Below the pieces are notes generated by a model. It was not told where the DNA came from, did not search any database, and worked only from the letters and a program-made list of their open reading frames with translations. Source: Alphaproteobacteria bacterium (GTDB taxonomy: Bacteria > Pseudomonadota > Alphaproteobacteria > Puniceispirillales > UBA1172). From it: a stretch of 59,962 nt of DNA. This document shows, piece after piece, positions 1 to 59,962 of the stretch (positions are counted from its first letter, which is position 1; each line of letters opens with the position of its first letter). The position numbers were made by a program, and so were the translations under genes. The stretch covers positions 1 to 59,962 of the forward strand of contig JADHOM010000012.1 in the NCBI GenBank assembly GCA_016778985.1, read 5' to 3'.

Positions 1-931
1 CTTTTCGTGCCTTGTCAGCAGATGTAAAGCGTTCATCACCTATGAGCTGAGCCATTTGCCTCGTGGTAGCATCAAAGAGACCAAATACCTTTACAAGCCA
101 GTTGGGCATGACTCTAGCAGGGGCTTTTTTAAAGCCTGCTTCTCTTAGAGTTCTGCAAATCTCAACAAACCAGTACTCTTTCTCACAAATAATGAATCTC
201 TCACCTGCTGCCTTGTTATTGTCCATAGCTAAGATATGTGCTTTAGCTACATCTCTCACATCTACAAAGCCCATATGAAGCCTTGGTGCAGCAGGTACTT
301 TTCCTACTATAATTTGTCTAACAAACTCATTGGAAGTTCCTATGTCATTGGTAAGTGTTGGTCCTAAAACAACAGAGGGGTTAATAACGCTCAATTCCGT
401 TTTCCTTTTACTATTTTGATTTGAAATCAGTTCCCAAGCTAATTTCTCTGCCATTGCTTTACTTTTGTAGTACGCAGATGTTTTGGCATGATTAGTATCT
501 GTCCAGTCTTCTTCTGAATAAACAGTTTTACCATCATGTGTATCCGTAATAGCTGCTAAAGATGAAGTAAGAACTACTCTTTTCACACCTTGCTTAATTG
601 CGGCATTTAGAACATTACGGGTTCCATCAACTGCTGGTCTTATAAGTTCATCTTCATGTTTAGGAACACCAACAATAAATGGTGAGGCAACATGTAAAAC
701 ATAATCACAACCTTTTACAGCATCATCCCATCCATCTGGATTAAGTAAGTCTGCTTCACAAAGCTCTAATTTACCGATATCTCTTCCACATTTTTTCAGG
801 GCATCTTCAATTTCCTCTATCCTTGAGAGTGAGCGAATAGAGCCCTTAACTTCATAACCATCAGCAAGAAGTTGTTCGATACAATGTAAGCCAATATATC
901 CTGATGCACCCGTAACTAAAACTTTTGTCAT
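1..931 (-). CDS. NAD(P)-dependent extended SDR / dihydroflavonol-4-reductase-like epimerase (3' end outside window)
   Basis: The frame is open from ATG at 931 to the left edge, about 310 codons, with no stop seen, so the C-terminus lies outside the window. The N-terminus carries the Rossmann motif TGASGYIG (residues 7-14). A Ser-Ser pair (LTSSLAAI, about residue 120) and YYKSK (about 150) give the SDR catalytic Ser and YxxxK. This pattern fits the aldehyde reductase/dihydroflavonol reductase group of extended SDRs, which reduce carbonyls with NADPH; the substrate cannot be read. It is divergent from the TetR gene at 1017, with palindromes in the 85-bp spacer, so TetR control is likely. AT-rich like the rest of the left flank. 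Confidence 0.88.
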   Translation of the reverse strand, partial: MTKVLVTGASGYIGLHCIEQLLADGYEVKGSIRSLSRIEEIEDALKKCGRDIGKLELCEADLLNPDGWDDAVKGCDYVLHVASPFIVGVPKHEDELIRPAVDGTRNVLNAAIKQGVKRVVLTSSLAAITDTHDGKTVYSEEDWTDTNHAKTSAYYKSKAMAEKLAWELISNQNSKRKTELSVINPSVVLGPTLTNDIGTSNEFVRQIIVGKVPAAPRLHMGFVDVRDVAKAHILAMDNNKAAGERFIICEKEYWFVEICRTLREAGFKKAPARVMPNWLVKVFGLFDATTRQMAQLIGDERFTSADKARK

Positions 932-959
932 AATACCCTCCATCAATAATTTACATTTA

Positions 960-988
960 TACAATAATTGTAAAAGTGTCAATTGACA
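960..988. promoter_or_regulatory. Two palindromes in the SDR/TetR divergent promoter
   Basis: TACAATAATTGTA (960-972) is a perfect palindrome around a central A, and TGTCAATTGACA (977-988) is a perfect 12-bp palindrome. They sit between the divergent SDR and TetR starts. The second contains TTGACA, a -35-like hexamer, on both strands. Inference: operators of the adjacent TetR protein overlapping both promoters. Confidence 0.55.
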
Positions 989-1016
989 ATAATGTTTAAT
1001 CTAATATTCTTGAGAC

Positions 1017-1583
1017 ATGAACTTAACTGATGAACAAATAGCTAACTTTGCATGGCAGCAATTCTGCAAATATGGCCTGAATAAAACAACTATGTCTGAC
1101 ATAGCCAATAGCGCGAGCATATCCCGGCAATCCCTTTATAATCGTTTTCAGAACAAGGATGAGTTACTGAGGTTAGTTGCAAGACTATATTTTAAGAAAA
1201 ATTTGGTGCGTTGTAATGAGGCTTTACAGACTAAGAGTAAATTAGAAGACATCCTCGATACACTTATCCAATTCTTTATTATTGAGGTATGGAAGACCGT
1301 AAAATCCTTACCTGAAGGCGATGATTTAGAACAATCCCCTCACGAAATCATTTCAGAAGAAGTTCAAGTAGCTACAAATGAAAAGATAACTTTGATTTCA
1401 GATGTGTTAAACAAACACCTAAACTACAACGCAGCTCAAAATGAAACTGCGTATGATATAGCCAAATTTTTTTGTGCTTCTGCGAATGGTATTAAGTCGT
1501 TAGCAAAGAATGAAGCAGAGTTGCTTCGACTTAGCAAAACACTAAAGTTAACTTTAGAAAGTTTTGTAACTGGGATTACTTAA
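1017..1583 (+). CDS. TetR/AcrR family transcriptional regulator
   Basis: A 188-residue protein of normal TetR length. The N-terminal helix-turn-helix spans about residues 8-52: a helix ending in FCKYGLNKTTMSDIA, then the recognition segment SISRQSLYNRFQNKDEL, which matches the TetR pattern (T..IA...G.S...LY..F..K..L). The C-terminal ligand domain is not specific. ATG at 1017 is close to the divergent promoter and no good Shine-Dalgarno is visible. Likely represses the divergent SDR gene and itself through the palindromes at 960-988; the effector is unknown. Confidence 0.88.
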   Translation: MNLTDEQIANFAWQQFCKYGLNKTTMSDIANSASISRQSLYNRFQNKDELLRLVARLYFKKNLVRCNEALQTKSKLEDILDTLIQFFIIEVWKTVKSLPEGDDLEQSPHEIISEEVQVATNEKITLISDVLNKHLNYNAAQNETAYDIAKFFCASANGIKSLAKNEAELLRLSKTLKLTLESFVTGIT

Positions 1584-1877
1584 AAATATTGATTGCTAAA
1601 GTGAGGTGGCATTGTAGGTGATAATACACTCACTCTGTATATGGTAGTTAACTGTCTTCACTTGTCTATGTCATCCTAGTTCTTGTATTTAGGTCACAAG
1701 GGGTATGCAGCGGACACCCTCGGGTGCATACGTAATATTATCAGCTAACTACACAGATTATGTGTTCACACTGTTAACCACTTGTCAGTTGTCTGCACCT
1801 TCGTTTGCATGACTCACGGATATGGTCATTTGCCAGTTTTAGGCACTGGCGGTGCTTATAACGAGGGTGGATGTATA
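1584..1877. other. Intergenic region with two hairpins
   Basis: No gene recognised. GTATGCA (1703-1709) pairs with TGCATAC (1725-1731), and GCCAGT (1832-1837) pairs with ACTGGC (1845-1850). Neither is followed by a clear T-tract. They could belong to a small RNA or to relic sequence; nothing decides this. Confidence 0.35.
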
Positions 1878-2000
1878 TCAATATACCTTCTTCGTTAAAT
1901 ACAAAGCACCGTTCATGACAACAATGACAGTAATGACAAGAAATATGAAAACTAGCAGCGACAGTGAGACAGCAAAGAAAGTTTCAGAAAAGCTGTCATT
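1878..2000 (-). pseudogene. Possible small one-TM membrane protein ORF without a start codon
   Basis: Read from 2000 down to the TGA at 1878, the minus strand gives 40 residues with one long hydrophobic stretch (FFAVSLSLLVFIFLVITVIV) followed by MNGALYLTKK, a plausible membrane anchor with a positive-inside tail. There is no ATG, GTG or TTG before the hydrophobic part, and an in-frame TAG lies just upstream at 2003-2001. It is in the same frame as the broken membrane-protein gene at 2040-2422. It may be a relic or chance; no family recognised. Confidence 0.3.
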
Positions 2001-2039
2001 CTAGTCACTGTTGTCCTGAGAAGGAGAAGGTGAGGTTAG

Positions 2040-2422
2040 TTATTCAGTTTCGTCCTTTTTTGGAATGAAACTATGAAGACCAGCAACAATTGCTAAAACA
2101 AGTCCTAACAAACAAAGAAAAAAACCACTTCCAAAAGAAATTGCTGGGGCACCTAATGCATTCACATTTGACCATGCATAAAGCACAACAGCAAAAGATA
2201 GAATTGTTGGAATAACTGAAAATAAATATTTATTAAAGAATATTAATGCCCCAGCAATAGCCATCAATATTAAAACAAACATTCCATCACCACTAATTAA
2301 CTGGATGGTTGCTATAGTGACTCCAGTCACAGGATTAGTTATCTTTAGAAAAGGTAAAAGGTTCCAATTATTGCTAAGCCTGCGCCAGCAAGGCCTATAT
2401 TTTTGTAATTCTTATAGTCCAT
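2040..2422 (-). pseudogene. Small membrane protein gene with a one-base frameshift
   Basis: ATG at 2422 has a good Shine-Dalgarno (GGAGAG, 6 nt away) and encodes MDYKNYKNIGLAGAGLAIIG before running into a stop. One base more in the T-run (AAAA at 2356-2359 on the plus strand) would restore GTFLPFLKITNP and fuse it to the downstream frame, which is open from about 2350 to 2040 and holds two to three further membrane segments ending FIPKKDETE. The intact product would be about 127 residues with three or four TM helices. The family was not identified. The break is either a genuine homopolymer frameshift or a sequencing or assembly error; the internal GTG at 2330 is probably not the real start. 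Confidence 0.6.
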
Positions 2423-2742
2423 AGGTTTCTCTCCAATTTATACTAATTAAGTCTACTAGTTAGAATAAAAAACATAATGAATGTTAAATTTTATTTAGTC
2501 AAAATAAATATACAAATATTAAAATTGATATAAAGCGAAGGGCAGCTTTTGATCATCTATTTACTTCAACCACTCGCTCTTCCATTCAAACTTTATTACC
2601 CGATAATAAACCTTGGTTAAATATTCCCTTTATTATTCCATTATGCCTTATGTAAGCTCCTCCCAAACCTGAGCCGCCTCTATGCGGCTTTTCTTTCGAT
2701 AAATTGGTTTATTGATTTCCGAACTTGTTTGTGAAACAGTTA
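2423..2742. other. AT-rich intergenic region
   Basis: Contains no recognisable gene on either strand. The only clear feature is the plus-strand terminator-like hairpin at 2672-2697, which has no annotated plus-strand gene before it. Confidence 0.4.
2672..2697 (+). terminator. Orphan Rho-independent terminator
   Basis: AGCCGC (2672-2677), a 6-nt loop and GCGGCT (2684-2689) form a GC-rich stem followed by TTTTCTTT. Oriented for plus-strand transcription, but the nearest upstream plus-strand gene ends 1.1 kb earlier at 1583. Either a small RNA ends here or the gene it served has been lost. Confidence 0.65.
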
Positions 2743-3088
2743 TAGATGATTATATCGATAACATATTTAATAATTGTTGGGCTTTGCTCCTTTTCTTTTG
2801 CTGTCTTTGCTCATGACGGTGCAACAGGTATTGTAAAATAAAGAAGGGAATGGGCTATAGATAATGCGTGAATATTTTCCAGAAGGAACAGCTGGCAAAC
2901 CTTTTGAAGCATCTCCAGAGTTATGGGAAGATTTTGAAGGGTGTAAACTTGCCGCAATATCAAATGCTGAAGCTGCAGATAATTTGAACAATGCTGCTAT
3001 GAGTGGAAATAAAGGGGACGTATTTGAAGCATTAAAACAAACGGCTTCAACTTGCTCAGGATGCCACAAAGTATATCGGTTAAATTGA
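2743..3088 (+). pseudogene. Cytochrome c' (class II cytochrome c) remnant
   Basis: ATG at 2743 starts a clean signal peptide (ending FAVFA, then HDGATGIVK), the typical mature N-terminus of cytochrome c'. The frame stops at TAA 2836-2838. From 2864 another frame resumes with YFPEGTAG, PELWEDF and the C-terminal heme site CSGCHKVYR. About 50 residues of the four-helix bundle (helix A to part of helix B) are missing between the halves. The gene is therefore an internally deleted, frameshifted remnant; the 74-residue 3' ORF alone would have no export signal. It lies directly before another cytochrome c gene, suggesting a former electron-transfer or gas-binding operon. Confidence 0.75.
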
Positions 3089-3104
3089 GGTGAAATGAGA
3101 TTAT

Positions 3105-3572
3105 ATGGTACGAGCATTTTATCTTGTTATAGCTATAATTTTATCTGGATTAGTAATTTACTATTTTCTTCCACAGAATGATCACCCAGAAAACATATCA
3201 TTATATCCAAAGGACGATAATATCGTTTCCGCTGGAAGACGGATTTATTTAAATTATTGTGCATCTTGTCATGGTGAGCAACTTCAGGGTCAGTCAAATT
3301 GGAGACAGAGAGATACTGAGGGTTACTTACCTGCCCCACCCCATGATGAAAGTGGGCATACATGGCACCACTCTGATACCTATTTATTTTTGATGACAAA
3401 ATATGGAATTGAAAAGATGATTGGTAAAGAATATCCAAACAATATGCCAGCATATGAAGGTAAGTTAACTGATAAAGAAATCATCGCAGTCCTTTCATAT
3501 ATAAAAAGTACATGGCCTAAAGAAATTCAAGCCCAACATGATTTAATCAATTCACGTTCAAATTCCAATTAA
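3105..3572 (+). CDS. Membrane-anchored class I cytochrome c
   Basis: 155 residues. One N-terminal TM segment (about 3-22) looks like an uncleaved anchor, followed by a periplasmic domain with heme site CASCH (about 52-56) and candidate Met ligands in the C-terminal half (NNMPAYEGKLTD, about 107-118). The segment PAPPHDESGHTWHH is characteristic of a proteobacterial cytochrome c group often found beside copper or oxidase genes. It probably shuttles electrons on the outer face of the inner membrane; the partner is unknown. It starts 16 bases after the broken cytochrome c' gene. Confidence 0.85.
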   Translation: MVRAFYLVIAIILSGLVIYYFLPQNDHPENISLYPKDDNIVSAGRRIYLNYCASCHGEQLQGQSNWRQRDTEGYLPAPPHDESGHTWHHSDTYLFLMTKYGIEKMIGKEYPNNMPAYEGKLTDKEIIAVLSYIKSTWPKEIQAQHDLINSRSNSN

Positions 3573-3699
3573 GTGCAAAACGCAGGTTATTAAGATTTGT
3601 AACAATTAAGGCAATGAGTATTGATGTTTATCTGTGTTAGGTATTGACTGTGGTTGTTACTGTAAACTTACCAGCACCCTATACGCATCACCTTGTAAC

Positions 3700-4164
3700 T
3701 CACCAACCAATAGCTTGTCTTCTCGCCAAACTTTCTGCAGAAAGTATATTTTCTTTGTTATAAAACTCATCAAAACAAGGTGTAATTCCGTCTAAATTGA
3801 CCCAATTCAGCTTGCTCTTGGTAAAAATATGGGCTTGTGGAGGAAAACGGTCTGGTTCATCAAGAGTTGCAGTCTTAATGAAGGTCATAACATCACTATT
3901 GTTAAAAATACTGTAGATTTGAACTTTGCAGTTTTTGCAACGATAAACCTCTTGGCCTCTGCCACTTCCAGTTGCACCATGCAAACGTATTAATTCTCCA
4001 CTATCCAAATGAAAGTTAGATGACTCAATCATTGTTCTTACTATAAATGCAGATGCTGTTTGTTTCTGGCACAGCCTGCAGTGACAAGCCTGAGTAAATA
4101 TTGGTTCTTTGGTTATGTGGTATCTCACGTCACCACAAGAACATCCACCATGATAAATATTCAT
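3700..4164 (-). CDS. GFA family (glutathione-dependent formaldehyde-activating enzyme / CENP-V fold) protein
   Basis: 154 residues, within the usual GFA size range. Zinc-binding cysteines are visible as CSCG (8-11), CHCRLC (27-32) and CKNC (about 76-79), the family arrangement. A very strong Shine-Dalgarno (AGGAGGT) precedes ATG at 4164. Members bind zinc and some act with glutathione and formaldehyde, but most, probably including this one, have no assigned substrate. It is a single gene, not an obvious operon member. Confidence 0.85.
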   Translation of the reverse strand: MNIYHGGCSCGDVRYHITKEPIFTQACHCRLCQKQTASAFIVRTMIESSNFHLDSGELIRLHGATGSGRGQEVYRCKNCKVQIYSIFNNSDVMTFIKTATLDEPDRFPPQAHIFTKSKLNWVNLDGITPCFDEFYNKENILSAESLARRQAIGW

Positions 4165-4537
4165 ATGCTTACCTCCTAAATATTAGCACCCTGACTAAAC
4201 GCCATACTGCTCTATACAGAATTACTGTTACAAATCGGATTTGCAGTGTTCGCTGAATTTGAAAGATTAAAGTTGGATAAAAACGTATTGTGATCAAAAC
4301 TAATATGCAAGCGAATAGCAATATTCATGAGCCTACTTATTGCATTATCCGAAAATTTCTATGCAACCTACATAACTGCCCACACAAAGCTATAAGCCGT
4401 CTGGTGAGACTGCTCAAGCACTGCTAGCGCCTGTCAGTGAATCCCTCAGAGCCATTGCAGGCATGTTTACAGGAAGAGTTATCAATTCATTGTTTTTCAA
4501 TAAAAAAATACTACTTCATAATTATAGGAGATTTTTG
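4165..4537. other. Intergenic region without recognisable gene
   Basis: Both strands were read; no convincing coding frame, hairpin terminator or repeat was found. The last 75 bases are an in-frame upstream extension of the next ORF but are not needed for it. Confidence 0.4.
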
Positions 4538-4792
4538 ATGTTAAAAAATATGTACCAATTAGTTATGAATAGTAGATTTAACCCGTTATCAAATATTAAT
4601 GATAAATCTGTGGCACATTTAGTTATGCAACTTCTTGCTTGGATGTGGTGTATTGTGTTTTCTATGTGGGTGGGTTCAATTTTGGTGTTTGGTGTCAGCG
4701 CAATTATTCATGCAATTTTAATAGCGGGAATATTTATAACGGCCATAACTTTTGAAACGGCAAGACGCAAACCGGAATTTTTTGGAAAATAA
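4538..4792 (+). CDS. Small membrane protein, unknown function
   Basis: Start chosen at ATG 4538 because AGGAG (about 4527-4530) precedes it at good spacing; an in-frame ATG 75 bases upstream lacks one. The product is about 84 residues: a short cytoplasmic N-terminus, two hydrophobic segments (LLAWMWCIVFSMWVGSILVF and the following AIIHAILIAGIFITAI) and a basic tail (RRKPEFFGK). No family recognised. AT-rich like its neighbours. Confidence 0.6.
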   Translation: MLKNMYQLVMNSRFNPLSNINDKSVAHLVMQLLAWMWCIVFSMWVGSILVFGVSAIIHAILIAGIFITAITFETARRKPEFFGK

Positions 4793-5336
4793 GTTCTGGG
4801 CAGTCAGAGTGATCAGTTTACCCAATGCATTTACGCATGAGCTTGACGCCATTAATCGTGTCACAAGAGGGCATATATAAAACATCTGAATAAATACATA
4901 ACATAGAATGTCACAGACAAGAGATAACTGATCATGGCGAGTTTGATTTATTTAAGCAACAAGATGAGTCTGTTTATGTGGAAGCGATCAAGTCGTTTTC
5001 CACGTTACCAATCACAAACTTTCCCAGAAATTTTATAGAGACATTCTGCATTAACAATTTTCTCTGCCTTTGCTCAGATTATAATAATCTAAATTTTGAG
5101 ATGAATATATGTGACTATTTTGAAAATGGGAGAAGGGTTTGAGATAAAACACTTTATGTGTAGCATAGTTAACTATCGGGGGATGCAAAAGAAAATGTAG
5201 TGAATGGATTAAGAGAGTCCACAGATAGAGATGTTTTCGAATTTTACCTAAATGATAAAGCTAGAGTACTTCAGCATTGAGCCGGGAAAGATGAGTTTTT
5301 CTATTGTCATTTGGATACCGCGCGCGAGGATACTAT
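4793..5336. other. Possible decayed coding region
   Basis: In one plus frame (about 4906-5275) the sequence reads like protein: DHGEFDLFKQQDESVYVEAI, later ENVVNGLRESTDRDVFEFYL ending RVLQH before a TGA. The two stretches share a frame but are separated by three stops within 30 codons around 5141-5175, and there is no start codon. Composition and residue pattern suggest a decayed gene; the family was not recognised. Nothing else is seen in this 540-base gap. Confidence 0.35.
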
Positions 5337-5510
5337 TCACCGCCTGAATAACAAAAGCCTAAGCAGCCGCCACAACCCTCTATAAAGGATTGCCCGCAAA
5401 AATGGGTTTTGCAGTAGCCGTTGCGCCGAGGAACGCAGTGCTGGCAGCACGCGCATTGCCAGCAATATGAGAGCACAAGCCAGGATTACGATGATGACGA
5501 TCTTTATCAT
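5337..5510 (-). CDS. Possible 57-residue membrane-associated basic peptide
   Basis: A minus-strand ORF from ATG 5510 to TGA 5337. It begins with one hydrophobic helix (MIKIVIIVILACALILLAMR) followed by a strongly basic, Leu/Arg-rich amphipathic tail (LYRGLWRLLRLLLFRR). Its GC content matches the core genes to the right rather than the AT-rich left flank. No Shine-Dalgarno is visible, so it could be spurious. No family recognised. Confidence 0.4.
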   Translation of the reverse strand: MIKIVIIVILACALILLAMRVLPALRSSAQRLLQNPFLRAILYRGLWRLLRLLLFRR

Positions 5511-5678
5511 GTGATTATGTTATCATATTTACCATCATTCCTTCATTCATTCCTTCATTCCTTGACACACTCCGTCGAATGCCAGAGTTGCTTCTGCAGC
5601 ATAGCCTTTCGTAAAGATTGATATTGGGGTTACCGCTAGTCAGTGACGAGGCTTCTTACCAGCCATAAATAGCAGTCT
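5511..5678. repeat. Low-complexity CATTC-rich stretch in intergenic DNA
   Basis: The 5532-5570 stretch repeats variants of CATTCCTT/CATTC several times. A plus-strand ORF crossing it has repetitive Ser/His/Leu content and no family features, so it is not called. Nothing else is seen here. Confidence 0.4.
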
Positions 5679-6494
5679 TTAAAATCGCAGTGACAAGCAG
5701 GACATGCCGCCATCTATTTTGGCGCATTCACTATTCCCCACGGTCAGTATATTAAACCCCTGAGCCTTCAGCATAGCTTCCGTCTTAGGATAGCCTGCTG
5801 GCATGATGATATGGTCATTATAGCGTATCATATTAGCGGCAGGTTCTTCCCCTAATGGCACCAATAAGATTTCATATCCCTCAAAACAGCCACTAGATGC
5901 CAGCCGCTCAGTAGATAGAATACAATGATCATCAATCAGACTACAATCCGTCTTGAAATGTAAGACATCTGGCGGCGTTTTAAGCACTCTCATTTCAAAT
6001 CCATATTCACTAAGAATGGCATGCAATTGATTTGCCCCAGCTTCATCTGTGCGCGCTGATAAGCCCACAAGAACCTCTGATGGGGTGGTTAGGATATCAC
6101 CAGCTTCTATATATCCGTCAGTAATATCGGCAATATGGTCAAATACCTCTGACAGCGCCTCTCGCATAGGGGAAACCTCACCGCGTCGGGTTTCCGCACC
6201 TGGACGCATCATCACGGCTAAGTCAGGCAGGCAAAGTGCGGTATCTTCGACAAATTGCGCATCGGGAAAATCAGGCAATGCTGATAATTTGGTGACGCTG
6301 GCGCCAGCTTGATGTAAGGCGGCGATATAATCACGGTGTTGAGCTAATAGTAAATCAATATCCACCTCGCCCATATCATGCGCGCGCAGGCCATTGACCG
6401 CAGACGCAGCAGGTGACCGGGTAATAGCGGAAGTGAACTTTGTCGCATGAGTTGCAGCGGCACCATGTATCTTATCAGAGGCGGAAATAAGCAT
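5679..6494 (-). CDS. Dimethylarginine dimethylaminohydrolase-like (DDAH / amidinotransferase family)
   Basis: 271 residues from ATG 6494; an AAAGG precedes this ATG, while an in-frame start 42 bases upstream is less convincing. Family motifs are in order: FVEDTA (81-86), MRPGA.TRRGE (96-106), GYIEAGD (127-133), the catalytic-His segment HFKTDCS (His179), GEEPAANMIRYND, and the C-terminal nucleophile region DGGMSCLSLR with Cys266. DDAH hydrolyses N-omega-methylated arginines to citrulline and methylamines in the cytoplasm; citrulline- or arginine-type activity in relatives cannot be excluded. It appears monocistronic. Confidence 0.88.
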   Translation of the reverse strand: MLISASDKIHGAAATHATKFTSAITRSPAASAVNGLRAHDMGEVDIDLLLAQHRDYIAALHQAGASVTKLSALPDFPDAQFVEDTALCLPDLAVMMRPGAETRRGEVSPMREALSEVFDHIADITDGYIEAGDILTTPSEVLVGLSARTDEAGANQLHAILSEYGFEMRVLKTPPDVLHFKTDCSLIDDHCILSTERLASSGCFEGYEILLVPLGEEPAANMIRYNDHIIMPAGYPKTEAMLKAQGFNILTVGNSECAKIDGGMSCLSLRF

Positions 6495-6669
6495 TATAAA
6501 ACCTTTAACTATCAACCCTTCTTCACTTATTCGCACGGCATTTATACGCGCTTCGTTTTAATATAGGGTCTAGATAACAATTTAAACGGTATTTTGAAAA
6601 TAATGCCTAATATTTTTGCATGATGAGCCAGCATGAGCCTTCTTGAAGCTTGCATGGTGGAGGAGAATG

Positions 6670-6692
6670 GAGGGCGGAGTTAATCCGCCCTC
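6670..6692 (-). terminator. GC-rich hairpin downstream of the propeller gene
   Basis: GAGGGCGGA (6670-6678), loop GTTAA and TCCGCCCTC (6684-6692) form a perfect 9-bp stem just after the stop of the minus-strand gene ending at 6709. No T-tract follows, so it is a weak intrinsic terminator or an mRNA-stabilising hairpin. Confidence 0.55.
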
Positions 6693-6708
6693 ATCTAGCG
6701 TGATTTAC

Positions 6709-8217
6709 TTATTGATGAACCTCATACAAGGCGACCGTTCCTGTCATTTCATACGCAACCGCAAGCAAGGGCTTGCCTGTTGGACTGTCTTTCGCTGCTA
6801 TGAACTCAAGACCTTCAGGTGAATTATGCATCTCAGACGGCATCATATATCCTACCATATGCGGGTCAGACGGTAGGGTGATGTCATAAGCAAAAATAGC
6901 GTTATTGCGCTCCATACCAATAAAGGCATATGTTCTGCCGTCTATCTCACCCAGCGCCAAAGCTTCTGGCTCAGGGCCTTTATCATCAGAGCGATCATCG
7001 AACTCAGACTTGCCACCATTAGCATTAAAGACGTCAGGTGAGCGGTTTGCAATGATGTTCTCAAATGCGTTTCCGCTGTCAAAAACTAATGTTCCGTCAG
7101 AACTCCAAATTGAAAATGACCGCCCGCCATAGGCATAAATCAAGTCATGGTCACCATCACCATCGGTATCACCCATAGTAGTGGTGGTTTTAAGACGGCC
7201 AAGATTTTCTGGCTTTTGGAGAGTGTCAGCATGGGGGAACATCGTTTTATCAAGAGTTAATTTTGCCACCCGCGTTTCCTCAGAAAACCCGTCATAGTCT
7301 TTGGCATCGCCCTCATTAGCCGTAACCAGATAAGTCGCACCATTGACGTCATAGGTCGCAATCGCATCTGGCTGATACATCATTAAAACAGGCCAGCGTT
7401 TCATATTGATGCCGTTATCTTTATTTGACATATCATGGCTGCTGCGTGACACATTCTTAACACCCAAACCAACAATGGTCGCAACTTTTGCCTGTTCAAT
7501 ATCAATAACCGCAATGGAATTATTTTCCTGCAACGTCACATATGCGGTCTTGCCGCTGGCATCAAAAGCCACATATTCAGGCTCTGCATCTGCTGAAAAA
7601 CTGGCGTCAGGCTTGACTGTTCTGCCGCCAATAGGGGCTGTAAAATCAGCTAAACTAATTTCAGTAACGACGGCATTAGCTGGCCCAGATTTTAGATCAA
7701 TCAGGGTAAAGCTGCCGTCAGGATCAATACCATAATCATCTGAAGGCTCGCCCTCATTTGCTGTCAGGATATAGCGGCCATCGGGGGAGAAGGCGACGTT
7801 ATCGGGGAGCGGTCCAGTTGCAAAACTGGCGATTTCGGCGCCGCTTACATCAAATAATTTGACCATACCATCGGCATCAGCAGCATCAGCTTTGATTGAG
7901 GCCGCAACCATAGAGCCGTGAACAGCAACCGCCGTTACATCGCCGCCAGATAAGTCGAAAGCATCCATTTTTGAGATGTTAGAGACCGTTTGAATAGATA
8001 GTCTTTCAATGGTGCCAGTTTTCGATGCTGTTACCATCAAGCTGTTGGTCTCGGCATGGTAACGCAGCATTTCTGCGTAGCCTTCACCTTCGCCAATCTT
8101 GAAGTTTCCAATCTCTTTCATTTCCAAAGCTTGCGCCGAAAAGGCTGCCGCAAAGGGTGTTGAAAGAGCCAAACTTGTTGCAATAATTGCAACCTTAGAA
8201 TTGAAATATGTAGTCAT
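6709..8217 (-). CDS. Secreted beta-propeller protein (choice-of-anchor I family)
   Basis: 502 residues from ATG 8217, chosen for the GGAG six bases upstream; the upstream in-frame start has none. The N-terminal signal peptide ends near AQA (28-30). The body contains YVTN/WD-like blades: LPDNVAFSPDGRYILTANEG, AEPEYVAFDASGKTAYVTLQ and YLVTANEGDAKDYDGFSEE, plus an acidic DTDGDGDHD loop resembling a calcium site. This matches choice-of-anchor I proteins, extracytoplasmic propellers sometimes fused to or found near alkaline phosphatases. No phosphatase domain or C-terminal anchor is visible here. Function unknown; probably periplasmic or surface. Confidence 0.82.
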   Translation of the reverse strand: MTTYFNSKVAIIATSLALSTPFAAAFSAQALEMKEIGNFKIGEGEGYAEMLRYHAETNSLMVTASKTGTIERLSIQTVSNISKMDAFDLSGGDVTAVAVHGSMVAASIKADAADADGMVKLFDVSGAEIASFATGPLPDNVAFSPDGRYILTANEGEPSDDYGIDPDGSFTLIDLKSGPANAVVTEISLADFTAPIGGRTVKPDASFSADAEPEYVAFDASGKTAYVTLQENNSIAVIDIEQAKVATIVGLGVKNVSRSSHDMSNKDNGINMKRWPVLMMYQPDAIATYDVNGATYLVTANEGDAKDYDGFSEETRVAKLTLDKTMFPHADTLQKPENLGRLKTTTTMGDTDGDGDHDLIYAYGGRSFSIWSSDGTLVFDSGNAFENIIANRSPDVFNANGGKSEFDDRSDDKGPEPEALALGEIDGRTYAFIGMERNNAIFAYDITLPSDPHMVGYMMPSEMHNSPEGLEFIAAKDSPTGKPLLAVAYEMTGTVALYEVHQ

Positions 8218-8367
8218 TGTTTGCTCCAATGTTAGAATAAACAATATTTACGTTTGTCGTTACAGTATTATTTCAATTTGATGAAGAAAAGTTACAAATA
8301 CATTAAGCCATTCAAGACTAGGCTAGGCAATGCTAAGGGTATGCGTTTATCCACGTAGATAGCAAAA

Positions 8368-8404
8368 GTGAGGATTTTGATTAGCCAAAACCCTCACGTT
8401 TTTA
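8368..8404 (-). terminator. Terminator after the HxlR-linked operon
   Basis: GTGAGG (8368-8373) pairs with CCTCAC (8392-8397), and the inner TTTTG/CAAAA also pairs, giving a long stem with one mismatch. On the minus strand it is followed by TTTT; on the plus strand by GTTTTT, so it could act in both directions. It separates the cupin operon from the propeller gene. Confidence 0.65.
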
Positions 8405-8429
8405 TGTTTGCATAGACAATTCAAATGGG

Positions 8430-8468
8430 GCAATAGGAGAGAGATTTCGACTTCTCAAACCCTATTGC
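8430..8468 (-). terminator. Second hairpin after the cupin gene
   Basis: GCAATAGG (8430-8437) and CCTATTGC (8461-8468) are a perfect 8-bp inverted repeat with an inner GAGA/TCTC pairing. It lies between the cupin stop and the terminator at 8368, so it may protect the operon mRNA 3' end. Confidence 0.5.
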
Positions 8469-8522
8469 TTGTATATTTGTGACAATACATCCCTTAATAA
8501 TAGCCGCCGCTACAACTTGAGG

Positions 8523-8873
8523 TTACTCACCCCATGCGCCATGAAACTCATACGCCACGGCGACTTGGTTACCAACAACCCACGCATCATGCCCAGGCTC
8601 AATCGCGTAGGCATCACCAGCGGTATATGTAATTTCGCTACCATCATTATGGACGCATGTAATCGTGCCCTCGACTATAACGCCAACATGTTTGGCCTGA
8701 CAGCTATCAGTTCCGACAACTGGTTTGATGTCATTTGACCATTTCCAGCCAGGCTGGACCGTCAGTTTCATGATCCGCTGTCCTAAGACATTAACCGTTT
8801 CTACCCTGGCATTATTTGGTGTTGAAACTTCATCCGCATCTGTTGCAAAGTTTTTCGCTTCTAGCATATTCAT
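8523..8873 (-). CDS. Cupin-domain protein, last gene of the HxlR-linked operon
   Basis: 116 residues. The cupin 1 motif is degenerate (KHVGVIVEGTITCVHNDGSE, 61-80) and is followed by TYTAGDAYAIEPGHDAWVVG (82-101). His62 and His95 are possible metal ligands, but the usual second His/Glu pair is incomplete. Single-domain cupins include isomerases, dioxygenases and sensors; no substrate can be assigned. It follows the NTF2-like gene by 39 bases on the same strand and is followed by two hairpins, so it ends the operon. Confidence 0.75.
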   Translation of the reverse strand: MNMLEAKNFATDADEVSTPNNARVETVNVLGQRIMKLTVQPGWKWSNDIKPVVGTDSCQAKHVGVIVEGTITCVHNDGSEITYTAGDAYAIEPGHDAWVVGNQVAVAYEFHGAWGE

Positions 8874-8912
8874 TTTTCTCTCCTAACTAAATTATCGATA
8901 AAATTTGGGTGA

Positions 8913-9242
8913 TTATGACAATGTGGTAGCACCCGTTTCTACATGAATGATCAGACCATCTTTTTTCATGGCAATCATCATAACCGCTTCTCTGCTATCA
9001 TCTGGATAAGACATGAAACTATGTTCAATCATAATGTCTTCATTCTCATAGACGCAGCGTGAAGACTCCCGAATAAACTTATCATTCGCCATTATTGCAG
9101 TAGCCATTGGCGCCCATTCACCTTTTGAGAACACATCGCCAGATTTATGAAAAACTATTTTGCAATCGTCATGGAGCAATGCGAGGTAAGCATGTGCATC
9201 TTTATCATCCATCGATTTTTTGAATTGTTCATATAATTCCAT
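8913..9242 (-). CDS. SnoaL/NTF2-like small protein
   Basis: 109 residues. The pattern YEQFKKSMDDKDAHAYLALL followed by HDDCKIVFHKSGDVFSKGEW and a later beta-sheet region (SREAVMMIAMKKDGLIIHVE) is typical of the NTF2-like/SnoaL cone fold, whose members include isomerases, cyclases and hydrolases of small organic molecules. Catalytic residues cannot be assigned. It sits third from the end of a tightly packed minus-strand operon of proteins all under 130 residues, suggesting a shared small-molecule pathway. Confidence 0.65.
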   Translation of the reverse strand: MELYEQFKKSMDDKDAHAYLALLHDDCKIVFHKSGDVFSKGEWAPMATAIMANDKFIRESSRCVYENEDIMIEHSFMSYPDDSREAVMMIAMKKDGLIIHVETGATTLS

Positions 9243-9304
9243 ATCTGTGTTTCCTTTAATGTGAGCGTAAAGGTAATCGGAGCGTAAGGGTTTAGCGGCG
9301 CTAT

Positions 9305-9586
9305 CTAGCGATGCGCCCTTACAACACCGGCAACGGCATTTTGCAAAGTCATGCCAAATTGCTCGGCTGCCATATCCCGAATTGAGCTGATTTGGGGAAG
9401 TGCCGCTTGACCTGTCTCTGCATCAGGAAATTGAACAACAACCATCATGCTGTCGTCACCGGTCTGAACCATATAGGCATGGGTTGCACCCGTATCCATA
9501 ATCATCGGCATGAATTTCGCTTCAGCCTCAGCAACCATAGTGTCAGTAACTAGATCAATTGACCAATGTGATGCCGTCATAAACAT
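9305..9586 (-). CDS. Small ferredoxin-like alpha/beta (ABM-like) protein
   Basis: 93 residues of alternating beta/alpha pattern (MVAEAEAKFMPMIMDTGATH, then HAYMVQTGDDSMMVVVQFPD and AAEQFGMTLQNAVAG) resembling the dimeric alpha-beta barrel/antibiotic biosynthesis monooxygenase fold. Such proteins act as cofactor-free monooxygenases, heme-binding proteins or unknowns. The assignment is by pattern only. GGAGAG lies upstream of the ATG at 9586. Second intact gene of the HxlR-linked operon. Confidence 0.6.
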   Translation of the reverse strand: MFMTASHWSIDLVTDTMVAEAEAKFMPMIMDTGATHAYMVQTGDDSMMVVVQFPDAETGQAALPQISSIRDMAAEQFGMTLQNAVAGVVRAHR

Positions 9587-9641
9587 AATGCTCTCCTATC
9601 TATTATTTAAGTTTAAGCTACTCATTTTATAAACTTGAAGA

Positions 9642-10022
9642 TTATAGTTTCTGAACGACTCTGCCGCCCATTGTGACGAGAGGAGAATACTTCTCAAACA
9701 ACTCAAAAAAATCACCAATACGCGGCCAGCTCTGGCCTAACTCAACATGCTTTCCAAAATGCTCGTCATCAATATGTACTTCACTGACATGATAAACAAC
9801 ATGTCCTGTCGTACCCTTTGCCGGGTCCATCATATCGTTCAATTCTGGGGCTTTCGTAACATAGTATTCGAGGGTGTGGAGCTTGCCGCTTTCATCCTCC
9901 AATGAATGCGTTTCAGACATCCAGCTTGCGTGAGATGCCATCAATTCATCAACTGCTGACTCATCGCTATCCGGTACGCGCATCATGAAACCGAATGTAG
10001 TGTTACCAACTTTAAAGCCCAT
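9642..10022 (-). CDS. Hypothetical ABM-like protein of the HxlR-linked operon
   Basis: 126 residues from ATG 10022. GGAGA overlaps the upstream ATG at 10028 and sits seven bases before 10022, so the second ATG is the likely start (MGFKVGNTTFGFMMRVP). The protein has a hydrophobic strand, an acidic helix (DESAVDELMASHASWMSETH), a central strand (HTLEYYVTKAPEL) and TGHVVYHVSEVHIDDEHFGKH, compatible with a two-lobed ferredoxin-like fold as in polyketide cyclase/ABM-like proteins. No family was firmly recognised. Confidence 0.6.
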   Translation of the reverse strand: MGFKVGNTTFGFMMRVPDSDESAVDELMASHASWMSETHSLEDESGKLHTLEYYVTKAPELNDMMDPAKGTTGHVVYHVSEVHIDDEHFGKHVELGQSWPRIGDFFELFEKYSPLVTMGGRVVQKL

Positions 10023-10057
10023 TATCATTCTCCATAAAAAAAAGTGTTATTAACATA

Positions 10058-10324
10058 TTAGTTCACATAAAGCTCAGAAATGGTCGTTTCCAAAATATGC
10101 CCAGACGCTGCGATTTCCGCTCCATGTGTTTCCATAAAAATCTGCATATGCTTTTCGCTCAGAACATTCATAACAACACATACTTTTTGGTCATTATCTG
10201 GCTCATGCCCATGATAAAGCGCAAATATACCTGCTTTTCGTGCAATGGGCTGGTGGTCATAAAACGCCTTTTCCTATTCTGCAAAAGAATTACTAATTTC
10301 GAATTTTAATATCGATGTAATCAT
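10058..10324 (-). pseudogene. ABM-like small protein gene interrupted by an in-frame amber codon
   Basis: Reading ATG 10324 to TAA 10058 gives 88 codons with a single TAG at 10276-10274 (codon 17): MITSILKFEISNSFAE, stop, EKAFYDHQPIARKAGIFALY and onward to ISELYVN. The sequence is coherent on both sides, and the interrupted position lies in the pattern FAE-x-EKAFYDHQP where Trp is expected (TGG to TAG). A G-rich run (GGGGGG) about 8 nt before the ATG may serve as Shine-Dalgarno. It is the first gene of the minus-strand operon continuing at 10022 and faces the divergent HxlR gene. Either recently inactivated, or read through at low level. Confidence 0.75.
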
Positions 10325-10357
10325 TTCATACACCCCCCTTATCAAATTAAGTTTTTG

Positions 10358-10394
10358 CAAATCTGTCCGATAATCTTGGTCAACCAGATATTTG
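10358..10394. promoter_or_regulatory. Imperfect inverted repeat in the HxlR/operon divergent promoter
   Basis: CAAATCTG (10358-10365) and CAGATATTTG (10385-10394) are inverted with two extra bases in one arm. They lie between the amber-containing first operon gene and the divergent HxlR regulator, where an HxlR operator is expected. The spacer is otherwise AT-rich and featureless. Confidence 0.35.
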
Positions 10395-10513
10395 ATACAT
10401 TGAAATAATAATGTTAAGCTTTTATTATAGAAAAAACATTTACCAACTCTAAAATGATACTGGTTCGATTTTAGATATGGTTTTTACAATCTGGCTTTTT
10501 GGTGGTTTTTCAT

Positions 10514-10957
10514 ATGGACGATTTTAACAACAACTTCATCTTAAAGCGCCGCCCCATTAAATGCCCTATCGCAGCCAGCTCTGCTGTGCTGGCAGACCAA
10601 TGGTCGGTTATTGTTCTCCGCGATATCGCGTTCTTTGGCAAACGAACATTTCGTGACATTCTTTCAACCAATAATGAGAATATCCAGTCATCAACATTGG
10701 CAAAGCGGCTCAAACGGATGGTTGATATTGGTCTGCTTAGTTTTGAGAGTGATGCGTCACATGCCCAGCGCAAAATATATTGCCTGACACAAGCCGGGAT
10801 TGACCTTGTGCCGATTATGGTCGCCATGGCGGCCTGGACATCCAAACATGATATATTCAATTCTGACACAATTCAATTTCTTGAACCGCTACAGAATAAA
10901 AATAACGCAGCAATGGAAGCATTTTTGAAGAAGTTAAGGCATGACCATTTAGGCTAG
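10514..10957 (+). CDS. HxlR family winged-helix regulator
   Basis: About 147 residues from ATG 10514; a TTG 15 bases upstream is a weaker alternative. HxlR hallmarks are visible: KCPIAASSAVLADQWSVIVL near the N-terminus, FGKRTFRDILS, then TLAKRLKRMVDIGLLSFESD and the wing QRKIYCLTQAGIDLVPIM. HxlR proteins are dimeric winged-helix DNA-binding proteins, often responding to aldehydes or quinone-like electrophiles via cysteines. Only one Cys near the N-terminus (PIKCPI) resembles the redox Cys of that group. Divergent from the five-gene minus operon, which it likely controls. Confidence 0.88.
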   Translation: MDDFNNNFILKRRPIKCPIAASSAVLADQWSVIVLRDIAFFGKRTFRDILSTNNENIQSSTLAKRLKRMVDIGLLSFESDASHAQRKIYCLTQAGIDLVPIMVAMAAWTSKHDIFNSDTIQFLEPLQNKNNAAMEAFLKKLRHDHLG

Positions 10958-11037
10958 GCAAATGGATATCAAGACTTGCCTAATTGATACCTAGATGTAA
11001 TGTTAACGCGATAGGTGCTTTATCAAAGAGGTTTAAA

Positions 11038-11334
11038 ATGATAACCAAAATCTTCATTCGGACATTCCCGTCAACCGAAGAATGCGATTTATTCGAATCT
11101 CTTTTAGAAACGAGATGGCCATCACTGCTAGAAGAAACTAAAGGCGTTACATTTTCGGCTTTCCGCAATAAACAAACTCCGCATGTGTCGACGGTAATCT
11201 GGTTCTTCCCTGATGAAGCAACACAGAAGCAAGTCGAAAAATTAATTGAGGAACATATCCAAAAATTCACCAAAACCCTGTCACCAAAGACAGTGACTTT
11301 CAGCGGTGAAAAAACCCTTATGTATTCAACCTAA
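11038..11334 (+). CDS. Hypothetical 98-residue protein, ferredoxin-like fold suspected
   Basis: Start taken at ATG 11038, preceded by AGAGG at good spacing. The pattern ITKIFIRTFPSTEECDLFES, then FSAFRNKQTPHVSTVIWFFP and ATQKQVEKLIEEHIQKFTKT is beta-alpha-beta-beta-alpha-like, similar to ABM-type domains. It follows the HxlR gene by 80 bases and may be co-transcribed with it, in keeping with the small ABM-like proteins on the other side of that regulator. No function assigned. Confidence 0.6.
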   Translation: MITKIFIRTFPSTEECDLFESLLETRWPSLLEETKGVTFSAFRNKQTPHVSTVIWFFPDEATQKQVEKLIEEHIQKFTKTLSPKTVTFSGEKTLMYST

Positions 11335-11356
11335 AGATAATTTATACAAAGTCATA

Positions 11357-12112
11357 TTAACTTTCTTTTGAGAACAGAACATCCGTATTGTGGGCTTTTT
11401 CTAATTGCCATTTGATTTTGAAACCATGTGATTTCAAGACATCTATGACGCTAAGATTTTGATGATCAATTTCAATAAAAACGTCTTTGATTGAGGGCGA
11501 TTGCAGAAACTTGGAGGCACCGATTAAGACATCATGTTCTGCTCCATCAACATCAATTTTTATATGCGTTGGCATGACCTTATTTGCCTCGGCAAAATCA
11601 TCTAATGCCAGTGTCATTACTTCATATTCATAAGTTACATTTTTCTTATGTAATGATGGGATATGAGTGTCAGAATTAGCTTCGATGGTGATCATCTCAC
11701 CAGATTTTGCCCCAACTGCTGCAAATGTGAATTTAAAGCGGTCATGATTAAGTCGCCTATTTAAGGCGCAAAAATGGCTTTGATAGAGGCTACAATCAAA
11801 GCCAAAGACACGAAGATTTTTATGGATCAAAGACGATGCAAGCGACGCTTCCTGCCCATAGCTTGTTCCGACATCAAATAAAATTGACTCGTCATCCAAA
11901 TCATTGAGCTACTGGTATAATTCGGGCTCTCTGTTTTGCTTTGAAATATCAATCAGATCATCACAAATATAATGATTATTGACTGGAACAAAAAATGTGG
12001 CATTCATGTCTAACAATTTTAATGTTTTGGTTTTTGGAAGGCTTCTGAACAGTTTTGCCAAATAATAGAAAATACGAACTAACACCAACATCCTTTCACT
12101 TAAATGCCACAA
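11357..12112 (-). pseudogene. FkbM family methyltransferase interrupted by an in-frame amber codon
   Basis: The 5' part (12112-11912) ends KQNREPELYQ at TAG 11911-11909; the 3' part continues in the same frame with LNDLDDESILFDVGTSYGQE to 11357. Together they give about 250 residues, normal FkbM length. SILFDVGTSYGQEASLA is SAM-binding motif I, and HIKIDVDGAEHDVLIGA is the FkbM signature (K-D-D/E-G-x-E). FkbM proteins usually read EP..L.W(I/L) just before motif I, so the amber lies where Trp is expected (TGG to TAG). Start uncertain (TTG 12112 or ATG 12091). Members O-methylate sugars or polyketides. Likely inactivated, unless read through. Confidence 0.75.
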
Positions 12113-12130
12113 AAAATGGTTATACCGCGA

Positions 12131-13885
12131 TTAGTCGCCGACTGCTAGCCCTTCGCGGCGGGGGTCTGCGCCGCCTTCGAGACCAGTTTCGGTTATCGCT
12201 ATGGCATGCAGCCCAGAGGTTAATCCCCGAACATTAACCTTGAACCCCATAGCTGAGAGTGGCTCAGAAAATCTTTCCGCATCAGAGCCTTGCTCAAGGT
12301 CAAAGGTGCCAAATCTATTGATAAGATGAGGCATCGACACCGCCTCTTGTACATTCATATCCCAATCAATAAAGGCAATAATGGATTGCGCCACATAGCC
12401 AATAATGCGACTTCCGCCAGGGGAGCCAATGATCAGATATGGCTTCTTGTCTTTCAAAATAATTGTTGGTGACATCGACGAGCGCGGCCGTTTGCCGGGC
12501 TCAACACGGTTGGCAATAAGCACCCCATCGTTATGCGAGCGAAACGAAAAATCCGTCATTTCATTATTGAGCAGAAACCCGTTTGTCATTAATCGGGAGC
12601 CAAAGGCATTTTCAATTGTTGTCGTCATTGATAAGGCATTGCCATATTGATCAACGATAGAAATATGCGATGTCGACGGCAATTCTAGGCTGTCATCATC
12701 AGCATATATGTCAGCAATATCAAAAACAGGTTCACCGGGGGCAACATCCTCAAGCGCATTTTGCCCGTCAAGCAATTGCGAACGGGCGCTCAGGTAATCG
12801 CGATCGATCAGGCCATCTACCGGAACAGGAACAAAATCACTATCCGCCATATAACGCCCACGATCGGCAAAGGCTAAGCGTGACGCATCACCAATTAGCC
12901 GCCACGCATCGACGGCATCTGGCCCCATCTGTGAGAGGTCATAGCGTTCCAGCATTAATAAAATCTGCCCTACGGTTAAGGCGCCAGATGACGGCGGTCC
13001 CATGCCGCAGACATCATGGCCGCGATAGTCAACACAGACAACTGGCCTTTCTTTAACCATATATCCAGCCATATCATGCCGATCCAACATGCCTGGATTG
13101 CCTGCTGCGGTCTGAACGGTATTAACAATTCCTTCGGCAATATTGCCATGATAAAACGACATGCCTTTATCAGATGCCATTATGCGCAAAGTGTTGGCAT
13201 AATCCGGATTTTTCAGCGTTTGCCCTGCTGCAATGGGCACACCGTTAGGGTAAAAATACTGCGCTGTTGTGTCAAACCTAGACAGCCGCTCTTGATCACG
13301 AGTAACCAGCATTGATAATCTTGGCGACACCGTGAACCCTTCCTCTGCAAGGGTGATAGCATCATCAAATAACCCCGACCATTCGAGTCCCCCCCAGCGC
13401 TTATGGGCGTCCAGCATTAAGGCTGCTGTGCCTGGCACGCCAACCGATTTGCCGCCAACCACCGCCTCATAAAATTTCAATGGCTTGCCGTTTTCATCTT
13501 GAAATAAATCCGGCGACACATGGCGAGATGCGGTTTCTCTGCCATCTAAAGAGGTGAGATTGCCACTATCGGCATCAAACCAAATGAGAAAGGCGCCGCC
13601 GCCCAAGCCTGAACTCTGCGGCTCAACCAGACCAAGAACACTTTGCGCCGCCACCATAGCATCGGCGGCGGTGCCGCCTTGGGCAAGGATATTTGCCCCT
13701 GCCTCAACCGCATAGGGATTAGCGGCTGAGATCATCCAGCGTTTTGACGTCACCGGCTGACCTTGTTGTTTTAGATTAAGTGAAGCCTCTAAATCACCTG
13801 TCACAGCATTACTGTTAACGGCAAAAAAGCCAATAAGGATGGCACCCGTAAGGACAGCGCCTAAAATGATAATTTTTTTCAACAT
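12131..13885 (-). CDS. ggt: Gamma-glutamyltransferase
   Basis: 584 residues, full length. A signal peptide/anchor spans about 3-23. Arg116 in LDGRETA corresponds to the substrate-carboxylate Arg. The autocleavage nucleophile is Thr405 in the segment STSHISIVD (404-412), at the expected large/small subunit junction. SSMSPTI and the glycine-rich GSPGGSRIIG follow downstream. The enzyme cleaves gamma-glutamyl bonds of glutathione in the periplasm or transfers the glutamyl group. The residue after Thr405 is Ser instead of the commoner Thr, within family variation. It lies upstream of the amber-broken FkbM gene on the same strand (18-base gap); otherwise a single gene. Confidence 0.93.
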   Translation of the reverse strand: MLKKIIILGAVLTGAILIGFFAVNSNAVTGDLEASLNLKQQGQPVTSKRWMISAANPYAVEAGANILAQGGTAADAMVAAQSVLGLVEPQSSGLGGGAFLIWFDADSGNLTSLDGRETASRHVSPDLFQDENGKPLKFYEAVVGGKSVGVPGTAALMLDAHKRWGGLEWSGLFDDAITLAEEGFTVSPRLSMLVTRDQERLSRFDTTAQYFYPNGVPIAAGQTLKNPDYANTLRIMASDKGMSFYHGNIAEGIVNTVQTAAGNPGMLDRHDMAGYMVKERPVVCVDYRGHDVCGMGPPSSGALTVGQILLMLERYDLSQMGPDAVDAWRLIGDASRLAFADRGRYMADSDFVPVPVDGLIDRDYLSARSQLLDGQNALEDVAPGEPVFDIADIYADDDSLELPSTSHISIVDQYGNALSMTTTIENAFGSRLMTNGFLLNNEMTDFSFRSHNDGVLIANRVEPGKRPRSSMSPTIILKDKKPYLIIGSPGGSRIIGYVAQSIIAFIDWDMNVQEAVSMPHLINRFGTFDLEQGSDAERFSEPLSAMGFKVNVRGLTSGLHAIAITETGLEGGADPRREGLAVGD

Positions 13886-14204
13886 AGTTTACCCTTTGTT
13901 ATATCGTCAATCATGCATGGTAACGCTTGGCAAACTCACATCATCGCAAATACAGGATTGAATGAACCTAGATTGAATGAACCTAGTTTAATATCATACA
14001 AAGTTCCATCTCACTGTCCCGTAATGATGACATTATTTTAGCAGACCAGAAAATTATTTTCTATTTATATTGGGTATATCTACAAATCTGTGATAATTTT
14101 GATTTAGATTTTAAATATGGCGAAATCAAACTTAAGTCTGATAAATTTTTAATATAATTTAATCTGGACTAACGCCTTTAAGATTAATTAATCAAAGGCG
14201 ATCC
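13886..14204. other. AT-rich intergenic promoter region with a short tandem repeat
   Basis: Divergent promoter region between ggt and the small secreted protein gene. It contains a perfect 2 x 15-bp tandem repeat (13957-13986) and otherwise very AT-rich DNA. No coding frame recognised. Confidence 0.45.
13957..13986. repeat. 2 x 15-bp tandem repeat
   Basis: ATTGAATGAACCTAG occurs twice without a gap (13957-13971, 13972-13986), about 70-100 bases upstream of ggt. Either replication slippage or a pair of direct regulatory half-sites. Confidence 0.6.
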
Positions 14205-14549
14205 ATGTCCGTATTTAAATTATATGCTTCCTGTTTCATTATATTAGTATTTTCTAATACAAATGTCGCTTTTGCAGATACCAAACAATCTGGGCTTGGC
14301 TTAGGTTTCAATATTATGCAGAGCATTTGGCAGGGTAAAACAGACAACCCCAAAATGACAAAATGCCGATTAGTTAAAAGGAAGATTAATGCTGGCGATC
14401 AAATGTGTGTGTATAAAGGGGCGCAGAACACATTTGTTGCCATTTATAATGATAAAGGCGCGTTTTGTCCTAAATCCATGTTATGCAAATTAAACCCCGA
14501 TGACTCCAAAACCCTAGGCAGTTTTGTGCAAGCATTTATGAAAAAATAA
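14205..14549 (+). CDS. Small secreted protein, unknown function
   Basis: 114 residues with a clear signal peptide (MSVFKLYASCFIILVFSNTN, cleaved near AFADT, about residue 25). The mature part has four cysteines (KCRLVKR, MCVYKG, FCPKSMLC) that could form two disulfides, and is basic. No family was recognised. It stands between divergent ggt and the convergent KPR-like gene. Confidence 0.6.
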   Translation: MSVFKLYASCFIILVFSNTNVAFADTKQSGLGLGFNIMQSIWQGKTDNPKMTKCRLVKRKINAGDQMCVYKGAQNTFVAIYNDKGAFCPKSMLCKLNPDDSKTLGSFVQAFMKK

Positions 14550-14569
14550 TCACTGCTTGTTACTCCGGT

Positions 14570-15649
14570 CTATTGCTGTTGGCGATTTTTATTTAGCCAA
14601 GCATCAACTAGCGCGACCGAGGCATCAATCTCATCATTTTGCTTATCTAAACTCTGTCCAATCATTTGCACCAATTTATCAACGCGTTCGATATTTGTCG
14701 CCCCTGCCGCCAGCGCCCGCGCCGCTGATGAAGGACTAGTCAATGATTGCGCAGCATGTGCATATTTGTCAAAGGGCACAAAATCAGCCACTTCACCACC
14801 TAGTGACAGGCATAAATTAACGACCCATTCATAAACCTCTTTTGAGGCGGCAAGATCGCTATGCACCGCTTCTTGAATGGAACGCATGTTTTCAGCCTGA
14901 ACACAGCGATAATTCCCCGCCATCAACATCGCCCATTTTGCCAATGGCACAAAAACCGATTCATGGACTTTCAGCTTTACGGGCAAAGCTATATCGTCTT
15001 GATCGACTGTTCTAAAGCGAGCGGCTTCTATGGTTTGCTCAAGCTGCTTTAACATTTTTGTATGTTTATCATCGACAAATCGTGCCGATTTGAAATTAGT
15101 TGGCAAACGCACTTGCAACACATTAACATCTTCATCTGGTGGGCGGAACGCTTGTGGGTCAGGGCTGCATAACGTCATCAGATTAGGGTCAAGTTCATCC
15201 CAGATATGAGGCGATACATAGCACCCACGAAAGGCCAACGGGTTAAGCTCAGGGATACGCGACAAATAGGTCAGAGGCGGCATATTCATGATAGACATAC
15301 ATGGGCGTTTTGCCTTCGCAACCCGTTTCATCAGCGCTGTTATTTCAGGTGAGCTACTATATTGTGGCTCCTGCATGGCCAGCACCACTATATCAAAATG
15401 AGCCGGCACAGCATCTTCGGCTAAACAGGCAACAATTGCCCCTTTAAGCATATTAGAGTTAACCTCAATCAGCCCGTCAATACCGCGGACAGGCATCCGA
15501 ATAATGGCCCCTTTGTTATTGAACGCCTCCACCTCATGCGGCAAACAAACCATTGTTGCATCATGCCCTGCCAGCGCTAATTTTGTTGCTATTAGTGATC
15601 CATAAGATGCCCCTAATATAAGAATACGATAGCTCGTCATCATCGCCAC
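14570..15649 (-). CDS. Ketopantoate reductase-like NAD(P)-binding protein
   Basis: 359 residues. The N-terminal Rossmann motif is ILGASYGSLIATKLALAGHD (11-30), followed by a strand ending DIVVLAMQEPQYSS where ketopantoate reductases carry their second signature. The C-terminal half is helical with a Lys-rich interface (KLKVHESVFVPLAKWAMLMA), as in ApbA/PanE-like or opine-dehydrogenase-like proteins. The canonical substrate residues are not evident, so it is a divergent member, not certain PanE. It is divergent from the GntR regulator at 15889 and may share its control. Confidence 0.65.
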   Translation of the reverse strand: MAMMTSYRILILGASYGSLIATKLALAGHDATMVCLPHEVEAFNNKGAIIRMPVRGIDGLIEVNSNMLKGAIVACLAEDAVPAHFDIVVLAMQEPQYSSSPEITALMKRVAKAKRPCMSIMNMPPLTYLSRIPELNPLAFRGCYVSPHIWDELDPNLMTLCSPDPQAFRPPDEDVNVLQVRLPTNFKSARFVDDKHTKMLKQLEQTIEAARFRTVDQDDIALPVKLKVHESVFVPLAKWAMLMAGNYRCVQAENMRSIQEAVHSDLAASKEVYEWVVNLCLSLGGEVADFVPFDKYAHAAQSLTSPSSAARALAAGATNIERVDKLVQMIGQSLDKQNDEIDASVALVDAWLNKNRQQQ

Positions 15650-15761
15650 CTTTCTTTCCTGTTTCCCTTAATCCGTTGATAGTTGCTCAGGCTTCCTAGC
15701 AATCGAATAAGTACCTTTCTGAAGGTTGGTATGGCAAACCTAACTATACATTAAATATTAT

Positions 15762-15773
15762 ATTGTTAACAAT
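15762..15773. promoter_or_regulatory. Perfect 12-bp palindrome in the KPR/GntR divergent promoter
   Basis: ATTGTTAACAAT (15762-15773) is a perfect palindrome between the divergent KPR-like and GntR genes. The half-site TTAACAAT recurs at 16764 upstream of the aminotransferase gene. Inference: operator of the adjacent GntR protein acting on both promoters. Confidence 0.45.
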
Positions 15774-15888
15774 TATTTTTATTTTTGTTGATAATATTGG
15801 CGTTTTTATGAAGATTTTCTTGGAAGTATTCCAGATAATATATTAGAATAAATTAATATAAATAACGTGATTGATAGGCAATTAATTA

Positions 15889-16623
15889 GTGCAAATAGTG
15901 AAGCCAAAGACCAAGGACATCAATGCAGGTGATCAAAATCTGCATAAAGAAAATATTGAAAAGCGCATTGTTGATCGCATTTTTCAGGCTGTTATTGAAC
16001 AGCGCTTATTGCCAAATACCAAACTCAGCGAAAGCAAGTTATGCGAAACTTTTGGCGTTGGCAGAATGCATGTTCGTCGCGCCTTGTTGTTGTTGTCATC
16101 ACAGGGAATAATTAATCTGCAATCCAATCGTGGGGCTTTCGTGGCAAGCCCTGACCAAAACCAGTCTAATGAGGTTTTTGAAGCTAGGCTCCTGATTGAG
16201 CCAACCCTCATTCGAACATTAACAGCCAGCATTCAAGCATTGCAGTTAGATGATATCTCACACCATATCCATCAAGAGGATTTAGCGCGCCAGAATAATG
16301 ATCGCACCAATTTGATCCGCTTATCTGGAGAGTTTCATGTCAAGCTTGCAGAAGCGTCAGGAAATACAATTATCACAAAAACAGTTCGTCAATTGGTAAC
16401 AAAAACATCGCTCATTATTGGCATCTATGGATCATCATCGCATGCCTATTGTGCTGACGGCGCGCATCAGCAGCTGCTAGATGCTATCAAAAAACGTAAA
16501 CCAGATCAGGCAGCTGAGATCATGACCTGTCTGCTCAAGCAGATATGGGCGCAAATCAATATTGATACGCATAACGCCAAGTCTGAAACGCTTGACGATA
16601 TTTTAGGCGGCAGCCTTAGCTAA
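15889..16623 (+). CDS. GntR family regulator (FadR/FCD subfamily)
   Basis: 244 residues, starting at GTG 15889. The winged helix-turn-helix spans about 24-87 (KRIVDRIFQAVIEQRLLPNT, then LSESKLCETFGVGRMHVRRA and the wing NLQSNRGAFVA). The C-terminal all-helical FCD domain shows the metal/ligand pattern: E.R..IEP near 100, an EFH motif (GEFHVKLAEASGN, about 149-161) and a DGAHQQLLDAI His near 205. FCD regulators sense small carboxylates. Its neighbours are an aminotransferase (185 bases downstream) and a divergent KPR-like protein, implying control of amino/keto-acid metabolism. Confidence 0.88.
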   Translation: MQIVKPKTKDINAGDQNLHKENIEKRIVDRIFQAVIEQRLLPNTKLSESKLCETFGVGRMHVRRALLLLSSQGIINLQSNRGAFVASPDQNQSNEVFEARLLIEPTLIRTLTASIQALQLDDISHHIHQEDLARQNNDRTNLIRLSGEFHVKLAEASGNTIITKTVRQLVTKTSLIIGIYGSSSHAYCADGAHQQLLDAIKKRKPDQAAEIMTCLLKQIWAQINIDTHNAKSETLDDILGGSLS

Positions 16624-16807
16624 TATCGCGGGCCACTATGAAGCACATATATTAGAAAAGCGTCATATCCTTGAAATTTTATCTACTGGTATTATTTTAT
16701 ATGAATTGGTTGCTATGAGTAAAAACCCAAACACGCAAAAAATAAACACTCAAAACTAACTGATTAACAATAATAATTTGTCACTCAAAAACATATAGGA
16801 AACCATC

Positions 16808-17944
16808 ATGGACACGCAATTTTCATCATCCCGTCATTCTGAGTTGCAGGAATATTCTGTTGTCTTTACAGACCGGTCGTTAAACTCAATGTCAAAACCT
16901 TTTCAGGAAGTTATGCGCGGCCTGCATGATGGTTTGTGTGAAGTCTATGGCGCCTCAACCTGCGTTTTAATTCCTGGCGGTGGCAGCTACGCGATGGAAG
17001 CGGTGGCCCGTCAATTTGCCAGTAATGAAAATGTATTGGTTGTGCGTAACGGCTGGTTTAGTTACCGCTGGTCACAGATTTTTGATCAAGGCGTAACCCC
17101 AGAACATGCCGAAATTGTCATGGCACGGCCTAACACCGACAATAAAGATCAGCAATTTAGCCCGGCACCTAGTGATCATATCTGTGATAAAATTAGAGCC
17201 GAGTCGCCGCGTGTCGTTGTATCCCCGCATGTGGAAACATCCGCAGGCATTCTGATGCCTGACAGCTATCTCAAGCAAATTGCTGATACCGCGCATGAGG
17301 TTGGCGCCATATTTGTTCTCGATTGTGTGGCATCAGGCGCGTTATGGGTCGATATGAAAGACCTTGGCGTTGATGTATTAATTACTGCCCCGCAAAAAGG
17401 GTGGACATCAACGCCTTGTGCTGGTGTCGTTATGCTGTCTGATCGAGCCTATGAGCGTATGCAAGAAACGACATCTGATAGCTTTGTTCTTGATCTTAAA
17501 AAATGGCATCAAATCATGAAATCCTATCTAGATGGTGGCCATGCCTATCATACCACCATGCCAACCGATGGGCTGTCACAATTCTATGATGCTTACCTTG
17601 AAATGAAGTCCTTTGGTTTTGACAAAGCTAAAGCCGCGCAAATTGAGCTAGGCACGAAACTCCGCAAAATTGTTGAAAGCTATGGCTATAAATCCTTAGC
17701 CGCCGAAGATTTTCAATCACCAACCGTCATTGTCTCACATACCGATAGAGATGATATCAAAAACGGCACCGCCTTTGCCGCCCATGGCGTTCAAATCGCG
17801 GCTGGCGTGCCGCTTGAATGTGGCGAATCGAGTGCCTTCAAAACTTATCGCATTGGATTGTTTGGTCTTGATAAGCTGATGAATATTGAGCGGACAATTT
17901 CCAACTTTGAAAAGGTTTTGGATAAAGTCACTCAAGCATCATAA
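16808..17944 (+). CDS. Class V aminotransferase (alanine/serine-glyoxylate or aminoethylphosphonate type)
   Basis: 378 residues. PLP fold type I features: LIPGGGSYAMEAVARQF phosphate-binding region (54-70), SPHVETSAGI (139-148), Asp172 in FVLDCVASG for the pyridine N, and the Schiff-base Lys197 in TAPQKGWTS. AGGAA precedes ATG 16808. It resembles alanine-glyoxylate and 2-aminoethylphosphonate aminotransferases; the exact substrate is unresolved. Located just after a GntR/FCD regulator and probably controlled by it. No phosphonate genes are nearby, which argues against an AEP role. Confidence 0.85.
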   Translation: MDTQFSSSRHSELQEYSVVFTDRSLNSMSKPFQEVMRGLHDGLCEVYGASTCVLIPGGGSYAMEAVARQFASNENVLVVRNGWFSYRWSQIFDQGVTPEHAEIVMARPNTDNKDQQFSPAPSDHICDKIRAESPRVVVSPHVETSAGILMPDSYLKQIADTAHEVGAIFVLDCVASGALWVDMKDLGVDVLITAPQKGWTSTPCAGVVMLSDRAYERMQETTSDSFVLDLKKWHQIMKSYLDGGHAYHTTMPTDGLSQFYDAYLEMKSFGFDKAKAAQIELGTKLRKIVESYGYKSLAAEDFQSPTVIVSHTDRDDIKNGTAFAAHGVQIAAGVPLECGESSAFKTYRIGLFGLDKLMNIERTISNFEKVLDKVTQAS

Positions 17945-18037
17945 TCACAAGTGATGCGGTAAGGGTTTCACTTAAGAGACATTGTTCAAGGGACATTGTA
18001 TGGGGCAGAGAGGGCGCTACATACCCACCGCGATTTA

Positions 18038-21000
18038 TTAACGCTTATTGTTTTCAATAAATCGCCGAAACACCGATAACAGAATTGGCACATAAAATAA
18101 GGTAGCAATGGTTGAGAGGCTTAAGCCGCCAAAGACAACAACGCCAATGCCGCGATATAACTCAGAGCCTGCGCCAGGGAAAATGACCAATGGCAATAAT
18201 CCAAATAATGATGTCATTGTTGACATAAAGATTGGCCGAATACGGTTTTGGGTTGCCTCTATGATCGCCGCCTCAATTGGCATCTTATCTTCGTGATGAT
18301 GCAGGGATGTTTGTTCCACCATTAGAATAGCATTATTAACCACTATACCGGTCAGAATGATAAAGCCGAGCATGGTCAACATGTCTAAAGGCTGGCTGAT
18401 AAAAATATTCAATAACGCCAAGCCAATCAGCCCGCCTATGGCAGAAACCGGGACAACCATCAGAATAATAATCGGCATCACAAAACTGCGTAATAAAATG
18501 GTCATCACCAGATAAATCATCAGCACCGCCAATAAGACATTCGCTTTCATTGCCTGCCATGTTTGAGCCAATTCACTTGCCGCTCCTGAAATGTCAATAT
18601 CGGTGGCGCTGCCAACAGCCACTTGCATGTCGGGGATAATCTCATTTTCAATGATAAGGATACTATCCTCAAGCGACAGAGTTTCGGTCGGCCTTAAAAT
18701 GATCGACATGACTAGCTTGCCACCTAATCGACGTATTTCTTCAGGGGCGGTGGTGAACTCGACCTTAGCTAATTGTGACAATTGAACAATTTGCCCATCT
18801 GCGGAAACGATTGGCATAGCTTTCAGCTGATCAATCGAAAGATCGCCAGCCTCTGCGCCAACAACCTGCAAATCAAGCAGCTCACCCGCATAAGGGATTT
18901 GTGTGACAACATAGCCATCGTTAAATACATCAACATAATTGGCAAAATCTCTGATTGAGATACCGAGCCGCGATAATGCCAGCACGTCAGGGGTAATGGT
19001 AATCTCTGCGGCATTGTTATTGAGACTGGGCACAACCCTGATCTGATTACCATCACGCCGCGGAAACGCCGCCGACAGACGCTGATTGAGCTCAATAATG
19101 ACGGGTTCAATGTCTTTCAGACTACTCCCCATAATATTAATCTCAATCGACCGTGAGCCACCAACCGAGCGGCCAAATAAGGACGCTTGGCTAACAAAGA
19201 CAGACGCCCCAGGAATATCAAAAAGCGGCCGCATCAAAATTGGCCGCAATTCATTGACTCTAGCGCTGTCAACGGTTGAGCCGCCAGCAAATGCGCCGCC
19301 TCCATAAGCCACAAAAAAGAAGCGTTCAATCGCTGGCAAACTCGTGGTTGCTGGATCAGCTTCCCATAATGGCCTCGCCCCTTTTTCCATAGCACTGGCA
19401 ATGCTTAGCGTCTCATCCACAGAATATCCAGGCGGCACAGAAATCCTGCCAAAGACAAAATTAGCATTACCATCAGGCAAGTAATCCAGTTTCGGCATCA
19501 TCACCAAAATGCCGCCAATAATGATCATAAAAACGACGCCGATCAGGATAATGCCGCGCCTTGGGGCATCCAGCATGGCATTGGCATGGCGCAATACAAT
19601 CGCCTTAAAGCCGCTCCCGATGGCATCTATAATTGGGATTGTGATTAAGGTATCTGGCTTAAAGCTGCGGTGGTTTAGCATAACCGAAGATAAGGCCGGT
19701 ATCACCGTAACAGACACTAAAACCGATATCAAAACAGATACCGATATCGCCACCCCAATATCACGAAATAGCTGTCCAACCGGCAGCTGCAGGATAATAA
19801 TCGGCAAAAAGACAACGACCGTCGTAATGGCTGAGCCTAAGATTGGTGCCCATACTTGGCGGGCACCATCAAAGGCGGCTTGTTTGGCGCTCTGCCCCGC
19901 CTGCCGTAATCGGAAAATATTTTCCTGACTAACAATGGACGCATCCACCACCATGCCAACAGCAAAGGCTAAGCCTGCCAGTGAAATAACATTGATCGAA
20001 AGTCCAAGTGCCGAGATTGCAACAAATGTTCCAATGACAGAGATAGGGATCGCACAGAACACAATCAGCGTTGGCAAGACACTGCGCATAAATAGCAACA
20101 AAATACTTACCGCCAACGCCCCGCCAATAAAGATATTCTGCTGAACGAGGGAGATTGCTGATGAAATATAGACGGTTTCATCATAGATGACACGCAATTT
20201 AAGCCCCATTTGCTTGAGCGTATTTTGATTGAGATCAGCGATCTTTTCTTTAACCCTCCCCATGGTTTCAACAACATTGGTGCCTTGTTCGCGCGTCAAA
20301 TTGATGATGATCGCATTCTCACCATTAAGCCGGCGGAAACTACTGGCATTGGCAGGCTTGACTTCCAGTCGCGCAATATCGGAAAGCCGGACAGGGATAA
20401 TATTGCCGTTCTCTGCTTGATCGGCGCGAATAACAATATGCCCGGCTTCTTCCAGGGTGAAAGATGGTGACGATACACGAACAATATATTCACGCTTGCC
20501 CGCCTCAATATTACCAACACTTTGCTGCGTTGTTGCTGATCGTAAAGCATTAATGACTGTTGTCATATTAAGCCGATATAAAGCGAGTTTTTCAGGATCA
20601 ATAATGACCCGCATCTCAAACTCATTACCGCCATATTTGAAGACATCAGAGACACCCTCAACACGCGCCAGAGGGTCCATAATATTGGTTGTCAAAAAGC
20701 GCCCCAGCGCATCAATATCGGCCACGTCCGCCGGATCAATACTATCATCATTGAGCACCGTTAAGGCGAGCCTGGAAATAGGCGAATCATCAGAGTTTGA
20801 TGTCCGCACAATCGGCGCTTTGGCATCATCAGGCAGACCAGTAATCCCTGATAATTCTGACAGCAGCAAGGTCAAAGCCTTATCCATATCTTGATGCACA
20901 GAATAGGTGATGGTCACTCGCGCCGAGCCCGAAAATGACCGTGAAACGATTTTCTCAATTCCACTTAAGGCGCCAAGGTCTCTTTCCAGCCGATTGATAA

Positions 21001-21190
21001 TCTCTCGATCAACATCAGCCGGTGATGCCCCCGGCCAATTAACCCGCACCTGCAATACTGGCCGTTCAATATCCGGCGTCAGCTGGATCGGAACCTGTTG
21101 CAAGGCCGATAAACCAAATAGAAAAATCATCAGCATTATCGCCATAACAGCGGTAAGATGATTAATAGAAATGCGGATAAGATTAGACAT
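18038..21190 (-). CDS. RND efflux transporter inner-membrane permease
   Basis: 1050 residues, full RND length, with the usual duplicated arrangement of 12 TM helices and two large periplasmic loops. The N-terminus reads ALQQVPIQLTPDIERPVLQV and PGASPADVDREIINRLE, conserved in AcrB/MexB relatives. TM4 carries AVGMVVDASIVSQENIFR; the first relay Asp is present, while the second Asp of the AcrB pair is Ala. The C-terminal half has LTMLGFIILTGIVVNNAILM. Exports hydrophobic compounds using the proton gradient, together with the adaptor encoded upstream (39-base gap). No outer-membrane channel gene is adjacent. Confidence 0.93.
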   Translation of the reverse strand: MSNLIRISINHLTAVMAIMLMIFLFGLSALQQVPIQLTPDIERPVLQVRVNWPGASPADVDREIINRLERDLGALSGIEKIVSRSFSGSARVTITYSVHQDMDKALTLLLSELSGITGLPDDAKAPIVRTSNSDDSPISRLALTVLNDDSIDPADVADIDALGRFLTTNIMDPLARVEGVSDVFKYGGNEFEMRVIIDPEKLALYRLNMTTVINALRSATTQQSVGNIEAGKREYIVRVSSPSFTLEEAGHIVIRADQAENGNIIPVRLSDIARLEVKPANASSFRRLNGENAIIINLTREQGTNVVETMGRVKEKIADLNQNTLKQMGLKLRVIYDETVYISSAISLVQQNIFIGGALAVSILLLFMRSVLPTLIVFCAIPISVIGTFVAISALGLSINVISLAGLAFAVGMVVDASIVSQENIFRLRQAGQSAKQAAFDGARQVWAPILGSAITTVVVFLPIIILQLPVGQLFRDIGVAISVSVLISVLVSVTVIPALSSVMLNHRSFKPDTLITIPIIDAIGSGFKAIVLRHANAMLDAPRRGIILIGVVFMIIIGGILVMMPKLDYLPDGNANFVFGRISVPPGYSVDETLSIASAMEKGARPLWEADPATTSLPAIERFFFVAYGGGAFAGGSTVDSARVNELRPILMRPLFDIPGASVFVSQASLFGRSVGGSRSIEINIMGSSLKDIEPVIIELNQRLSAAFPRRDGNQIRVVPSLNNNAAEITITPDVLALSRLGISIRDFANYVDVFNDGYVVTQIPYAGELLDLQVVGAEAGDLSIDQLKAMPIVSADGQIVQLSQLAKVEFTTAPEEIRRLGGKLVMSIILRPTETLSLEDSILIIENEIIPDMQVAVGSATDIDISGAASELAQTWQAMKANVLLAVLMIYLVMTILLRSFVMPIIILMVVPVSAIGGLIGLALLNIFISQPLDMLTMLGFIILTGIVVNNAILMVEQTSLHHHEDKMPIEAAIIEATQNRIRPIFMSTMTSLFGLLPLVIFPGAGSELYRGIGVVVFGGLSLSTIATLFYVPILLSVFRRFIENNKR

Positions 21191-21229
21191 AACTATCCAT
21201 TATTCTTCTGTTATATATTGCGCTGGCTC

Positions 21230-22441
21230 TCATGGTTTTACAATCTCAACCACCATCCCATCACGTAAGCCCTCATTGCCTTTGGTGACAATCTGCTCAC
21301 CAATGGTTAAGCCAGTCTTTATGACAATTCGATCAGCAATAGTTGCGCCAATAGCGATATTGCGGCGCAACACCTTATCATCTTCAATGACAAACACATA
21401 GACACCATCAGTATCAGGAATAATAGCATCAGACGGGATCGTGACGACCGCCTGCTGATCCGATGCTGGGATATTCACCCGCACACGCGCCTGATCAGCC
21501 ATCATAGCAGGGGTCATCGCTGATGTGATAGTGAAGCGGACAGGTCGGGTGTTGGTTTTTTGGTTTTCTGCCGGAATCTCACTGCGGATGACCGCGGCCA
21601 GCTCTCTGCCAGTGGCGTCAAACCCTGTTATAGATTTGCCAATGCGCAAAAATTCGAGCATGGAAATAGGGATATCAACCTCAATTTCATAGCCGCTGGA
21701 GGCACGGATTTGGGCAACCATCTCACCTTTGCGGAAATATTGATTATCCAATGAAGTGACACTAACAAGCTGACCAGCAACAGGGGCGATGAGACGGCCA
21801 GAGGCAATGTCAGATTTGGTATCAGCAATCTCAATGGCAATCAATTGCGATTTGATTTGGGTTTTGATCAGATCACTTTCCAGCTTAGCGATATTTTTCT
21901 GGAACGTGACTTCTGCTTGCCGCGCCTGAAGATAGGCGCGCAAAGCTTCATCCAGCCGATCTTTGGGGACAATATTTTCAGTCGCCAATTCAGTCAGCCG
22001 CTCAAATCTGGCTTGTTGCAAGACGGTTTGCTCTTTCGCCAAAGCCAGCAGGTCAATCTCAAAATTGAGAGACGTTTCAATTTGCGTAACAAGCTGCTTG
22101 GCTTCGGTTTGCTCTAAGATAAGCTGATCATGTTTGATTTGGGTTTTTGTTGTATCTTGTTGGGCAATCAGCTCCCCTTTATCAACAAAATCGCCATCAC
22201 GCCAAGAGGCCAATTCCACAACCCCATCAATAGCCGTGACAATGGCTAAATCTTGGCTCGCAATAATCCGCCCTTCCATCATATTCTGTGCCGCAATGAT
22301 GTCAGATATCACCTCAGCCACTTCAACTTTAGGTGCTGACTGACTATATTGCGCCGCTACTGGTGACGCCAAAACAAAAAACAATAAAAGAGGGCTTAAT
22401 AAGATAGCGCATATTAAGGGACAAAAACGATTTCTGATCAT
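21230..22441 (-). CDS. RND efflux periplasmic adaptor (membrane fusion protein)
   Basis: 403 residues. N-terminal signal peptide (hydrophobic 8-31, PVAAQ). The biotinyl-lipoyl half-motifs are AIDGVVELASWRDGDFVDKG before, and GRLIAPVAGQLVSVTSLDNQ after, a long alpha-hairpin (about 95-205) rich in Gln, Glu and Leu. Beta-barrel and membrane-proximal domains follow (TVTIPSDAII.DTDGVYVFVI). It bridges the RND permease to an outer-membrane channel. First gene of a two-gene operon with the permease, so the pair is expressed together. Confidence 0.92.
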   Translation of the reverse strand: MIRNRFCPLICAILLSPLLLFFVLASPVAAQYSQSAPKVEVAEVISDIIAAQNMMEGRIIASQDLAIVTAIDGVVELASWRDGDFVDKGELIAQQDTTKTQIKHDQLILEQTEAKQLVTQIETSLNFEIDLLALAKEQTVLQQARFERLTELATENIVPKDRLDEALRAYLQARQAEVTFQKNIAKLESDLIKTQIKSQLIAIEIADTKSDIASGRLIAPVAGQLVSVTSLDNQYFRKGEMVAQIRASSGYEIEVDIPISMLEFLRIGKSITGFDATGRELAAVIRSEIPAENQKTNTRPVRFTITSAMTPAMMADQARVRVNIPASDQQAVVTIPSDAIIPDTDGVYVFVIEDDKVLRRNIAIGATIADRIVIKTGLTIGEQIVTKGNEGLRDGMVVEIVKP

Positions 22442-22644
22442 TGACTTCTTGCCTGTTCAAAATGATAGCGCCATATTATATGAGATATGCAATATGCGCT
22501 AACATTAAGAAAGATAATGCGTTTTATGCAGTTTCAATCCTTTATCACTGGCATTTTTATCACTGGTAATTTTTTAACTGGCATGACCAAGACGCTGCTA
22601 ATGTTATGTCCTACATATCATGCAAATGGTGAAAGGGTTTACGG

Positions 22645-23253
22645 TCATTCAACAAAATACTGTACTTCACGGACGATCATATCCTCACCGTTGATTGGCA
22701 CCATATCTTGCGGGCATGTCGACATAACGACAATAACATCATGATGCGCGCGCAGACGGATATAATCCCCGGGCTTGGATAATGGTGGACAGAAATCTGT
22801 GGCGCCATCTAATGTGAACGGAATATTCATCCATAAATTAAGCGGTGACGGCGTTTCTGGCACGGTCAAGCCTATGACTTGCATGGCAGCCGCCAGATTA
22901 TCCGTGCAGTTATCATGATACTCCGTGCAGCCCAGCATCTTATAGCGATAGACATCACAAGCCGCAAGCAACGTATCATGGCGGCCAGGTGAGGTATCTT
23001 CCTCGACCGTCAGAAGCGGCCGCCGATGATTGCTATATAAGGGCGCCCCAACCACCGGAAACATGGATTGCGAAACACTGCGTTGGTGTTCCATAGACAT
23101 AAATTCTGCCAAATTATCTTTGATGAAACACCATGTATCGACGACTTGCGTGCCATGCGTGTTGATGATGGTGATAGCCTCACCAGTCTTGACATAAGCC
23201 GCCCTTCCTTGACGCGCTGGAACCGTTTCTAATGCTTTATCTGCACCTGTCAT
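22645..23253 (-). CDS. DUF1989 / urea carboxylase-associated family protein
   Basis: About 202 residues from ATG 23253, chosen for AGGAG upstream rather than the in-frame start at 23274. Family features: INTHGTQVVDTWCF near residue 35, SMEHQRSV, GRHDTLLAACDVYRY, GCTEYHDNCTDNL and the C-terminal HHDVIVVMSTCPQDMVPING. The conserved His/Cys residues suggest metal binding. Members sit near urea carboxylase/allophanate hydrolase or amino-acid catabolism genes; their chemistry is little known. Here the downstream partner in the same direction is absent and the upstream gene is a decayed MBL gene. Confidence 0.85.
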   Translation of the reverse strand: MTGADKALETVPARQGRAAYVKTGEAITIINTHGTQVVDTWCFIKDNLAEFMSMEHQRSVSQSMFPVVGAPLYSNHRRPLLTVEEDTSPGRHDTLLAACDVYRYKMLGCTEYHDNCTDNLAAAMQVIGLTVPETPSPLNLWMNIPFTLDGATDFCPPLSKPGDYIRLRAHHDVIVVMSTCPQDMVPINGEDMIVREVQYFVE

Positions 23254-23282
23254 GATCAATGCTCCTATCACCAATAGACATA

Positions 23283-23717
23283 CTACAGCTCTATTCTAAC
23301 CCGATCCTTGGCAAAATTCATCCCTTGGGGTAGTTTTTTTTCAAGTTCAGCCAGCTTAGCATCATGCCTAAACAGCACGTGATGCGTGATCATAAGCCGC
23401 TTGATATCTGTGTTCTGATAAAAATCAATTGCTTGGTCGATAGAACAATGTCCCCAGCCTGCTTTACTAGCCTGCTCATCATGAGTGAACATGCCATTCT
23501 ATATCACCAGATCAGCACCTGCCGTAAAATCTGCTAATGGCGCGGCTTGCTCTTGGTCATATTCATTATCAGACAGATAACAAAACCGCTTATCGCCAGC
23601 GTCAATCCGATAGCCATAACAGCCGCCCGAATGCTGGAGCTTGAGCCAGCTTAATTGGCCGGCAATCACTCTATTGATATGAGCGCTGATTGGCATAGCC
23701 GAAAATGATAATCCAGC
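23283..23717 (-). pseudogene. Metallo-beta-lactamase-fold hydrolase remnant (5' truncated, in-frame amber)
   Basis: The 5' half (from 23717, after a TGA) reads LQHSGGCYGYRIDAGDKRFC, then LSDNEY and GADLVI, stopping at TAG 23501-23499. The 3' half continues in the same frame: NGMFTHDEQASKAGWGHCSI through KRLMITHHVLFRHDAKLAEL. This is the C-terminal third of an MBL-fold family with GGCYGYRI, a second-half ADLVIxDGMFT and GWGHS/C motifs. The HxHxDH metal site and all N-terminal strands are missing. Relatives carry Trp or Tyr at the amber site, and the next codon AAT replaces the usual Asp GAT. Clearly non-functional as hydrolase. Confidence 0.75.
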
Positions 23718-23730
23718 TCATGCTTTGTGA

Positions 23731-24606
23731 TCATTTATCCGCATTAAACGCATCATGACTGGTATCTTTGATTTGCTCCAAAAATTGCTGGATCAGGTCG
23801 CTTAATAACGTTGTTGCTTGTTCGCTATGTCGCCATGCGAGATAAATTTGCCGCGTAAATTGTGGCGCACCGTCAATGACAAATATCTGATTGTTCATGA
23901 CTTCATTGGCAATCAAACTGACAGGCAAATAACAGCTGCCACCATTTGCCAGCATATAAGCTTTTGCCCATATGCTAGAGCCAAAGCTAATGCGGGCAAC
24001 GTCAGCATCCGAAAACTCAGCTATATGATCACGCGCAAACTCCACCCCATGATCAACATAAATATAGCCCTTATCAAAGCGTACAGGTCGATCAGGGCGG
24101 CTGCCAACTAACACCAACTGTTCTTTGATTTGCTTTGCTGTATAAACATCTCCACTGGGAAAAGCGGACGTGCTGATAGCAATATCAACAACCCCATTAT
24201 TTAGCCAGCCATGCAAGTCCTGATGTGAGCCCGGCCATGAGCTAAGGGCTATCTGCGGCGTCAGCTGACGCACCAAATCAAACAGTATCTGCCCATATTG
24301 CGGCCAAAGATCAGGCAGACATCCCATATGATAAATAGCGGCCATACCTGGTGGAAGCGCTGTTTCCGCTTCGGCCTGACGCCATAATTCTAAAATAACC
24401 TCAGCATAGCGTTTCAGCTTAAGGCCTGATGCTGTCAGACTAGCGCCATTTTTATTTCGCTGAACCAATTTCTGGCCTAAACTGGTCTCAAGGCTTTGCA
24501 ACCGTGCCGTCACCGTCGATTGGGTGACATTTAGCCGTTCCGCCGCCTTAATTAGACTTCCGGTTTCGATAATTGCCAGCAATGTTTTTAAGGCAACAAG
24601 ATGCAT
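23731..24606 (-). CDS. LysR family transcriptional regulator
   Basis: 291 residues. N-terminal winged helix (1-60): LVALKTLLAIIETGSLIKAA, LNVTQSTVTARLQSLETSLG, LVQRNKNGASLTASGLKLKR. The effector domain follows with the usual two-lobed periplasmic-binding fold (from about 90). Divergent from the aldehyde dehydrogenase at 24709, with short AT palindromes in the 102-base spacer, so it probably regulates the ALDH-LLM-hydrolase-ACAD set. The co-inducer is unknown. Confidence 0.9.
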   Translation of the reverse strand: MHLVALKTLLAIIETGSLIKAAERLNVTQSTVTARLQSLETSLGQKLVQRNKNGASLTASGLKLKRYAEVILELWRQAEAETALPPGMAAIYHMGCLPDLWPQYGQILFDLVRQLTPQIALSSWPGSHQDLHGWLNNGVVDIAISTSAFPSGDVYTAKQIKEQLVLVGSRPDRPVRFDKGYIYVDHGVEFARDHIAEFSDADVARISFGSSIWAKAYMLANGGSCYLPVSLIANEVMNNQIFVIDGAPQFTRQIYLAWRHSEQATTLLSDLIQQFLEQIKDTSHDAFNADK

Positions 24607-24638
24607 ATTATGACATTTTCCATAATTCAGTCTTTTCG

Positions 24639-24658
24639 ATAATTATCATCATAATTAT
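24639..24658. promoter_or_regulatory. Repeated palindromic octamer in LysR/ALDH promoter
   Basis: ATAATTAT occurs at 24639-24646 and 24651-24658, each a perfect palindrome, 12 bases apart. They lie midway between the divergent LysR and ALDH starts. A LysR box with T-N11-A spacing can be drawn through them, but AT-richness makes this weak. Confidence 0.35.
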
Positions 24659-24708
24659 TCTATTGTCTAATAATAAAATTTCTGGAAAATAGCATTTAGG
24701 AGAAACAT

Positions 24709-26193
24709 ATGGCAAATCGAGTTCCTGAACATGCGATGCTGATAAATGGCGATTGGGTGGCGGCATCTGATGGTAGCTATTTTGATAGCATCAATCCAGC
24801 CACGGGCGCGTTATGGGCGCGCGTTCCGGCGGCAACTGCAGATGATGTTAATCGCGCGGTTGACAGCGCATATGACGCCTTTACCAATGGCCCATGGTCA
24901 CGCATGACCCCGACAGAGCGCGGCCATTGCCTGCGCCGGTTAGGTGATTTGCTCGCTGAAAAATCAGAAGAGTTCGGCCGTATTGAAGCCATTGATACCG
25001 GAAAATTGTTCAAAGAAACCCGCTGGCAAGCCAAATATATTGCTGAGTTTTTTCATTTCTATGCTGGCGCCGCTGATAAAATTCATGGCGAAACGCTCCC
25101 CATTGATAAGCCTGATATGTTTGTTTTCACCAAAAGAGAGCCTTTGGGGGTGATCGCGGCGGTTGTTCCATGGAACTCACAGCTGTTCTTGGCAGCGGTC
25201 AAAATTGGCCCTGCATTGGCGGCTGGTAATACGATTGTTTTGAAGGCATCTGAACATGCCTCGGTAGCCATGCTTGCTTTTGGCAAGCTGATTGCTGAGG
25301 CCGGAATACCTGATGGTGTGGTCAATATTGTGACGGGTTTTGGTGATCCATGCGGCAAATATTTAACAACGCATCCCAAAGTCGCGCGGATAAGCTTTAC
25401 GGGCGGCCCTCAATCAGCCAAGCATATTATCCATAATTCAGCTGAAAACTTTGCTGAAGTATCGCTGGAGTTGGGCGGTAAATCACCTTTTATCTGTTTT
25501 GATGATGCGGATTTGGATAGCGCCGTTAATGGCGCAGTGTCAGGTATTTTTGCCGCCAGTGGGCAGAGTTGTGTGGCTGGCTCACGCCTGTATCTTCATG
25601 ACAGCATTGCTGATGCATTTTTGGATCGCATGAAAGCGGTGGCCGAACAGGTGCGTATTGGTGACCCCTTATCCGAGGCGACAGAGGTTGGGCCATTATG
25701 TACGCCCGCGCAAGTTGACCTATGCCGAAGTGAGGTTGCTTTTGCCATTGCCGAAGGCGCAACATTGGTAACCGGCGGCAAATCTCCTGATGGTCTATCT
25801 GGACAATATTTTGAGCCGACGATATTGGATTGCCCGCGCCAAGATTTACGCATTGTTGACACCGAATTATTCGGCCCTGTGGTAGCCGCTATTCGGTTCA
25901 AGACCGAGGCTGAAGTCATTGCCATGGCCAATGATACTAAACATGGATTAGCGGCAGGCATTTTCACCCGTGACGGCGCCCGTGCGATGCGCGTCTCCGA
26001 TGCGATCAGGGCTGGCATTGTCTGGGTCAATACCTATCGGGCAATATCGCCGATAGCTGAGTTTGGCGGCATGAAACATTCAGGTTATGGCAGAGAGAGC
26101 GGATTTCAGGCGGTATATGACTATACCAGACCAAAAACCGTTTGGATAAACACCTCGTCAGAGCCACTAGGAAGTCAATTTGTGGCAAGATAA
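24709..26193 (+). CDS. NAD(P)-dependent aldehyde dehydrogenase
   Basis: 494 residues, full length. Catalytic residues are all present: Asn155 (VVPWNSQL), Lys179, Glu254 (VSLELGGKSP) and nucleophile Cys288 (ASGQSCVAGSR). The NAD-site glycine motif is FTGGPQSAK (230-238), and FGGMKHSGYGRE lies at the C-terminus. It oxidises an aldehyde to the acid in the cytoplasm; the closest style is betaine/4-aminobutyraldehyde or aromatic-aldehyde dehydrogenases, substrate not determinable. AGGAG precedes ATG. First gene of a plus-strand set with the LLM oxidoreductase 23 bases downstream. Confidence 0.93.
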   Translation: MANRVPEHAMLINGDWVAASDGSYFDSINPATGALWARVPAATADDVNRAVDSAYDAFTNGPWSRMTPTERGHCLRRLGDLLAEKSEEFGRIEAIDTGKLFKETRWQAKYIAEFFHFYAGAADKIHGETLPIDKPDMFVFTKREPLGVIAAVVPWNSQLFLAAVKIGPALAAGNTIVLKASEHASVAMLAFGKLIAEAGIPDGVVNIVTGFGDPCGKYLTTHPKVARISFTGGPQSAKHIIHNSAENFAEVSLELGGKSPFICFDDADLDSAVNGAVSGIFAASGQSCVAGSRLYLHDSIADAFLDRMKAVAEQVRIGDPLSEATEVGPLCTPAQVDLCRSEVAFAIAEGATLVTGGKSPDGLSGQYFEPTILDCPRQDLRIVDTELFGPVVAAIRFKTEAEVIAMANDTKHGLAAGIFTRDGARAMRVSDAIRAGIVWVNTYRAISPIAEFGGMKHSGYGRESGFQAVYDYTRPKTVWINTSSEPLGSQFVAR

Positions 26194-26216
26194 TTAGGGA
26201 TAGATAGGAGAGTGAG

Positions 26217-27254
26217 ATGAAATTTCATTTAGCAGTAAATCTGGAACGCATGGATGACAATATCGCCATGAAAGATGTTCGCGATCACACCCTTAAGATG
26301 GTTCAGATGGCTGATCAGGCGGGCTTTGAGATTGCTTGGGCGGCAGAACATCACGCGCTTGAAATGACGATTGCGCCAAACCCTTTCTCGCTGCTTGTTT
26401 GGTGGGGTGAAAACACGAAAAATATTCGCCTGGGCTGTGCTGTTGTTAATGCCTCTTACTGGCATCCGATTAAGCTTGCGGGTGAAGCGGCTATGACAGA
26501 TTTACTGACCGATGGCCGACTTGAGTTTGGTATTGGTTCAGGTGCCTATCAGCGTGAATTTGATCGCATGATGCCAGGATTGAAACAGTCCGATGCGTGG
26601 AAATATATGAATGAAATGTTGCCTGCCTTACTTAATTTATGGAAAGGCGATTACGAACATAACGGCGAGCTCTGGCAATTCCCGCTATCGACATCCATTC
26701 CAAAACCGGTTCAAGACCCGCATCCACCACTTTGGGTGGCAGCACGATCACCTATTACCTATGATTACGCCATTCAGAATAATTGTAATGTCATGTGCTG
26801 GCCTTTGACACGCGATTTTTCTGAGGCAGAACTGTATAAACAGCGACTCGATGAGGCGATGGAAAAGTTTCCAAATGCCAAGCGTCCTGAGTTTGCTCTC
26901 ATGCGCCACGCCGCAGTCTATGAAAATAAGCAAAGCCGGGATATCGCTATTCAGTCTATTCAATGCGTGCTGGGACAATTTGAAAATCTGTTCCGCAATA
27001 TGGGTGATGTGAAAGACGGTTTTCCAAAACAGATTCCCCTTAGCGAGCTAGCGAATAGAGACGAATATAATGGCGAAATGCTAGAAGAAAATCTGCTCTT
27101 TGGATCACCAGATGAAGTCATTGAAAAGCTTAAGCGCTATGAGGCGCTGGGCGTGGACTCCTTTATTTACTATGCCAGTATGGGGATGCCGTTGGATGAA
27201 CAGATCAAATCTATGGAGCTATTCTGCGATAAGGTTATGCCCGCGCTTGCCTAA
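26217..27254 (+). CDS. LLM class (luciferase-like) flavin-dependent oxidoreductase
   Basis: 345 residues, TIM-barrel luciferase-like pattern: AWAAEHHALEMTIAPNPFSL near 40, RLGCAVVNASYWHPIKLAGE (about 72-91), LLTDGRLEFGIGSGAYQREF, WVAARSP and the C-terminal LLFGSPDEVIEKLKRYEALG, which is typical of the family. It uses FMNH2 or F420 for monooxygenation. No flavin reductase gene is adjacent. Shine-Dalgarno AGGAG lies upstream; it follows ALDH closely and precedes an alpha/beta hydrolase, which suggests oxygenation, hydrolysis and aldehyde oxidation in one catabolic route. Confidence 0.9.
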   Translation: MKFHLAVNLERMDDNIAMKDVRDHTLKMVQMADQAGFEIAWAAEHHALEMTIAPNPFSLLVWWGENTKNIRLGCAVVNASYWHPIKLAGEAAMTDLLTDGRLEFGIGSGAYQREFDRMMPGLKQSDAWKYMNEMLPALLNLWKGDYEHNGELWQFPLSTSIPKPVQDPHPPLWVAARSPITYDYAIQNNCNVMCWPLTRDFSEAELYKQRLDEAMEKFPNAKRPEFALMRHAAVYENKQSRDIAIQSIQCVLGQFENLFRNMGDVKDGFPKQIPLSELANRDEYNGEMLEENLLFGSPDEVIEKLKRYEALGVDSFIYYASMGMPLDEQIKSMELFCDKVMPALA

Positions 27255-27319
27255 TGCCCGCGCTTGCAGATAACCCATAATTGCGGATTGCCCTAAATAG
27301 CATAAAGGTTAGCATCATC

Positions 27320-28132
27320 ATGATACATGCTGAACGAGCTCAAGGCACCGCATTCTGGGACAATGGCAAAGCCGCAAAACCGCATCATATGCCGCTCATT
27401 TTCATTCATGGCTTAGGGCTTGATCACCATTGCTTTGATGGCATCATTGCAGCCCTATCAGCAACCCACCGCGTCATCAGCTTTGATCTGGCAGGGCATG
27501 GCAACACCCCGGCTGATCCGAGTGAGCGGCCTAGCCTGGATCTATTTGCCCGCCAAACGCTAGCCCTCATGAACCACCTGGATTTAGACAAAGCGGTTTT
27601 AATTGGGTTTTCACTGGGCGGTATGATCAATCGCCGTTTTGCCATGGATTATCCAGATCGAACAGCCGGGCTAGTGGTTATGAACTCACCTCATCATCGT
27701 GGTGAGGCTGGCCAGAAAGCGGTTGAGGAGCGCGCCAAGCAAACTCGCCATGAGGGTGTGGCGGCAACTATGGAGGCAACGCTAGCCAGATGGTATACTG
27801 ATGCATTTCGCGTAAAGCATCCTGAGATAATGCAACAGACCGCCGCTCAGTTATTGCGTAATGATCCCGATTGGTATGCCGATTGCCGCTATGTTCTAGC
27901 CGCAGGAGTAACCGAATTGATTAAGCCAGAACCGCCAATCTATTGCCCTAGCCTGATTATCACATGCCAGAATGATAGTGGTAGCACGGTTGCGATGAGC
28001 CATCAAATCAGCGCCGAAATTGCCGCCTCACAAACCCAGATTATCCCTGACTTACAACATCTTGGATTAATCGAAGCACCAGACCTCTTTAGTGATGCTA
28101 TTAGTCAATTTCTCTATGCCAATACAATGTGA
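27320..28132 (+). CDS. Alpha/beta-fold hydrolase
   Basis: 270 residues from ATG 27320; an in-frame start at 27281 lies too close to the previous gene and reads poorly. Oxyanion segment FIHGLGLDH (28-36), nucleophile elbow GFSLGG with Ser98, acid in LIITCQNDSGST (Asp near 218-222) and the His in LQHLGLIEAPDLF near 251. This resembles 3-oxoadipate enol-lactonase/carboxylesterase-type enzymes, but the substrate is not fixed. It lies 65 bases after the LLM gene on the same strand. Confidence 0.87.
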   Translation: MIHAERAQGTAFWDNGKAAKPHHMPLIFIHGLGLDHHCFDGIIAALSATHRVISFDLAGHGNTPADPSERPSLDLFARQTLALMNHLDLDKAVLIGFSLGGMINRRFAMDYPDRTAGLVVMNSPHHRGEAGQKAVEERAKQTRHEGVAATMEATLARWYTDAFRVKHPEIMQQTAAQLLRNDPDWYADCRYVLAAGVTELIKPEPPIYCPSLIITCQNDSGSTVAMSHQISAEIAASQTQIIPDLQHLGLIEAPDLFSDAISQFLYANTM

Positions 28133-28394
28133 ACGCCATAAGACCCCGAATACTTCAATAGTTACCACCAAAGTTAGACAAGACCATACCCCAAGAAAGG
28201 ACAATCATTATGACAACTTCTGCTCCCCAACAGATTTTCGGCGACAACATGAATGAAGATGCTAACAGATTCTAAAATTAAATATTTCCACTATCTGCTG
28301 TATTGATGTTTATTGTAAATTATAAAAACTATCCTTTTCCGCATTTATGATGACAATGTATTAATAGTAAATATGTATTCAAAGAGGGATTTCT
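28133..28394. other. Intergenic stretch with a vestigial 17-codon ORF
   Basis: AAAGGA at about 28196 and ATG at 28209 start a reading frame of 17 codons (MTTSAPQQIFGDNMNEDANR, then F) ending in TAA. The good ribosome site but immediate stop suggests the 5' end of a gene whose body has been deleted. The rest (28265-28380) is AT-rich and holds the presumed promoter of the acyl-CoA dehydrogenase gene. Confidence 0.35.
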
Positions 28395-29573
28395 ATGGCT
28401 TCGAGTACCGTAACAGATGACAGTTTATTAGATGAGATCAGATTAGCCATCAAAAAGATTTGCGCTGATTTTCCTGGCACATATTGGCAAGAGCTTGATC
28501 GCAACCGCGCCTATCCCACCGATTTTGTCAATGCGTTAACTGCATCAGGATGGCTGGCGGCGCTTATCCCCGAAGAATATGGCGGCTCCGGATTAACTAT
28601 GGAAGCGGCTACAGTTATTCTGGAAGAGATTCATGCTAATGGCTGTAATGCCGCGGCTTGTCATGCCCAAATGTATACCATGGGGACAGTGATGCGGCAT
28701 GGCTCAGACGCACAGAAACAAAAATATCTGCCAGAAATTGCCGCAGGGCGGCTTCGCTTGCAAGCCTTTGGCGTCACCGAACCAAGCAGCGGTACGGATA
28801 CGTTGGCGCTGAAAACAACTGCTAAAAAGACAGATCAGGGTTGGCGCATCAATGGTCAGAAAATCTGGACATCGCGGGCAGAATATTCGGACTTAATGCT
28901 GTTGCTTGCTCGCACCACGCCTCGTGATCAGGTTCAAAAACGCACCGATGGGCTATCCGTGTTTTTGCTGGAAATGAAAGATTTGATTGGTAATGGCATT
29001 ACTATCCGGCCGATTCGCACCATGATTAATCATGCCACTACCGAAGTGTTTTTTGATGATGTTGAGATACCGCATGAGGCACTTGTTGGCGAACAAGGCC
29101 AAGGCTTTTCCTATATTCTTTCGGGGATGAATGCGGAACGCATACTTATCGCCGCTGAATGTATTGGTGATGCCAAATGGTTTTTAGATACGGCCACGAA
29201 ATATGCCAATGACCGGAGCATTTTTGGCGGGCCAATCGGTCAGAATCAAGGCATTCAGTTTCCTCTCGCCAAAGCCTATGCGCATATGATGGCGGCAGAG
29301 TTAATGGTACAGAAAGCCGCCCGACTCTATGATAATAAAAGCGCTCATGGCATAGAAGCAAACACTGCTAAAATGCTGGCCGCCGATGCCTCATGGGAAG
29401 CTGGAGAGGCGTGTTTGCAGACTCATGGCGGTTTTGGATTTGCCGAAGAATATGACGTTGAGCGCAAGTTTCGTGAAACTAGACTGTATCAAGTCGCCCC
29501 AATATCAACCAATTTGATATTATCGTTTCTTGCTGAAAAGGGATTGGGGTTACCCCGATCATATGGAAAATAG
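28395..29573 (+). CDS. Acyl-CoA dehydrogenase
   Basis: 392 residues. FAD and substrate motifs: AFGVTEPSSGTDT (124-136), KIWTSRAEYSD (156-166), QGFSYILSGMNAERI (236-250), YANDRSIFGGPIGQNQGIQF and the C-terminal THGGFGFAEEYDVERKFRET. The usual base Glu near the C-terminus is absent (QVAPISTNLIL). Glu248 in the MNAERI helix sits where isovaleryl-CoA dehydrogenase has its base, so an isovaleryl-CoA-like chemistry is plausible. AGAGGG precedes ATG. It oxidises an acyl-CoA and passes electrons to ETF; probably part of the catabolic group that begins with ALDH. Confidence 0.9.
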   Translation: MASSTVTDDSLLDEIRLAIKKICADFPGTYWQELDRNRAYPTDFVNALTASGWLAALIPEEYGGSGLTMEAATVILEEIHANGCNAAACHAQMYTMGTVMRHGSDAQKQKYLPEIAAGRLRLQAFGVTEPSSGTDTLALKTTAKKTDQGWRINGQKIWTSRAEYSDLMLLLARTTPRDQVQKRTDGLSVFLLEMKDLIGNGITIRPIRTMINHATTEVFFDDVEIPHEALVGEQGQGFSYILSGMNAERILIAAECIGDAKWFLDTATKYANDRSIFGGPIGQNQGIQFPLAKAYAHMMAAELMVQKAARLYDNKSAHGIEANTAKMLAADASWEAGEACLQTHGGFGFAEEYDVERKFRETRLYQVAPISTNLILSFLAEKGLGLPRSYGK

Positions 29574-29595
29574 TTGTTTGATCTCAGGTTAACAT

Positions 29596-30561
29596 ATGTC
29601 CCCTCATCAGCAGGATGGCGCTGCTAGCTCCTCGAAAAAGCCCGAGCTTACCCAGCAATCCGCAACATCGCTAATCCCGCCCAATATGTATTGTTTGCTG
29701 GCGGTACTGGCATGGTCACTTGGCTTTCCCGTTGGCTCTGTTTTAATGGAAACGTGGGATTTGGTGACCTTACTGCTTATCAAATTATTACCTAGCACCG
29801 TTCTCTTGTTAATCTATTGGCGGTTCACCGAAGGCCGATTACCCCTTAACTGGCATTTATGGAAAAAGGGATTGGTCATAGGCGGCATAGGGTTTGGTTT
29901 TGGCACCGTATTGTTGCTTTATGGCCAACAAATATCTAATCCTGTAACCCCAGCAATAGCGGCTGCCATGATGCCGATTATGGGAGCAATCCTCGAAGTC
30001 GTGCTTGACCGCCGGGTCATCACACCAAAGTTAGTGATAGGGATTATTTGCGCCTTATTTGGCGGTTTAATAGCGGCCGGAGTGCGCTGGCAAGGCTATG
30101 ATATTGGCGTCGGCTTTATATGGTGTTTGAGTGCTGTTATCCTTTATGCTTGGGCAACACGGGCAACAAATGTCAACCTAGATGAATTAACATCCATAGG
30201 ACAGACGACAATCACTTTGGCTGGCGCCGGATGTTTTATCAGTATCACTTGGCTCATCGTCGCAGCCATGTATCCGCAGCAGATATATATTGGCCCGATC
30301 ACCTCACAAAGCCTGTTAATGTTGTTTGCCTTTTCGATTTTATCCACCGCCTTGTCACAGCCATTTTGGATAGCAGGCGCGCGCCAATTAGGCGTAGCTA
30401 TTGCCTCATTTCATCTCAATGCCGTGCCGGTATATGTGATGGCAATCATGGTCTATGGCTTTGATGGTAAATGGGACATCATGCGCTTAGGCGGTGCCGT
30501 GATTGTCGGCATAGGTGTCATTATTGCGCAGTCAGAACCGGTCAGACGACGACCGTCTTAA
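29596..30561 (+). CDS. EamA (DMT superfamily) transporter
   Basis: 321 residues with about ten hydrophobic segments in two EamA repeats: first from CLLAVLAWSLGFPVGSVLME (about 32), second from IWCLSAVILYAWATRAT. The signature PVTPAIAAAMMPIMGAILEV (115-134) belongs to the first repeat. Inner-membrane exporter or importer of small metabolites. It starts 22 bases after the acyl-CoA dehydrogenase, so probably co-transcribed. Convergent with idi (31-base gap). Confidence 0.88.
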   Translation: MSPHQQDGAASSSKKPELTQQSATSLIPPNMYCLLAVLAWSLGFPVGSVLMETWDLVTLLLIKLLPSTVLLLIYWRFTEGRLPLNWHLWKKGLVIGGIGFGFGTVLLLYGQQISNPVTPAIAAAMMPIMGAILEVVLDRRVITPKLVIGIICALFGGLIAAGVRWQGYDIGVGFIWCLSAVILYAWATRATNVNLDELTSIGQTTITLAGAGCFISITWLIVAAMYPQQIYIGPITSQSLLMLFAFSILSTALSQPFWIAGARQLGVAIASFHLNAVPVYVMAIMVYGFDGKWDIMRLGGAVIVGIGVIIAQSEPVRRRPS

Positions 30562-30592
30562 TCATAGCAAAGATGATAAATCTGGGCAGCCA

Positions 30593-31627
30593 TCATGAAA
30601 GCGGCGCAATGGCTCCATCAGCCTCTTTTAATGCTTTGATATTGGATGAGCCAGTCAGGAACATAGCTACCCTGATCTGATCTTTCCAGATGTCCAGAAC
30701 ATGACTAAGCTGATCAGGGTGCAGGCTGCCATCAGCGGCTTCTAGTGCCTTGATAAAGACCCCTGCCGCCGCCACTATATCCGCCCCCAGCCATAAGCAA
30801 CGTGCCACATCAAGACCATGGCGGACACCGCCTGAGCCAATCAGCTGAATATCATTAACGGCATCACGCAAATCAAGTAATGCCTGACATGTCGGGATAC
30901 CCCAATCCATGAATGGAGCCATAATATCTTGGCGTCTCTGATCTGTCCGGCTGTTTTCTATGCGGGCCCAATTTGTGCCACCTAGCCCCGCAACATCAAA
31001 ATATCTAATCCCAATATCGCGCAGTCGGGTGACAGCCTTGACACTTAATCCAGCACCGACTTCTTTGATCATAATTGGGGTCGATGTGGACTTAACCAGC
31101 TTAGCCAGCATATCCATGACACCTCGCCAAGCGCGATCACCTTCGGGCTGAACCAATTCTTGCAAGGGATTAAGATGAATGGCGAGGGCATCTGGCGCCA
31201 GATCATCTATGGCTTTCAGGGCAAGCGTGAGGCCGCCTTCCTCAATGAGTTGTGCCGCCCCAAGATTACCAATAAGCGGGATATCTTGCGCTAATGCCCG
31301 CAACTGAGATTGGCTATTATTCTGACTTAATGATGCTCTTTGAGAGCCTACCCCAAAAGCCAATTTATGCGTATTGGCGATCTCTGCTAGCAGCTTATTG
31401 ATCGCATCACCACGCGCTGACCCACCGGTCATGCCACTAATCATTAATGGCGCAGCAAGCGGTTTGCCCAAAAACCGTGTTCTTGTATCAATATCGTCAG
31501 CATCACATTCTGGCAACGCCTGATGGGTTAGACGCACATGGTCAAGGCTGTTGGGGACTTGTGCCAATGCCTCAGCGTCTTTAGCAAGATCAATATGCTC
31601 ATCTTTTCTTGTGCTTAGATCAGACAT
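30593..31627 (-). CDS. fni: Type 2 isopentenyl-diphosphate delta-isomerase (FMN-dependent)
   Basis: 344 residues from ATG 31627, chosen for GGAG nine bases upstream; the ATG overlaps the end of blh by eight bases, so translation is coupled. Motifs: RKDEHIDLA (7-15), MISGMTGGSARGD, GVGSQRASL, LIGNLGAAQL, IMIKEVGAG, GLGGTNWARIE and IGSGGVRHGLDVARCLWLGA, as in FMN-dependent IDI-2. It interconverts IPP and DMAPP, supplying precursors for GGPP and so retinal. Last gene of the seven-gene proteorhodopsin/retinal cluster. Confidence 0.93.
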   Translation of the reverse strand: MSDLSTRKDEHIDLAKDAEALAQVPNSLDHVRLTHQALPECDADDIDTRTRFLGKPLAAPLMISGMTGGSARGDAINKLLAEIANTHKLAFGVGSQRASLSQNNSQSQLRALAQDIPLIGNLGAAQLIEEGGLTLALKAIDDLAPDALAIHLNPLQELVQPEGDRAWRGVMDMLAKLVKSTSTPIMIKEVGAGLSVKAVTRLRDIGIRYFDVAGLGGTNWARIENSRTDQRRQDIMAPFMDWGIPTCQALLDLRDAVNDIQLIGSGGVRHGLDVARCLWLGADIVAAAGVFIKALEAADGSLHPDQLSHVLDIWKDQIRVAMFLTGSSNIKALKEADGAIAPLS

Positions 31628-32477
31628 CTGACGCTCCATTATGATTGGCATGATGATTGGTATGATATTCGGCTTCAAAACGGGGGCGGAACAAGCTGTC
31701 AATCAACAAACTATGCGGCACTGTCAACGCCGCTAAGCCAATAAATACCACCATCATACTAGCAGGCATAGCACCTTCTGTCGGCAATAGCAGCGTATAG
31801 ATCACGATCCCAGCAAGCCAGCTGGCAACCGTAAATACTGCTGTCAGCCCAATAACCAGTCGTGGCGACAGCATCTGATTAAGCATAATCATGATACGGC
31901 TGACATGCCTGATGGTATGGATCAAACAGAAATAGATCGCAAATGCGACCAAGGCAGGCAGAACATAGATCATAACGCCAAGCCCTATCCATTCAGCAAG
32001 CCTGGCCCATAACCGCCGATCAAGCGCGCCAATCACCAGATATATGGCGGCTATCGGGAGCCAAATCCGCATGGCCACATCAATCCACACCCATAACTGG
32101 ACGGTATTACCAAAAACCAACCATTGAAAAATCTGATCCGCTGCCATGCGATCAAATTGGCTTATCCCTAAGACAACTAATCCGCCATGGCTTATGGCTT
32201 GAATATAGCGTATCCATGGGGGCAGATAGCTCAAGCTATCACCACGGCCAAAATGCCAAATGCTAAGCAAAAGAAACCCGAATAAGGAGAGTTGCGGTTG
32301 CCACAGCCAGACCCCAACGACTAGCATCGCGATCAAAATATAGATTACCAAAAAGCTAATCAGCCGCAGTAAAGATTGCCCATAGCCCATAGCAATAGCC
32401 ACCGCACCATCCATAGCGCCATGTGGCAAGCCGATCAAAACAACAGATAAGAGCGCAATGATGGTGACATAATCCAT
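31620..32477 (-). CDS. blh: Beta-carotene 15,15'-dioxygenase (Brp/Blh family)
   Basis: 285 residues, very hydrophobic with about seven to eight TM segments. The candidate iron-binding histidines are in place: His19 (GLPHGAMDG), His75 (SIWHFGRGDS), His187 and His191 (IHTIRHVSR); their spacing matches the Blh pattern. It cleaves beta-carotene symmetrically into two retinal molecules, the chromophore for the proteorhodopsin at the head of the cluster. The C-terminal end overlaps idi by eight bases. Confidence 0.93.
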   Translation of the reverse strand: MDYVTIIALLSVVLIGLPHGAMDGAVAIAMGYGQSLLRLISFLVIYILIAMLVVGVWLWQPQLSLFGFLLLSIWHFGRGDSLSYLPPWIRYIQAISHGGLVVLGISQFDRMAADQIFQWLVFGNTVQLWVWIDVAMRIWLPIAAIYLVIGALDRRLWARLAEWIGLGVMIYVLPALVAFAIYFCLIHTIRHVSRIMIMLNQMLSPRLVIGLTAVFTVASWLAGIVIYTLLLPTEGAMPASMMVVFIGLAALTVPHSLLIDSLFRPRFEAEYHTNHHANHNGASDV

Positions 32478-32488
32478 TATGTGATCGC

Positions 32489-32526
32489 TCTCATTTTATG
32501 TCTCACTTCTCATTTTATGTCTCACT
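32489..32526. repeat. 2 x 19-bp tandem repeat between crtY and blh
   Basis: TCTCATTTTATGTCTCACT occurs twice in direct succession (32489-32507 and 32508-32526), with a partial third copy continuing into the crtY 3' end. The repeat duplicates the crtY stop region and lies just before the blh start. Probably slippage; it may affect translation coupling of blh. Confidence 0.7.
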
Positions 32527-33658
32527 TTATGTCTTTCCAGGGCCGTGAAAACATGGCTCTTATAAAAGGCCATTTTGGCATCGCCATGATGATTTTCAAG
32601 CGTAATCGATGGCTTGCTAATCCTGACATAAAGAGCGCCATTTCATCACCAGTGAGCGCCTTTGCGATTGCCACAAATAGGCGTGGCGCATATTCCGGAT
32701 GTTTTTTGATGACCGCTAAAAATATCGCATCCATCCATAAATCCAGCCGTTTATGAGGCGGTTTGAAACGTAACTTGCCATAGGTTTTGTGACTAGCTAG
32801 GGCGGTTTCTATTTGCCGCTGAATAAAGACAAAGGCATAGCCAGATGATGGCCTGATAGCACCGCCATTGCCGCCAATAGCATCAACCTTATCATCACGC
32901 GGCGCCAAAAATCCCATCGGGATAACGCCTTCTTCGCGGCGCAAAACCATTGTCTTGCCAGTCTTTAGGACGTGATCACAATAATCAGAAATCGCCTTAT
33001 CATAAAAATTGTCGGGGGCGAGTTCAGGGCTAAACATTGTCGATTCGACCAGCGCCCTATTTTTCGCATATGGCAGCACATAGATAAAATGGATGCCGCG
33101 GCTTTGATCACAGCGAAAATCCATCAACACCGCACATTCAGGGTCAAAGACATCATGTTCGGTTTTAATCTCAACACCGCGAAAATGTTGCAGCATTATG
33201 CCTTTGGGTAAGTCTGGCGTCCGGCTATCGGCAATCTGGTCAAAGACGGGCAATTCAGGTTCCGCCACTAATTCAATCGCCGTTTTATGAGGCATGATAT
33301 CAGTCACCTTAGCGGCCGTGAATATGACCCCTTGCTGGCGCGCCAAAATCCGGCAATGATTAAGCCATGCCTTCGATTCAATCGCCATATAGGGGTGATG
33401 CTGTGCTGTCTGAATATGCCGATCTGTGTTTGTGATAATGGCCCAGCGCGACCATGTTTTGCGGGCAATGGACGCCGCCACCTCTAAGCCCGTGATCTCT
33501 AAGCTCTGGATCGACCAGCATCCCCAATTATGATCACGCCGCGTCTGATGATCAGGGTGGTCAATGACTGTCATTGCCATATCTGGCAATTCCGCCGCCC
33601 TTGCCGCCAGCGATAATCCAGCACAGCCACCACCCAGGATTGCCAGATGTTTTGTCAT
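32522..33658 (-). CDS. crtY: Lycopene beta-cyclase
   Basis: 378 residues. N-terminal dinucleotide-binding motif ILGGGCAGLSLAARAAE (7-23), then DHNWGCWSIQ, typical of CrtY, and VLMDFRCDQSRGIHFIYVLP, AIGGNGGAIRPSSGYAFVFI. The enzyme cyclises both ends of lycopene to beta-carotene. Its start overlaps the crtB stop by four bases (ATGA), so translation is coupled. Forty-four bases, including a tandem 19-bp repeat, separate it from blh. Confidence 0.93.
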   Translation of the reverse strand: MTKHLAILGGGCAGLSLAARAAELPDMAMTVIDHPDHQTRRDHNWGCWSIQSLEITGLEVAASIARKTWSRWAIITNTDRHIQTAQHHPYMAIESKAWLNHCRILARQQGVIFTAAKVTDIMPHKTAIELVAEPELPVFDQIADSRTPDLPKGIMLQHFRGVEIKTEHDVFDPECAVLMDFRCDQSRGIHFIYVLPYAKNRALVESTMFSPELAPDNFYDKAISDYCDHVLKTGKTMVLRREEGVIPMGFLAPRDDKVDAIGGNGGAIRPSSGYAFVFIQRQIETALASHKTYGKLRFKPPHKRLDLWMDAIFLAVIKKHPEYAPRLFVAIAKALTGDEMALFMSGLASHRLRLKIIMAMPKWPFIRAMFSRPWKDIK

Positions 33659-34644
33659 GATGGTATTACCTCAATCAACGGCAGTCCTTGAAGCGGTTTA
33701 TGCAGGTGATTTTGATGATGAATATGATGATGTTTCGGCCAGCCAAGATAGCGCCGCACGCCATGAAACCGGCTCCATAAGCGCGGCAATGTTAGGCATG
33801 ACACCCTTATTTTTGTGGCAGTGCTGGTGACTTGCCGGCCATTATGCCATTGATATTCTGCCTTCCGTAATTGCACTCCAATCTGGCGATAGACGCGGCC
33901 AGCAACCGCAATCGCTAAATGCGCGCGGATGGGCAAATACACCATGCCCTTTTCCCCACTAAGGTAATATTGATCCGCCAGATCAAGACAGCGTTTAACC
34001 GCGCCTCCGATAATGCCGCGATGTTCAATATCGGCTTTGCTATTACCGGCGGCGGCAGCAACAATCTGCTCAGGGGTTAGCCCTGCCATCCATTCGGCAG
34101 GCAAATAGCGGCGTCCTATTTTGGCATCATCTAAGACGTCTCTGGCGATATTGGTTAACTGCATCGCGATCCCAAGATCAACAGCAAAGGCAAAAGCCCG
34201 GCGATCATGACAGCCTAACACCGGACACATCAGCAATCCAACCGTGCCGGCAACATGATAGCCATAACGGATTAATTCATCTTCCCTAGCAAAAAGCACC
34301 GTCTGTTGATCGGCGATCAGCCCATCAATCAGCGCCGCGAGCACTGGACGCGGCAAATGCATTTCCTTAATAAGCTCTGATAGATCAGCATAAATCGGAT
34401 GACCCTGCCGGATATCGTCCAGAATAGCTTGCTTCAATGCCTGTAATTCTGACGAATGATCATGATCATCATCATCGGCCAGATCATCAATCAAACGGCA
34501 AAATTGATATAAGCGAGCGGCGTTATAGCCTGTTGTCTTGCCCAATAGCCGCCGCGCCCAAGCAAAGCTTTTGCCATGCTGGCTAAGCGTTTGTTCTGCA
34601 TCATGAGCAGAGGGCATATGTTCACTTGTGCCATGTTCCATCAT
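33655..34644 (-). CDS. crtB: Phytoene synthase
   Basis: 329 residues. Both Asp-rich motifs are present: LIDDLADDDDHDHS near 51-64 and IARDVLDDAKIGRRYLPAEW near 162-181, the signature of squalene/phytoene synthases. It condenses two GGPP to phytoene using Mg2+. It lies 19 bases after crtI and overlaps crtY by four bases. Confidence 0.93.
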   Translation of the reverse strand: MMEHGTSEHMPSAHDAEQTLSQHGKSFAWARRLLGKTTGYNAARLYQFCRLIDDLADDDDHDHSSELQALKQAILDDIRQGHPIYADLSELIKEMHLPRPVLAALIDGLIADQQTVLFAREDELIRYGYHVAGTVGLLMCPVLGCHDRRAFAFAVDLGIAMQLTNIARDVLDDAKIGRRYLPAEWMAGLTPEQIVAAAAGNSKADIEHRGIIGGAVKRCLDLADQYYLSGEKGMVYLPIRAHLAIAVAGRVYRQIGVQLRKAEYQWHNGRQVTSTATKIRVSCLTLPRLWSRFHGVRRYLGWPKHHHIHHQNHLHKPLQGLPLIEVIPS

Positions 34645-34663
34645 TAGCTAGCCTCTATCAAGA

Positions 34664-36157
34664 CTATACGGCGCTTTCATCCCGAATAACAAGGTTCTCA
34701 ACCACTTTGGCTGAACAGAGAACCCCCGGCATTCCTGCCCCTGGATGCGCGCCTGCCGCCGAAAAATACAGATTACCAACGCGGCGATCCCGATTATGAT
34801 AGCGAAACCATGCCGATTGCGTAAATACCGGTGCTATTGAAAAGCCAGCGCCATGCATAGATCGGTAATCTGTCTTAAAATCATCAGGGGTCATCCAGAA
34901 ATCTGAGGTGATAGACGCTTTCAGACCGGGCATAATAGTTCGGTCGAGAGCAGCAACGATCCGATCACGCAAGGCTTGTCCTTCTTCGTTCCAATCCTGT
35001 CCCCCCATAGTATTAGGCACTGGGCATAAGACATAAAAACTATCCATGCCTGCGGGGGCAAAACTGGCATCGGTTGCTGTTGGTCGATGCAGATAAAGTG
35101 AAAAATCTTCAGCTAGAATCTTTTTATTGAAGATATCATGCAACAAGGATTGATAGCGCTCTCCCATCCAGATAGTATGATGCGCAACATTAGGATAGGT
35201 GCGTTTTGTGCCAAAATATAACACAAACAGCCCCATCGAATAGCGGGTCATGGAATCAGGGATAATTTTGCCTTTGGCGCCAGCTGCTTTATCAATCATC
35301 TGTCGATATACGGTTGGCGGATCAGCGTTGCAAATCACCCGATCAGCTTCAATGACCTCACCATCCGTAGTAGTCACGCTTTCGGCTAATCGCTTATCAA
35401 TATTGATCCGCTCAATATCGGTATTGAGCCGAATATTGATGCCGTGGCGTTGCATAAGGCCGTGCAAGGCATTAACGACAGCACCAGTTCCACCCATCGC
35501 AAAATGCACCCCCCATTCTCGTTCCAGAAAATGGATCAGCGCATAGATAGAGGTTGTGTTAAAAGGATTGCCGCCAACCAGCAATGGATGAATAGAAAAC
35601 GCCTGCCGCATCAAATCATGCTTCATATAACGGTTTACCAATTGTGATACGGTCAGATGGCTTTTTAGACGTACAAGTGACGGGATTTGCGCGAGCATAC
35701 TTGTGAGCCGGTCAAATGGCTGATCAGCCAGTCGCCGGAAACCGACATCAAAAATCTGCTCAGAGGCGACCAGAAGTTTGCGATAACCTTCGCCATCATC
35801 ATCGGAAAACCGCTTAATCTCATTGATCGTATCTTCGACAGTGGCGCGATAGTCAAATTGCTCACCTGTGCTATCGAAATAAAACCGATACCAAGGATCA
35901 AGCGGCACAAAGGTGATATGATCTGAACGCTTCTCGCCAAATAGCGCAAAGAGTTCATCAAACAAAAACGGCGCCGTGATCACTGTCGGCCCCGCATCAT
36001 GGCGAAATCCATCACGCTCAAAGACCCGAGCCCGACCACCGATCTGATCAAGGCGTTCGATTAGCGTCACATCATCACCACGCGCACGCATCCTGAGGGC
36101 GGCGGCGATACCACCGAACCCGCTGCCGATAACGATTGTTCTCTTTGCTGTTGGCAT
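34664..36157 (-). CDS. crtI: Phytoene desaturase (lycopene-forming)
   Basis: 497 residues, normal CrtI length. FAD-binding N-terminus VIGSGFGGIAAALRMRARGD (10-29) with RLDQIGGRARVFERDGFRHD following, and the CrtI C-terminal signature LYFSAAGAHPGAGMPGVLCS. It converts phytoene to lycopene in four steps. It follows crtE by 25 bases in the cluster. Confidence 0.94.
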   Translation of the reverse strand: MPTAKRTIVIGSGFGGIAAALRMRARGDDVTLIERLDQIGGRARVFERDGFRHDAGPTVITAPFLFDELFALFGEKRSDHITFVPLDPWYRFYFDSTGEQFDYRATVEDTINEIKRFSDDDGEGYRKLLVASEQIFDVGFRRLADQPFDRLTSMLAQIPSLVRLKSHLTVSQLVNRYMKHDLMRQAFSIHPLLVGGNPFNTTSIYALIHFLEREWGVHFAMGGTGAVVNALHGLMQRHGINIRLNTDIERINIDKRLAESVTTTDGEVIEADRVICNADPPTVYRQMIDKAAGAKGKIIPDSMTRYSMGLFVLYFGTKRTYPNVAHHTIWMGERYQSLLHDIFNKKILAEDFSLYLHRPTATDASFAPAGMDSFYVLCPVPNTMGGQDWNEEGQALRDRIVAALDRTIMPGLKASITSDFWMTPDDFKTDYRSMHGAGFSIAPVFTQSAWFRYHNRDRRVGNLYFSAAGAHPGAGMPGVLCSAKVVENLVIRDESAV

Positions 36158-36182
36158 GGAAAAATTTATGCCTATCTCAACA

Positions 36183-37196
36183 TTAATGTGTTAGCGCTTT
36201 AATTCTGACAGAATAGATAAGCTTTTGGATAGGAGCAATAACCTGACGCATAAACTCTGGCATATTATGATAATGTTTATCAGCATCAGCCAGCATATCT
36301 TCCATCATCTGCACGGTTTTGCTAATCGCATCTGATGCCATAATCGCATCCAGCCAATGAGTCAGATCACTCGATTTGCCGTCATTTAGCCAAGTATTAA
36401 AACGGGCTTTTTCACGGAGAGATAAGTTTTCTCTAAACAGCACAATAACCGCATTGGGCGACCGTCTAAGGAGATCAGCGGCACTGGTTTCGGCCCCATC
36501 GGCACCCGCAAAGTTGAGCAAGTCATTAGCCACTTGATAGACCGAACCAATAGCCTGAAAATATTTCCGAGAAGATGGAATAATCTCTTTTTTATCGCCC
36601 ATAATGGCAATGCCTTCAATCGGCGCAATGAACAGCGGCGCCGTCTTACCCAAAATAATATCTTGATATTCCTGACGGCTAGGATAAGCGTTCTTCTCAA
36701 ACTCTTTTGCCTGACCGCTAGTAGTCGTCATCATATGCTCGCATAGAATATGCACTAATTGTGGACGGCCAGATTTATCCGCGGCCTTTGCCGCTAATTC
36801 AAATGACAGCCCGATCAGCCAGTCACCTAATGCCAGCGCCACATCGCGGCCAAATTTGAACCAGACGCTAGGCCGATTGCGGCGCATCTGATCACCATCA
36901 GAAATATCATCATGGACGAGTGAGGCATTATGCATGACCTCAATAGCGGCAGCCCAATAAAGCGCCGCGTCGGTATTACAGGTGATATGTTGGTGGGCGG
37001 ACATAGCCAATTTAGCGCGTAGCATTTTTCCACTATCGTGAAAATGATGCTGAGCCGCTTGCCCTAGAATATCGTTTGATTTTGGCAAATGCGATTTAAT
37101 CAATTTGAAGACAGAGACTTCGATACGAGAAAGATCGCTAGCAGAATGTGGCTTTAGGTCATGAGTGTTTGTCTGTTTGCTAATTACATCATCCAT
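36183..37196 (-). CDS. crtE: Geranylgeranyl diphosphate synthase (atypical second Asp motif)
   Basis: 337 residues. The first Asp-rich motif is VHDDISDGDQMRRNRPS (Asp96, Asp97, Asp100). The region of the second motif reads VYQVANDLLNFAGADG; where most prenyl synthases have DDxxD, this has Asn224-Asp225-x-x-Asn228. It makes GGPP for phytoene synthesis. The gene begins 113 bases downstream of the proteorhodopsin stop, across a strong hairpin, and is followed by crtI in 25 bases. The two changed Asp positions suggest altered metal binding or a divergent lineage; context still strongly supports CrtE. Confidence 0.88.
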   Translation of the reverse strand: MDDVISKQTNTHDLKPHSASDLSRIEVSVFKLIKSHLPKSNDILGQAAQHHFHDSGKMLRAKLAMSAHQHITCNTDAALYWAAAIEVMHNASLVHDDISDGDQMRRNRPSVWFKFGRDVALALGDWLIGLSFELAAKAADKSGRPQLVHILCEHMMTTTSGQAKEFEKNAYPSRQEYQDIILGKTAPLFIAPIEGIAIMGDKKEIIPSSRKYFQAIGSVYQVANDLLNFAGADGAETSAADLLRRSPNAVIVLFRENLSLREKARFNTWLNDGKSSDLTHWLDAIMASDAISKTVQMMEDMLADADKHYHNMPEFMRQVIAPIQKLIYSVRIKALTH

Positions 37197-37250
37197 GACT
37201 TACCACTCCTAAAATCTATCACTTGCTTATTTCTTGAATATAAAATGGAC

Positions 37251-37294
37251 GGGTCGGACAGCCCTATATAAGGGGGGGGGAGGGCTGTCCGCCC
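37251..37294 (-). terminator. Strong hairpin with 9-G run between proteorhodopsin and crtE
   Basis: On the minus strand, GGGCGGACAGCCCT (37294-37281) pairs with AGGGCTGTCCG (37265-37255) plus CCC with one bulged base, an 11-14 bp stem. The loop contains C9 (37280-37272). ATTTTATATT follows. It likely terminates most transcripts after proteorhodopsin, or protects its mRNA 3' end, while some polymerase continues into the carotenoid genes. Confidence 0.75.
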
Positions 37295-37309
37295 TGCGAT
37301 GCTTAAAAC

Positions 37310-38110
37310 TTAGGCTTTGTCAGACTCAGTTGTTGCAACGCTCCAGATGATTACACCAAACGCAATCTTGTTGAGCACGTCAGCAAGGTTGTAAATAATG
37401 TTTAGTGAATCGAAATCTGGTGTATCGCTGACCATGTAGCCGAAGAAATATCCAAGTGGATAAATCGCCCAGCCGATGGTTACAATCCACCGCATGGTTG
37501 AGAAAGCAGATTGCACAGACTCAGGTGCTTTTTCAGCATTAAGCTGTCCTGCTTCACCAGCAAAGATTTCATAAAGAATATAGGCCCAACCAAGCATACC
37601 AATGACGAAACCGATCGTAATGGTAGCTTCACCAAAGATACGAGCGTTTTCATCAGTGAAGCTGGCTTCACCAATATATCCACCAATAAGCATGACAATT
37701 GTACCAATCATCAAACGCCAGAATATGCCAGATGACACTTTCGTAATGGCGCTGAGGATGAGGTAGAACTCAATCATCAGAAGTGGCACAGTAATCAACC
37801 AGTCAATATAACGATATACGGTTGGAGTTGTTCCAGTTAGAACCCATACATCACGCATATAGAAATAGTGAACAGCAGCAACCATGGTAACCATACCAGA
37901 AACAACTAGTGAGGTTTTCCACTTGGCAGATACGCGGCCAATTTCAAGCCAGAAGAAAGCAGTAGATGCAATCAGCGCCATTGAAATTAACCAAAAAGAA
38001 ATACCAACGTAATCATCAGATTTTAGATTTACGTCAGCAAAAGCAGGCATAGCAGAAATCAGTGAAACTGGAACTGCTGCTACCAATGCATTTTTCAACG
38101 TCTTAAACAT
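37310..38110 (-). CDS. Proteorhodopsin, light-driven proton pump (green-tuned)
   Basis: 266 residues from ATG 38110, preceded by GAGGAG at seven bases. A signal peptide is followed by seven TM helices. Functional residues are visible: His81 (VHYFYMRD), proton acceptor Asp103 (RYIDWLITVPL), Leu111 at the spectral-tuning site (green rather than Gln/blue), proton donor Glu114 (MIEFYLIL) and retinal-binding Lys248 (ADVLNKIAFG). This is the D-T-E pattern of proton-pumping proteorhodopsin. It is the first gene of the retinal cluster, with a hairpin after it and a palindrome (38153-38167) upstream. Confidence 0.96.
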   Translation of the reverse strand: MFKTLKNALVAAVPVSLISAMPAFADVNLKSDDYVGISFWLISMALIASTAFFWLEIGRVSAKWKTSLVVSGMVTMVAAVHYFYMRDVWVLTGTTPTVYRYIDWLITVPLLMIEFYLILSAITKVSSGIFWRLMIGTIVMLIGGYIGEASFTDENARIFGEATITIGFVIGMLGWAYILYEIFAGEAGQLNAEKAPESVQSAFSTMRWIVTIGWAIYPLGYFFGYMVSDTPDFDSLNIIYNLADVLNKIAFGVIIWSVATTESDKA

Positions 38111-38408
38111 ATTATAACTCCTCAATATTGAGATTTATCACGACGTAATATGTGATGCTAAGCATCATATATTAAATAAATTTAAAACAAGCTAAGGCAA
38201 TGTTTTTACCCTATATATATTAGAGAAAATTAATTAACTAATTGATAATTAATAATAAAAAATATTAAAAAATTGCCCATTTTTTGCCATAATTGCGGAA
38301 AATTGCCGGAATCATGAATATCTTCATATACAATATATGTTAATTTCATATAATTACATATAATGCTTAGGTTTTAATGCTTTAGGTTTTGATATAAGGT
38401 TCAACATT
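38111..38408. other. AT-rich divergent promoter region of proteorhodopsin
   Basis: About 300 bases of very AT-rich DNA between proteorhodopsin (minus) and the small membrane protein (plus). It carries the palindrome at 38153-38167. No other gene or clear -10/-35 pair could be fixed by eye. Confidence 0.5.
38153..38167. promoter_or_regulatory. 15-bp palindrome upstream of proteorhodopsin
   Basis: TGATGCTAAGCATCA (7-bp arms around a central A) lies 43-57 bases before the proteorhodopsin start. It is either an operator or a 5' UTR hairpin; its position argues for a role in proteorhodopsin expression. Confidence 0.5.
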
Positions 38409-38615
38409 ATGATAAATACGGTTTTTTTAGGCGGCTTTGGCATGTTATTGTTAATTGGCGCTATGGTGTTTGTCTTTATTCTGATGGAAAAGACCAATTT
38501 AGCTAACGGCACCAAACGTCTTATCCATCTCGCCATGGCGCTCTTCATGATCACCATCACAGTAATGATCATTAACTGGCACAAGACGGTATGGATGGCG
38601 CAATTTGACCTATGA
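38409..38615 (+). CDS. Small two-TM membrane protein next to proteorhodopsin
   Basis: 68 residues with two hydrophobic helices (FLGGFGMLLLIGAMVFVFIL and LIHLAMALFMITITVMIINW) joined by a basic loop (EKTNLANGTKR). It overlaps the following FAD-oxidoreductase by 11 bases, so the pair is translationally coupled. No family recognised. It is divergent from proteorhodopsin across the shared 300-base promoter region. Confidence 0.65.
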   Translation: MINTVFLGGFGMLLLIGAMVFVFILMEKTNLANGTKRLIHLAMALFMITITVMIINWHKTVWMAQFDL

Positions 38616-39927
38616 TACTGATATCATCATCATAGGCGCTGGCGTTGCCGGATTAAGCGCAAGTAAGATTTTATCACAGTATAATATCCCTCACAAAGTA
38701 TTTGAAGCCTCGCATCGCATTGGTGGCCGGGCTTATAGCGAAGCCTTTAAAGATGGCAGCTGGTTTGATTTGGGCTGCTCCTATCTCCATGAAGGGGCGA
38801 CTAACCCGATCACAAACATTGCGGATGCCTTAGATATTGCTTTGGGTGATGGTAATCAGTTTGCCTTTGATAACTGGCAATTCGGTGCTGGCATAACATC
38901 ACAAGACGCTGATTTCCGCCGCCGCTTTTTTGATTTCTTTGAGCAATGCCAAGCGGCGATGGAAGCACAATCCATAGCCCCTAATAGCAATGATAGCGAT
39001 AACATGGCTGAATACATTGATTGGGACAGCCCCTTTGCCGCCATTTTTAATCATTGCATGGCTGGGTTATGTGCCGCTGATGTTGCTGGCTTATCGGTGC
39101 GGGACTATCTCAATGCTGGCAGTGGCCTTGATTATGCTGTTGCTGATGGTCTTGGCAATCTGATTGTGAGATGGGCGGCAGATGTAACCGTTGAAAAAAA
39201 CTGCACTGTCCGAGCAATTAACTGGGCCGCAAATCATGTCTCTGTGACAACAAATAAAGGCACTTGCACGGCCAAAAAGGTACTGATTACGGTATCAACA
39301 AATATTCTGGCATCAGGCATGATCTCTTTTACCCCTGAATTACCTGACCCCATGATGCGCGCAATAACCACCCTGCCTTGTGGGGTGCTAAATAAGATTG
39401 GTATATCCTTTGCGCCCAACACATTCTCTCATGATATGGCTGGCTGGCATGTGGCCTGCCCCCATAGTGATGCGGCTAATAATATCGCGGAGGATGACGG
39501 GGTTGTTGGCTCGGTTGACATTAATATATACCCAAGAGGAAAGATAAGCTCCCAAGACGGTAATACACATCAGCACGCGGTGGTCTTTGCGGGCGGCAGT
39601 CACGGTGAATATCTCGAAAAACAGGGGACAGCCGCGCTCATTGATTATTCCTATCAAACCATGACGCATCTCTTTGGTCATGACATTATGGATAATAAGG
39701 ACAGCATTATCACGACCGCATGGGCGAGTGATCCGTGGGTGCTAGGGGCATATTCTTATGCAAGTGCAGGTGCTTCCACCATGCGCCAGACCTTAATGGA
39801 GGCGGTTGAGGAAACCTTATTTTTCGCTGGTGAGGCGGCCAGCATTACCCATTATGGCACCTGCCACGGCGCCTATATATCAGGCAGAGATGCCGCCACC
39901 CGCATGATCAGTGCCAAGCGTGGCTAA
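38605..39927 (+). CDS. FAD-dependent amine-oxidase-like oxidoreductase
   Basis: 440 residues, starting at TTG 38605 inside the upstream gene; the in-frame sequence has no ATG before the FAD motif. FAD-binding IIIIGAGVAGLSASKILSQY (7-26), then ASHRIGGRAYSEAF (35-48) and the C-terminal ETLFFAGEAASITHYGTCHG, the flavin-containing amine oxidase/phytoene-desaturase-like superfamily. Substrate unknown (amine or carotenoid-like). Coupled to the small membrane protein and divergent from proteorhodopsin, so a role linked to the light cluster is possible. Confidence 0.87.
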   Translation: MTYDTDIIIIGAGVAGLSASKILSQYNIPHKVFEASHRIGGRAYSEAFKDGSWFDLGCSYLHEGATNPITNIADALDIALGDGNQFAFDNWQFGAGITSQDADFRRRFFDFFEQCQAAMEAQSIAPNSNDSDNMAEYIDWDSPFAAIFNHCMAGLCAADVAGLSVRDYLNAGSGLDYAVADGLGNLIVRWAADVTVEKNCTVRAINWAANHVSVTTNKGTCTAKKVLITVSTNILASGMISFTPELPDPMMRAITTLPCGVLNKIGISFAPNTFSHDMAGWHVACPHSDAANNIAEDDGVVGSVDINIYPRGKISSQDGNTHQHAVVFAGGSHGEYLEKQGTAALIDYSYQTMTHLFGHDIMDNKDSIITTAWASDPWVLGAYSYASAGASTMRQTLMEAVEETLFFAGEAASITHYGTCHGAYISGRDAATRMISAKRG

Positions 39928-39949
39928 CCCCTATTAAATATATTGGCAT

Positions 39950-40963
39950 TTACAGATATGCAGGCACGCCAAAGCCATTTCGCCCAGGGAATTCTGGCGC
40001 TAGCAATCGCGCATTTTCCATCTTGAGCCAGAGCCGAAGTTTTTTCCGTCGCAAGTCTTGCTCGACATGATCATCAAACGCTGTACGCGAATGCAGCACC
40101 ATATAATTATTGGCAAATTGCATATCACCCGGTTCCATCATCATATCGATCCGCATATCTGGCGACATCATAATATCATCAAACACATCTAAGGCTTCTT
40201 TCACTAGTGGCGATAGATGGACGCTCATCTGCTCATAGCCTAGCTCAATATATTGTCTAAGATAGCGGCAACTTAGCTTACCATGATGAAAGCTAAAGAT
40301 TGGGGTGGTTTTATCTTCGCCAAGATGGGCATAGCAAAACTGCTGATAATAAATGTCTAGTAAATCTGGCCGGCGTTCTAAAATGGCATTATAGATGGCG
40401 GCGGCACTTACCAGACTGCTCATCCCGCCTGATTTGGCTTTCCGCACGCATAGCAAGCCAACAACATCCGACGGATCAGTATGATAAGGCAGATACAGAT
40501 TGGTTTCATAAACACGTGTGTCATTTTTGGTAATATCACCGACATTCATGACATTACCAAGCAAGTCGCCTTTGGGGTTTTGGCAAACCGGTTGCCCCAT
40601 ATAAAGCCCAATAGCATAAAACAGCGTCTTGATATCATCATCGCTGTAACGGGCGATAGGCAACCCCCTCAGCAACTTAAAGCCAAGGCCATTTTCCAGC
40701 TCATCGGTGAGGCTATCCAGCACCTTAGCCAACGCCCCCATATCAATATCAGGTTTGGCGATATCAGACTGCTTGATATGTGGGAAAGCCAGACCGCGGG
40801 ATTTGAGTGAGCCCAGCATCGCATCACATGCGGCAATCTCCGCTGTGGTTAAAGGATGACACCAGTCGCTATCCTGGTCGTTATCACGGCCGCTATTGTG
40901 GTCAAAATCAGCCGCTTTCCAAACTGATTTGCCGATGATTGGCTGTCTTTGAATATCTGTCAT
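39950..40963 (-). CDS. TauD/TfdA-like Fe(II)/2-oxoglutarate dioxygenase
   Basis: 337 residues. Iron-binding facial triad: His161 and Asp163 in PYHTDPSD and the distal His in MVLHSRTAFDDH (near 298), with RRKKLRLWLKM Arg for 2-oxoglutarate. Members oxidise taurine, gamma-butyrobetaine, trimethyllysine or other small substrates. No taurine-specific neighbours are adjacent; the ABC system of TauT type at 45.7-49 kb is a possible functional partner. Convergent with the FAD oxidoreductase gene. Confidence 0.87.
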   Translation of the reverse strand: MTDIQRQPIIGKSVWKAADFDHNSGRDNDQDSDWCHPLTTAEIAACDAMLGSLKSRGLAFPHIKQSDIAKPDIDMGALAKVLDSLTDELENGLGFKLLRGLPIARYSDDDIKTLFYAIGLYMGQPVCQNPKGDLLGNVMNVGDITKNDTRVYETNLYLPYHTDPSDVVGLLCVRKAKSGGMSSLVSAAAIYNAILERRPDLLDIYYQQFCYAHLGEDKTTPIFSFHHGKLSCRYLRQYIELGYEQMSVHLSPLVKEALDVFDDIMMSPDMRIDMMMEPGDMQFANNYMVLHSRTAFDDHVEQDLRRKKLRLWLKMENARLLAPEFPGRNGFGVPAYL

Positions 40964-41089
40964 CTGGTTATTCCATCACGTCTCAGTTGCCCTTAAATTG
41001 CATCACTACTATAAGACCGAAATGGCGTTCAATACAATTCGTTAAAGCCAGACCCTTCACGTTAAGACTAAGCCTAAGCCCAAACACGC

Positions 41090-42001
41090 TTATGATGATA
41101 GTGTTGGTGTGGGTCTGGCTTTTCTAAATAGCCTCGGTCTGATGGTTATGATCGCCACCCCCAATAAGATAACGATGCCGCCAAGCAGTTTTTCTGCCGT
41201 TGGCTCTTCGCCTAAAACAAGCATCCCGCCGATCAGGGAAAATACCGGAAGCAGGAGTAAAAATGGCGCTACCACGCCAACGTCATGACGACGGATTAGT
41301 GAGTTCCATAAAAAATAGCCAAAACAGGTCATCACCAAACCCAGATAAATGACGGTTAGCCAAACATTGCGATTAGCATTGGCAATCGCCTCCATTTGCC
41401 CTGCTTCAAAAATCGCTGACATGACAAATAGCTGCGGCGTTGCAAAAACTGCCACCCATGCGGTGACTTGCAATCCGCCAATATCTTTAAGTGATCGCAC
41501 CATGACCTGACCACAGGCCCAGACAAAGCATCCACCTATGACCAGAAAGACTGACCATAAACTGCCGCTTAACGCATCTTGTTGCGTCATCAGCCCAACA
41601 CCGATAAATGAGATCAGGATACCAGCCCATTTTTGAGCCCCCGGACGTTCTTGCAAAAATAACGCCCCCAATAGCACCAGAAATGGCACCTCAAGTTGAA
41701 CAATAAGCGATGCTAGCCCGGCTTCGAGACCAGCAAGTCCAGTAAATGTCAGGCTATACTGAATAGCCGCAGCAATGATGGCAATATAGAAAAGCTTTTT
41801 CAAATTGCCCCAAGGAACAGGCACAAACCAGACCAACACCAATGCCGTCAGGGTGAAGCGAAATGCCATCAATAAAATGGGCGGAAAATGATGTATCGCC
41901 CCTTTTGCAAAGACAAATCCCATCCCCCAGACCAGGGGCACCATAACAGCCATAAGAATTTCAAGAGGAGTGAGTTTTGGCATAAGGACAGCACTTTGCA
42001 A
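41090..42001 (-). CDS. EamA (DMT superfamily) transporter
   Basis: 303 residues, about ten TM segments in two EamA repeats: LEILMAVMVPLVWGMGFVFA at the start, then LIVQLEVPFLVLLGALFLQE, and a second repeat from VFLVIGGCFVWACGQVMVRS ending VVAPFLLLLPVFSLIGGMLV. Inner-membrane metabolite exporter or permease, substrate unknown. Divergent from the propeller gene at 42071. Confidence 0.88.
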   Translation of the reverse strand: MQSAVLMPKLTPLEILMAVMVPLVWGMGFVFAKGAIHHFPPILLMAFRFTLTALVLVWFVPVPWGNLKKLFYIAIIAAAIQYSLTFTGLAGLEAGLASLIVQLEVPFLVLLGALFLQERPGAQKWAGILISFIGVGLMTQQDALSGSLWSVFLVIGGCFVWACGQVMVRSLKDIGGLQVTAWVAVFATPQLFVMSAIFEAGQMEAIANANRNVWLTVIYLGLVMTCFGYFLWNSLIRRHDVGVVAPFLLLLPVFSLIGGMLVLGEEPTAEKLLGGIVILLGVAIITIRPRLFRKARPTPTLSS

Positions 42002-42070
42002 AAAAGAGGCGTCGCCGTTGCCTCATATAAATTAAACGCTTCAATTATATCTGCTATTATCTGAATTGTC

Positions 42071-42997
42071 ATGTCTATCATCGCCCATCGGATATCAGAT
42101 CAGCCCATCATCCAAGCCTATTCAGGCGCGCCATTTGGCGATAATATTAATGGCCCTTCGCTGATCGAGGCGCCGTCTTGGCTACCACATCGAAAGGCGC
42201 GTTATTATTTGTATTTTGCACATCATTGGGGCGATCATATTCGGCTGGCGCTGGCGGATGACCTGTTGGGGCCATGGCGGCTTTATCAAAATGGGGTTCT
42301 GCATCTATCAGACACGCCTTTTCCCTTGCACAAACCGCCGGTTGCTGAACCGCAATGGGCACTTGACCGTGGGGTATCTGGGCTTTATCCGCATATTGCC
42401 TCACCCGATGTCTATATTAACCATAGCCGCCAGCAACTAGGCATGGTGTTTCATGGCCTTGATCATGATGGTGAGCAACGCTCGCTTCAGGCATCATCAG
42501 ATGATGGGCTTGTCTGGAGCATCGCGCATAAGCGTATCAATCAAACGTATTTGCGGATGTTTGATTATAATGGCGATCAATATGCGCTGGCTTTAGGCGG
42601 CCAGATTTTGCGGCAATCCGCATCAGGTGACATTGCGTTTGGCCCTTATGCCTTTCCATCCGGGCATCGCCATGCTGGGGTGTTGGTGCGCGGCGAGCGA
42701 TTGCATGTCATCTGGACAAAGGTTGGGGATGCGCCGGAATCATTGCTCCATTCAGTCATTGATTTATCACGAGAATGGCACCAATGGACGGCGCAAAACA
42801 CCGTCACCTTGCTTGCCCCTGAACGGGATTGGGAGGGCGTTAATACACCCATCACCGCGTCTGATATTGGCATTGCCGCACCAAATGAACGTGCCTTGCG
42901 TGACCCTTATTTATTTGAAACAGATGGGCGCGTCTATGTCATCTATGCTGGTGGCGGCGAATCGGCACTTGGCATTGCGGTTATTGACGGCATATAA
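42071..42997 (+). CDS. Five-bladed beta-propeller (glycosidase-like) protein, unknown function
   Basis: 308 residues without signal peptide. The segments YYLYFAHHWGDHIRLALADD, GPWRLYQNGVLHL, HIASPDVYINHSRQQLGMVF, QRSLQASSDDGLVWS and the C-terminal ALRDPYLFETDGRVYVIYAG resemble blades of GH43/GH32-like five-bladed propellers. The acidic catalytic triad of GH43 cannot be confirmed. It might act on glycans or be a lectin-like domain. It precedes moaA by 56 bases. Confidence 0.6.
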   Translation: MSIIAHRISDQPIIQAYSGAPFGDNINGPSLIEAPSWLPHRKARYYLYFAHHWGDHIRLALADDLLGPWRLYQNGVLHLSDTPFPLHKPPVAEPQWALDRGVSGLYPHIASPDVYINHSRQQLGMVFHGLDHDGEQRSLQASSDDGLVWSIAHKRINQTYLRMFDYNGDQYALALGGQILRQSASGDIAFGPYAFPSGHRHAGVLVRGERLHVIWTKVGDAPESLLHSVIDLSREWHQWTAQNTVTLLAPERDWEGVNTPITASDIGIAAPNERALRDPYLFETDGRVYVIYAGGGESALGIAVIDGI

Positions 42998-43053
42998 ATA
43001 TGGTGAATAAGTTGAATATGGTGGTTTATTTTCCACTAAAATTAGGATAATTT

Positions 43054-44070
43054 TTGACTATGCCACATGCACCATCACCACTACTTGATCCGTTTGGACG
43101 GCCAATAACCTATCTGCGCGTTTCGGTTACTGATCGCTGTGATTTTCGCTGTGTCTATTGCATGGCAGAGGATATGACATTTTTACCGAAATCGGAGATT
43201 ATGTCGCTCGAAGAGACAGAGACATTATGCCGGCGCTTCATGGCTATCGGGACGCGCAAGATACGGCTGACAGGTGGTGAGCCATTGGTGCGGCGGAATA
43301 TTATCTCTCTTATTCGCAATCTTGGGGCAGAAGTCAAAAACGGCAATCTGGATGAGCTAACGATTACCACGAATGGCAGCCAGCTCTATAAAATGGCAGA
43401 TATGCTTTATGATGCCGGGGTGCGGCGGCTTAATGTATCGGTTGATACCCTTGATCCCGACAAGTTTAGAGCCATCACACGCTGGGGTGATCTCACCAAA
43501 GTCCTAGAAGGAATAAAAGCCGCGCAAGCCGCCGGACTTGCTGTCAAGCTGAATACGGTTGCGCTGAAAGGGGTCAACGAAGATGAACTTGGAGACATGC
43601 TTTCATGGTGTGGTGATCAGGGCATTGATATGACAATTATTGAGGTCATGCCAATGGGTGATATTGGCGGAGAAGACAGGCTTGATCAATATCTGCCTCT
43701 ATCATTAGTGCGAACGCGGTTAAGTCGCCGCTTTACGCTGCAAGAGATACCCTATCGCACGGGGGGCCCGGCGCGTTATGTTCAGATAGCAGAAACAGGA
43801 CGAAAGTTAGGGTTTATCACGCCTCTTACCCATAATTTTTGTGAAAGCTGTAATCGTGTTCGGCTGACCTGTACGGGTATGCTCTATATGTGTTTGGGGC
43901 AGGATGATAGTGCCAATCTGCGCGATGCCCTGCGTGCAGGTGGCGAAGACGCTCTCGATGCCGCTATATTAGAGGCCATCAGCCGTAAGCCTAAAGGCCA
44001 TGATTTTATCATTGACCGTGATCATAACAGCCCCGCTGTCGACCGCCATATGAGCGTTACTGGCGGCTAG
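43054..44070 (+). CDS. moaA: GTP 3',8-cyclase MoaA (molybdenum cofactor)
   Basis: 338 residues. The radical-SAM cluster CDFRCVYC has Cys29, Cys33, Cys36; the second 4Fe-4S site has [14 protein letters not shown] (Cys near 263, 266, 280). [15 protein letters not shown] and the C-terminal Gly-Gly (MSVTGG), needed for activity, are both intact. It carries out the first step of molybdopterin synthesis from GTP, with MoaC. It ends with TAG directly after the GG, a useful proof that TAG is a true stop in this genome. No other moa genes are nearby. Confidence 0.95.
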
Positions 44071-44215
44071 TGCCTGATCATGGTTGTTTCAGCCATCCCC
44101 CACACTATATCTATCTATGTCCATAATAAATATGGGAAAAATAATACCGCGATCAATATACATACTTGACCAATTTTTATATCTAATAATAGTCTTTTGA
44201 ATAGTGGAGATGGAT

Positions 44216-44629
44216 ATGAGTGCATCCTTAAAGCGAGTTATTTATGTGTCTGAACGCGCCGATACTTCAAACTCGGATTTGCAGGAAATTATTAATTCTT
44301 CACGAGTCAATAATCCGCAGAAAGACATAACAGGCTGCCTAGTCTCTGGGATTAATTCTTACCTCCAGCTTCTCGAAGGTCCTGATGCCGCAGTTGATGA
44401 ACTCTATCGGAAAATCAGCAAAGATACGCGGCATACAAATATTGTAATACTCAATGAAGAGGTCATTGACAGCAGATTATTTACGTCTTGGTCAATGCGG
44501 CTTGACCCATTTAATAATCTGATGTGGTCAGATGAGGAAATTAATGCAGGAAACTTCCTGAATATCACGGCGACTAATGCGCTGAATATCTTCACCAGAA
44601 TTCATGAACAGGGAAAATCTGTTTTTTAG
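44216..44629 (+). CDS. BLUF domain blue-light photoreceptor
   Basis: 137 residues from ATG 44216; GGAG six bases before it supports this over the in-frame GTG at 44204. The BLUF fold is complete: Tyr10 (KRVIYVSE), SRVNNPQKDITG with Asn32/33, the flavin-interacting Gln51 (SYLQLLEG), DTRHTNIVIL, and the SWSM motif (Trp92, Met94). BLUF binds FAD and signals blue light through the Tyr-Gln switch. There is no output domain; the short tail (about 95-137) makes it a short BLUF protein that acts by protein-protein contact. The partner is unknown. Confidence 0.93.
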   Translation: MSASLKRVIYVSERADTSNSDLQEIINSSRVNNPQKDITGCLVSGINSYLQLLEGPDAAVDELYRKISKDTRHTNIVILNEEVIDSRLFTSWSMRLDPFNNLMWSDEEINAGNFLNITATNALNIFTRIHEQGKSVF

Positions 44630-44736
44630 ACTCTTTTTAATAATTCCCGCAGTCTGTTTAGGCAGATCAATATCTCACCCAAGAGTCATGGCGTCGCTAG
44701 CTGATATCTTTGAGCATTTCTGTCTCAGGTGACACT

Positions 44737-44871
44737 TTATTTAGATACAACCCCAGTTCCATCATGGTAACTCTTGAAGACGCGATCCCATGGCATTTCT
44801 CTCATGCCATAATTAGAGATTATATAGCGATGATGCGGCTCATGCGCCAATTCATAGAGCGGCGGCCAATG
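44737..44871 (-). pseudogene. C-terminal relic of a sterol desaturase/fatty acid hydroxylase gene
   Basis: Between two stops (upper TAA at 44874-44872, lower TAA 44739-44737) the minus strand reads HWPPLYELAHEPHHRYIISN, then YGMREMPWDRVFKSYHDGTG. The last histidine box (HHRY..xNYG..xMPWDR.F.S.HDG) matches that of the intact gene at 52943 (LHHRYFDCNYGSVDMPWDKW, GTFHDG). The first two His boxes and the TM helices are missing. A decayed paralogue or eroded copy. Confidence 0.7.
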
Positions 44872-44889
44872 TTACAACCAACAAACAGT

Positions 44890-44924
44890 CAAAAAAAACA
44901 GGCATGTCTGAGCGATGCCTGTTT
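44890..44924 (-). terminator. Rho-independent terminator of the ABC-FAH operon
   Basis: AAACAGGCAT (44896-44905) pairs perfectly with ATGCCTGTTT (44915-44924), with an A8 run at 44891-44898, so the minus-strand transcript ends in U8. It lies 28 bases after the FAH gene stop. Confidence 0.85.
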
Positions 44925-44951
44925 ACTTCGGTAAGGGGATAATCAGCGTGA

Positions 44952-45638
44952 TTAGATGACTTTGGTGGTCATCTCACAAACGCCTTCAATTTCACAATGG
45001 ATCACATCACCTTTCTGCACCGGACCGACACCTGACGGCGTTCCCGACATGATCACATCACCAGCAGCGATATCATAAAACCGTGACAGATAAGCAATTT
45101 GTTCCGCCACTTTCCAGATCATCTGCCCCAGATCACCCTCTTGGCGCAGGTCACCATTGACACTAAGGTTAATCCGGCCAGTATCCGGATGACCAATGTC
45201 AGAAACCGGAACAATCTCACTCATAGGGGCAGAACGCTCAAAAGCCTTACCAGGCTCCCACGGACGCCGCTGTTCTTTGGCTACCCCCTGCAGGTCACGG
45301 CGTGTCATATCAATGCCAACACCATAGCCATAGACATAGCTCAAGGCATCAGCCACAGAAATATTCTTACCGCCACCTTTTAACGCAACAACCATTTCAA
45401 CCTCGTGATGCACATCCTGGCTCTCTGGTGGATAAGGAAACTCACCAGACGTATCTGCGTTTTGGGCATTCTTCTGAAAGAAAAAAGGCTCCTCACGATT
45501 AGGGTCACCGCCCATTTCAATCGTGTGCGCGGCATAGTTTCTGCCAATGCAATAAATACGGCGTATGGGGAAAGATTTATCAGAACCTCGAACTGGAATG
45601 GCGGTAACATGGGGTTGGTCAATAACGTATTTACTCAT
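44952..45638 (-). CDS. Fumarylacetoacetate hydrolase family protein
   Basis: 228 residues, single FAH domain. Metal-binding pattern: QDVHHEVEMVVALKGGG (the two Glu residues), GYGVGIDMTRRDLQ with Asp, and TGEFPYPP region; C-terminal DVIMSGTPSGVGPVQKGD is the family signature. RNYAAHTIEMG near residue 33 is typical for maleylpyruvate/acylpyruvate hydrolases. It hydrolyses a C-C bond of an acylpyruvate-type acid, substrate not fixed. It is the last gene of the operon that includes the ABC transporter, which suggests that the imported molecule is degraded through an FAH-type step. Confidence 0.9.
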   Translation of the reverse strand: MSKYVIDQPHVTAIPVRGSDKSFPIRRIYCIGRNYAAHTIEMGGDPNREEPFFFQKNAQNADTSGEFPYPPESQDVHHEVEMVVALKGGGKNISVADALSYVYGYGVGIDMTRRDLQGVAKEQRRPWEPGKAFERSAPMSEIVPVSDIGHPDTGRINLSVNGDLRQEGDLGQMIWKVAEQIAYLSRFYDIAAGDVIMSGTPSGVGPVQKGDVIHCEIEGVCEMTTKVI

Positions 45639-45662
45639 AGTATTTATTCTCCTTTGGTGGTG

Positions 45663-46415
45663 TTAACGGCGCGACGCATAATAATCAACACGCCGCTCAA
45701 GATAAGCCAAAAACTCAGCAATGATGAAAGACAGGGCAAAAAGAACAATCAGAACAGCCCAGAAATGAGACATTAGAAAATTCGAAGCATATAATTCAAA
45801 CAAAGACCCAAAGCCAACAATTGATATCAATAACTGGCCAATGATGACGCCTTTAACCGCACGAATAAAGCCAATGCGAACACCAGATAATATTTCCGGC
45901 AAGGCCGCCCAGAAATAAATCTTTGTCAACGCATCCAATTGTGATGCGCCAAATGATTTTGACATTTCGACTAGCGACTGATTAATCTGGCGAACCCCAG
46001 CGCGGGAGTTTAAAACAATGATCCATATTGCAAAAAGAGCTGTTGTGATGACGATGGATTTTAGCCCAAAGCCAAACAAAACCATTAATACTGGTACCAG
46101 CGCCGTTAACGGCGCGCTTAAAAACAGATTAACCCACGGCAAAAGCAATTCATCAATCAGTTGATTTTTCCCCATCAGAATACCAACCGGAACGCCGATA
46201 CAAATGGCAGAAAACGTGCCAATAGAAAACGCCAGCGCGGTTTCTTTTAAGGCATTGATAAATGGTGTCGTGCCTCCAATTTCAATCAGGGTTGCAAAAA
46301 TTTCTGAAAGCGGTGGCAGAAAAAATGTCAATTCAATCTGTCCGACAATTTCCCATAATATACCCCATAAAATCAGCGACGACATGTTGGGAAGTTTATA
46401 TCCAAAAAGGGTCAT
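45663..46415 (-). CDS. ABC transporter permease (NitT/TauT-type)
   Basis: About 250 residues from ATG 46415, preceded by AGGTGA eight bases away; upstream in-frame start at 46454 overlaps the ATPase gene. Six TM helices and the EAA loop (LGA.......ALPEILSGVRIGFIRAVKGVI). Pattern as in SsuC/TauC permeases for sulfonates, taurine, nitrate or pyrimidine precursors. Downstream of the ATPase and upstream of FAH in one operon. Confidence 0.9.
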   Translation of the reverse strand: MTLFGYKLPNMSSLILWGILWEIVGQIELTFFLPPLSEIFATLIEIGGTTPFINALKETALAFSIGTFSAICIGVPVGILMGKNQLIDELLLPWVNLFLSAPLTALVPVLMVLFGFGLKSIVITTALFAIWIIVLNSRAGVRQINQSLVEMSKSFGASQLDALTKIYFWAALPEILSGVRIGFIRAVKGVIIGQLLISIVGFGSLFELYASNFLMSHFWAVLIVLFALSFIIAEFLAYLERRVDYYASRR

Positions 46416-46423
46416 GCTTTCAC

Positions 46424-47191
46424 CTATTCCACATAAGACCGCAATGACGCCCAAATGCGATCCACGATATCCAGATATTCTGGCTCACGCCGTATGCTAT
46501 CGACGTCCTTGTGTCTGAAGCCTGATGGGCGAATGATTTCCATGACCCGGCTGGGACGCGGCAGCAGGATGGCAATCTGGTCAGACACATAAACCGCCTC
46601 CTCAATCGAGTGGGTGACAAAAATGAATGTTTTATTTTCATTTTTAACAAGCCCTAGCAAATCTTCCTGAAACTTGCGGCGTGTCTGCTCATCAACAGCC
46701 GAAAATGGTTCATCCATTAATAGCACCTGGGCATCAACACTAAGCGCTCGAGCAAGGCCAACACGCTGGCGCATGCCGCCCGATAGTTCATGTGGATAGC
46801 TATGCTCAAAGCCGCTAAGACCGACCTCATTGATATATTTTTCTGCGATGCCTTCGCGTTCAGACTTTGCCATGCCGCGTAACTCTAGCCCAAAGGCTAC
46901 ATTTCTGATGACGCTTGCCCATGGCATCAAAGCAAAATCCTGAAACACAAAAGCGCGATCAGGGCCGGGGGCTTTGACCACTTCACCATTAACCAGAACC
47001 TCTCCGCTTGTCGCTGGCAACAACCCTGCAATGATCTTCAACAAGGTTGTCTTACCACATCCAGATGGGCCGAGAAGCGAGGTTAACTGCCCTCTGGGGA
47101 AATCTAGACTGAGATCACGGAGAGCCTCCGTACTCCCATAATTTTTATATACATTCCTTACGGTAACAGCGTTGTCAGTAGATTTGGTCAT
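46424..47191 (-). CDS. ABC transporter ATP-binding protein (NitT/TauT-type)
   Basis: About 255 residues. Walker A LLGPSGCGKTTLLKIIAGLL (near 40), signature LSGGMRQRVGLARAL, Walker B VLLMDEPFSAVDEQTR, H-loop VTHSIEEAVYVSD. It drives import with the two permeases at 45663 and 47228 and the binding protein at 48069. ATG 47191 was preferred to a GTG nine bases upstream. It ends with TAG. Confidence 0.95.
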   Translation of the reverse strand: MTKSTDNAVTVRNVYKNYGSTEALRDLSLDFPRGQLTSLLGPSGCGKTTLLKIIAGLLPATSGEVLVNGEVVKAPGPDRAFVFQDFALMPWASVIRNVAFGLELRGMAKSEREGIAEKYINEVGLSGFEHSYPHELSGGMRQRVGLARALSVDAQVLLMDEPFSAVDEQTRRKFQEDLLGLVKNENKTFIFVTHSIEEAVYVSDQIAILLPRPSRVMEIIRPSGFRHKDVDSIRREPEYLDIVDRIWASLRSYVE

Positions 47192-47227
47192 TTTTCCCAC
47201 ATGATTTCTATGTTTAATGATTTTAGA

Positions 47228-47995
47228 CTAGTCGAGAGCAGAAGGTTTTCGAGACCCTTGCAGAAGTTTATTTTCAACCCGTTCCAGAACGTTAAGGAAG
47301 AGCACGGCAAGAATGATAATTGAGGCAATTGCCGCATACATACTCGGATAATCGGCAATAGACCGGCTATATGTAATAATATCGCCAACCCCTGTCGGGG
47401 TAATCTTTAGCTCGGATAAAATCGCGCCGATAAAGCCAGCTGACACACCCAATCGCAGGCCAGCAAATATAATCGGGAAGGCGGCAGGAAGAATGATTTT
47501 CATAATAACTTGACGCCGTGAGCCTAAAAAGGCTTCGCCCATTTCAATAAGATTGGCAGGCGTGTTGCGCACTGCCCCACCAGTATTAAGAACAATCACC
47601 GGCATAGCCATGATACAAACCACAAACACTTTAGAGGTTAGCCCAATGCCATAAGCCATTACCAGCAACGGGATCAAAGCGGCTAGAGGTGCCGTTTGCA
47701 TAACGATAAATATTGGTGAAACAAGCCAATCAAAGCCACGGCTCAAGCCAACAAATAACCCTATCCCTATGCCAAAAAATGCTGAGATTAAAATCCCGAT
47801 TACTAACGGTTTTAAGGTTTCCGCATAGGCCTTGAACATCGTGCCATCTATCAACAACGCCCAGAACGCTGATACCGACTCAAAGAATGTTGGAAAGGCA
47901 AAACTGACTGGCACACGGCCAGCAATTTCCCAGGCCGTAAAGACAACCAAAGCTGATATAAGTTTGAGGATATTAGCACGATGTTTGGCTAGCAT
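47228..47995 (-). CDS. ABC transporter permease (NitT/TauT-type)
   Basis: 255 residues with six hydrophobic segments. EAA loop region: EMGEAFLGSRRQVIMKIILP, AFPIIFAGLRLGVSAGFIGA. A second, non-identical permease in the same operon, so the transporter probably uses a heterodimeric membrane channel, which is uncommon for this class. It lies between the binding protein and ATPase genes, 36 bases before the ATPase. Confidence 0.9.
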   Translation of the reverse strand: MLAKHRANILKLISALVVFTAWEIAGRVPVSFAFPTFFESVSAFWALLIDGTMFKAYAETLKPLVIGILISAFFGIGIGLFVGLSRGFDWLVSPIFIVMQTAPLAALIPLLVMAYGIGLTSKVFVVCIMAMPVIVLNTGGAVRNTPANLIEMGEAFLGSRRQVIMKIILPAAFPIIFAGLRLGVSAGFIGAILSELKITPTGVGDIITYSRSIADYPSMYAAIASIIILAVLFLNVLERVENKLLQGSRKPSALD

Positions 47996-48027
47996 TTGGA
48001 TTATCCAATATTTTGATAATGATGATA

Positions 48028-48048
48028 GCAGGGCAATGACTGCCCTGC
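48028..48048 (-). terminator. Intercistronic hairpin after the binding-protein gene
   Basis: GCAGGGCA (48028-48035), loop ATGAC, TGCCCTGC (48041-48048): a perfect 8-bp GC-rich stem with a 5-nt loop and no T-run, between the substrate-binding protein stop and the first permease. Probably stabilises the abundant binding-protein mRNA, or partly terminates, giving more binding protein than permease. Confidence 0.65.
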
Positions 48049-48068
48049 CCGATAGGTGATCAATTTAT

Positions 48069-49043
48069 TTACTTTGTCGCATTTTCAAGCGGTGCAAAAT
48101 ACCAGAAGTCATTCGGATCAAGCGTATCCGGATCGCCTACAATCTGACCCGCCATTGAATACCATTCAAGATCTGCTTTCGCCGCAATCATGCCACCGCC
48201 ATTGGGATGATAAAGACCGCCTTCGACCGCGTCCTTAAAGAACCCATCAAGACCTTCAAGCACCTCTTTTGGCAGTTGACCAATTGGGCCATCAGGATTT
48301 GTTTCTCTTTTAATGATTGATGGGTCTTTGTGCATATCCTGATACACACTGACCAATGCGGCGACAAAGATATTCACGTCATCTTTGTTTGCTTTCATCC
48401 AGTCAAGATTGGCAAACAGCGCTTCGTCACTGGCATCAACCTCAAACATTGGCAACACATTAAACTTATCCCCCTGCAGCTTCATCAGCTTGTTCTTATT
48501 GGAAAGGTCAACAATTGTAGCGTCTGTTTGGCCAGCCATAAGTGCCGCAATCCGGTTTGAAGAACCGGGAACATAGGAGCGGTTACCGAAAGTGATATTC
48601 ATCCGGTCTTCGATCACATTAGCAATAGAATCTGTACCACCGCCGCGTGAGTGCAACATAATTGGCTCACCATCCAGATCAGTCAAACTAGAATATTTCT
48701 GGGATGTTACTGGGAAAAACTTTAGTTTTGACATCTGGAAAATAATACGAATTGGTGCTTTTGAGCGCTGCATTACCGAATAAGGTGTACCAAATCCAAT
48801 ATCCATCTGGCCGCTTAAAATGGCCTGAATGGCCAGTTCTTCATCGGCAAATGCGGTCCATTCATAGTCAAGACCATTGGCTTTTGCTCTCTCAAGCGCA
48901 ACAAAAATATGCGCCAGTTCATCTGATGGTGGTTCGGCAAGAGCGATCTTAATTGTATCCGCCTGCGCCGTGCTGACAAAACCAGTGAACATTGTCACCA
49001 GTGTTGCGGCTGTTAACTTAAGGTATTGTTTTAATTTTAGCAT
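48069..49043 (-). CDS. ABC transporter substrate-binding protein (NMT1/SsuA-like)
   Basis: 324 residues with a signal peptide cleaved near TAQA (about 28). Mature start DTIKIALAEPPSDELAHIFV, then VALERAKANGLDYEWTAFAD and QAILSGQMDIGFGTPYSVMQ, all typical of NitT/TauT binding proteins. The ligand cannot be read. First gene of the five-gene minus-strand operon (binding protein, permease, ATPase, permease, FAH) and divergent from a GntR regulator. Confidence 0.92.
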   Translation of the reverse strand: MLKLKQYLKLTAATLVTMFTGFVSTAQADTIKIALAEPPSDELAHIFVALERAKANGLDYEWTAFADEELAIQAILSGQMDIGFGTPYSVMQRSKAPIRIIFQMSKLKFFPVTSQKYSSLTDLDGEPIMLHSRGGGTDSIANVIEDRMNITFGNRSYVPGSSNRIAALMAGQTDATIVDLSNKNKLMKLQGDKFNVLPMFEVDASDEALFANLDWMKANKDDVNIFVAALVSVYQDMHKDPSIIKRETNPDGPIGQLPKEVLEGLDGFFKDAVEGGLYHPNGGGMIAAKADLEWYSMAGQIVGDPDTLDPNDFWYFAPLENATK

Positions 49044-49103
49044 TATTTTTCCTCCTCGAGACTAAATGGTAGCGACAATCCTGCCGTTCCCTTAAATTGA
49101 TCA

Positions 49104-49180
49104 TAGCGCTATTTTATGCGCTAAATTTTTAACCAATACAAAATTGATCACATATATTTTATAATTGGTCAAGTATTGGT
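49104..49180. promoter_or_regulatory. Inverted repeats in the ABC-operon/GntR divergent promoter
   Basis: ACCAATAC (49132-49139) and GTATTGGT (49173-49180) are a perfect inverted repeat spanning 49 bases, and TAGCGC...GCGCTA (49104-49123) is a second. TTGATCA/TTGGTCA variants repeat nearby. They sit between the divergent binding-protein and GntR starts, where operators of the GntR protein are expected. Confidence 0.5.
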
Positions 49181-49207
49181 TGAAGCATTGACTACCATTA
49201 TTGTGAT

Positions 49208-49927
49208 GTGTCATTTATGTTCACAAAGGTGGAGGAAATCGTGACAACAGCAGATGGTGCATTAATCCAATTAAGAGCTTGGCTTGCCCAACGGAAGCTA
49301 CCGTCTAATGGTCGCTTACCGCCAGAGCGTGAGTTTGCCGAAATATTGGGCGTTTCGCGCGGCGATCTGCGCAAGGCTTTAGCAACATTGGAGAGAAATG
49401 GCGAGTTATGGCGTCAAGTTGGCAAGGGCACATTTATTGGCACTAAACCAGTTGATGAACTTTCTGTTGTCGGCAAAGTTGCCGATCAGTCTAATCCCCT
49501 AGAGGTTATGAATGCGCGAATCATTATTGAACCAATTATTTGCCAACAGGCCGCTATCAATGCCGCAAGCATGCATATTGATGAATTAAACCGCTGTATG
49601 GTCGCACAGCGGGCGGCGCAAAGCTGGCGGCAATATGAAAACGCCGATAACCGTCTGCATAGGATCATTGCCATCGCCTCTGGTAATATTGTTTTGCTGG
49701 CCCTGTTTGATCAGCTTAACGCCATTCGGCGCGCTGTTGTTTGGGGACGCTTGCGGCAACATTCAGATGCCCCACCAACCAACCACCATAGCTTTTCTCA
49801 ACATGAAAAGATTATTGCCTCGATTGCCCAACGCGACCCTGAGCTTTCCGCATTGCTAATGCGTGAGCATCTTGAAGAAGTTCGTCATAATTTAATTAAC
49901 CCTGGCAAAATAGCCTCAATAGTTTAG
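49208..49927 (+). CDS. GntR family regulator (FadR subfamily)
   Basis: 239 residues. Winged helix about 15-75 with LPSNGRLPPEREFAEILGVS, GDLRKALATLERNGELWRQV and GKGTFIGT, clear GntR. C-terminal FCD-like helical domain: VMNARIIIEPIICQQAAINA, ENADNRLHRIIAIASGN and HSFSQHEKIIASIAQRD with metal-type His residues. Divergent from the binding-protein gene; likely the substrate-responsive regulator of the ABC-FAH operon. Confidence 0.9.
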   Translation: MSFMFTKVEEIVTTADGALIQLRAWLAQRKLPSNGRLPPEREFAEILGVSRGDLRKALATLERNGELWRQVGKGTFIGTKPVDELSVVGKVADQSNPLEVMNARIIIEPIICQQAAINAASMHIDELNRCMVAQRAAQSWRQYENADNRLHRIIAIASGNIVLLALFDQLNAIRRAVVWGRLRQHSDAPPTNHHSFSQHEKIIASIAQRDPELSALLMREHLEEVRHNLINPGKIASIV

Positions 49928-50028
49928 GTCTGACATTTGCGCGAGCCATGAAGCTTGGGCATATATAAGACCTCCTGAGCTGATGGCTTTTAGCATTCAT
50001 CTTTCACGAAGCATTAATGTAAATGGGC

Positions 50029-51219
50029 TTATTCAGCCGCCATTGTGAGCGGTTTATTGAAGTGAGCGTAATGTTGGATTGCCGCACCAACACCGGCGCC
50101 CGGCTGGAACCGAATGCCAGCATCAAGCATGGCCATTTCAACACCGCCAAGAGCTTGCAGTACCATGGTTTCGTTTAGCCATCCTAGATGACCAATCCGA
50201 AACACCTTGCCAGCAACTTCACCTAGACCGCCGCCAAGCGAAACACCATAATTATGATAAGCCGCCTTGATCACGTCATTGGCATTAATGTCTTCAGGAA
50301 CAACTATGGCTGTAACCGTGTCGGAATACCATTTAGGCGCAACAGCACAATTTTTAAGACCCCATGCGTCTACCGCTGCCCGCACCCCATTAGCTAAATG
50401 ACGATGCCGTTCAAAGACATTTGTCAGGCCTTCGTCATTGAGCATATCAATCGATGCGCGCAAACCTCTCAATAAAGTAGCAGCAGGCGTGAAAGGGAAA
50501 TAGCCTTGTTCATTCATATTCAACATATCTTGGAAATCAAAATAACCATTTGGCAGGGTTGAGGTCGCGGCGGCATCTAAGGCTTTCTGGCTGACCCCGA
50601 CAAGGCTAAGCCCGGTTGGCATCATGAACCCTTTTTGTGAGCCTGACACAGCCACATCAACGCCCCATTCATCCATGCGAAAGTCTATGCTGCCGATTGA
50701 GCTAACACCATCAACAAACAGCATAGCCGGGTGGTCAAGTCGGTCAAGGATGTTGCGGACTTCTGCAACATTACTGGTCACACCAGTGGCGGTTTCGTTA
50801 TGGCACACCAGCACGGCTTTAATCTCATGGTTTTTATCATTTTCAAGAATGGTCTGATATTCACTGATCGGGACACCAGTACCCCACGCAGAATCGCAAT
50901 TTACAACATCAAGCTTAAAGCGCCGGCACATCGCAACCCAAAGCGATGAAAACTGGCCGAAACTAGCGCCTAGCACCTTATCGCCAGACGATAGCGTGTT
51001 GGTGATTGCAGCTTCCCAGCCGCCTGTACCTGAGCCAGCAAAGATAAATACATGGCCAGTCTGGGTCTGAAAAATTGTTTTGATATCACGGAAAAGCGGT
51101 AACGTGAAATCTGGAAAGTCTGGCGCACGATGGTCCTCAAGCGGCACTTCCATAGCTCGACGAACCTCAAATGGCATATTTGTTGGGCCAGGTACAGCCA
51201 ATGTTCTAAATCCAATCAT
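50029..51219 (-). CDS. Serine/aspartate-glyoxylate-type class V aminotransferase
   Basis: 396 residues from ATG 51219, with GGAG before it. PGPTNMPFEVRRAM near the N-terminus, FIFAGSGTGGWEAAITNTLS, HNETATGVTSNV, FVDGVSSIGSIDFRMDEWGV (Asp for PLP) and SGSQKGFMMPTGLSLVGV with the PLP Lys: typical of serine-glyoxylate aminotransferases and of aspartate-glyoxylate aminotransferase. It converts glyoxylate to glycine with an amino donor. The divergent regulator at 51361 and shared inverted repeat suggest regulation by C2 or short acyl metabolism. Confidence 0.88.
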   Translation of the reverse strand: MIGFRTLAVPGPTNMPFEVRRAMEVPLEDHRAPDFPDFTLPLFRDIKTIFQTQTGHVFIFAGSGTGGWEAAITNTLSSGDKVLGASFGQFSSLWVAMCRRFKLDVVNCDSAWGTGVPISEYQTILENDKNHEIKAVLVCHNETATGVTSNVAEVRNILDRLDHPAMLFVDGVSSIGSIDFRMDEWGVDVAVSGSQKGFMMPTGLSLVGVSQKALDAAATSTLPNGYFDFQDMLNMNEQGYFPFTPAATLLRGLRASIDMLNDEGLTNVFERHRHLANGVRAAVDAWGLKNCAVAPKWYSDTVTAIVVPEDINANDVIKAAYHNYGVSLGGGLGEVAGKVFRIGHLGWLNETMVLQALGGVEMAMLDAGIRFQPGAGVGAAIQHYAHFNKPLTMAAE

Positions 51220-51269
51220 GTCTCTCTCCATATCTCTCAGGAACAATATCGTTCAAACTTTGAAAAAAT

Positions 51270-51291
51270 CACTAAAATAAGTGTTTTAGTG
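51270..51291. promoter_or_regulatory. 22-bp inverted repeat in the aminotransferase/ScfR promoter
   Basis: CACTAAAA (51270-51277) and TTTTAGTG (51284-51291) form a perfect inverted repeat with a 6-base spacer, 51-72 bases from the aminotransferase ATG at 51219 and 70-91 bases from the divergent regulator start. A second pair, ATTAACA (51303-51309) and TGTTAAT (51321-51327), follows. Likely operators. Confidence 0.55.
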
Positions 51292-51360
51292 TGTGTTGTT
51301 TTATTAACAAACGTAATATATGTTAATTTTGTTAATTTTAATCATGATTAGGATGTATTT

Positions 51361-52767
51361 GTGCAAAAGACATTTATTGGGACACAATTGCGTCAATTGC
51401 GCCGCGACGCTGGCCAAACGCAGGCTGAAATGGCAGGCGTCTTGGGCATAAGTGCCGCTTATGTTAATCTCCTGGAAAAGAATCAGCGCAGTCTGTCGGT
51501 GCCGGTATTAATGGCGCTTGCCGATCATTACAATGTTGATTGGCGCGATGTTGTTATGGACAAAAGTGCAAATATCTTGGCGGATTTGAGAAATGCGATA
51601 CAGGACCCGCTATTTGCTGGTAATCAACCAGATATCCAAGAATTGCGAGCGGCGATTGATTATGCGCCAGCGCTTGTGCAGAACTTCATTAAACTTCATC
51701 AGAGTCATCGCACGGCTATGGATAATCTCATGCGGTTTGGTAGTGAGCGTATGCCGCAGGAATTACTAACATCTTCTGCTGAAAGCGTTGTCCATGATTT
51801 TTTTCGAAATAATTTTAACTATTTTGAGGTGTTGGAACAGGCCGCAGCTGCCTTGAATGAGCAATGGCAGTGTCCGCCGCATGATGTTCATAATATGCTC
51901 AAACACCGCCTTTTTGATCGCCATGCGATTGATGTTATTACAAAGCCCGTTGAGCAAATGAATGACTCATTGCGAATATATGACGCGGACAGCCGCATCA
52001 TCCAGCTGTCAGAAGCATTAGATTTTCAAAATCGGACATTTCAGCTAGCGCATGTTCTGTGTTTTGTCGAATTATCAGACATTTTGCATAAGGTTACGGC
52101 AACTAGTAAAATTGAATCCGAAAGGGCGATTGCCAGATGCCATGTTGAGCTTGCCAACTATTTTGCAGCGGCGGTTTTAATGCCCTATGATGCGTTTCAT
52201 GCAATGGCAGAACAAAGCAGTTATGACATTGATCGCATGGCATCGGCCTTTGCGGTATCGTTTGAGCAGGTCTGTCATCGCCTAACAACTTTACAACGCG
52301 AAAACAGGCGTGGAGTGCCGTTTTTCTTTCTGCGCATTGATAAAGCTGGCAATGTGACTAAACGGTTTAACGCAACCAGCTTTAACATTGCTGAATATGG
52401 GGGGTCTTGCCCTGTCTGGAATCTGCATACGGCGTTTCGCACACCTGGGGTGATTTTGCCGCAATATGTCGAGCTTCCAGATGGTGAGAAGTTTTTCACC
52501 CTTGCACGAACAACAGAGCGCCCGGCCTATTCCATGCAAACCCAAGATCGCAGGCTGGCCATTGCCCTTGGCTGTGAGATTAAGCATGCGCATAAACTGG
52601 TCTATACATCGACCTTCCAAAAGCCCGTTGATGAAGCATTCAGCAAGATTGGTATTAATTGCCACTTATGCTTACGGCGGAATTGTTCTCAGCGGGCGCA
52701 TGATCCGCTGTTCGGTGAGTTAACAACAGATACCAGCCGGCGGGGCGAAACCCGCTATGAAAGTTAA
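51361..52767 (+). CDS. ScfR-like XRE regulator with IrrE/ImmA-type and DUF2083 domains
   Basis: 468 residues, GTG start. The N-terminal XRE helix-turn-helix is TQLRQLRRDAGQTQAEMAGV, LGISAAYVNLLEKNQRSLSV (8-47). The middle domain has RTFQLAHVLCFVEL and CHVELANYFAAAVLMPYDAF, as in IrrE/ImmA-like proteins, but no HExxH, so not a protease. The C-terminal DUF2083 holds CEIKHAHKLVY and the Cys-rich CHLCLRRNCSQRAHDP. This architecture is that of short-chain acyl-CoA responsive regulators (ScfR, PccR, RamB). Divergent from the glyoxylate aminotransferase. Confidence 0.88.
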   Translation: MQKTFIGTQLRQLRRDAGQTQAEMAGVLGISAAYVNLLEKNQRSLSVPVLMALADHYNVDWRDVVMDKSANILADLRNAIQDPLFAGNQPDIQELRAAIDYAPALVQNFIKLHQSHRTAMDNLMRFGSERMPQELLTSSAESVVHDFFRNNFNYFEVLEQAAAALNEQWQCPPHDVHNMLKHRLFDRHAIDVITKPVEQMNDSLRIYDADSRIIQLSEALDFQNRTFQLAHVLCFVELSDILHKVTATSKIESERAIARCHVELANYFAAAVLMPYDAFHAMAEQSSYDIDRMASAFAVSFEQVCHRLTTLQRENRRGVPFFFLRIDKAGNVTKRFNATSFNIAEYGGSCPVWNLHTAFRTPGVILPQYVELPDGEKFFTLARTTERPAYSMQTQDRRLAIALGCEIKHAHKLVYTSTFQKPVDEAFSKIGINCHLCLRRNCSQRAHDPLFGELTTDTSRRGETRYES

Positions 52768-52942
52768 GACTTTATTGCGGTTGCCCTGCTTTGGTCATGG
52801 CAAGAAAGGGCATCGGCTGAACCAATATAGCCTGTGCTTATGATAATATGGACACATGATGGTGATCATCTATTGACGCCAGATGAACTATATTCTACGT
52901 TTCAGAGGTGATGTAGCTTAATACTTTCGCATGAGGTTCAGC

Positions 52943-53950
52943 ATGGATACGTCTTCCTCACCAAAATCCAATGCCCCCAAGAAAAGTGCGGCGAGTGCTA
53001 AGTCAGAATGGAATTATCATCCGCCGATTCCAATAGATAATAATCCGCTATTTTCATGGCCGATCCGTTGGCGAGATACGCTGACCTACTATCGTGATAG
53101 CTGGCTGGTGCTATCAGAGGGAACTATTTTTGTGCTTCTGGCTATGCTGTCTTGGCACTTGCTCAGCCCCGATATGGAAACAGCTATAAACCTGCATTGG
53201 TCATGGGTGGGCGGCATATGGCTGCGCAATTTTCTGGTTTTGTTGGTGGTTGCTGGCGTCCTGCACTACTATTTCTTTGCCCGTAAAAAACAGGGCACGG
53301 ATTTGAAATATGTCTCATCCTTTACGTCCAAAGGTAGCCGATTTCTGTTTAACAATCAGCTCTTGGATAATATGTTTTACGCGTTGGTCAGTGGCGTTCT
53401 GATCTGGTCATGTTTTGAGGTGCTGATGCTCTGGGCTATGGCCAATGGCTATGTTCAAGTGATCACATTTCAAGATCATCCCATATGGTCTATTGTGGCT
53501 CTGCCGTTGATTTATATCTGGATTGCGTTTCATTTTTATTGTGTGCATCGGTTGCTGCACCTCAAGTTTCTCTATGACAGGGTGCATGCGTTGCACCACA
53601 GGAATATTGCAACTGGGCCGTTTTCTGGCGTCTCTATGCATCCGGTGGAGCATCTGTTTTATTTTTCATCGGTACTGATCCATCTGATTGTACCGACACA
53701 TCCCGTGCATATTATCTTTCATCTCTATTCGCTCTCCTTGGGGGCGGTGTTTGGGCATACTGGATTTGATGCGCTCTTGGTCAAGAATAAAAAACGCTTG
53801 GCGATTGGGCATTTCCATCATCAGCTTCATCATCGCTATTTTGATTGCAATTATGGGTCGGTGGATATGCCGTGGGATAAATGGTTTGGCACATTTCATG
53901 ATGGCAGTCCAAACGCCATGAGCCAGATCAGGGCGTCGCGGAAACTCTAG
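52943..53950 (+). CDS. Sterol desaturase/fatty acid hydroxylase family protein
   Basis: About 335 residues from ATG 52943; GAGG at the usual distance favours it over the ATG at 52931. Several TM helices and the three histidine boxes: HFYCVHRLLH, HALHH and HFHHQLHHRYFDCNYG, followed by MPWDKWFGTFHDG. These bind a di-iron centre for O2-dependent C-H hydroxylation or desaturation of lipids. It stands 46 bases before a carboxyltransferase-like gene in the same orientation. A relic of a homologue lies at 44737-44871. Confidence 0.9.
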   Translation: MDTSSSPKSNAPKKSAASAKSEWNYHPPIPIDNNPLFSWPIRWRDTLTYYRDSWLVLSEGTIFVLLAMLSWHLLSPDMETAINLHWSWVGGIWLRNFLVLLVVAGVLHYYFFARKKQGTDLKYVSSFTSKGSRFLFNNQLLDNMFYALVSGVLIWSCFEVLMLWAMANGYVQVITFQDHPIWSIVALPLIYIWIAFHFYCVHRLLHLKFLYDRVHALHHRNIATGPFSGVSMHPVEHLFYFSSVLIHLIVPTHPVHIIFHLYSLSLGAVFGHTGFDALLVKNKKRLAIGHFHHQLHHRYFDCNYGSVDMPWDKWFGTFHDGSPNAMSQIRASRKL

Positions 53951-53996
53951 CAGATCACTTTGACACCACTAAGCCTAGTAGGTTAAACACTAATTC

Positions 53997-55901
53997 ATGA
54001 CAAAAATAAAATTTCAGGACGTGTTGCGCGATGCCGTTCAATCCCTATTCGGAACAAACCCGTCCGCTCAAGAAATCATCGATTCTTATCCAACTGCGCA
54101 TTTGATCGGCACAGATACCATTCAAACAGGCGGTGGCACATTCTTTGATATTTTTGCCAAGAAAGGTCGTGACGAATGGGCCGAAATTGAAAAATTGGTT
54201 TCGCATTTTAAGACCCTTGGGGTCAGGCAGTCGGCTCTAATCCGCGGCGATTTCCTCTTTGGCTATAAGCCTCAACCCTATGACGTGATAAGGGCTTTGG
54301 TCTTTGAATATGCCACTATGGGAATGAATGTCTTACAGAACTTCCACGGGTTGAATGACGCGCGTTGTCTGGCTGGTGTTGCAGAGGCTGTGGCGGAAGC
54401 GCAGGCCGCCGGATATGATATTATTGCGCAGGGAACGATCTGTATTGAAGATAATCCTAATGTCACTGTTGCTAGATGTCTGACATTCGCTGATGAACTG
54501 GTGGCGCTTGGCCATAGCGGGTTTTACTTAAAATCAGCGAGCGGCCGGCTAAGTCCGTATTTTGTTTATGAACTCGTATCAGCCCTCTATCGACGCTTTC
54601 CTGATCAGGATGTAACCATTCACGCCCATTCCACTTATGGCGAAGCGCCTGCCTGCTATATGGCCGCTACCTTGGCCGCTATTGAGCAGAATAAGACCAT
54701 CACAATGGATGTTCAGCACCCTGCGCTTGCCGGATCAACAGCACAACCAAGTATGAACAAGATGGTGGACCTTATCAGAAACTATCCAGATGAACGGATT
54801 GCAAGCGAATCGCCGCAGTTGGATATTGATGCCATTAAGGCCAGCATGTTCTCTCTTTATGGGCTGCGCTTCCGTTATCGTGAGTTCGAGTCAAGGTATA
54901 ATGCAGACCTCGTCAAATCAATGAATGCAGCGCGCACACCCGGTGGGGCATCGGCGACGCTAAAATCAATACCAGGCCTTGTCGATACGCTTGGACGCCT
55001 CCTCGGCAAGGGCGGCAGTCACGCTGATTGGGACCACATCCAAATAGCGATCTACCAGATGCAAAATCAGATTCTGGATGACCTAGGACAACCAACCCAA
55101 GTGACGCCTTATGCAGCGAATACCACTGGCCAGGCCGCTCTGTCGTTATGGCATCAATTGGAAGGGCGTGACAAATACCACACGCTTTATCCCGGCATTG
55201 TTGATTACCTCGCCGGACGTCACGGCCATGTGCCACGCAGTGCCAGCCGAATACTTGTGGCCAAGGCGCTAAAGCAGCTTGGGCTAGCGGCTCCGGAAAA
55301 CTATGTGATGGCAAAAGACCGGCCAGATGGTCTCCCATCTGCTAAAGAGAAGCTGATCAAAGCTGGTTTGGCGCAGCCAACCATGCGCCAGATAATTTCT
55401 GCTGCCATGCTTATCGATACGGGGCCGTTCAAAACTATTGATCATATCGTGGCCTGTGATAAGGGGCAAAACGTGCCGTCGCCGCCGCCTGAACAGCCGT
55501 TCTATTCGTTGCCACCGCAACCGGTGCTACGCGCTGATGGTAATGGTTATAACCGTGATGTGCGAGACGCGGTTAATATCATTGGAGGGTATTCAAAGCT
55601 TCAGGAAATTGCCGAACGGGTTCTTCATACCAAACAGTTGGTTGACCGCCGCTATATCTTCCCGGCAGGCGAGGAAGACCTCGAACAGAAATGGCTGAAT
55701 GCCAATATTGAGCGACTGAAGCTGATCCTTGACGATATTCCGGTGAAGCTGGCAGCAGCAAATTTTTCGGACGGGCAGAAGATGGTGATGCTGGATCGCA
55801 ATAACCCCAACAGCATTCATCTCTCCATCAAGGATGCGGTCGACCATAAAGGCGCAGGGCTATACGATTTCATGATTTATATCATGAGCGATCGCATCTG
55901 A
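53997..55901 (+). CDS. Pyruvate carboxylase/oxaloacetate decarboxylase-type carboxyltransferase-like protein without biotin domain
   Basis: 634 residues. The N-terminal TIM barrel resembles biotin-dependent carboxyltransferases: VLRDAVQSLFG (family LRDA.QS), TGGGTFFDIF, FHGLNDAR, GFYLKSASG (position of the carbamylated Lys) and TIHAHSTYGEAP (family HxHDT.G). The C-terminal conserved carboxylase-like domain follows (GLAAPENYVMAKDRPDG, VDYLAGRHGHVP). No biotinyl AMKM site and no biotin carboxylase are nearby, and HAHST differs from the classical HTHDT. Possibly a carboxyltransferase subunit with a separate partner, or a repurposed HMGL-like lyase. Downstream of the sterol-desaturase gene. Confidence 0.75.
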   Translation: MTKIKFQDVLRDAVQSLFGTNPSAQEIIDSYPTAHLIGTDTIQTGGGTFFDIFAKKGRDEWAEIEKLVSHFKTLGVRQSALIRGDFLFGYKPQPYDVIRALVFEYATMGMNVLQNFHGLNDARCLAGVAEAVAEAQAAGYDIIAQGTICIEDNPNVTVARCLTFADELVALGHSGFYLKSASGRLSPYFVYELVSALYRRFPDQDVTIHAHSTYGEAPACYMAATLAAIEQNKTITMDVQHPALAGSTAQPSMNKMVDLIRNYPDERIASESPQLDIDAIKASMFSLYGLRFRYREFESRYNADLVKSMNAARTPGGASATLKSIPGLVDTLGRLLGKGGSHADWDHIQIAIYQMQNQILDDLGQPTQVTPYAANTTGQAALSLWHQLEGRDKYHTLYPGIVDYLAGRHGHVPRSASRILVAKALKQLGLAAPENYVMAKDRPDGLPSAKEKLIKAGLAQPTMRQIISAAMLIDTGPFKTIDHIVACDKGQNVPSPPPEQPFYSLPPQPVLRADGNGYNRDVRDAVNIIGGYSKLQEIAERVLHTKQLVDRRYIFPAGEEDLEQKWLNANIERLKLILDDIPVKLAAANFSDGQKMVMLDRNNPNSIHLSIKDAVDHKGAGLYDFMIYIMSDRI

Positions 55902-55995
55902 CCTCTATAGGCGATAAATTATAGGCTATAAAACTTTGAGCAGATTGACAACATCCAGGAAAGTTCAGGCTCACCTAGGATCTTGGTTCTTGAAC

Positions 55996-57348
55996 CTAGA
56001 TTGAATATTCCAAATTAACTGGGTCTAATTGTGGCCGACCAAGGATGAAATCTGCCGCTCTTGCCGCCATCATCTGAACTGGTGCGTTCAAGTTTGCACT
56101 GACGACTTTAGGCATGGCGGCCGCATCAACAACCCTTAAACCCTCAATTCCGTGTACTCTAAAAGCACTGTCAGTTACCGCGTTGTCGTCATATCCCATG
56201 CGGCAGGTGCAACTGGGATGATATGCCGTTTCAATATTAGCCCGTAACATTCCTTCAATATCCGTAACCGACTGGTATAGATCCCCCGGCTTCATTTCGG
56301 CTCCTCTAAACTCATCAAAGGCTTGTTGCGAAACGAGGTCTCTAGCCATAGATACCGCTTCCACCATTTCTTTTAGGTCATAGGGGTCATGCATATATCT
56401 GAAATTGATCATTGGGCTGGCTTGAGGATCAGATGGGTTTAACCGAATTTCACCAGTGCTTTTTGGTCGCATCTGATCAACATTGAGGGAAAACGCTTGC
56501 TCTACTTTAATCTTTCCATTCGACATGGTGAACCCAAGGGGGCCAAAGTGATATTGAAGGTTAGGATGGCTAACATTATCATTGCTTCGTATAAGGCCAC
56601 CAGCCTCCCAAATGTTTGATCCTGCCATACCGCCGCCTGTTAGCATCCAGTTGATACCGGCCTTTAATTTATTGAAGGGGTTGTTGATCGAATGAAAAGG
56701 AAGTCGCTTTTTTGAGGCAAATTGCAATCTGATCTTGGCATGATCCTGCAAATTCTGACCCACACCGGGCAGATGCATCCGGGGCGTGATGTTACATTCT
56801 TTTAGATGTTGTTCTGGCCCAATGCCAGATAGCATAAGCAGGTTTGGTGAATTGATCGCTCCTCCACATAAGATCACTTCTCGCTCTGCAATGGCCGTAA
56901 TTCGCTCCCCACGATGGGTAAACACCACCCCTTGGGCTTTATTACCATTAAGGACAACCTGCTGCGTTTCGGCAAAAGGTAAAAGGGTAAGATTTGCTCG
57001 CGCAAGGGCCGGTTTTAGATGCGCTGTGGCGGCGCTGCATCTTTTGCCATTCATGACCGTGCAATCAAGCCGAGCTAGGCCTTCAGGATTAGCACCATTA
57101 AGATCATCAGATCGCCCCTGCCCGGATTCCAATCCTGCGGCAAGAAAAGCATCATAAAGCGGATCAGGATAATTTGCCTGTTTCACCCCAAGTCTGCCAG
57201 TTTTGCCCCGCCATTCGGTAGAATTACCCTGATACCGCTCACCTGCTATGAAATAAGGCAGACAATTATTGAAGCCCCATTCTGGCAAGTTGAACTCCTC
57301 GGCCCACCCATCATAGTCAAGGCGATGACCACCACAATAATAGACCAT
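55996..57348 (-). pseudogene. GMC oxidoreductase missing its FAD-binding N-terminus
   Basis: 450 residues beginning MVYYCGGHRLDYDGWAEEFN, which corresponds to about residue 85 of normal GMC enzymes (INAMVY.RGHR.DYD.W). The GxGxxG motif and GGSS segment that should precede it are absent; TAG stands two codons upstream and no homologous sequence continues in any frame. Downstream parts are intact: ILCGGAINSPNLLMLSGIGP, LPGVGQNLQDHAKI, YHPSCTCRMG (His) and VVSANLNAPVQMMAARAADF. Without FAD binding it cannot be a working alcohol/choline-type dehydrogenase. The break near 57355 marks a junction with the AT-rich DNA to the right. Confidence 0.75.
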
Positions 57349-57566
57349 AGCTGACTAGGGATATGTTTTGACTTCTTAAGAGCTAGACCGTCTGAGTTGT
57401 ATTAGAATTCGTTAACTACGCTATCTAGTATGATATTTGCTTTATCTTTGTTTTGGGTCACAATAGCTTTGACAAATAACTAATTCATGAGAGAAACTTA
57501 ATTATTGACTATAAGACAGTGATTAATGTTTTTAGATAAATAGCTAATGATACTTAAAAAGGCGTA
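57349..57566. other. AT-rich junction region with direct-repeat copy
   Basis: Sequence between the truncated GMC gene and the TPR gene. No gene is recognisable. Holds the first copy (57454-57472) of the 19-bp direct repeat and the presumed promoter of the TPR-sulfotransferase gene. Confidence 0.5.
57454..57472. repeat. 19-bp direct repeat, copy 1
   Basis: TGGGTCACAATAGCTTTGA, 95 bases before the TPR-sulfotransferase start; identical copy at 59944-59962 in the same orientation. Confidence 0.75.
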
Positions 57567-59672
57567 ATGGCAATATCAATTGAAAATGCATTGCATCGGG
57601 GTGTAGCTGCTCATAAAGCAGGGAAATTGAAAGAGGCTGAGCGTCATTATCGTGCTATCTTAAAATCTCAGCCATTGCATCCAGATGCAAACCACAATCT
57701 AGGGCTGATAGCAGTTGCTTTTAATAAAGTTGATGCGGCAATACCATTATTTAAAAATGCTATTGAAGCCAATTCAAAGATAGAACAGTATTGGATTAGT
57801 TATATTAATGCCCTTGTTAAACTCAAAAAGCTAAATGCTGCTAAACAAGCAATTAAGACTGCTAAAAAGAATGGGGTTAATGCTAAGAAATTAGATGCTT
57901 TGCTGTTAAATTCAGAAGTAAATACTGACATCAAAATTCCATCTCAAGCCCAATTAAATCGTCTTTTAGAATGCTATCAGAAGGGTCATTTTGATGAGGC
58001 AGAAAAGTTAGCGCTATCAATAACGCAAGAGTTCCCAAAACATCCATTTAGCTGGAAGGTATTAGGTGCCATTCTCAAACAGACTGGACGTGTGTTAGAG
58101 TCATTAACTCCCAGTCAGAAAGCTGTAGAGCTGTCACCTCAAGATGCTGAAATTCATAATAACTTAGCTACTACGCTCAATGAACTAAAGCAGTTAGAGA
58201 AGGCTGAAGCAAGCTTCAGGCAAGCAATAGCATTGAAGCCAAACTATGTAGAAGCTCATAACAACCTTGGGGGTACACTTCTGGAACTGGAAGAACTAGA
58301 TAAAGCGGAAGGACACTTCAGAAAAGCGATTAATTTGAGGCCTGACTATGCTGAAGCACATAACAGCTTGGGTTTAACCCTTAAAGAATTGGGTAGATTA
58401 GGAGAAGCTGAAGCAAGCTATAGAAAAGCAATTTCTTTGAAGCCTGACTTTGCAAAGGCATACAACAACTTGGGTGTCATACTTGCAGAACTGGGAAGAT
58501 TGGACGAGGCGGAGGTAAGTTATAAAAAAGCAATTTCTTTGAAGCCTGACTTTGCAGAAATATATAGTAATTTAGGTGTAAGCCTCAAAGAGCAGGGAAG
58601 GCTAAATGAGGCCAGAGAAAATTACAACCAAACTTTAATGCTCAAACCAGATTATGCTGTAGCCCATAGACATCTTTCTTTACTGAAAACATATGACGCA
58701 TATGATGAGCAATTTCTCAAAATGCAGGAATTATATGATGATAAAGATATGTCAGAAGAAGAGCTTTGCCATATTAATTTTGGGTTAGCAAAGGCTTACG
58801 AAGATTTGGGTGAATATGAAAAAGCTTTTGCACATTACATTGCAGGTAATGCACTCCGTAAAAAGCTCTTAAACTATGATATCAGTCAAGATGAAGAGTT
58901 ATTCAAACAAATTAAAACTACCTATCCACAAATAGCGCACACCTCTTTAGAACTGGATATATCATCACAGAAAATCACACCAATTTTCATTGTTGGTATG
59001 CCACGTTCTGGGACAACTTTGGTTGAACAAATCATTTCTTCTCATTCAGAAGTCACAGGCGCAGGGGAGTTACCCTTTGCCACTCAATTTGGGGCACCTA
59101 TTGTAAGGGGTTTTTCTGAAGCAAATGATGCGTCTATACTCCAATTCCGAAATAAATATCTAGAGAAACTGAAAAGTGTATCTGCAGGAAATCTAATTGT
59201 TACAGACAAGATGCCACAAAACTTCCGTTTCATAGGACTGCTTAGTGCAGCTTTTCCTGAAGCCAAAATAATTCATATCAAAAGAAACCCTGCTGCTGTT
59301 TGTTGGGCCAATTTTAAGCAGTATTTTACATCAAAGGGTATTAGCTACAGCAATGACATTTATGACATTCTTAGGTATCATGAATTATATCAGAATCTTA
59401 TGACATTTTGGGAAATCAAGCTAAGCAACAGAATATATACCCTTGATTACGAGCAGCTAACTGTCAATCCGGAAAAGGAAACGCGCCAGCTCATTAAGTC
59501 TCTTGATTTGGAATGGGATGAAAAATGTCTATCACCTCAAAATAATTCGAGAATTATAAAAACAGCATCCAGCCTTCAGGTTAGAAAAAAGATATACCGG
59601 GGCAGCTCCGAGCAATGGAAAAAATATCAACAATATTTAAATGGGGCGTTTGATAGTTTATTGCATCAGTAA
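57567..59672 (+). CDS. TPR-repeat sulfotransferase
   Basis: 701 residues. The N-terminal two-thirds are tetratricopeptide repeats: a divergent set from about 8-120 and a near-regular set from about 175-360 with 34-residue units ending in patterns such as KAISLKPDFAKAYNNLGVIL. The C-terminal domain is a sulfotransferase: 5'-PSB loop PIFIVGMPRSGTTLVEQIIS, then TDKMPQNFRFIGL, the 3'-PB segment KIIHIKRNPAAVCWANFKQY and DYEQLTVNPEKETRQL. It probably transfers sulfate from PAPS to a glycan or protein recruited by the TPR arm; tyrosylprotein or capsular/heparan-type substrates are known for the fold. Composition is AT-rich, unlike the core genes to its left, suggesting transfer. Confidence 0.9.
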   Translation: MAISIENALHRGVAAHKAGKLKEAERHYRAILKSQPLHPDANHNLGLIAVAFNKVDAAIPLFKNAIEANSKIEQYWISYINALVKLKKLNAAKQAIKTAKKNGVNAKKLDALLLNSEVNTDIKIPSQAQLNRLLECYQKGHFDEAEKLALSITQEFPKHPFSWKVLGAILKQTGRVLESLTPSQKAVELSPQDAEIHNNLATTLNELKQLEKAEASFRQAIALKPNYVEAHNNLGGTLLELEELDKAEGHFRKAINLRPDYAEAHNSLGLTLKELGRLGEAEASYRKAISLKPDFAKAYNNLGVILAELGRLDEAEVSYKKAISLKPDFAEIYSNLGVSLKEQGRLNEARENYNQTLMLKPDYAVAHRHLSLLKTYDAYDEQFLKMQELYDDKDMSEEELCHINFGLAKAYEDLGEYEKAFAHYIAGNALRKKLLNYDISQDEELFKQIKTTYPQIAHTSLELDISSQKITPIFIVGMPRSGTTLVEQIISSHSEVTGAGELPFATQFGAPIVRGFSEANDASILQFRNKYLEKLKSVSAGNLIVTDKMPQNFRFIGLLSAAFPEAKIIHIKRNPAAVCWANFKQYFTSKGISYSNDIYDILRYHELYQNLMTFWEIKLSNRIYTLDYEQLTVNPEKETRQLIKSLDLEWDEKCLSPQNNSRIIKTASSLQVRKKIYRGSSEQWKKYQQYLNGAFDSLLHQ

Positions 59673-59962
59673 ACCCATCACTTTCAGTAATAGCTTAAAG
59701 TCGTTATCGAATGACCAATTTAGTAACCTAGTCTATAAATACATTAAGATAAAAAATAGCAACAACTTAACCCTTTAGCTCTATTTTGAAAAAGGTGAAT
59801 TTCCAACCCTACCCAGGCCCCTCCAGCTCACCATGGGACCCAAATACCCTGCCTCGGTCACAATGACTTTACACATTCTGCATAAGAGACTAACAGCTAA
59901 CCAAGGCCTAGTCTGGTCTTCACGCGATTACGGCAGTCACAACTGGGTCACAATAGCTTTGA
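59673..59962. other. Intergenic end of window
   Basis: No gene recognised. Contains several short TCACAA-type repeats (about 59858, 59936, 59948) and ends with the second copy of the 19-bp direct repeat. Confidence 0.45.
59944..59962. repeat. 19-bp direct repeat, copy 2 (may continue past the window)
   Basis: TGGGTCACAATAGCTTTGA, identical to 57454-57472. The window stops at its last base, so its true length is at least 19 bp. Confidence 0.7.

Follow-up and report, generated by a model that had tools for sequence, protein, structure and literature searches.

A recurrent cassette of small proteins divergent from an HxlR-type regulator in marine proteobacteria, and its partly decayed copy in an alphaproteobacterial genome

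The stretch of alphaproteobacterial DNA analysed here in full (59,962 nucleotides, hereafter the window) carries one copy, partly decayed, of a gene cassette that is found repeatedly across several marine bacterial lineages. In its general layout, a DUF24/HxlR regulator with a conserved N-terminal cysteine is encoded divergently from a run of proteins of 70-210 residues. The recurrence and the modularity of the cassette are well supported, and it looks like a genuine functional unit: in six genes compared between the window genome (G000) and its nearest relative (G006), dN lies far below dS, i.e. they are under purifying selection, and these families are also found together in other genomes, which argues that the genes represent more than a chance assembly. 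In the reading that we favour, with a probability of about 0.42, this is a cassette of marine proteobacteria that is modular, inducible and under cysteine-sensor control, and whose small ligand-binding proteins or enzymes would act on a reactive small compound. The first-pass annotation had proposed that a divergent HxlR regulator controls a functional unit not described before; this proposal is supported, since the neighbourhood is conserved and a 128-residue member is modelled with the fold that had been expected for it. No description of a comparable cassette was found in searches confined to open-access papers. The features of the window copy are as follows.

5126..5358, plus strand: remnant of an SCO4226-like gene, the G006 copy of which is intact
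8368..8397, minus strand: terminator-like hairpin of 13 pairs, 3' of the cupin gene
8523..8873, minus strand: cupin-family protein, 116 residues
8913..9242, minus strand: NTF2/SnoaL-like protein (DUF4440), 109 residues
9305..9586, minus strand: abm93, 93 residues, distantly related to PDB 2od4, DABB fold probable
9642..10028, minus strand: g128, 128 residues, DABB fold by structure model and searches, without a Pfam family
10058..10324, minus strand: DUF3764 gene (PF12594), 88 codons, broken; intact copy in G006
10274..10276, minus strand: in-frame amber stop (TAG) at codon 17 of the DUF3764 gene
10424..10453, minus strand: candidate sigma-70-like promoter of the cassette, matching the consensus at 10 of 12 positions
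10459..10482, no strand assigned: conserved 24-base element just upstream of the promoter, putative HxlR operator
10514..10957, plus strand: HxlR/DUF24-type regulator, 147 residues (best start 10514)
11038..11334, plus strand: g98, 98 residues, downstream of the regulator; orthologues in the G006, G037 and G013 cassettes
11357..11899, minus strand: FkbM-type methyltransferase, truncated reading of a longer frame with an in-frame TAG

The regulator and the divergent intergenic region

The regulator had been named as HxlR from the outset, and its profile match leaves the name in place (PF01638 scores 47.0 bits, the cut-off being 20.8). Its Cys17 is conserved in all 17 of 17 aligned sequences; a conserved N-terminal cysteine is common among DUF24 proteins and does not point to a particular inducer. 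PMC7835342 describes HxlR of Bacillus subtilis as a formaldehyde sensor with a conserved Cys11, the residue by which other members sense electrophiles or oxidants, and with a formaldehyde crosslink that requires Lys13, two residues past the cysteine. The window regulator shares the HxlR-type winged helix and the conserved N-terminal cysteine with this protein and with electrophile-sensing MarR/DUF24 regulators such as YodB, but its sensing site reads Cys-Pro-Ile, without that lysine, and the Cys-x-Lys pair is thus absent.

The intergenic DNA between the regulator and the minus-strand genes, positions 10325 to 10513, contains a 24-base element that is found, at constant length, in 10 of 15 divergent intergenic regions (controls: mean 0.09, maximum 2); the pattern was defined after the alignment had been viewed, and five of the 15 regions are without it. 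A scan for sigma-70-like promoters returned 13 sites against 10.1 in shuffled sequences, and the site assigned to the cassette is distinguished only by its position and score. No Rfam family reached its gathering score between positions 8000 and 11500.

Small barrels, cupin and NTF2-like protein

Five minus-strand genes had been described in the first-pass annotation. Four of the open reading frames are confirmed; the fifth, the DUF3764 gene, is interrupted by its in-frame stop codon, so the count of five working genes was wrong. The earlier label 'ABM-like' holds at the level of the fold only, through a confident model of g128 of the dimeric alpha/beta barrel (DABB) type, and no match to Pfam ABM (PF03992) was obtained at E <= 1 for 9305-9586, 9642-10028 or 11038-11334. 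The last of these, likewise announced as ABM-like, is a real open reading frame, and profile searches gave g98 no convincing solved relative.

The DABB fold is confidently predicted for g128: its model has a pLDDT of 94.9, follows the beta-alpha-beta-beta-alpha-beta ferredoxin-like pattern of DABB structures and matches an ABM-annotated structure with a VIA Z of 10.4. For this protein, structure prediction and search returned the expected fold rather than an unrelated one. Known DABB enzymes, among them LsrG, SnoaB and olivetolic acid cyclase, have the fold predicted for g128, at about 10% identity. For abm93 the fold is probable: the model is weak (pLDDT 67.2, from 4 sequences), shows the same order of elements as g128 and aligns with 2od4 at TM 0.71; the window protein alone reaches 2od4 with a sequence E of 0.005 and the family profile with 2.1e-31, a value owed largely to one row (L124) that is near 2od4. 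Viral carriage was considered and rejected, as two scans of viral contigs, for which the alignments of g128 and abm93 were used, yielded no confirmed relative. The separate scan for g128 relatives kept 80 of 104.

The SnoaL-like assignment is upheld (DUF4440, 28.4 bits against a cut-off of 25.2), and the gene repeatedly adjoins the cupin and g128 genes in other cassettes. As for the cupin, the reading frame is real and the family relation is likely given an E of 1.6e-4, although the Cupin_2 score of 21.7 bits falls below the curated cut-off of 27.2. Cys58, His62, His95 and Asp96 are invariant across 13 aligned homologues. The textbook cupin metal motif includes HxH; in the homologue alignment this is absent, and motif 1 has one histidine (His62).

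Recurrence of the cassette and decay of the window copy

A survey of gene neighbourhoods, called for at first reading, found the HxlR-facing cassette conserved elsewhere. An HxlR match is present in 16 of 136 genomes of the SAR116 order, and its surroundings were examined in 14 of the 16, the matches in G036 and G088 being weak; the cassette was found in 12, in all of them divergent and mostly with a cupin. HxlR matches beside an RND-type gene (G035, G057) and a second HxlR copy in G006, beside a secreted 154-residue protein, were left out of the count. Together with L161, L162 and L166 this gives 15 cassette loci. The set of HxlR, DUF3764, cupin, NTF2 and g128 genes occurs in the window, G006, G125 and these last three, among which L162 belongs to Rhodobacterales LSUCC0387, with g128 only 36% and HxlR 37% identical. 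L161 is filed as a gammaproteobacterial MAG and was rejected as a sign of spread between classes, its 4.6-kb contig being near-identical in places to the SAR116-order contig L164/G125 (L128 is that same contig as L164, and the two count once); the gammaproteobacterial g128 relatives L155-L160 were examined in part.

The cassettes have a cupin of their own and in many cases an NTF2-like protein; beyond these they draw on DUF3764, GYD, DUF3303, DUF1330, ABM-like, SCO4226-like, DUF6854, DUF6974, g128, abm93 and g98 families, in a mix that varies by genome; the majority of these small proteins are known or presumed to have the DABB fold. Three small Pfam families gave 26 matches in 11 HxlR-bearing genomes, and 17 of these are no more than 3 kb from the HxlR gene (GYD 8/11, DUF3303 5/7, DUF3764 4/8), where random placement would give about 0.1 by an arithmetic estimate. 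Two points count against the favoured reading: the composition is very variable, and g128 and the cupin frequently occur without an HxlR gene, so that the members do not strictly form one pathway. The families also link the cassette to JCSG structures: according to PMC2557142, 2OD4, 2OD6, 2OP5 and 2PGC come from Global Ocean Sampling clusters. DUF6854 matches 2PGC (E 4.2e-122), DUF6974 matches 2OP5/2OD6, and an HxlR neighbour in G019 matches 2OD4, as does abm93 more distantly. The four entries carry no function, and the literature searched held no earlier tie of them to a regulator or to each other.

Judged from its sequence, the window copy is decaying. The DUF3764 profile gives 57.9 bits with the TAG read through and 50 bits with one TAG inside; the FkbM gene, which adjoins the cassette in G006 and G005 too, is broken; the SCO4226-like gene is a remnant; and two genes present in G006 are missing. 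With its first gene and its FkbM neighbour broken and a remnant nearby, the cassette may be on its way out in this genome. The choice-of-anchor gene that flanks the cassette is itself present only in G000 and G006 among 12 genomes. The in-frame TAG in DUF3764, FkbM and the G019 cupin had prompted the idea of a recoded TAG, which is disfavoured: TAG ends 9 of the 44 called window ORFs of at least 150 residues (for one of which no stop is visible), and a third broken gene has mixed stops.

Possible function and significance

The chemistry would run in three steps. A reactive small organic compound would modify the cysteine of the regulator; the regulator would then act at the 24-base element beside the divergent promoters; and the compound would be bound and converted by the small barrel, cupin and NTF2 proteins, candidate conversions being cofactor-independent oxygenation, isomerisation or hydrolysis. 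We infer the class of inducer, the control of the promoter, an enzymatic rather than a binding role and a single compound common to the members. The earlier suggestion that the genes form a compact pathway acting on an aromatic or quinone-like substance keeps only HxlR-family chemistry and the N-terminal cysteine on its side; a profile scan of the seven genes recognised no oxidoreductase, glyoxalase, ring-cleavage or transport gene. That no catabolic enzyme or transporter is recognisable counts against our preferred reading as well.

The small barrels could instead be stress-induced binding or signalling proteins that are modified by an aldehyde, or bind it, and then act on a partner enzyme, an explanation that is credible but unlikely. 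Its model is ArqI (PA0709) of Pseudomonas aeruginosa, which PMC12274486 describes as an ABM-domain protein from a glyoxal-induced operon that carries a glyoxal-derived arginine adduct and inhibits PQS synthesis through PqsA; HxlR does not occur in that paper. The likeness to arqI-gloA2 lies in a small ABM/DABB protein in an aldehyde-induced operon, and Foldseek ranks the ArqI structure 8ecx among its top two matches for g128 (E 2.1e-3, probability 1.00, TM 0.50); the gain and loss of single cassette members also fits. However, a TM of 0.50 is a superfamily-level match that many enzymes equal (SnoaB, Z 9.5), and instead of a glyoxalase the window cassette has several small barrels, a cupin and an NTF2-like protein. 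In polyketide pathways the DABB fold serves in cyclases and cofactor-free oxygenases, as do the SnoaL-like and cupin folds, so that a gene set for natural-product tailoring or cyclisation has to be weighed, the more so as VIA matches g128 with SnoaB, olivetolic acid cyclase, FasU and RslO4 and the cassette has its SnoaL-like/DUF4440 member. We regard it as improbable: no synthase, carrier protein or ketoreductase was seen in the scanned proteins or, by eye, among the window ORFs, and the cupin-NTF2 core is also present in 1.4-Mb genomes (L229, L230), a type that rarely carries polyketide-like pathways.

A different kind of doubt concerns the window genome itself, where the stop codons, the remnant and the missing genes could mark a relic without present function, even if the cassette works in relatives; this too is unlikely, because the remaining reading frames are intact and conserved and single stops are explicable by sequencing or assembly error. 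That the genes merely cluster by accident on a variable genomic island, with no common function, would fit the patchy distribution and the lack of flanking and cassette genes in most relatives of the same genus, but is very improbable when several genera, in two orders, have the same families next to this regulator, with the proximity to HxlR counted above. More speculatively, and with little probability attached, the cassette might be a combinatorial kit in which one cysteine-sensor regulator has DABB halves from different families made at the same time, and these halves combine as hetero-barrels; this would explain both the many dissimilar DABB families in one operon and the loss of single members, and if true, the shuffling of members between genomes would tune a shared pocket to different reactive marine compounds.

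SAR116 and planktonic Rhodobacterales are abundant in the surface ocean. As far as shown, the cassette favoured here as a cysteine-controlled, inducible unit is a new regulated unit built from folds already known rather than a mechanism of a new kind. It is a recurrent operon of at least seven small-protein families whose function is unassigned, and it provides a common context for all of them; four orphan crystal structures are now tied to one regulator, and the function of these small families becomes testable via the inducer of the HxlR regulator.

Layout and apparent decay of the cassette

The cassette consists of an HxlR gene facing a divergent run of very small proteins, and in the window the locus, with its FkbM neighbour, comprises the following features.

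8523-8873 (-), cupin protein
8913-9242 (-), NTF2-like protein
9305-9586 (-), 93-residue protein, abm93
9642-10028 (-), 128-residue protein, g128
10058-10324 (-), DUF3764 gene
10453-10424 (-), promoter-like site
10459-10482, putative HxlR operator of 24 bases
10514 onwards (+), HxlR gene
11038-11334, 98-residue protein
11357-12095 (-), FkbM-type methyltransferase gene

The four open minus-strand frames, the HxlR gene and the 98-residue frame are as the first-pass annotation had them, but the operon's first gene, there read as an open frame of 88 residues, is interrupted by a TAG at 10274-10276; the copy in the same-genus relative G006 is intact. Comparison with homologues makes 10514 the most likely HxlR start, in preference to an upstream TTG. 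Of the promoter-like sites in the 3.2-kb region, the two that score highest fall within the divergent intergenic stretch, in a scan that yields about as many such sites from shuffled sequence, and a terminator-like hairpin of 13 pairs lies 3′ of the cupin gene; a single five-gene transcript fits both observations.

Compared with G006, six genes (excluding the NTF2-like gene) show dN of 0.017-0.063 and dS of 0.19-0.61. The FkbM-type gene has an in-frame TAG that is absent from the relative's copy, leaving only the C-terminal 180 codons open. The TAGs in this gene and in DUF3764, a SCO4226-like remnant with several stops at 5126-5358 (intact in G006, L037:1105-1440) and the lack of two small genes present in G006 together suggest recent damage to the window cassette, provided that the stops are not sequencing errors. 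The cassette cupin of G019, another member of the SAR116 order (L124:5824-6200), has an in-frame TAG too. Elsewhere in the window (30593-38125), carotenoid/retinal-type genes adjoin a rhodopsin-like seven-helix protein, as judged by eye from the ORF list.

Recurrence within and beyond the order

Among SAR116-order genomes, 27 of the 101 searched carry g128; abm93, the cupin and HxlR occur in 14, 47 and 16 of 136, respectively. HxlR surroundings were fetched for 14 of the 16 HxlR-bearing genomes, and the conserved neighbourhood that the first-pass annotation had proposed to look for is there: cassette-type small-protein genes lie opposite HxlR in 12 (the window's own genome G000, plus G006, G001, G022, G031, G099, G077, G019, G087, G013, G037 and G125), while in G035 and G057 HxlR adjoins an RND-type gene instead. 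A cupin was seen within the stretch in nine of the 12, being absent from G001, G077 (whose contig ends nearby) and G087. Members outside the window include GYD, DUF3303, DUF1330, ABM-like and SCO4226-like proteins, and related g128 neighbourhoods also bring DUF6854, DUF6974 and ydhR. Cassettes repeatedly contain a secreted-looking protein of 154-159 residues that matches no Pfam family (L161:2221-2700, L128:1940-2419, L162:6431-6904, L130:4499-4963), and it once adjoins the second HxlR copy of G006; a membrane protein of 115-120 residues with a weak MotA/ExbB match recurs close to cassettes (L037:1763-2110, L129:6462-6815, L127:5680-6042, L041:746-1093) and is absent from the window.

Genome-wide searches of 11 genomes chosen for HxlR, using three independent Pfam models picked after some clusters had been seen, placed matches within 3 kb of HxlR for GYD (8/11), DUF3303 (5/7) and DUF3764 (4/8). 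By our own arithmetic, about 0.1 would be expected for 26 matches placed randomly in ~2-Mb genomes, and the 17 near-HxlR matches are not 17 independent events, as the genomes are related (four genera).

Searching named genomes with the g128 alignment turned up 104 confirmed relatives, 80 of them retained. Those inspected are proteobacterial, and marine wherever the source is recognisable: SAR116, one Pelagibacteraceae and one HIMB59 record, numerous single-cell records of alphaproteobacteria, Rhodobacterales, and a few MAGs from gammaproteobacteria. Most copies from the unnamed alphaproteobacteria have a different neighbourhood without the cassette, strongly conserved across ~25 records (L171-L192, L194, L199, L212) with a distinct 100-residue neighbour. 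The full set of HxlR, DUF3764, cupin, NTF2-like protein and g128 occurs in Rhodobacterales bacterium LSUCC0387 (L162) and in L166, both with a secreted-looking 157-residue protein between g128 and DUF3764. Across the class, the cupin alignment found matches in 12 of the 385 genomes searched; in G165 and G392 (1.4 Mb) the cupin is accompanied by an NTF2-like gene plus one or two more small genes, and in G171 by DUF6854, an NTF2-sized protein without Pfam match and a SCO4226-like protein. L043 (G086:C76), a 4.2-kb contig, mirrors g128 and a Gfa-like gene at both ends, perhaps an assembly artefact.

The HxlR regulator and its putative operator

Gene order, the 24-base element and the HxlR cysteine are conserved. 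HxlR is divergent to the nearest cassette gene in all 15 HxlR-bearing cassette loci (orientation in G031, G013 and L164-type contigs being taken from the fetched stretch). Ten of the 15 intergenic regions contain the pattern ACNNGTT-N13-GGTT, always at 24 bases though other spacings were allowed, against an average of 0.09 and a maximum of 2 regions in Markov-shuffled controls; because the pattern was drawn from the alignment, the enrichment is support rather than proof. The window element lies directly upstream of the minus-strand promoter-like site.

All 17 aligned HxlR sequences, three non-cassette ones among them (G035, G057 and the second G006 copy), carry the N-terminal Cys17. PMC7835342 reports that its counterpart in Bacillus HxlR, Cys11, is a conserved residue which serves other members of the family as a sensor of electrophiles or oxidants, and that formaldehyde sensing additionally requires Lys13; the window HxlR lacks that cysteine-to-lysine spacing.

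Protein folds and a possible function

Pfam assigns the HxlR (47.0 bits), DUF3764 (57.9 bits, TAG read through) and DUF4440 (NTF2-like protein, 28.4 bits) families, with a cupin match below threshold; NCBIfam added nothing further above cut-off. The 128-, 93- and 98-residue proteins match no Pfam family above cut-off, and none of the three, earlier labelled 'ABM-like', has an ABM match, yet for g128 the dimeric alpha/beta barrel (DABB) fold is supported by structural matches of a confident AlphaFold2 model (29 sequences, pLDDT 94.9, pTM 0.84). Foldseek ranks YbaA (2okq) and ArqI/PA0709 (8ecx) at the top, and VIA-align gives Z 10.4 to the ABM-annotated 3fgv (rmsd 2.4 over 94), 10.0 to 2od6, 9.6 to 2op5 and 9.5 to SnoaB. 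The abm93 model is weak (pLDDT 67.2) with the same order of elements; its second structural match is 2od4 (TM 0.71 on that weak model; sequence E 0.005). We take the cassette Pfam families to be one superfamily, structurally backed only where solved structures match.

2OD5, 2OD4, 2OD6, 2OP5 and 2PGC are listed in PMC2557142 as structures representing novel clusters from ocean sampling. The DUF6854 protein adjoining g128 in G020 matches 2PGC (E 4.2e-122), the DUF6974 protein adjoining g128 in G086 matches 2OP5 and 2OD6, and an HxlR neighbour in G019 belongs to a family matching 2OD4. In L162 and L166, HxlR has DUF6854 as its immediate neighbour; these structures therefore represent cassette-type proteins. 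DUF6974 adjoins g128, the cupin and FkbM in G005, and none was seen beside HxlR in the loci inspected; 2OD5 had no match among the cupin, NTF2-like and DUF3764 proteins searched.

The cassette is best read as an inducible set for a reactive small compound, a tentative reading to which we give roughly two chances in five: the compound would be sensed by the HxlR cysteine, the cassette induced, and the small barrel, cupin and NTF2-like proteins would then handle it, with induction, ligand and catalysis all inferred. Its strongest rival is that the barrels would be binding or signalling proteins like ArqI (PMC12274486). Searches of open-access papers brought up no description of such a cassette; its folds and regulator type are already known, and it is their combination and recurrence that appear to be new.

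Follow-up and report, generated by a model that had tools for sequence, protein, structure and literature searches.

Three in-frame amber codons in a SAR116-type genome are probably nonsense mutations of tryptophan codons in accessory genes

When the window (the whole stretch of DNA analysed here, a complete contig of 59,962 bp) was compared with its closest relative, three in-frame TAG codons on the minus strand were found to stand where the relative has TGG. We consider, with a probability of about 0.92, that these are independent TGG-to-TAG nonsense mutations in accessory genes under weak selection, and that the genes are pseudogenes. Dispensable accessory genes would be expected to lose Trp codons by a single G-to-A transition, TGG being one transition away from TAG; Trp-to-stop changes are a familiar mark of pseudogenes. 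The contig (C15) belongs to G000, the 2.1-Mb genome of a marine SAR116-type bacterium in 43 contigs that is 98.6% complete. The closest relative, G001, is a SAR116 MAG; its DNA identity to the window is about 85–94% (~90%) and its gene order is collinear, both over the stretches compared. The broken genes are as follows.

10061..10324, minus strand: DUF3764 gene of 88 codons; the conserved Trp at codon 17 is replaced by a stop (TAG 10276-10274); the frame is otherwise conserved.
11360..12091, minus strand: FkbM-type methyltransferase gene of 244 codons; a stop takes the place of the conserved Trp at codon 61 (TAG 11911-11909).
23286..23696, minus strand: remnant of an MBL-fold gene, reduced to its C-terminal half; a conserved Trp is replaced by a stop (TAG 23501-23499).
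5146..5358, plus strand: SCO4226-like remnant; the frame holds one stop of each kind (TAA, TAG and TGA), and ~120 bp are missing relative to G001.

The initial annotation had described three in-frame TAGs that interrupt coherent minus-strand genes, and the codons lie in frame exactly as it placed them. Its statement that all three changes are G-to-A on the coding strand agrees with TGG in G001 against TAG here. It had called Trp clear at two sites, which stands, but the third site (MBL) is likewise clear, so the claim was a slight understatement. Alignment of homologues, which it had proposed as a check, gave Trp at all three sites, with the exception of three distant MBL homologues (~29% identity) that carry Ile. 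Since G001 has TGG at all three positions and the homologues have Trp, the sequences indicate that all three stops are TGG-to-TAG changes that arose in the window's lineage.

The DUF3764 read-through frame matches PF12594 (E 1.4e-13); the earlier label 'ABM-like' for this gene does not agree with the Pfam match. Every aligned homologue has Trp at the amber site. Intact orthologues are present in G001 (92% amino acid identity) and G022 (68%), the gene is patchy (9 of 61 relatives), and an intact paralogue is found in the same genome at G000:C2:5068-5307. The pairwise dN/dS is 0.06, and the frame after the TAG looks conserved. Release factor 1 (RF1) should terminate at the TAG, which would leave a product of 16 residues.

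The FkbM frame matches Methyltransf_21/FkbM (PF05050, E 9e-12). The amber site is Trp in G001, in L188 and in L189, L190 and L191, and the intact orthologues show identities of 93%, 72% and 62–63%, respectively. The nearest named relative at this locus is the SAR116 cluster MAG MED595, whose contig there corresponds to G001:C119. The gene is present in two of seven genomes of the genus, and a search of viral contigs gave no match to it. The pairwise dN/dS is 0.16, and this frame also looks conserved after the TAG. Termination by RF1 would give a product of 60 residues. It is unlikely, although conceivable, that the gene is kept alive by a restart at TTG 11899, 9 nt past the TAG, from which a protein of 180 residues with the methyltransferase core is predicted. 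The Pfam match lies entirely within the 180-codon open reading frame, which also retains the SAM-binding core and the FDVGTSYGQEA motif. However, no Shine-Dalgarno-like sequence was seen by eye at this position, and all five intact homologues have, in similar form, the N-terminal 60 residues that would be lost.

Neither FkbM nor DUF3764 has a second lesion. Few changes downstream of the stops could be polarised on the G000 branch, and these show no non-synonymous excess (synonymous/non-synonymous changes 6/4 in FkbM and 4/3 in DUF3764). A single lesion in a conserved frame fits recent inactivation of both genes and fits readthrough equally well. The two stops are thus young or, less likely, the genes are read through. 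Both genes have an intact orthologue in the sister genome together with a derived stop, G001 and the outgroups having TGG at the site, the pattern that marks a nonsense pseudogene.

Further lesions are present in the other two genes. The MBL frame matches the C-terminal half of Lactamase_B_2 (PF12706, E 1e-11); ~420 bp of the N-terminal half are present in G001 and missing here. The G001 copy (L064:18053-18867) keeps its N-terminal half and has TGG at the site, but it is split by a frameshift. Different lesions have disabled the MBL gene in the two genomes, and it was already dead in the window's lineage. An intact MBL paralogue is present in the same genome at G000:C1:78307-78672. The gene at 5146-5358, assigned as SCO4226-like on a weak Pfam match, is intact in G001, and a search of 61 genomes gave matches in 19 (G000 included). 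The neighbourhood is one of accessory genes in decay by every route, with stops of all three kinds. Taken on the sequences of the three amber-bearing genes, full-length proteins would not be made from them.

The presence of three stops of one class within 13.5 kb is mildly unusual. From the codon usage of G000, a single random nonsense mutation is a Trp-to-TAG change with a probability of 0.04–0.12, a value that varies with the transition bias. The chance that three stops share any one class is about 0.4–1.6%, a figure not corrected for the selection of these particular stops. We regard this as a mild, post hoc coincidence, and it loses weight when the fourth broken gene, with one stop of each kind, is included.

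TAG is an ordinary stop codon in this genome. The RF1 gene prfA is present and without stops (503 bits against a cut-off of 423), and TAG terminates 81 of 361 orthologue-supported genes. In moaA, which the initial annotation had listed among the intact genes that end properly with TAG, an apparent interior TAG is indeed the proper gene end (the G001 residue at this position is undetermined). The proposed search for a tRNA with a CUA anticodon found none among 33 Rfam tRNA hits genome-wide. ARAGORN typed 32 of these and did not call the remaining one, a 58-nt partial hit on C38; the tRNA-Trp recovered has a CCA anticodon. The recovered set lacks tRNA-Tyr and tRNA-Ile, which are probably missing from the assembly. 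The absence of a CUA tRNA alone is not conclusive because the recovered set is incomplete.

The proposed count of in-frame TAG in conserved genes was made by comparing ~1.0 Mb of G000 with 1.24 Mb of G001, taken as stretches, yielding 533 orthologues, 161,950 aligned residues and 1,984 G001 Trp sites. Eight of these Trp sites aligned to a stop in G000. Three are the present cases; those of the remainder that were inspected lay in N-terminal over-extensions or badly aligned ends. Apparent interior stops in ParB, a XerC-like gene and several others were likewise over-extensions upstream of the real start. No further interior TAG at Trp was confirmed in the 533 orthologues, and the ~1.0 Mb of G000 compared yielded no further convincing nonsense codon inside a gene outside this contig. 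Genome-wide suppression or reassignment is incompatible with this survey. Global reassignment, which the initial annotation had considered unlikely, is refuted by RF1, the normal use of TAG, the failure to find a CUA tRNA and the lack of any other confirmed interior TAG at a Trp site among the 533 orthologues.

Among the three possibilities that the initial annotation had left standing, recurrent nonsense mutation is well supported, local hypermutation is unsupported and readthrough is without positive evidence. Local suppression, by a suppressor tRNA or by codon context, would have the TAGs read as Trp. The position of all three TAGs at conserved Trp residues and the conserved downstream frames of FkbM and DUF3764 speak for it. 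It is nevertheless very improbable, given that the anticodons recovered include CCA for Trp and not CUA, that RF1 is present, and that suppression acting genome-wide would permit interior TAGs elsewhere, of which none at Trp was confirmed in the 533 orthologues. The three contexts (GAA TAG GAA, CAG TAG CTC and ATA TAG AAT) have nothing in common, and half of the MBL gene has already been lost. The narrower proposal, that FkbM and DUF3764 stay functional because Trp is inserted at their TAGs by a lineage-specific and context-dependent readthrough, is very improbable. A literature search turned up no report on amber recoding in SAR116.

A strand-biased local hypermutation (C to T on the plus strand) would account for three changes that are all G to A on the coding strand. 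The differences from G001 are, however, balanced, both in 8437-12853 (C>T 52, T>C 54, G>A 63, A>G 53) and in 22124-23660 (C>T 33, T>C 24, G>A 32, A>G 23). These two stretches, at 9.5% and 12.6%, are not grossly more divergent than the others (7.7–10.8%). This explanation is rejected at the regional scale by the balanced spectrum, and its overall chance is minimal. An assembly error, arising from the consensus or from a mixture of strains, deserves thought where the related records are MAGs, but it too is very unlikely, since the amber sites lie 10–24 kb from the contig ends. The sole stop found near a contig end is a TAA in an acyl-CoA synthetase frame (G000:C4 near 25310, 62 bp from the end), which is probably an assembly-end error; it is accompanied by several unusual substitutions, unlike the three amber sites.

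The main value of nonsense mutation as the preferred reading is one of caution. Trp-to-TAG changes in several neighbouring genes mimic recoding, and yet they are expected from single transitions in dispensable genes. Readthrough, if true, would be UAG-to-Trp recoding outside the known bacterial reassignments, which all concern UGA (PMC8629427).

The three genes resemble known systems of UAG reassignment or suppression in having an in-frame TAG within coherent frames. Such recoding includes code 15 in crAss-like phages and the UAG reassignments of ciliates. They differ in that RF1 is kept, TAG is a common terminator, a suppressor tRNA was not found and no other interior TAG at a Trp site was confirmed in the survey. 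The in-frame stops of pseudogenes come mostly from codons, UGG among them, that a single transition turns into a stop. Shulgina and Eddy attributed spurious signals of UAG or UGA as Trp in eight yeast species, where they found no suppressor tRNA, to pseudogenes for this reason (PMC8629427). The present case bears the same signature, and no new mechanism is required to explain it. With bacterial pseudogenes carrying TGG to TAG or TGA changes, it shares the conversion of a conserved Trp codon by one G-to-A transition, the accessory nature of the genes and the lesions in neighbouring genes; it differs in nothing substantial, apart from the occurrence of three changes of one class in 13.5 kb.
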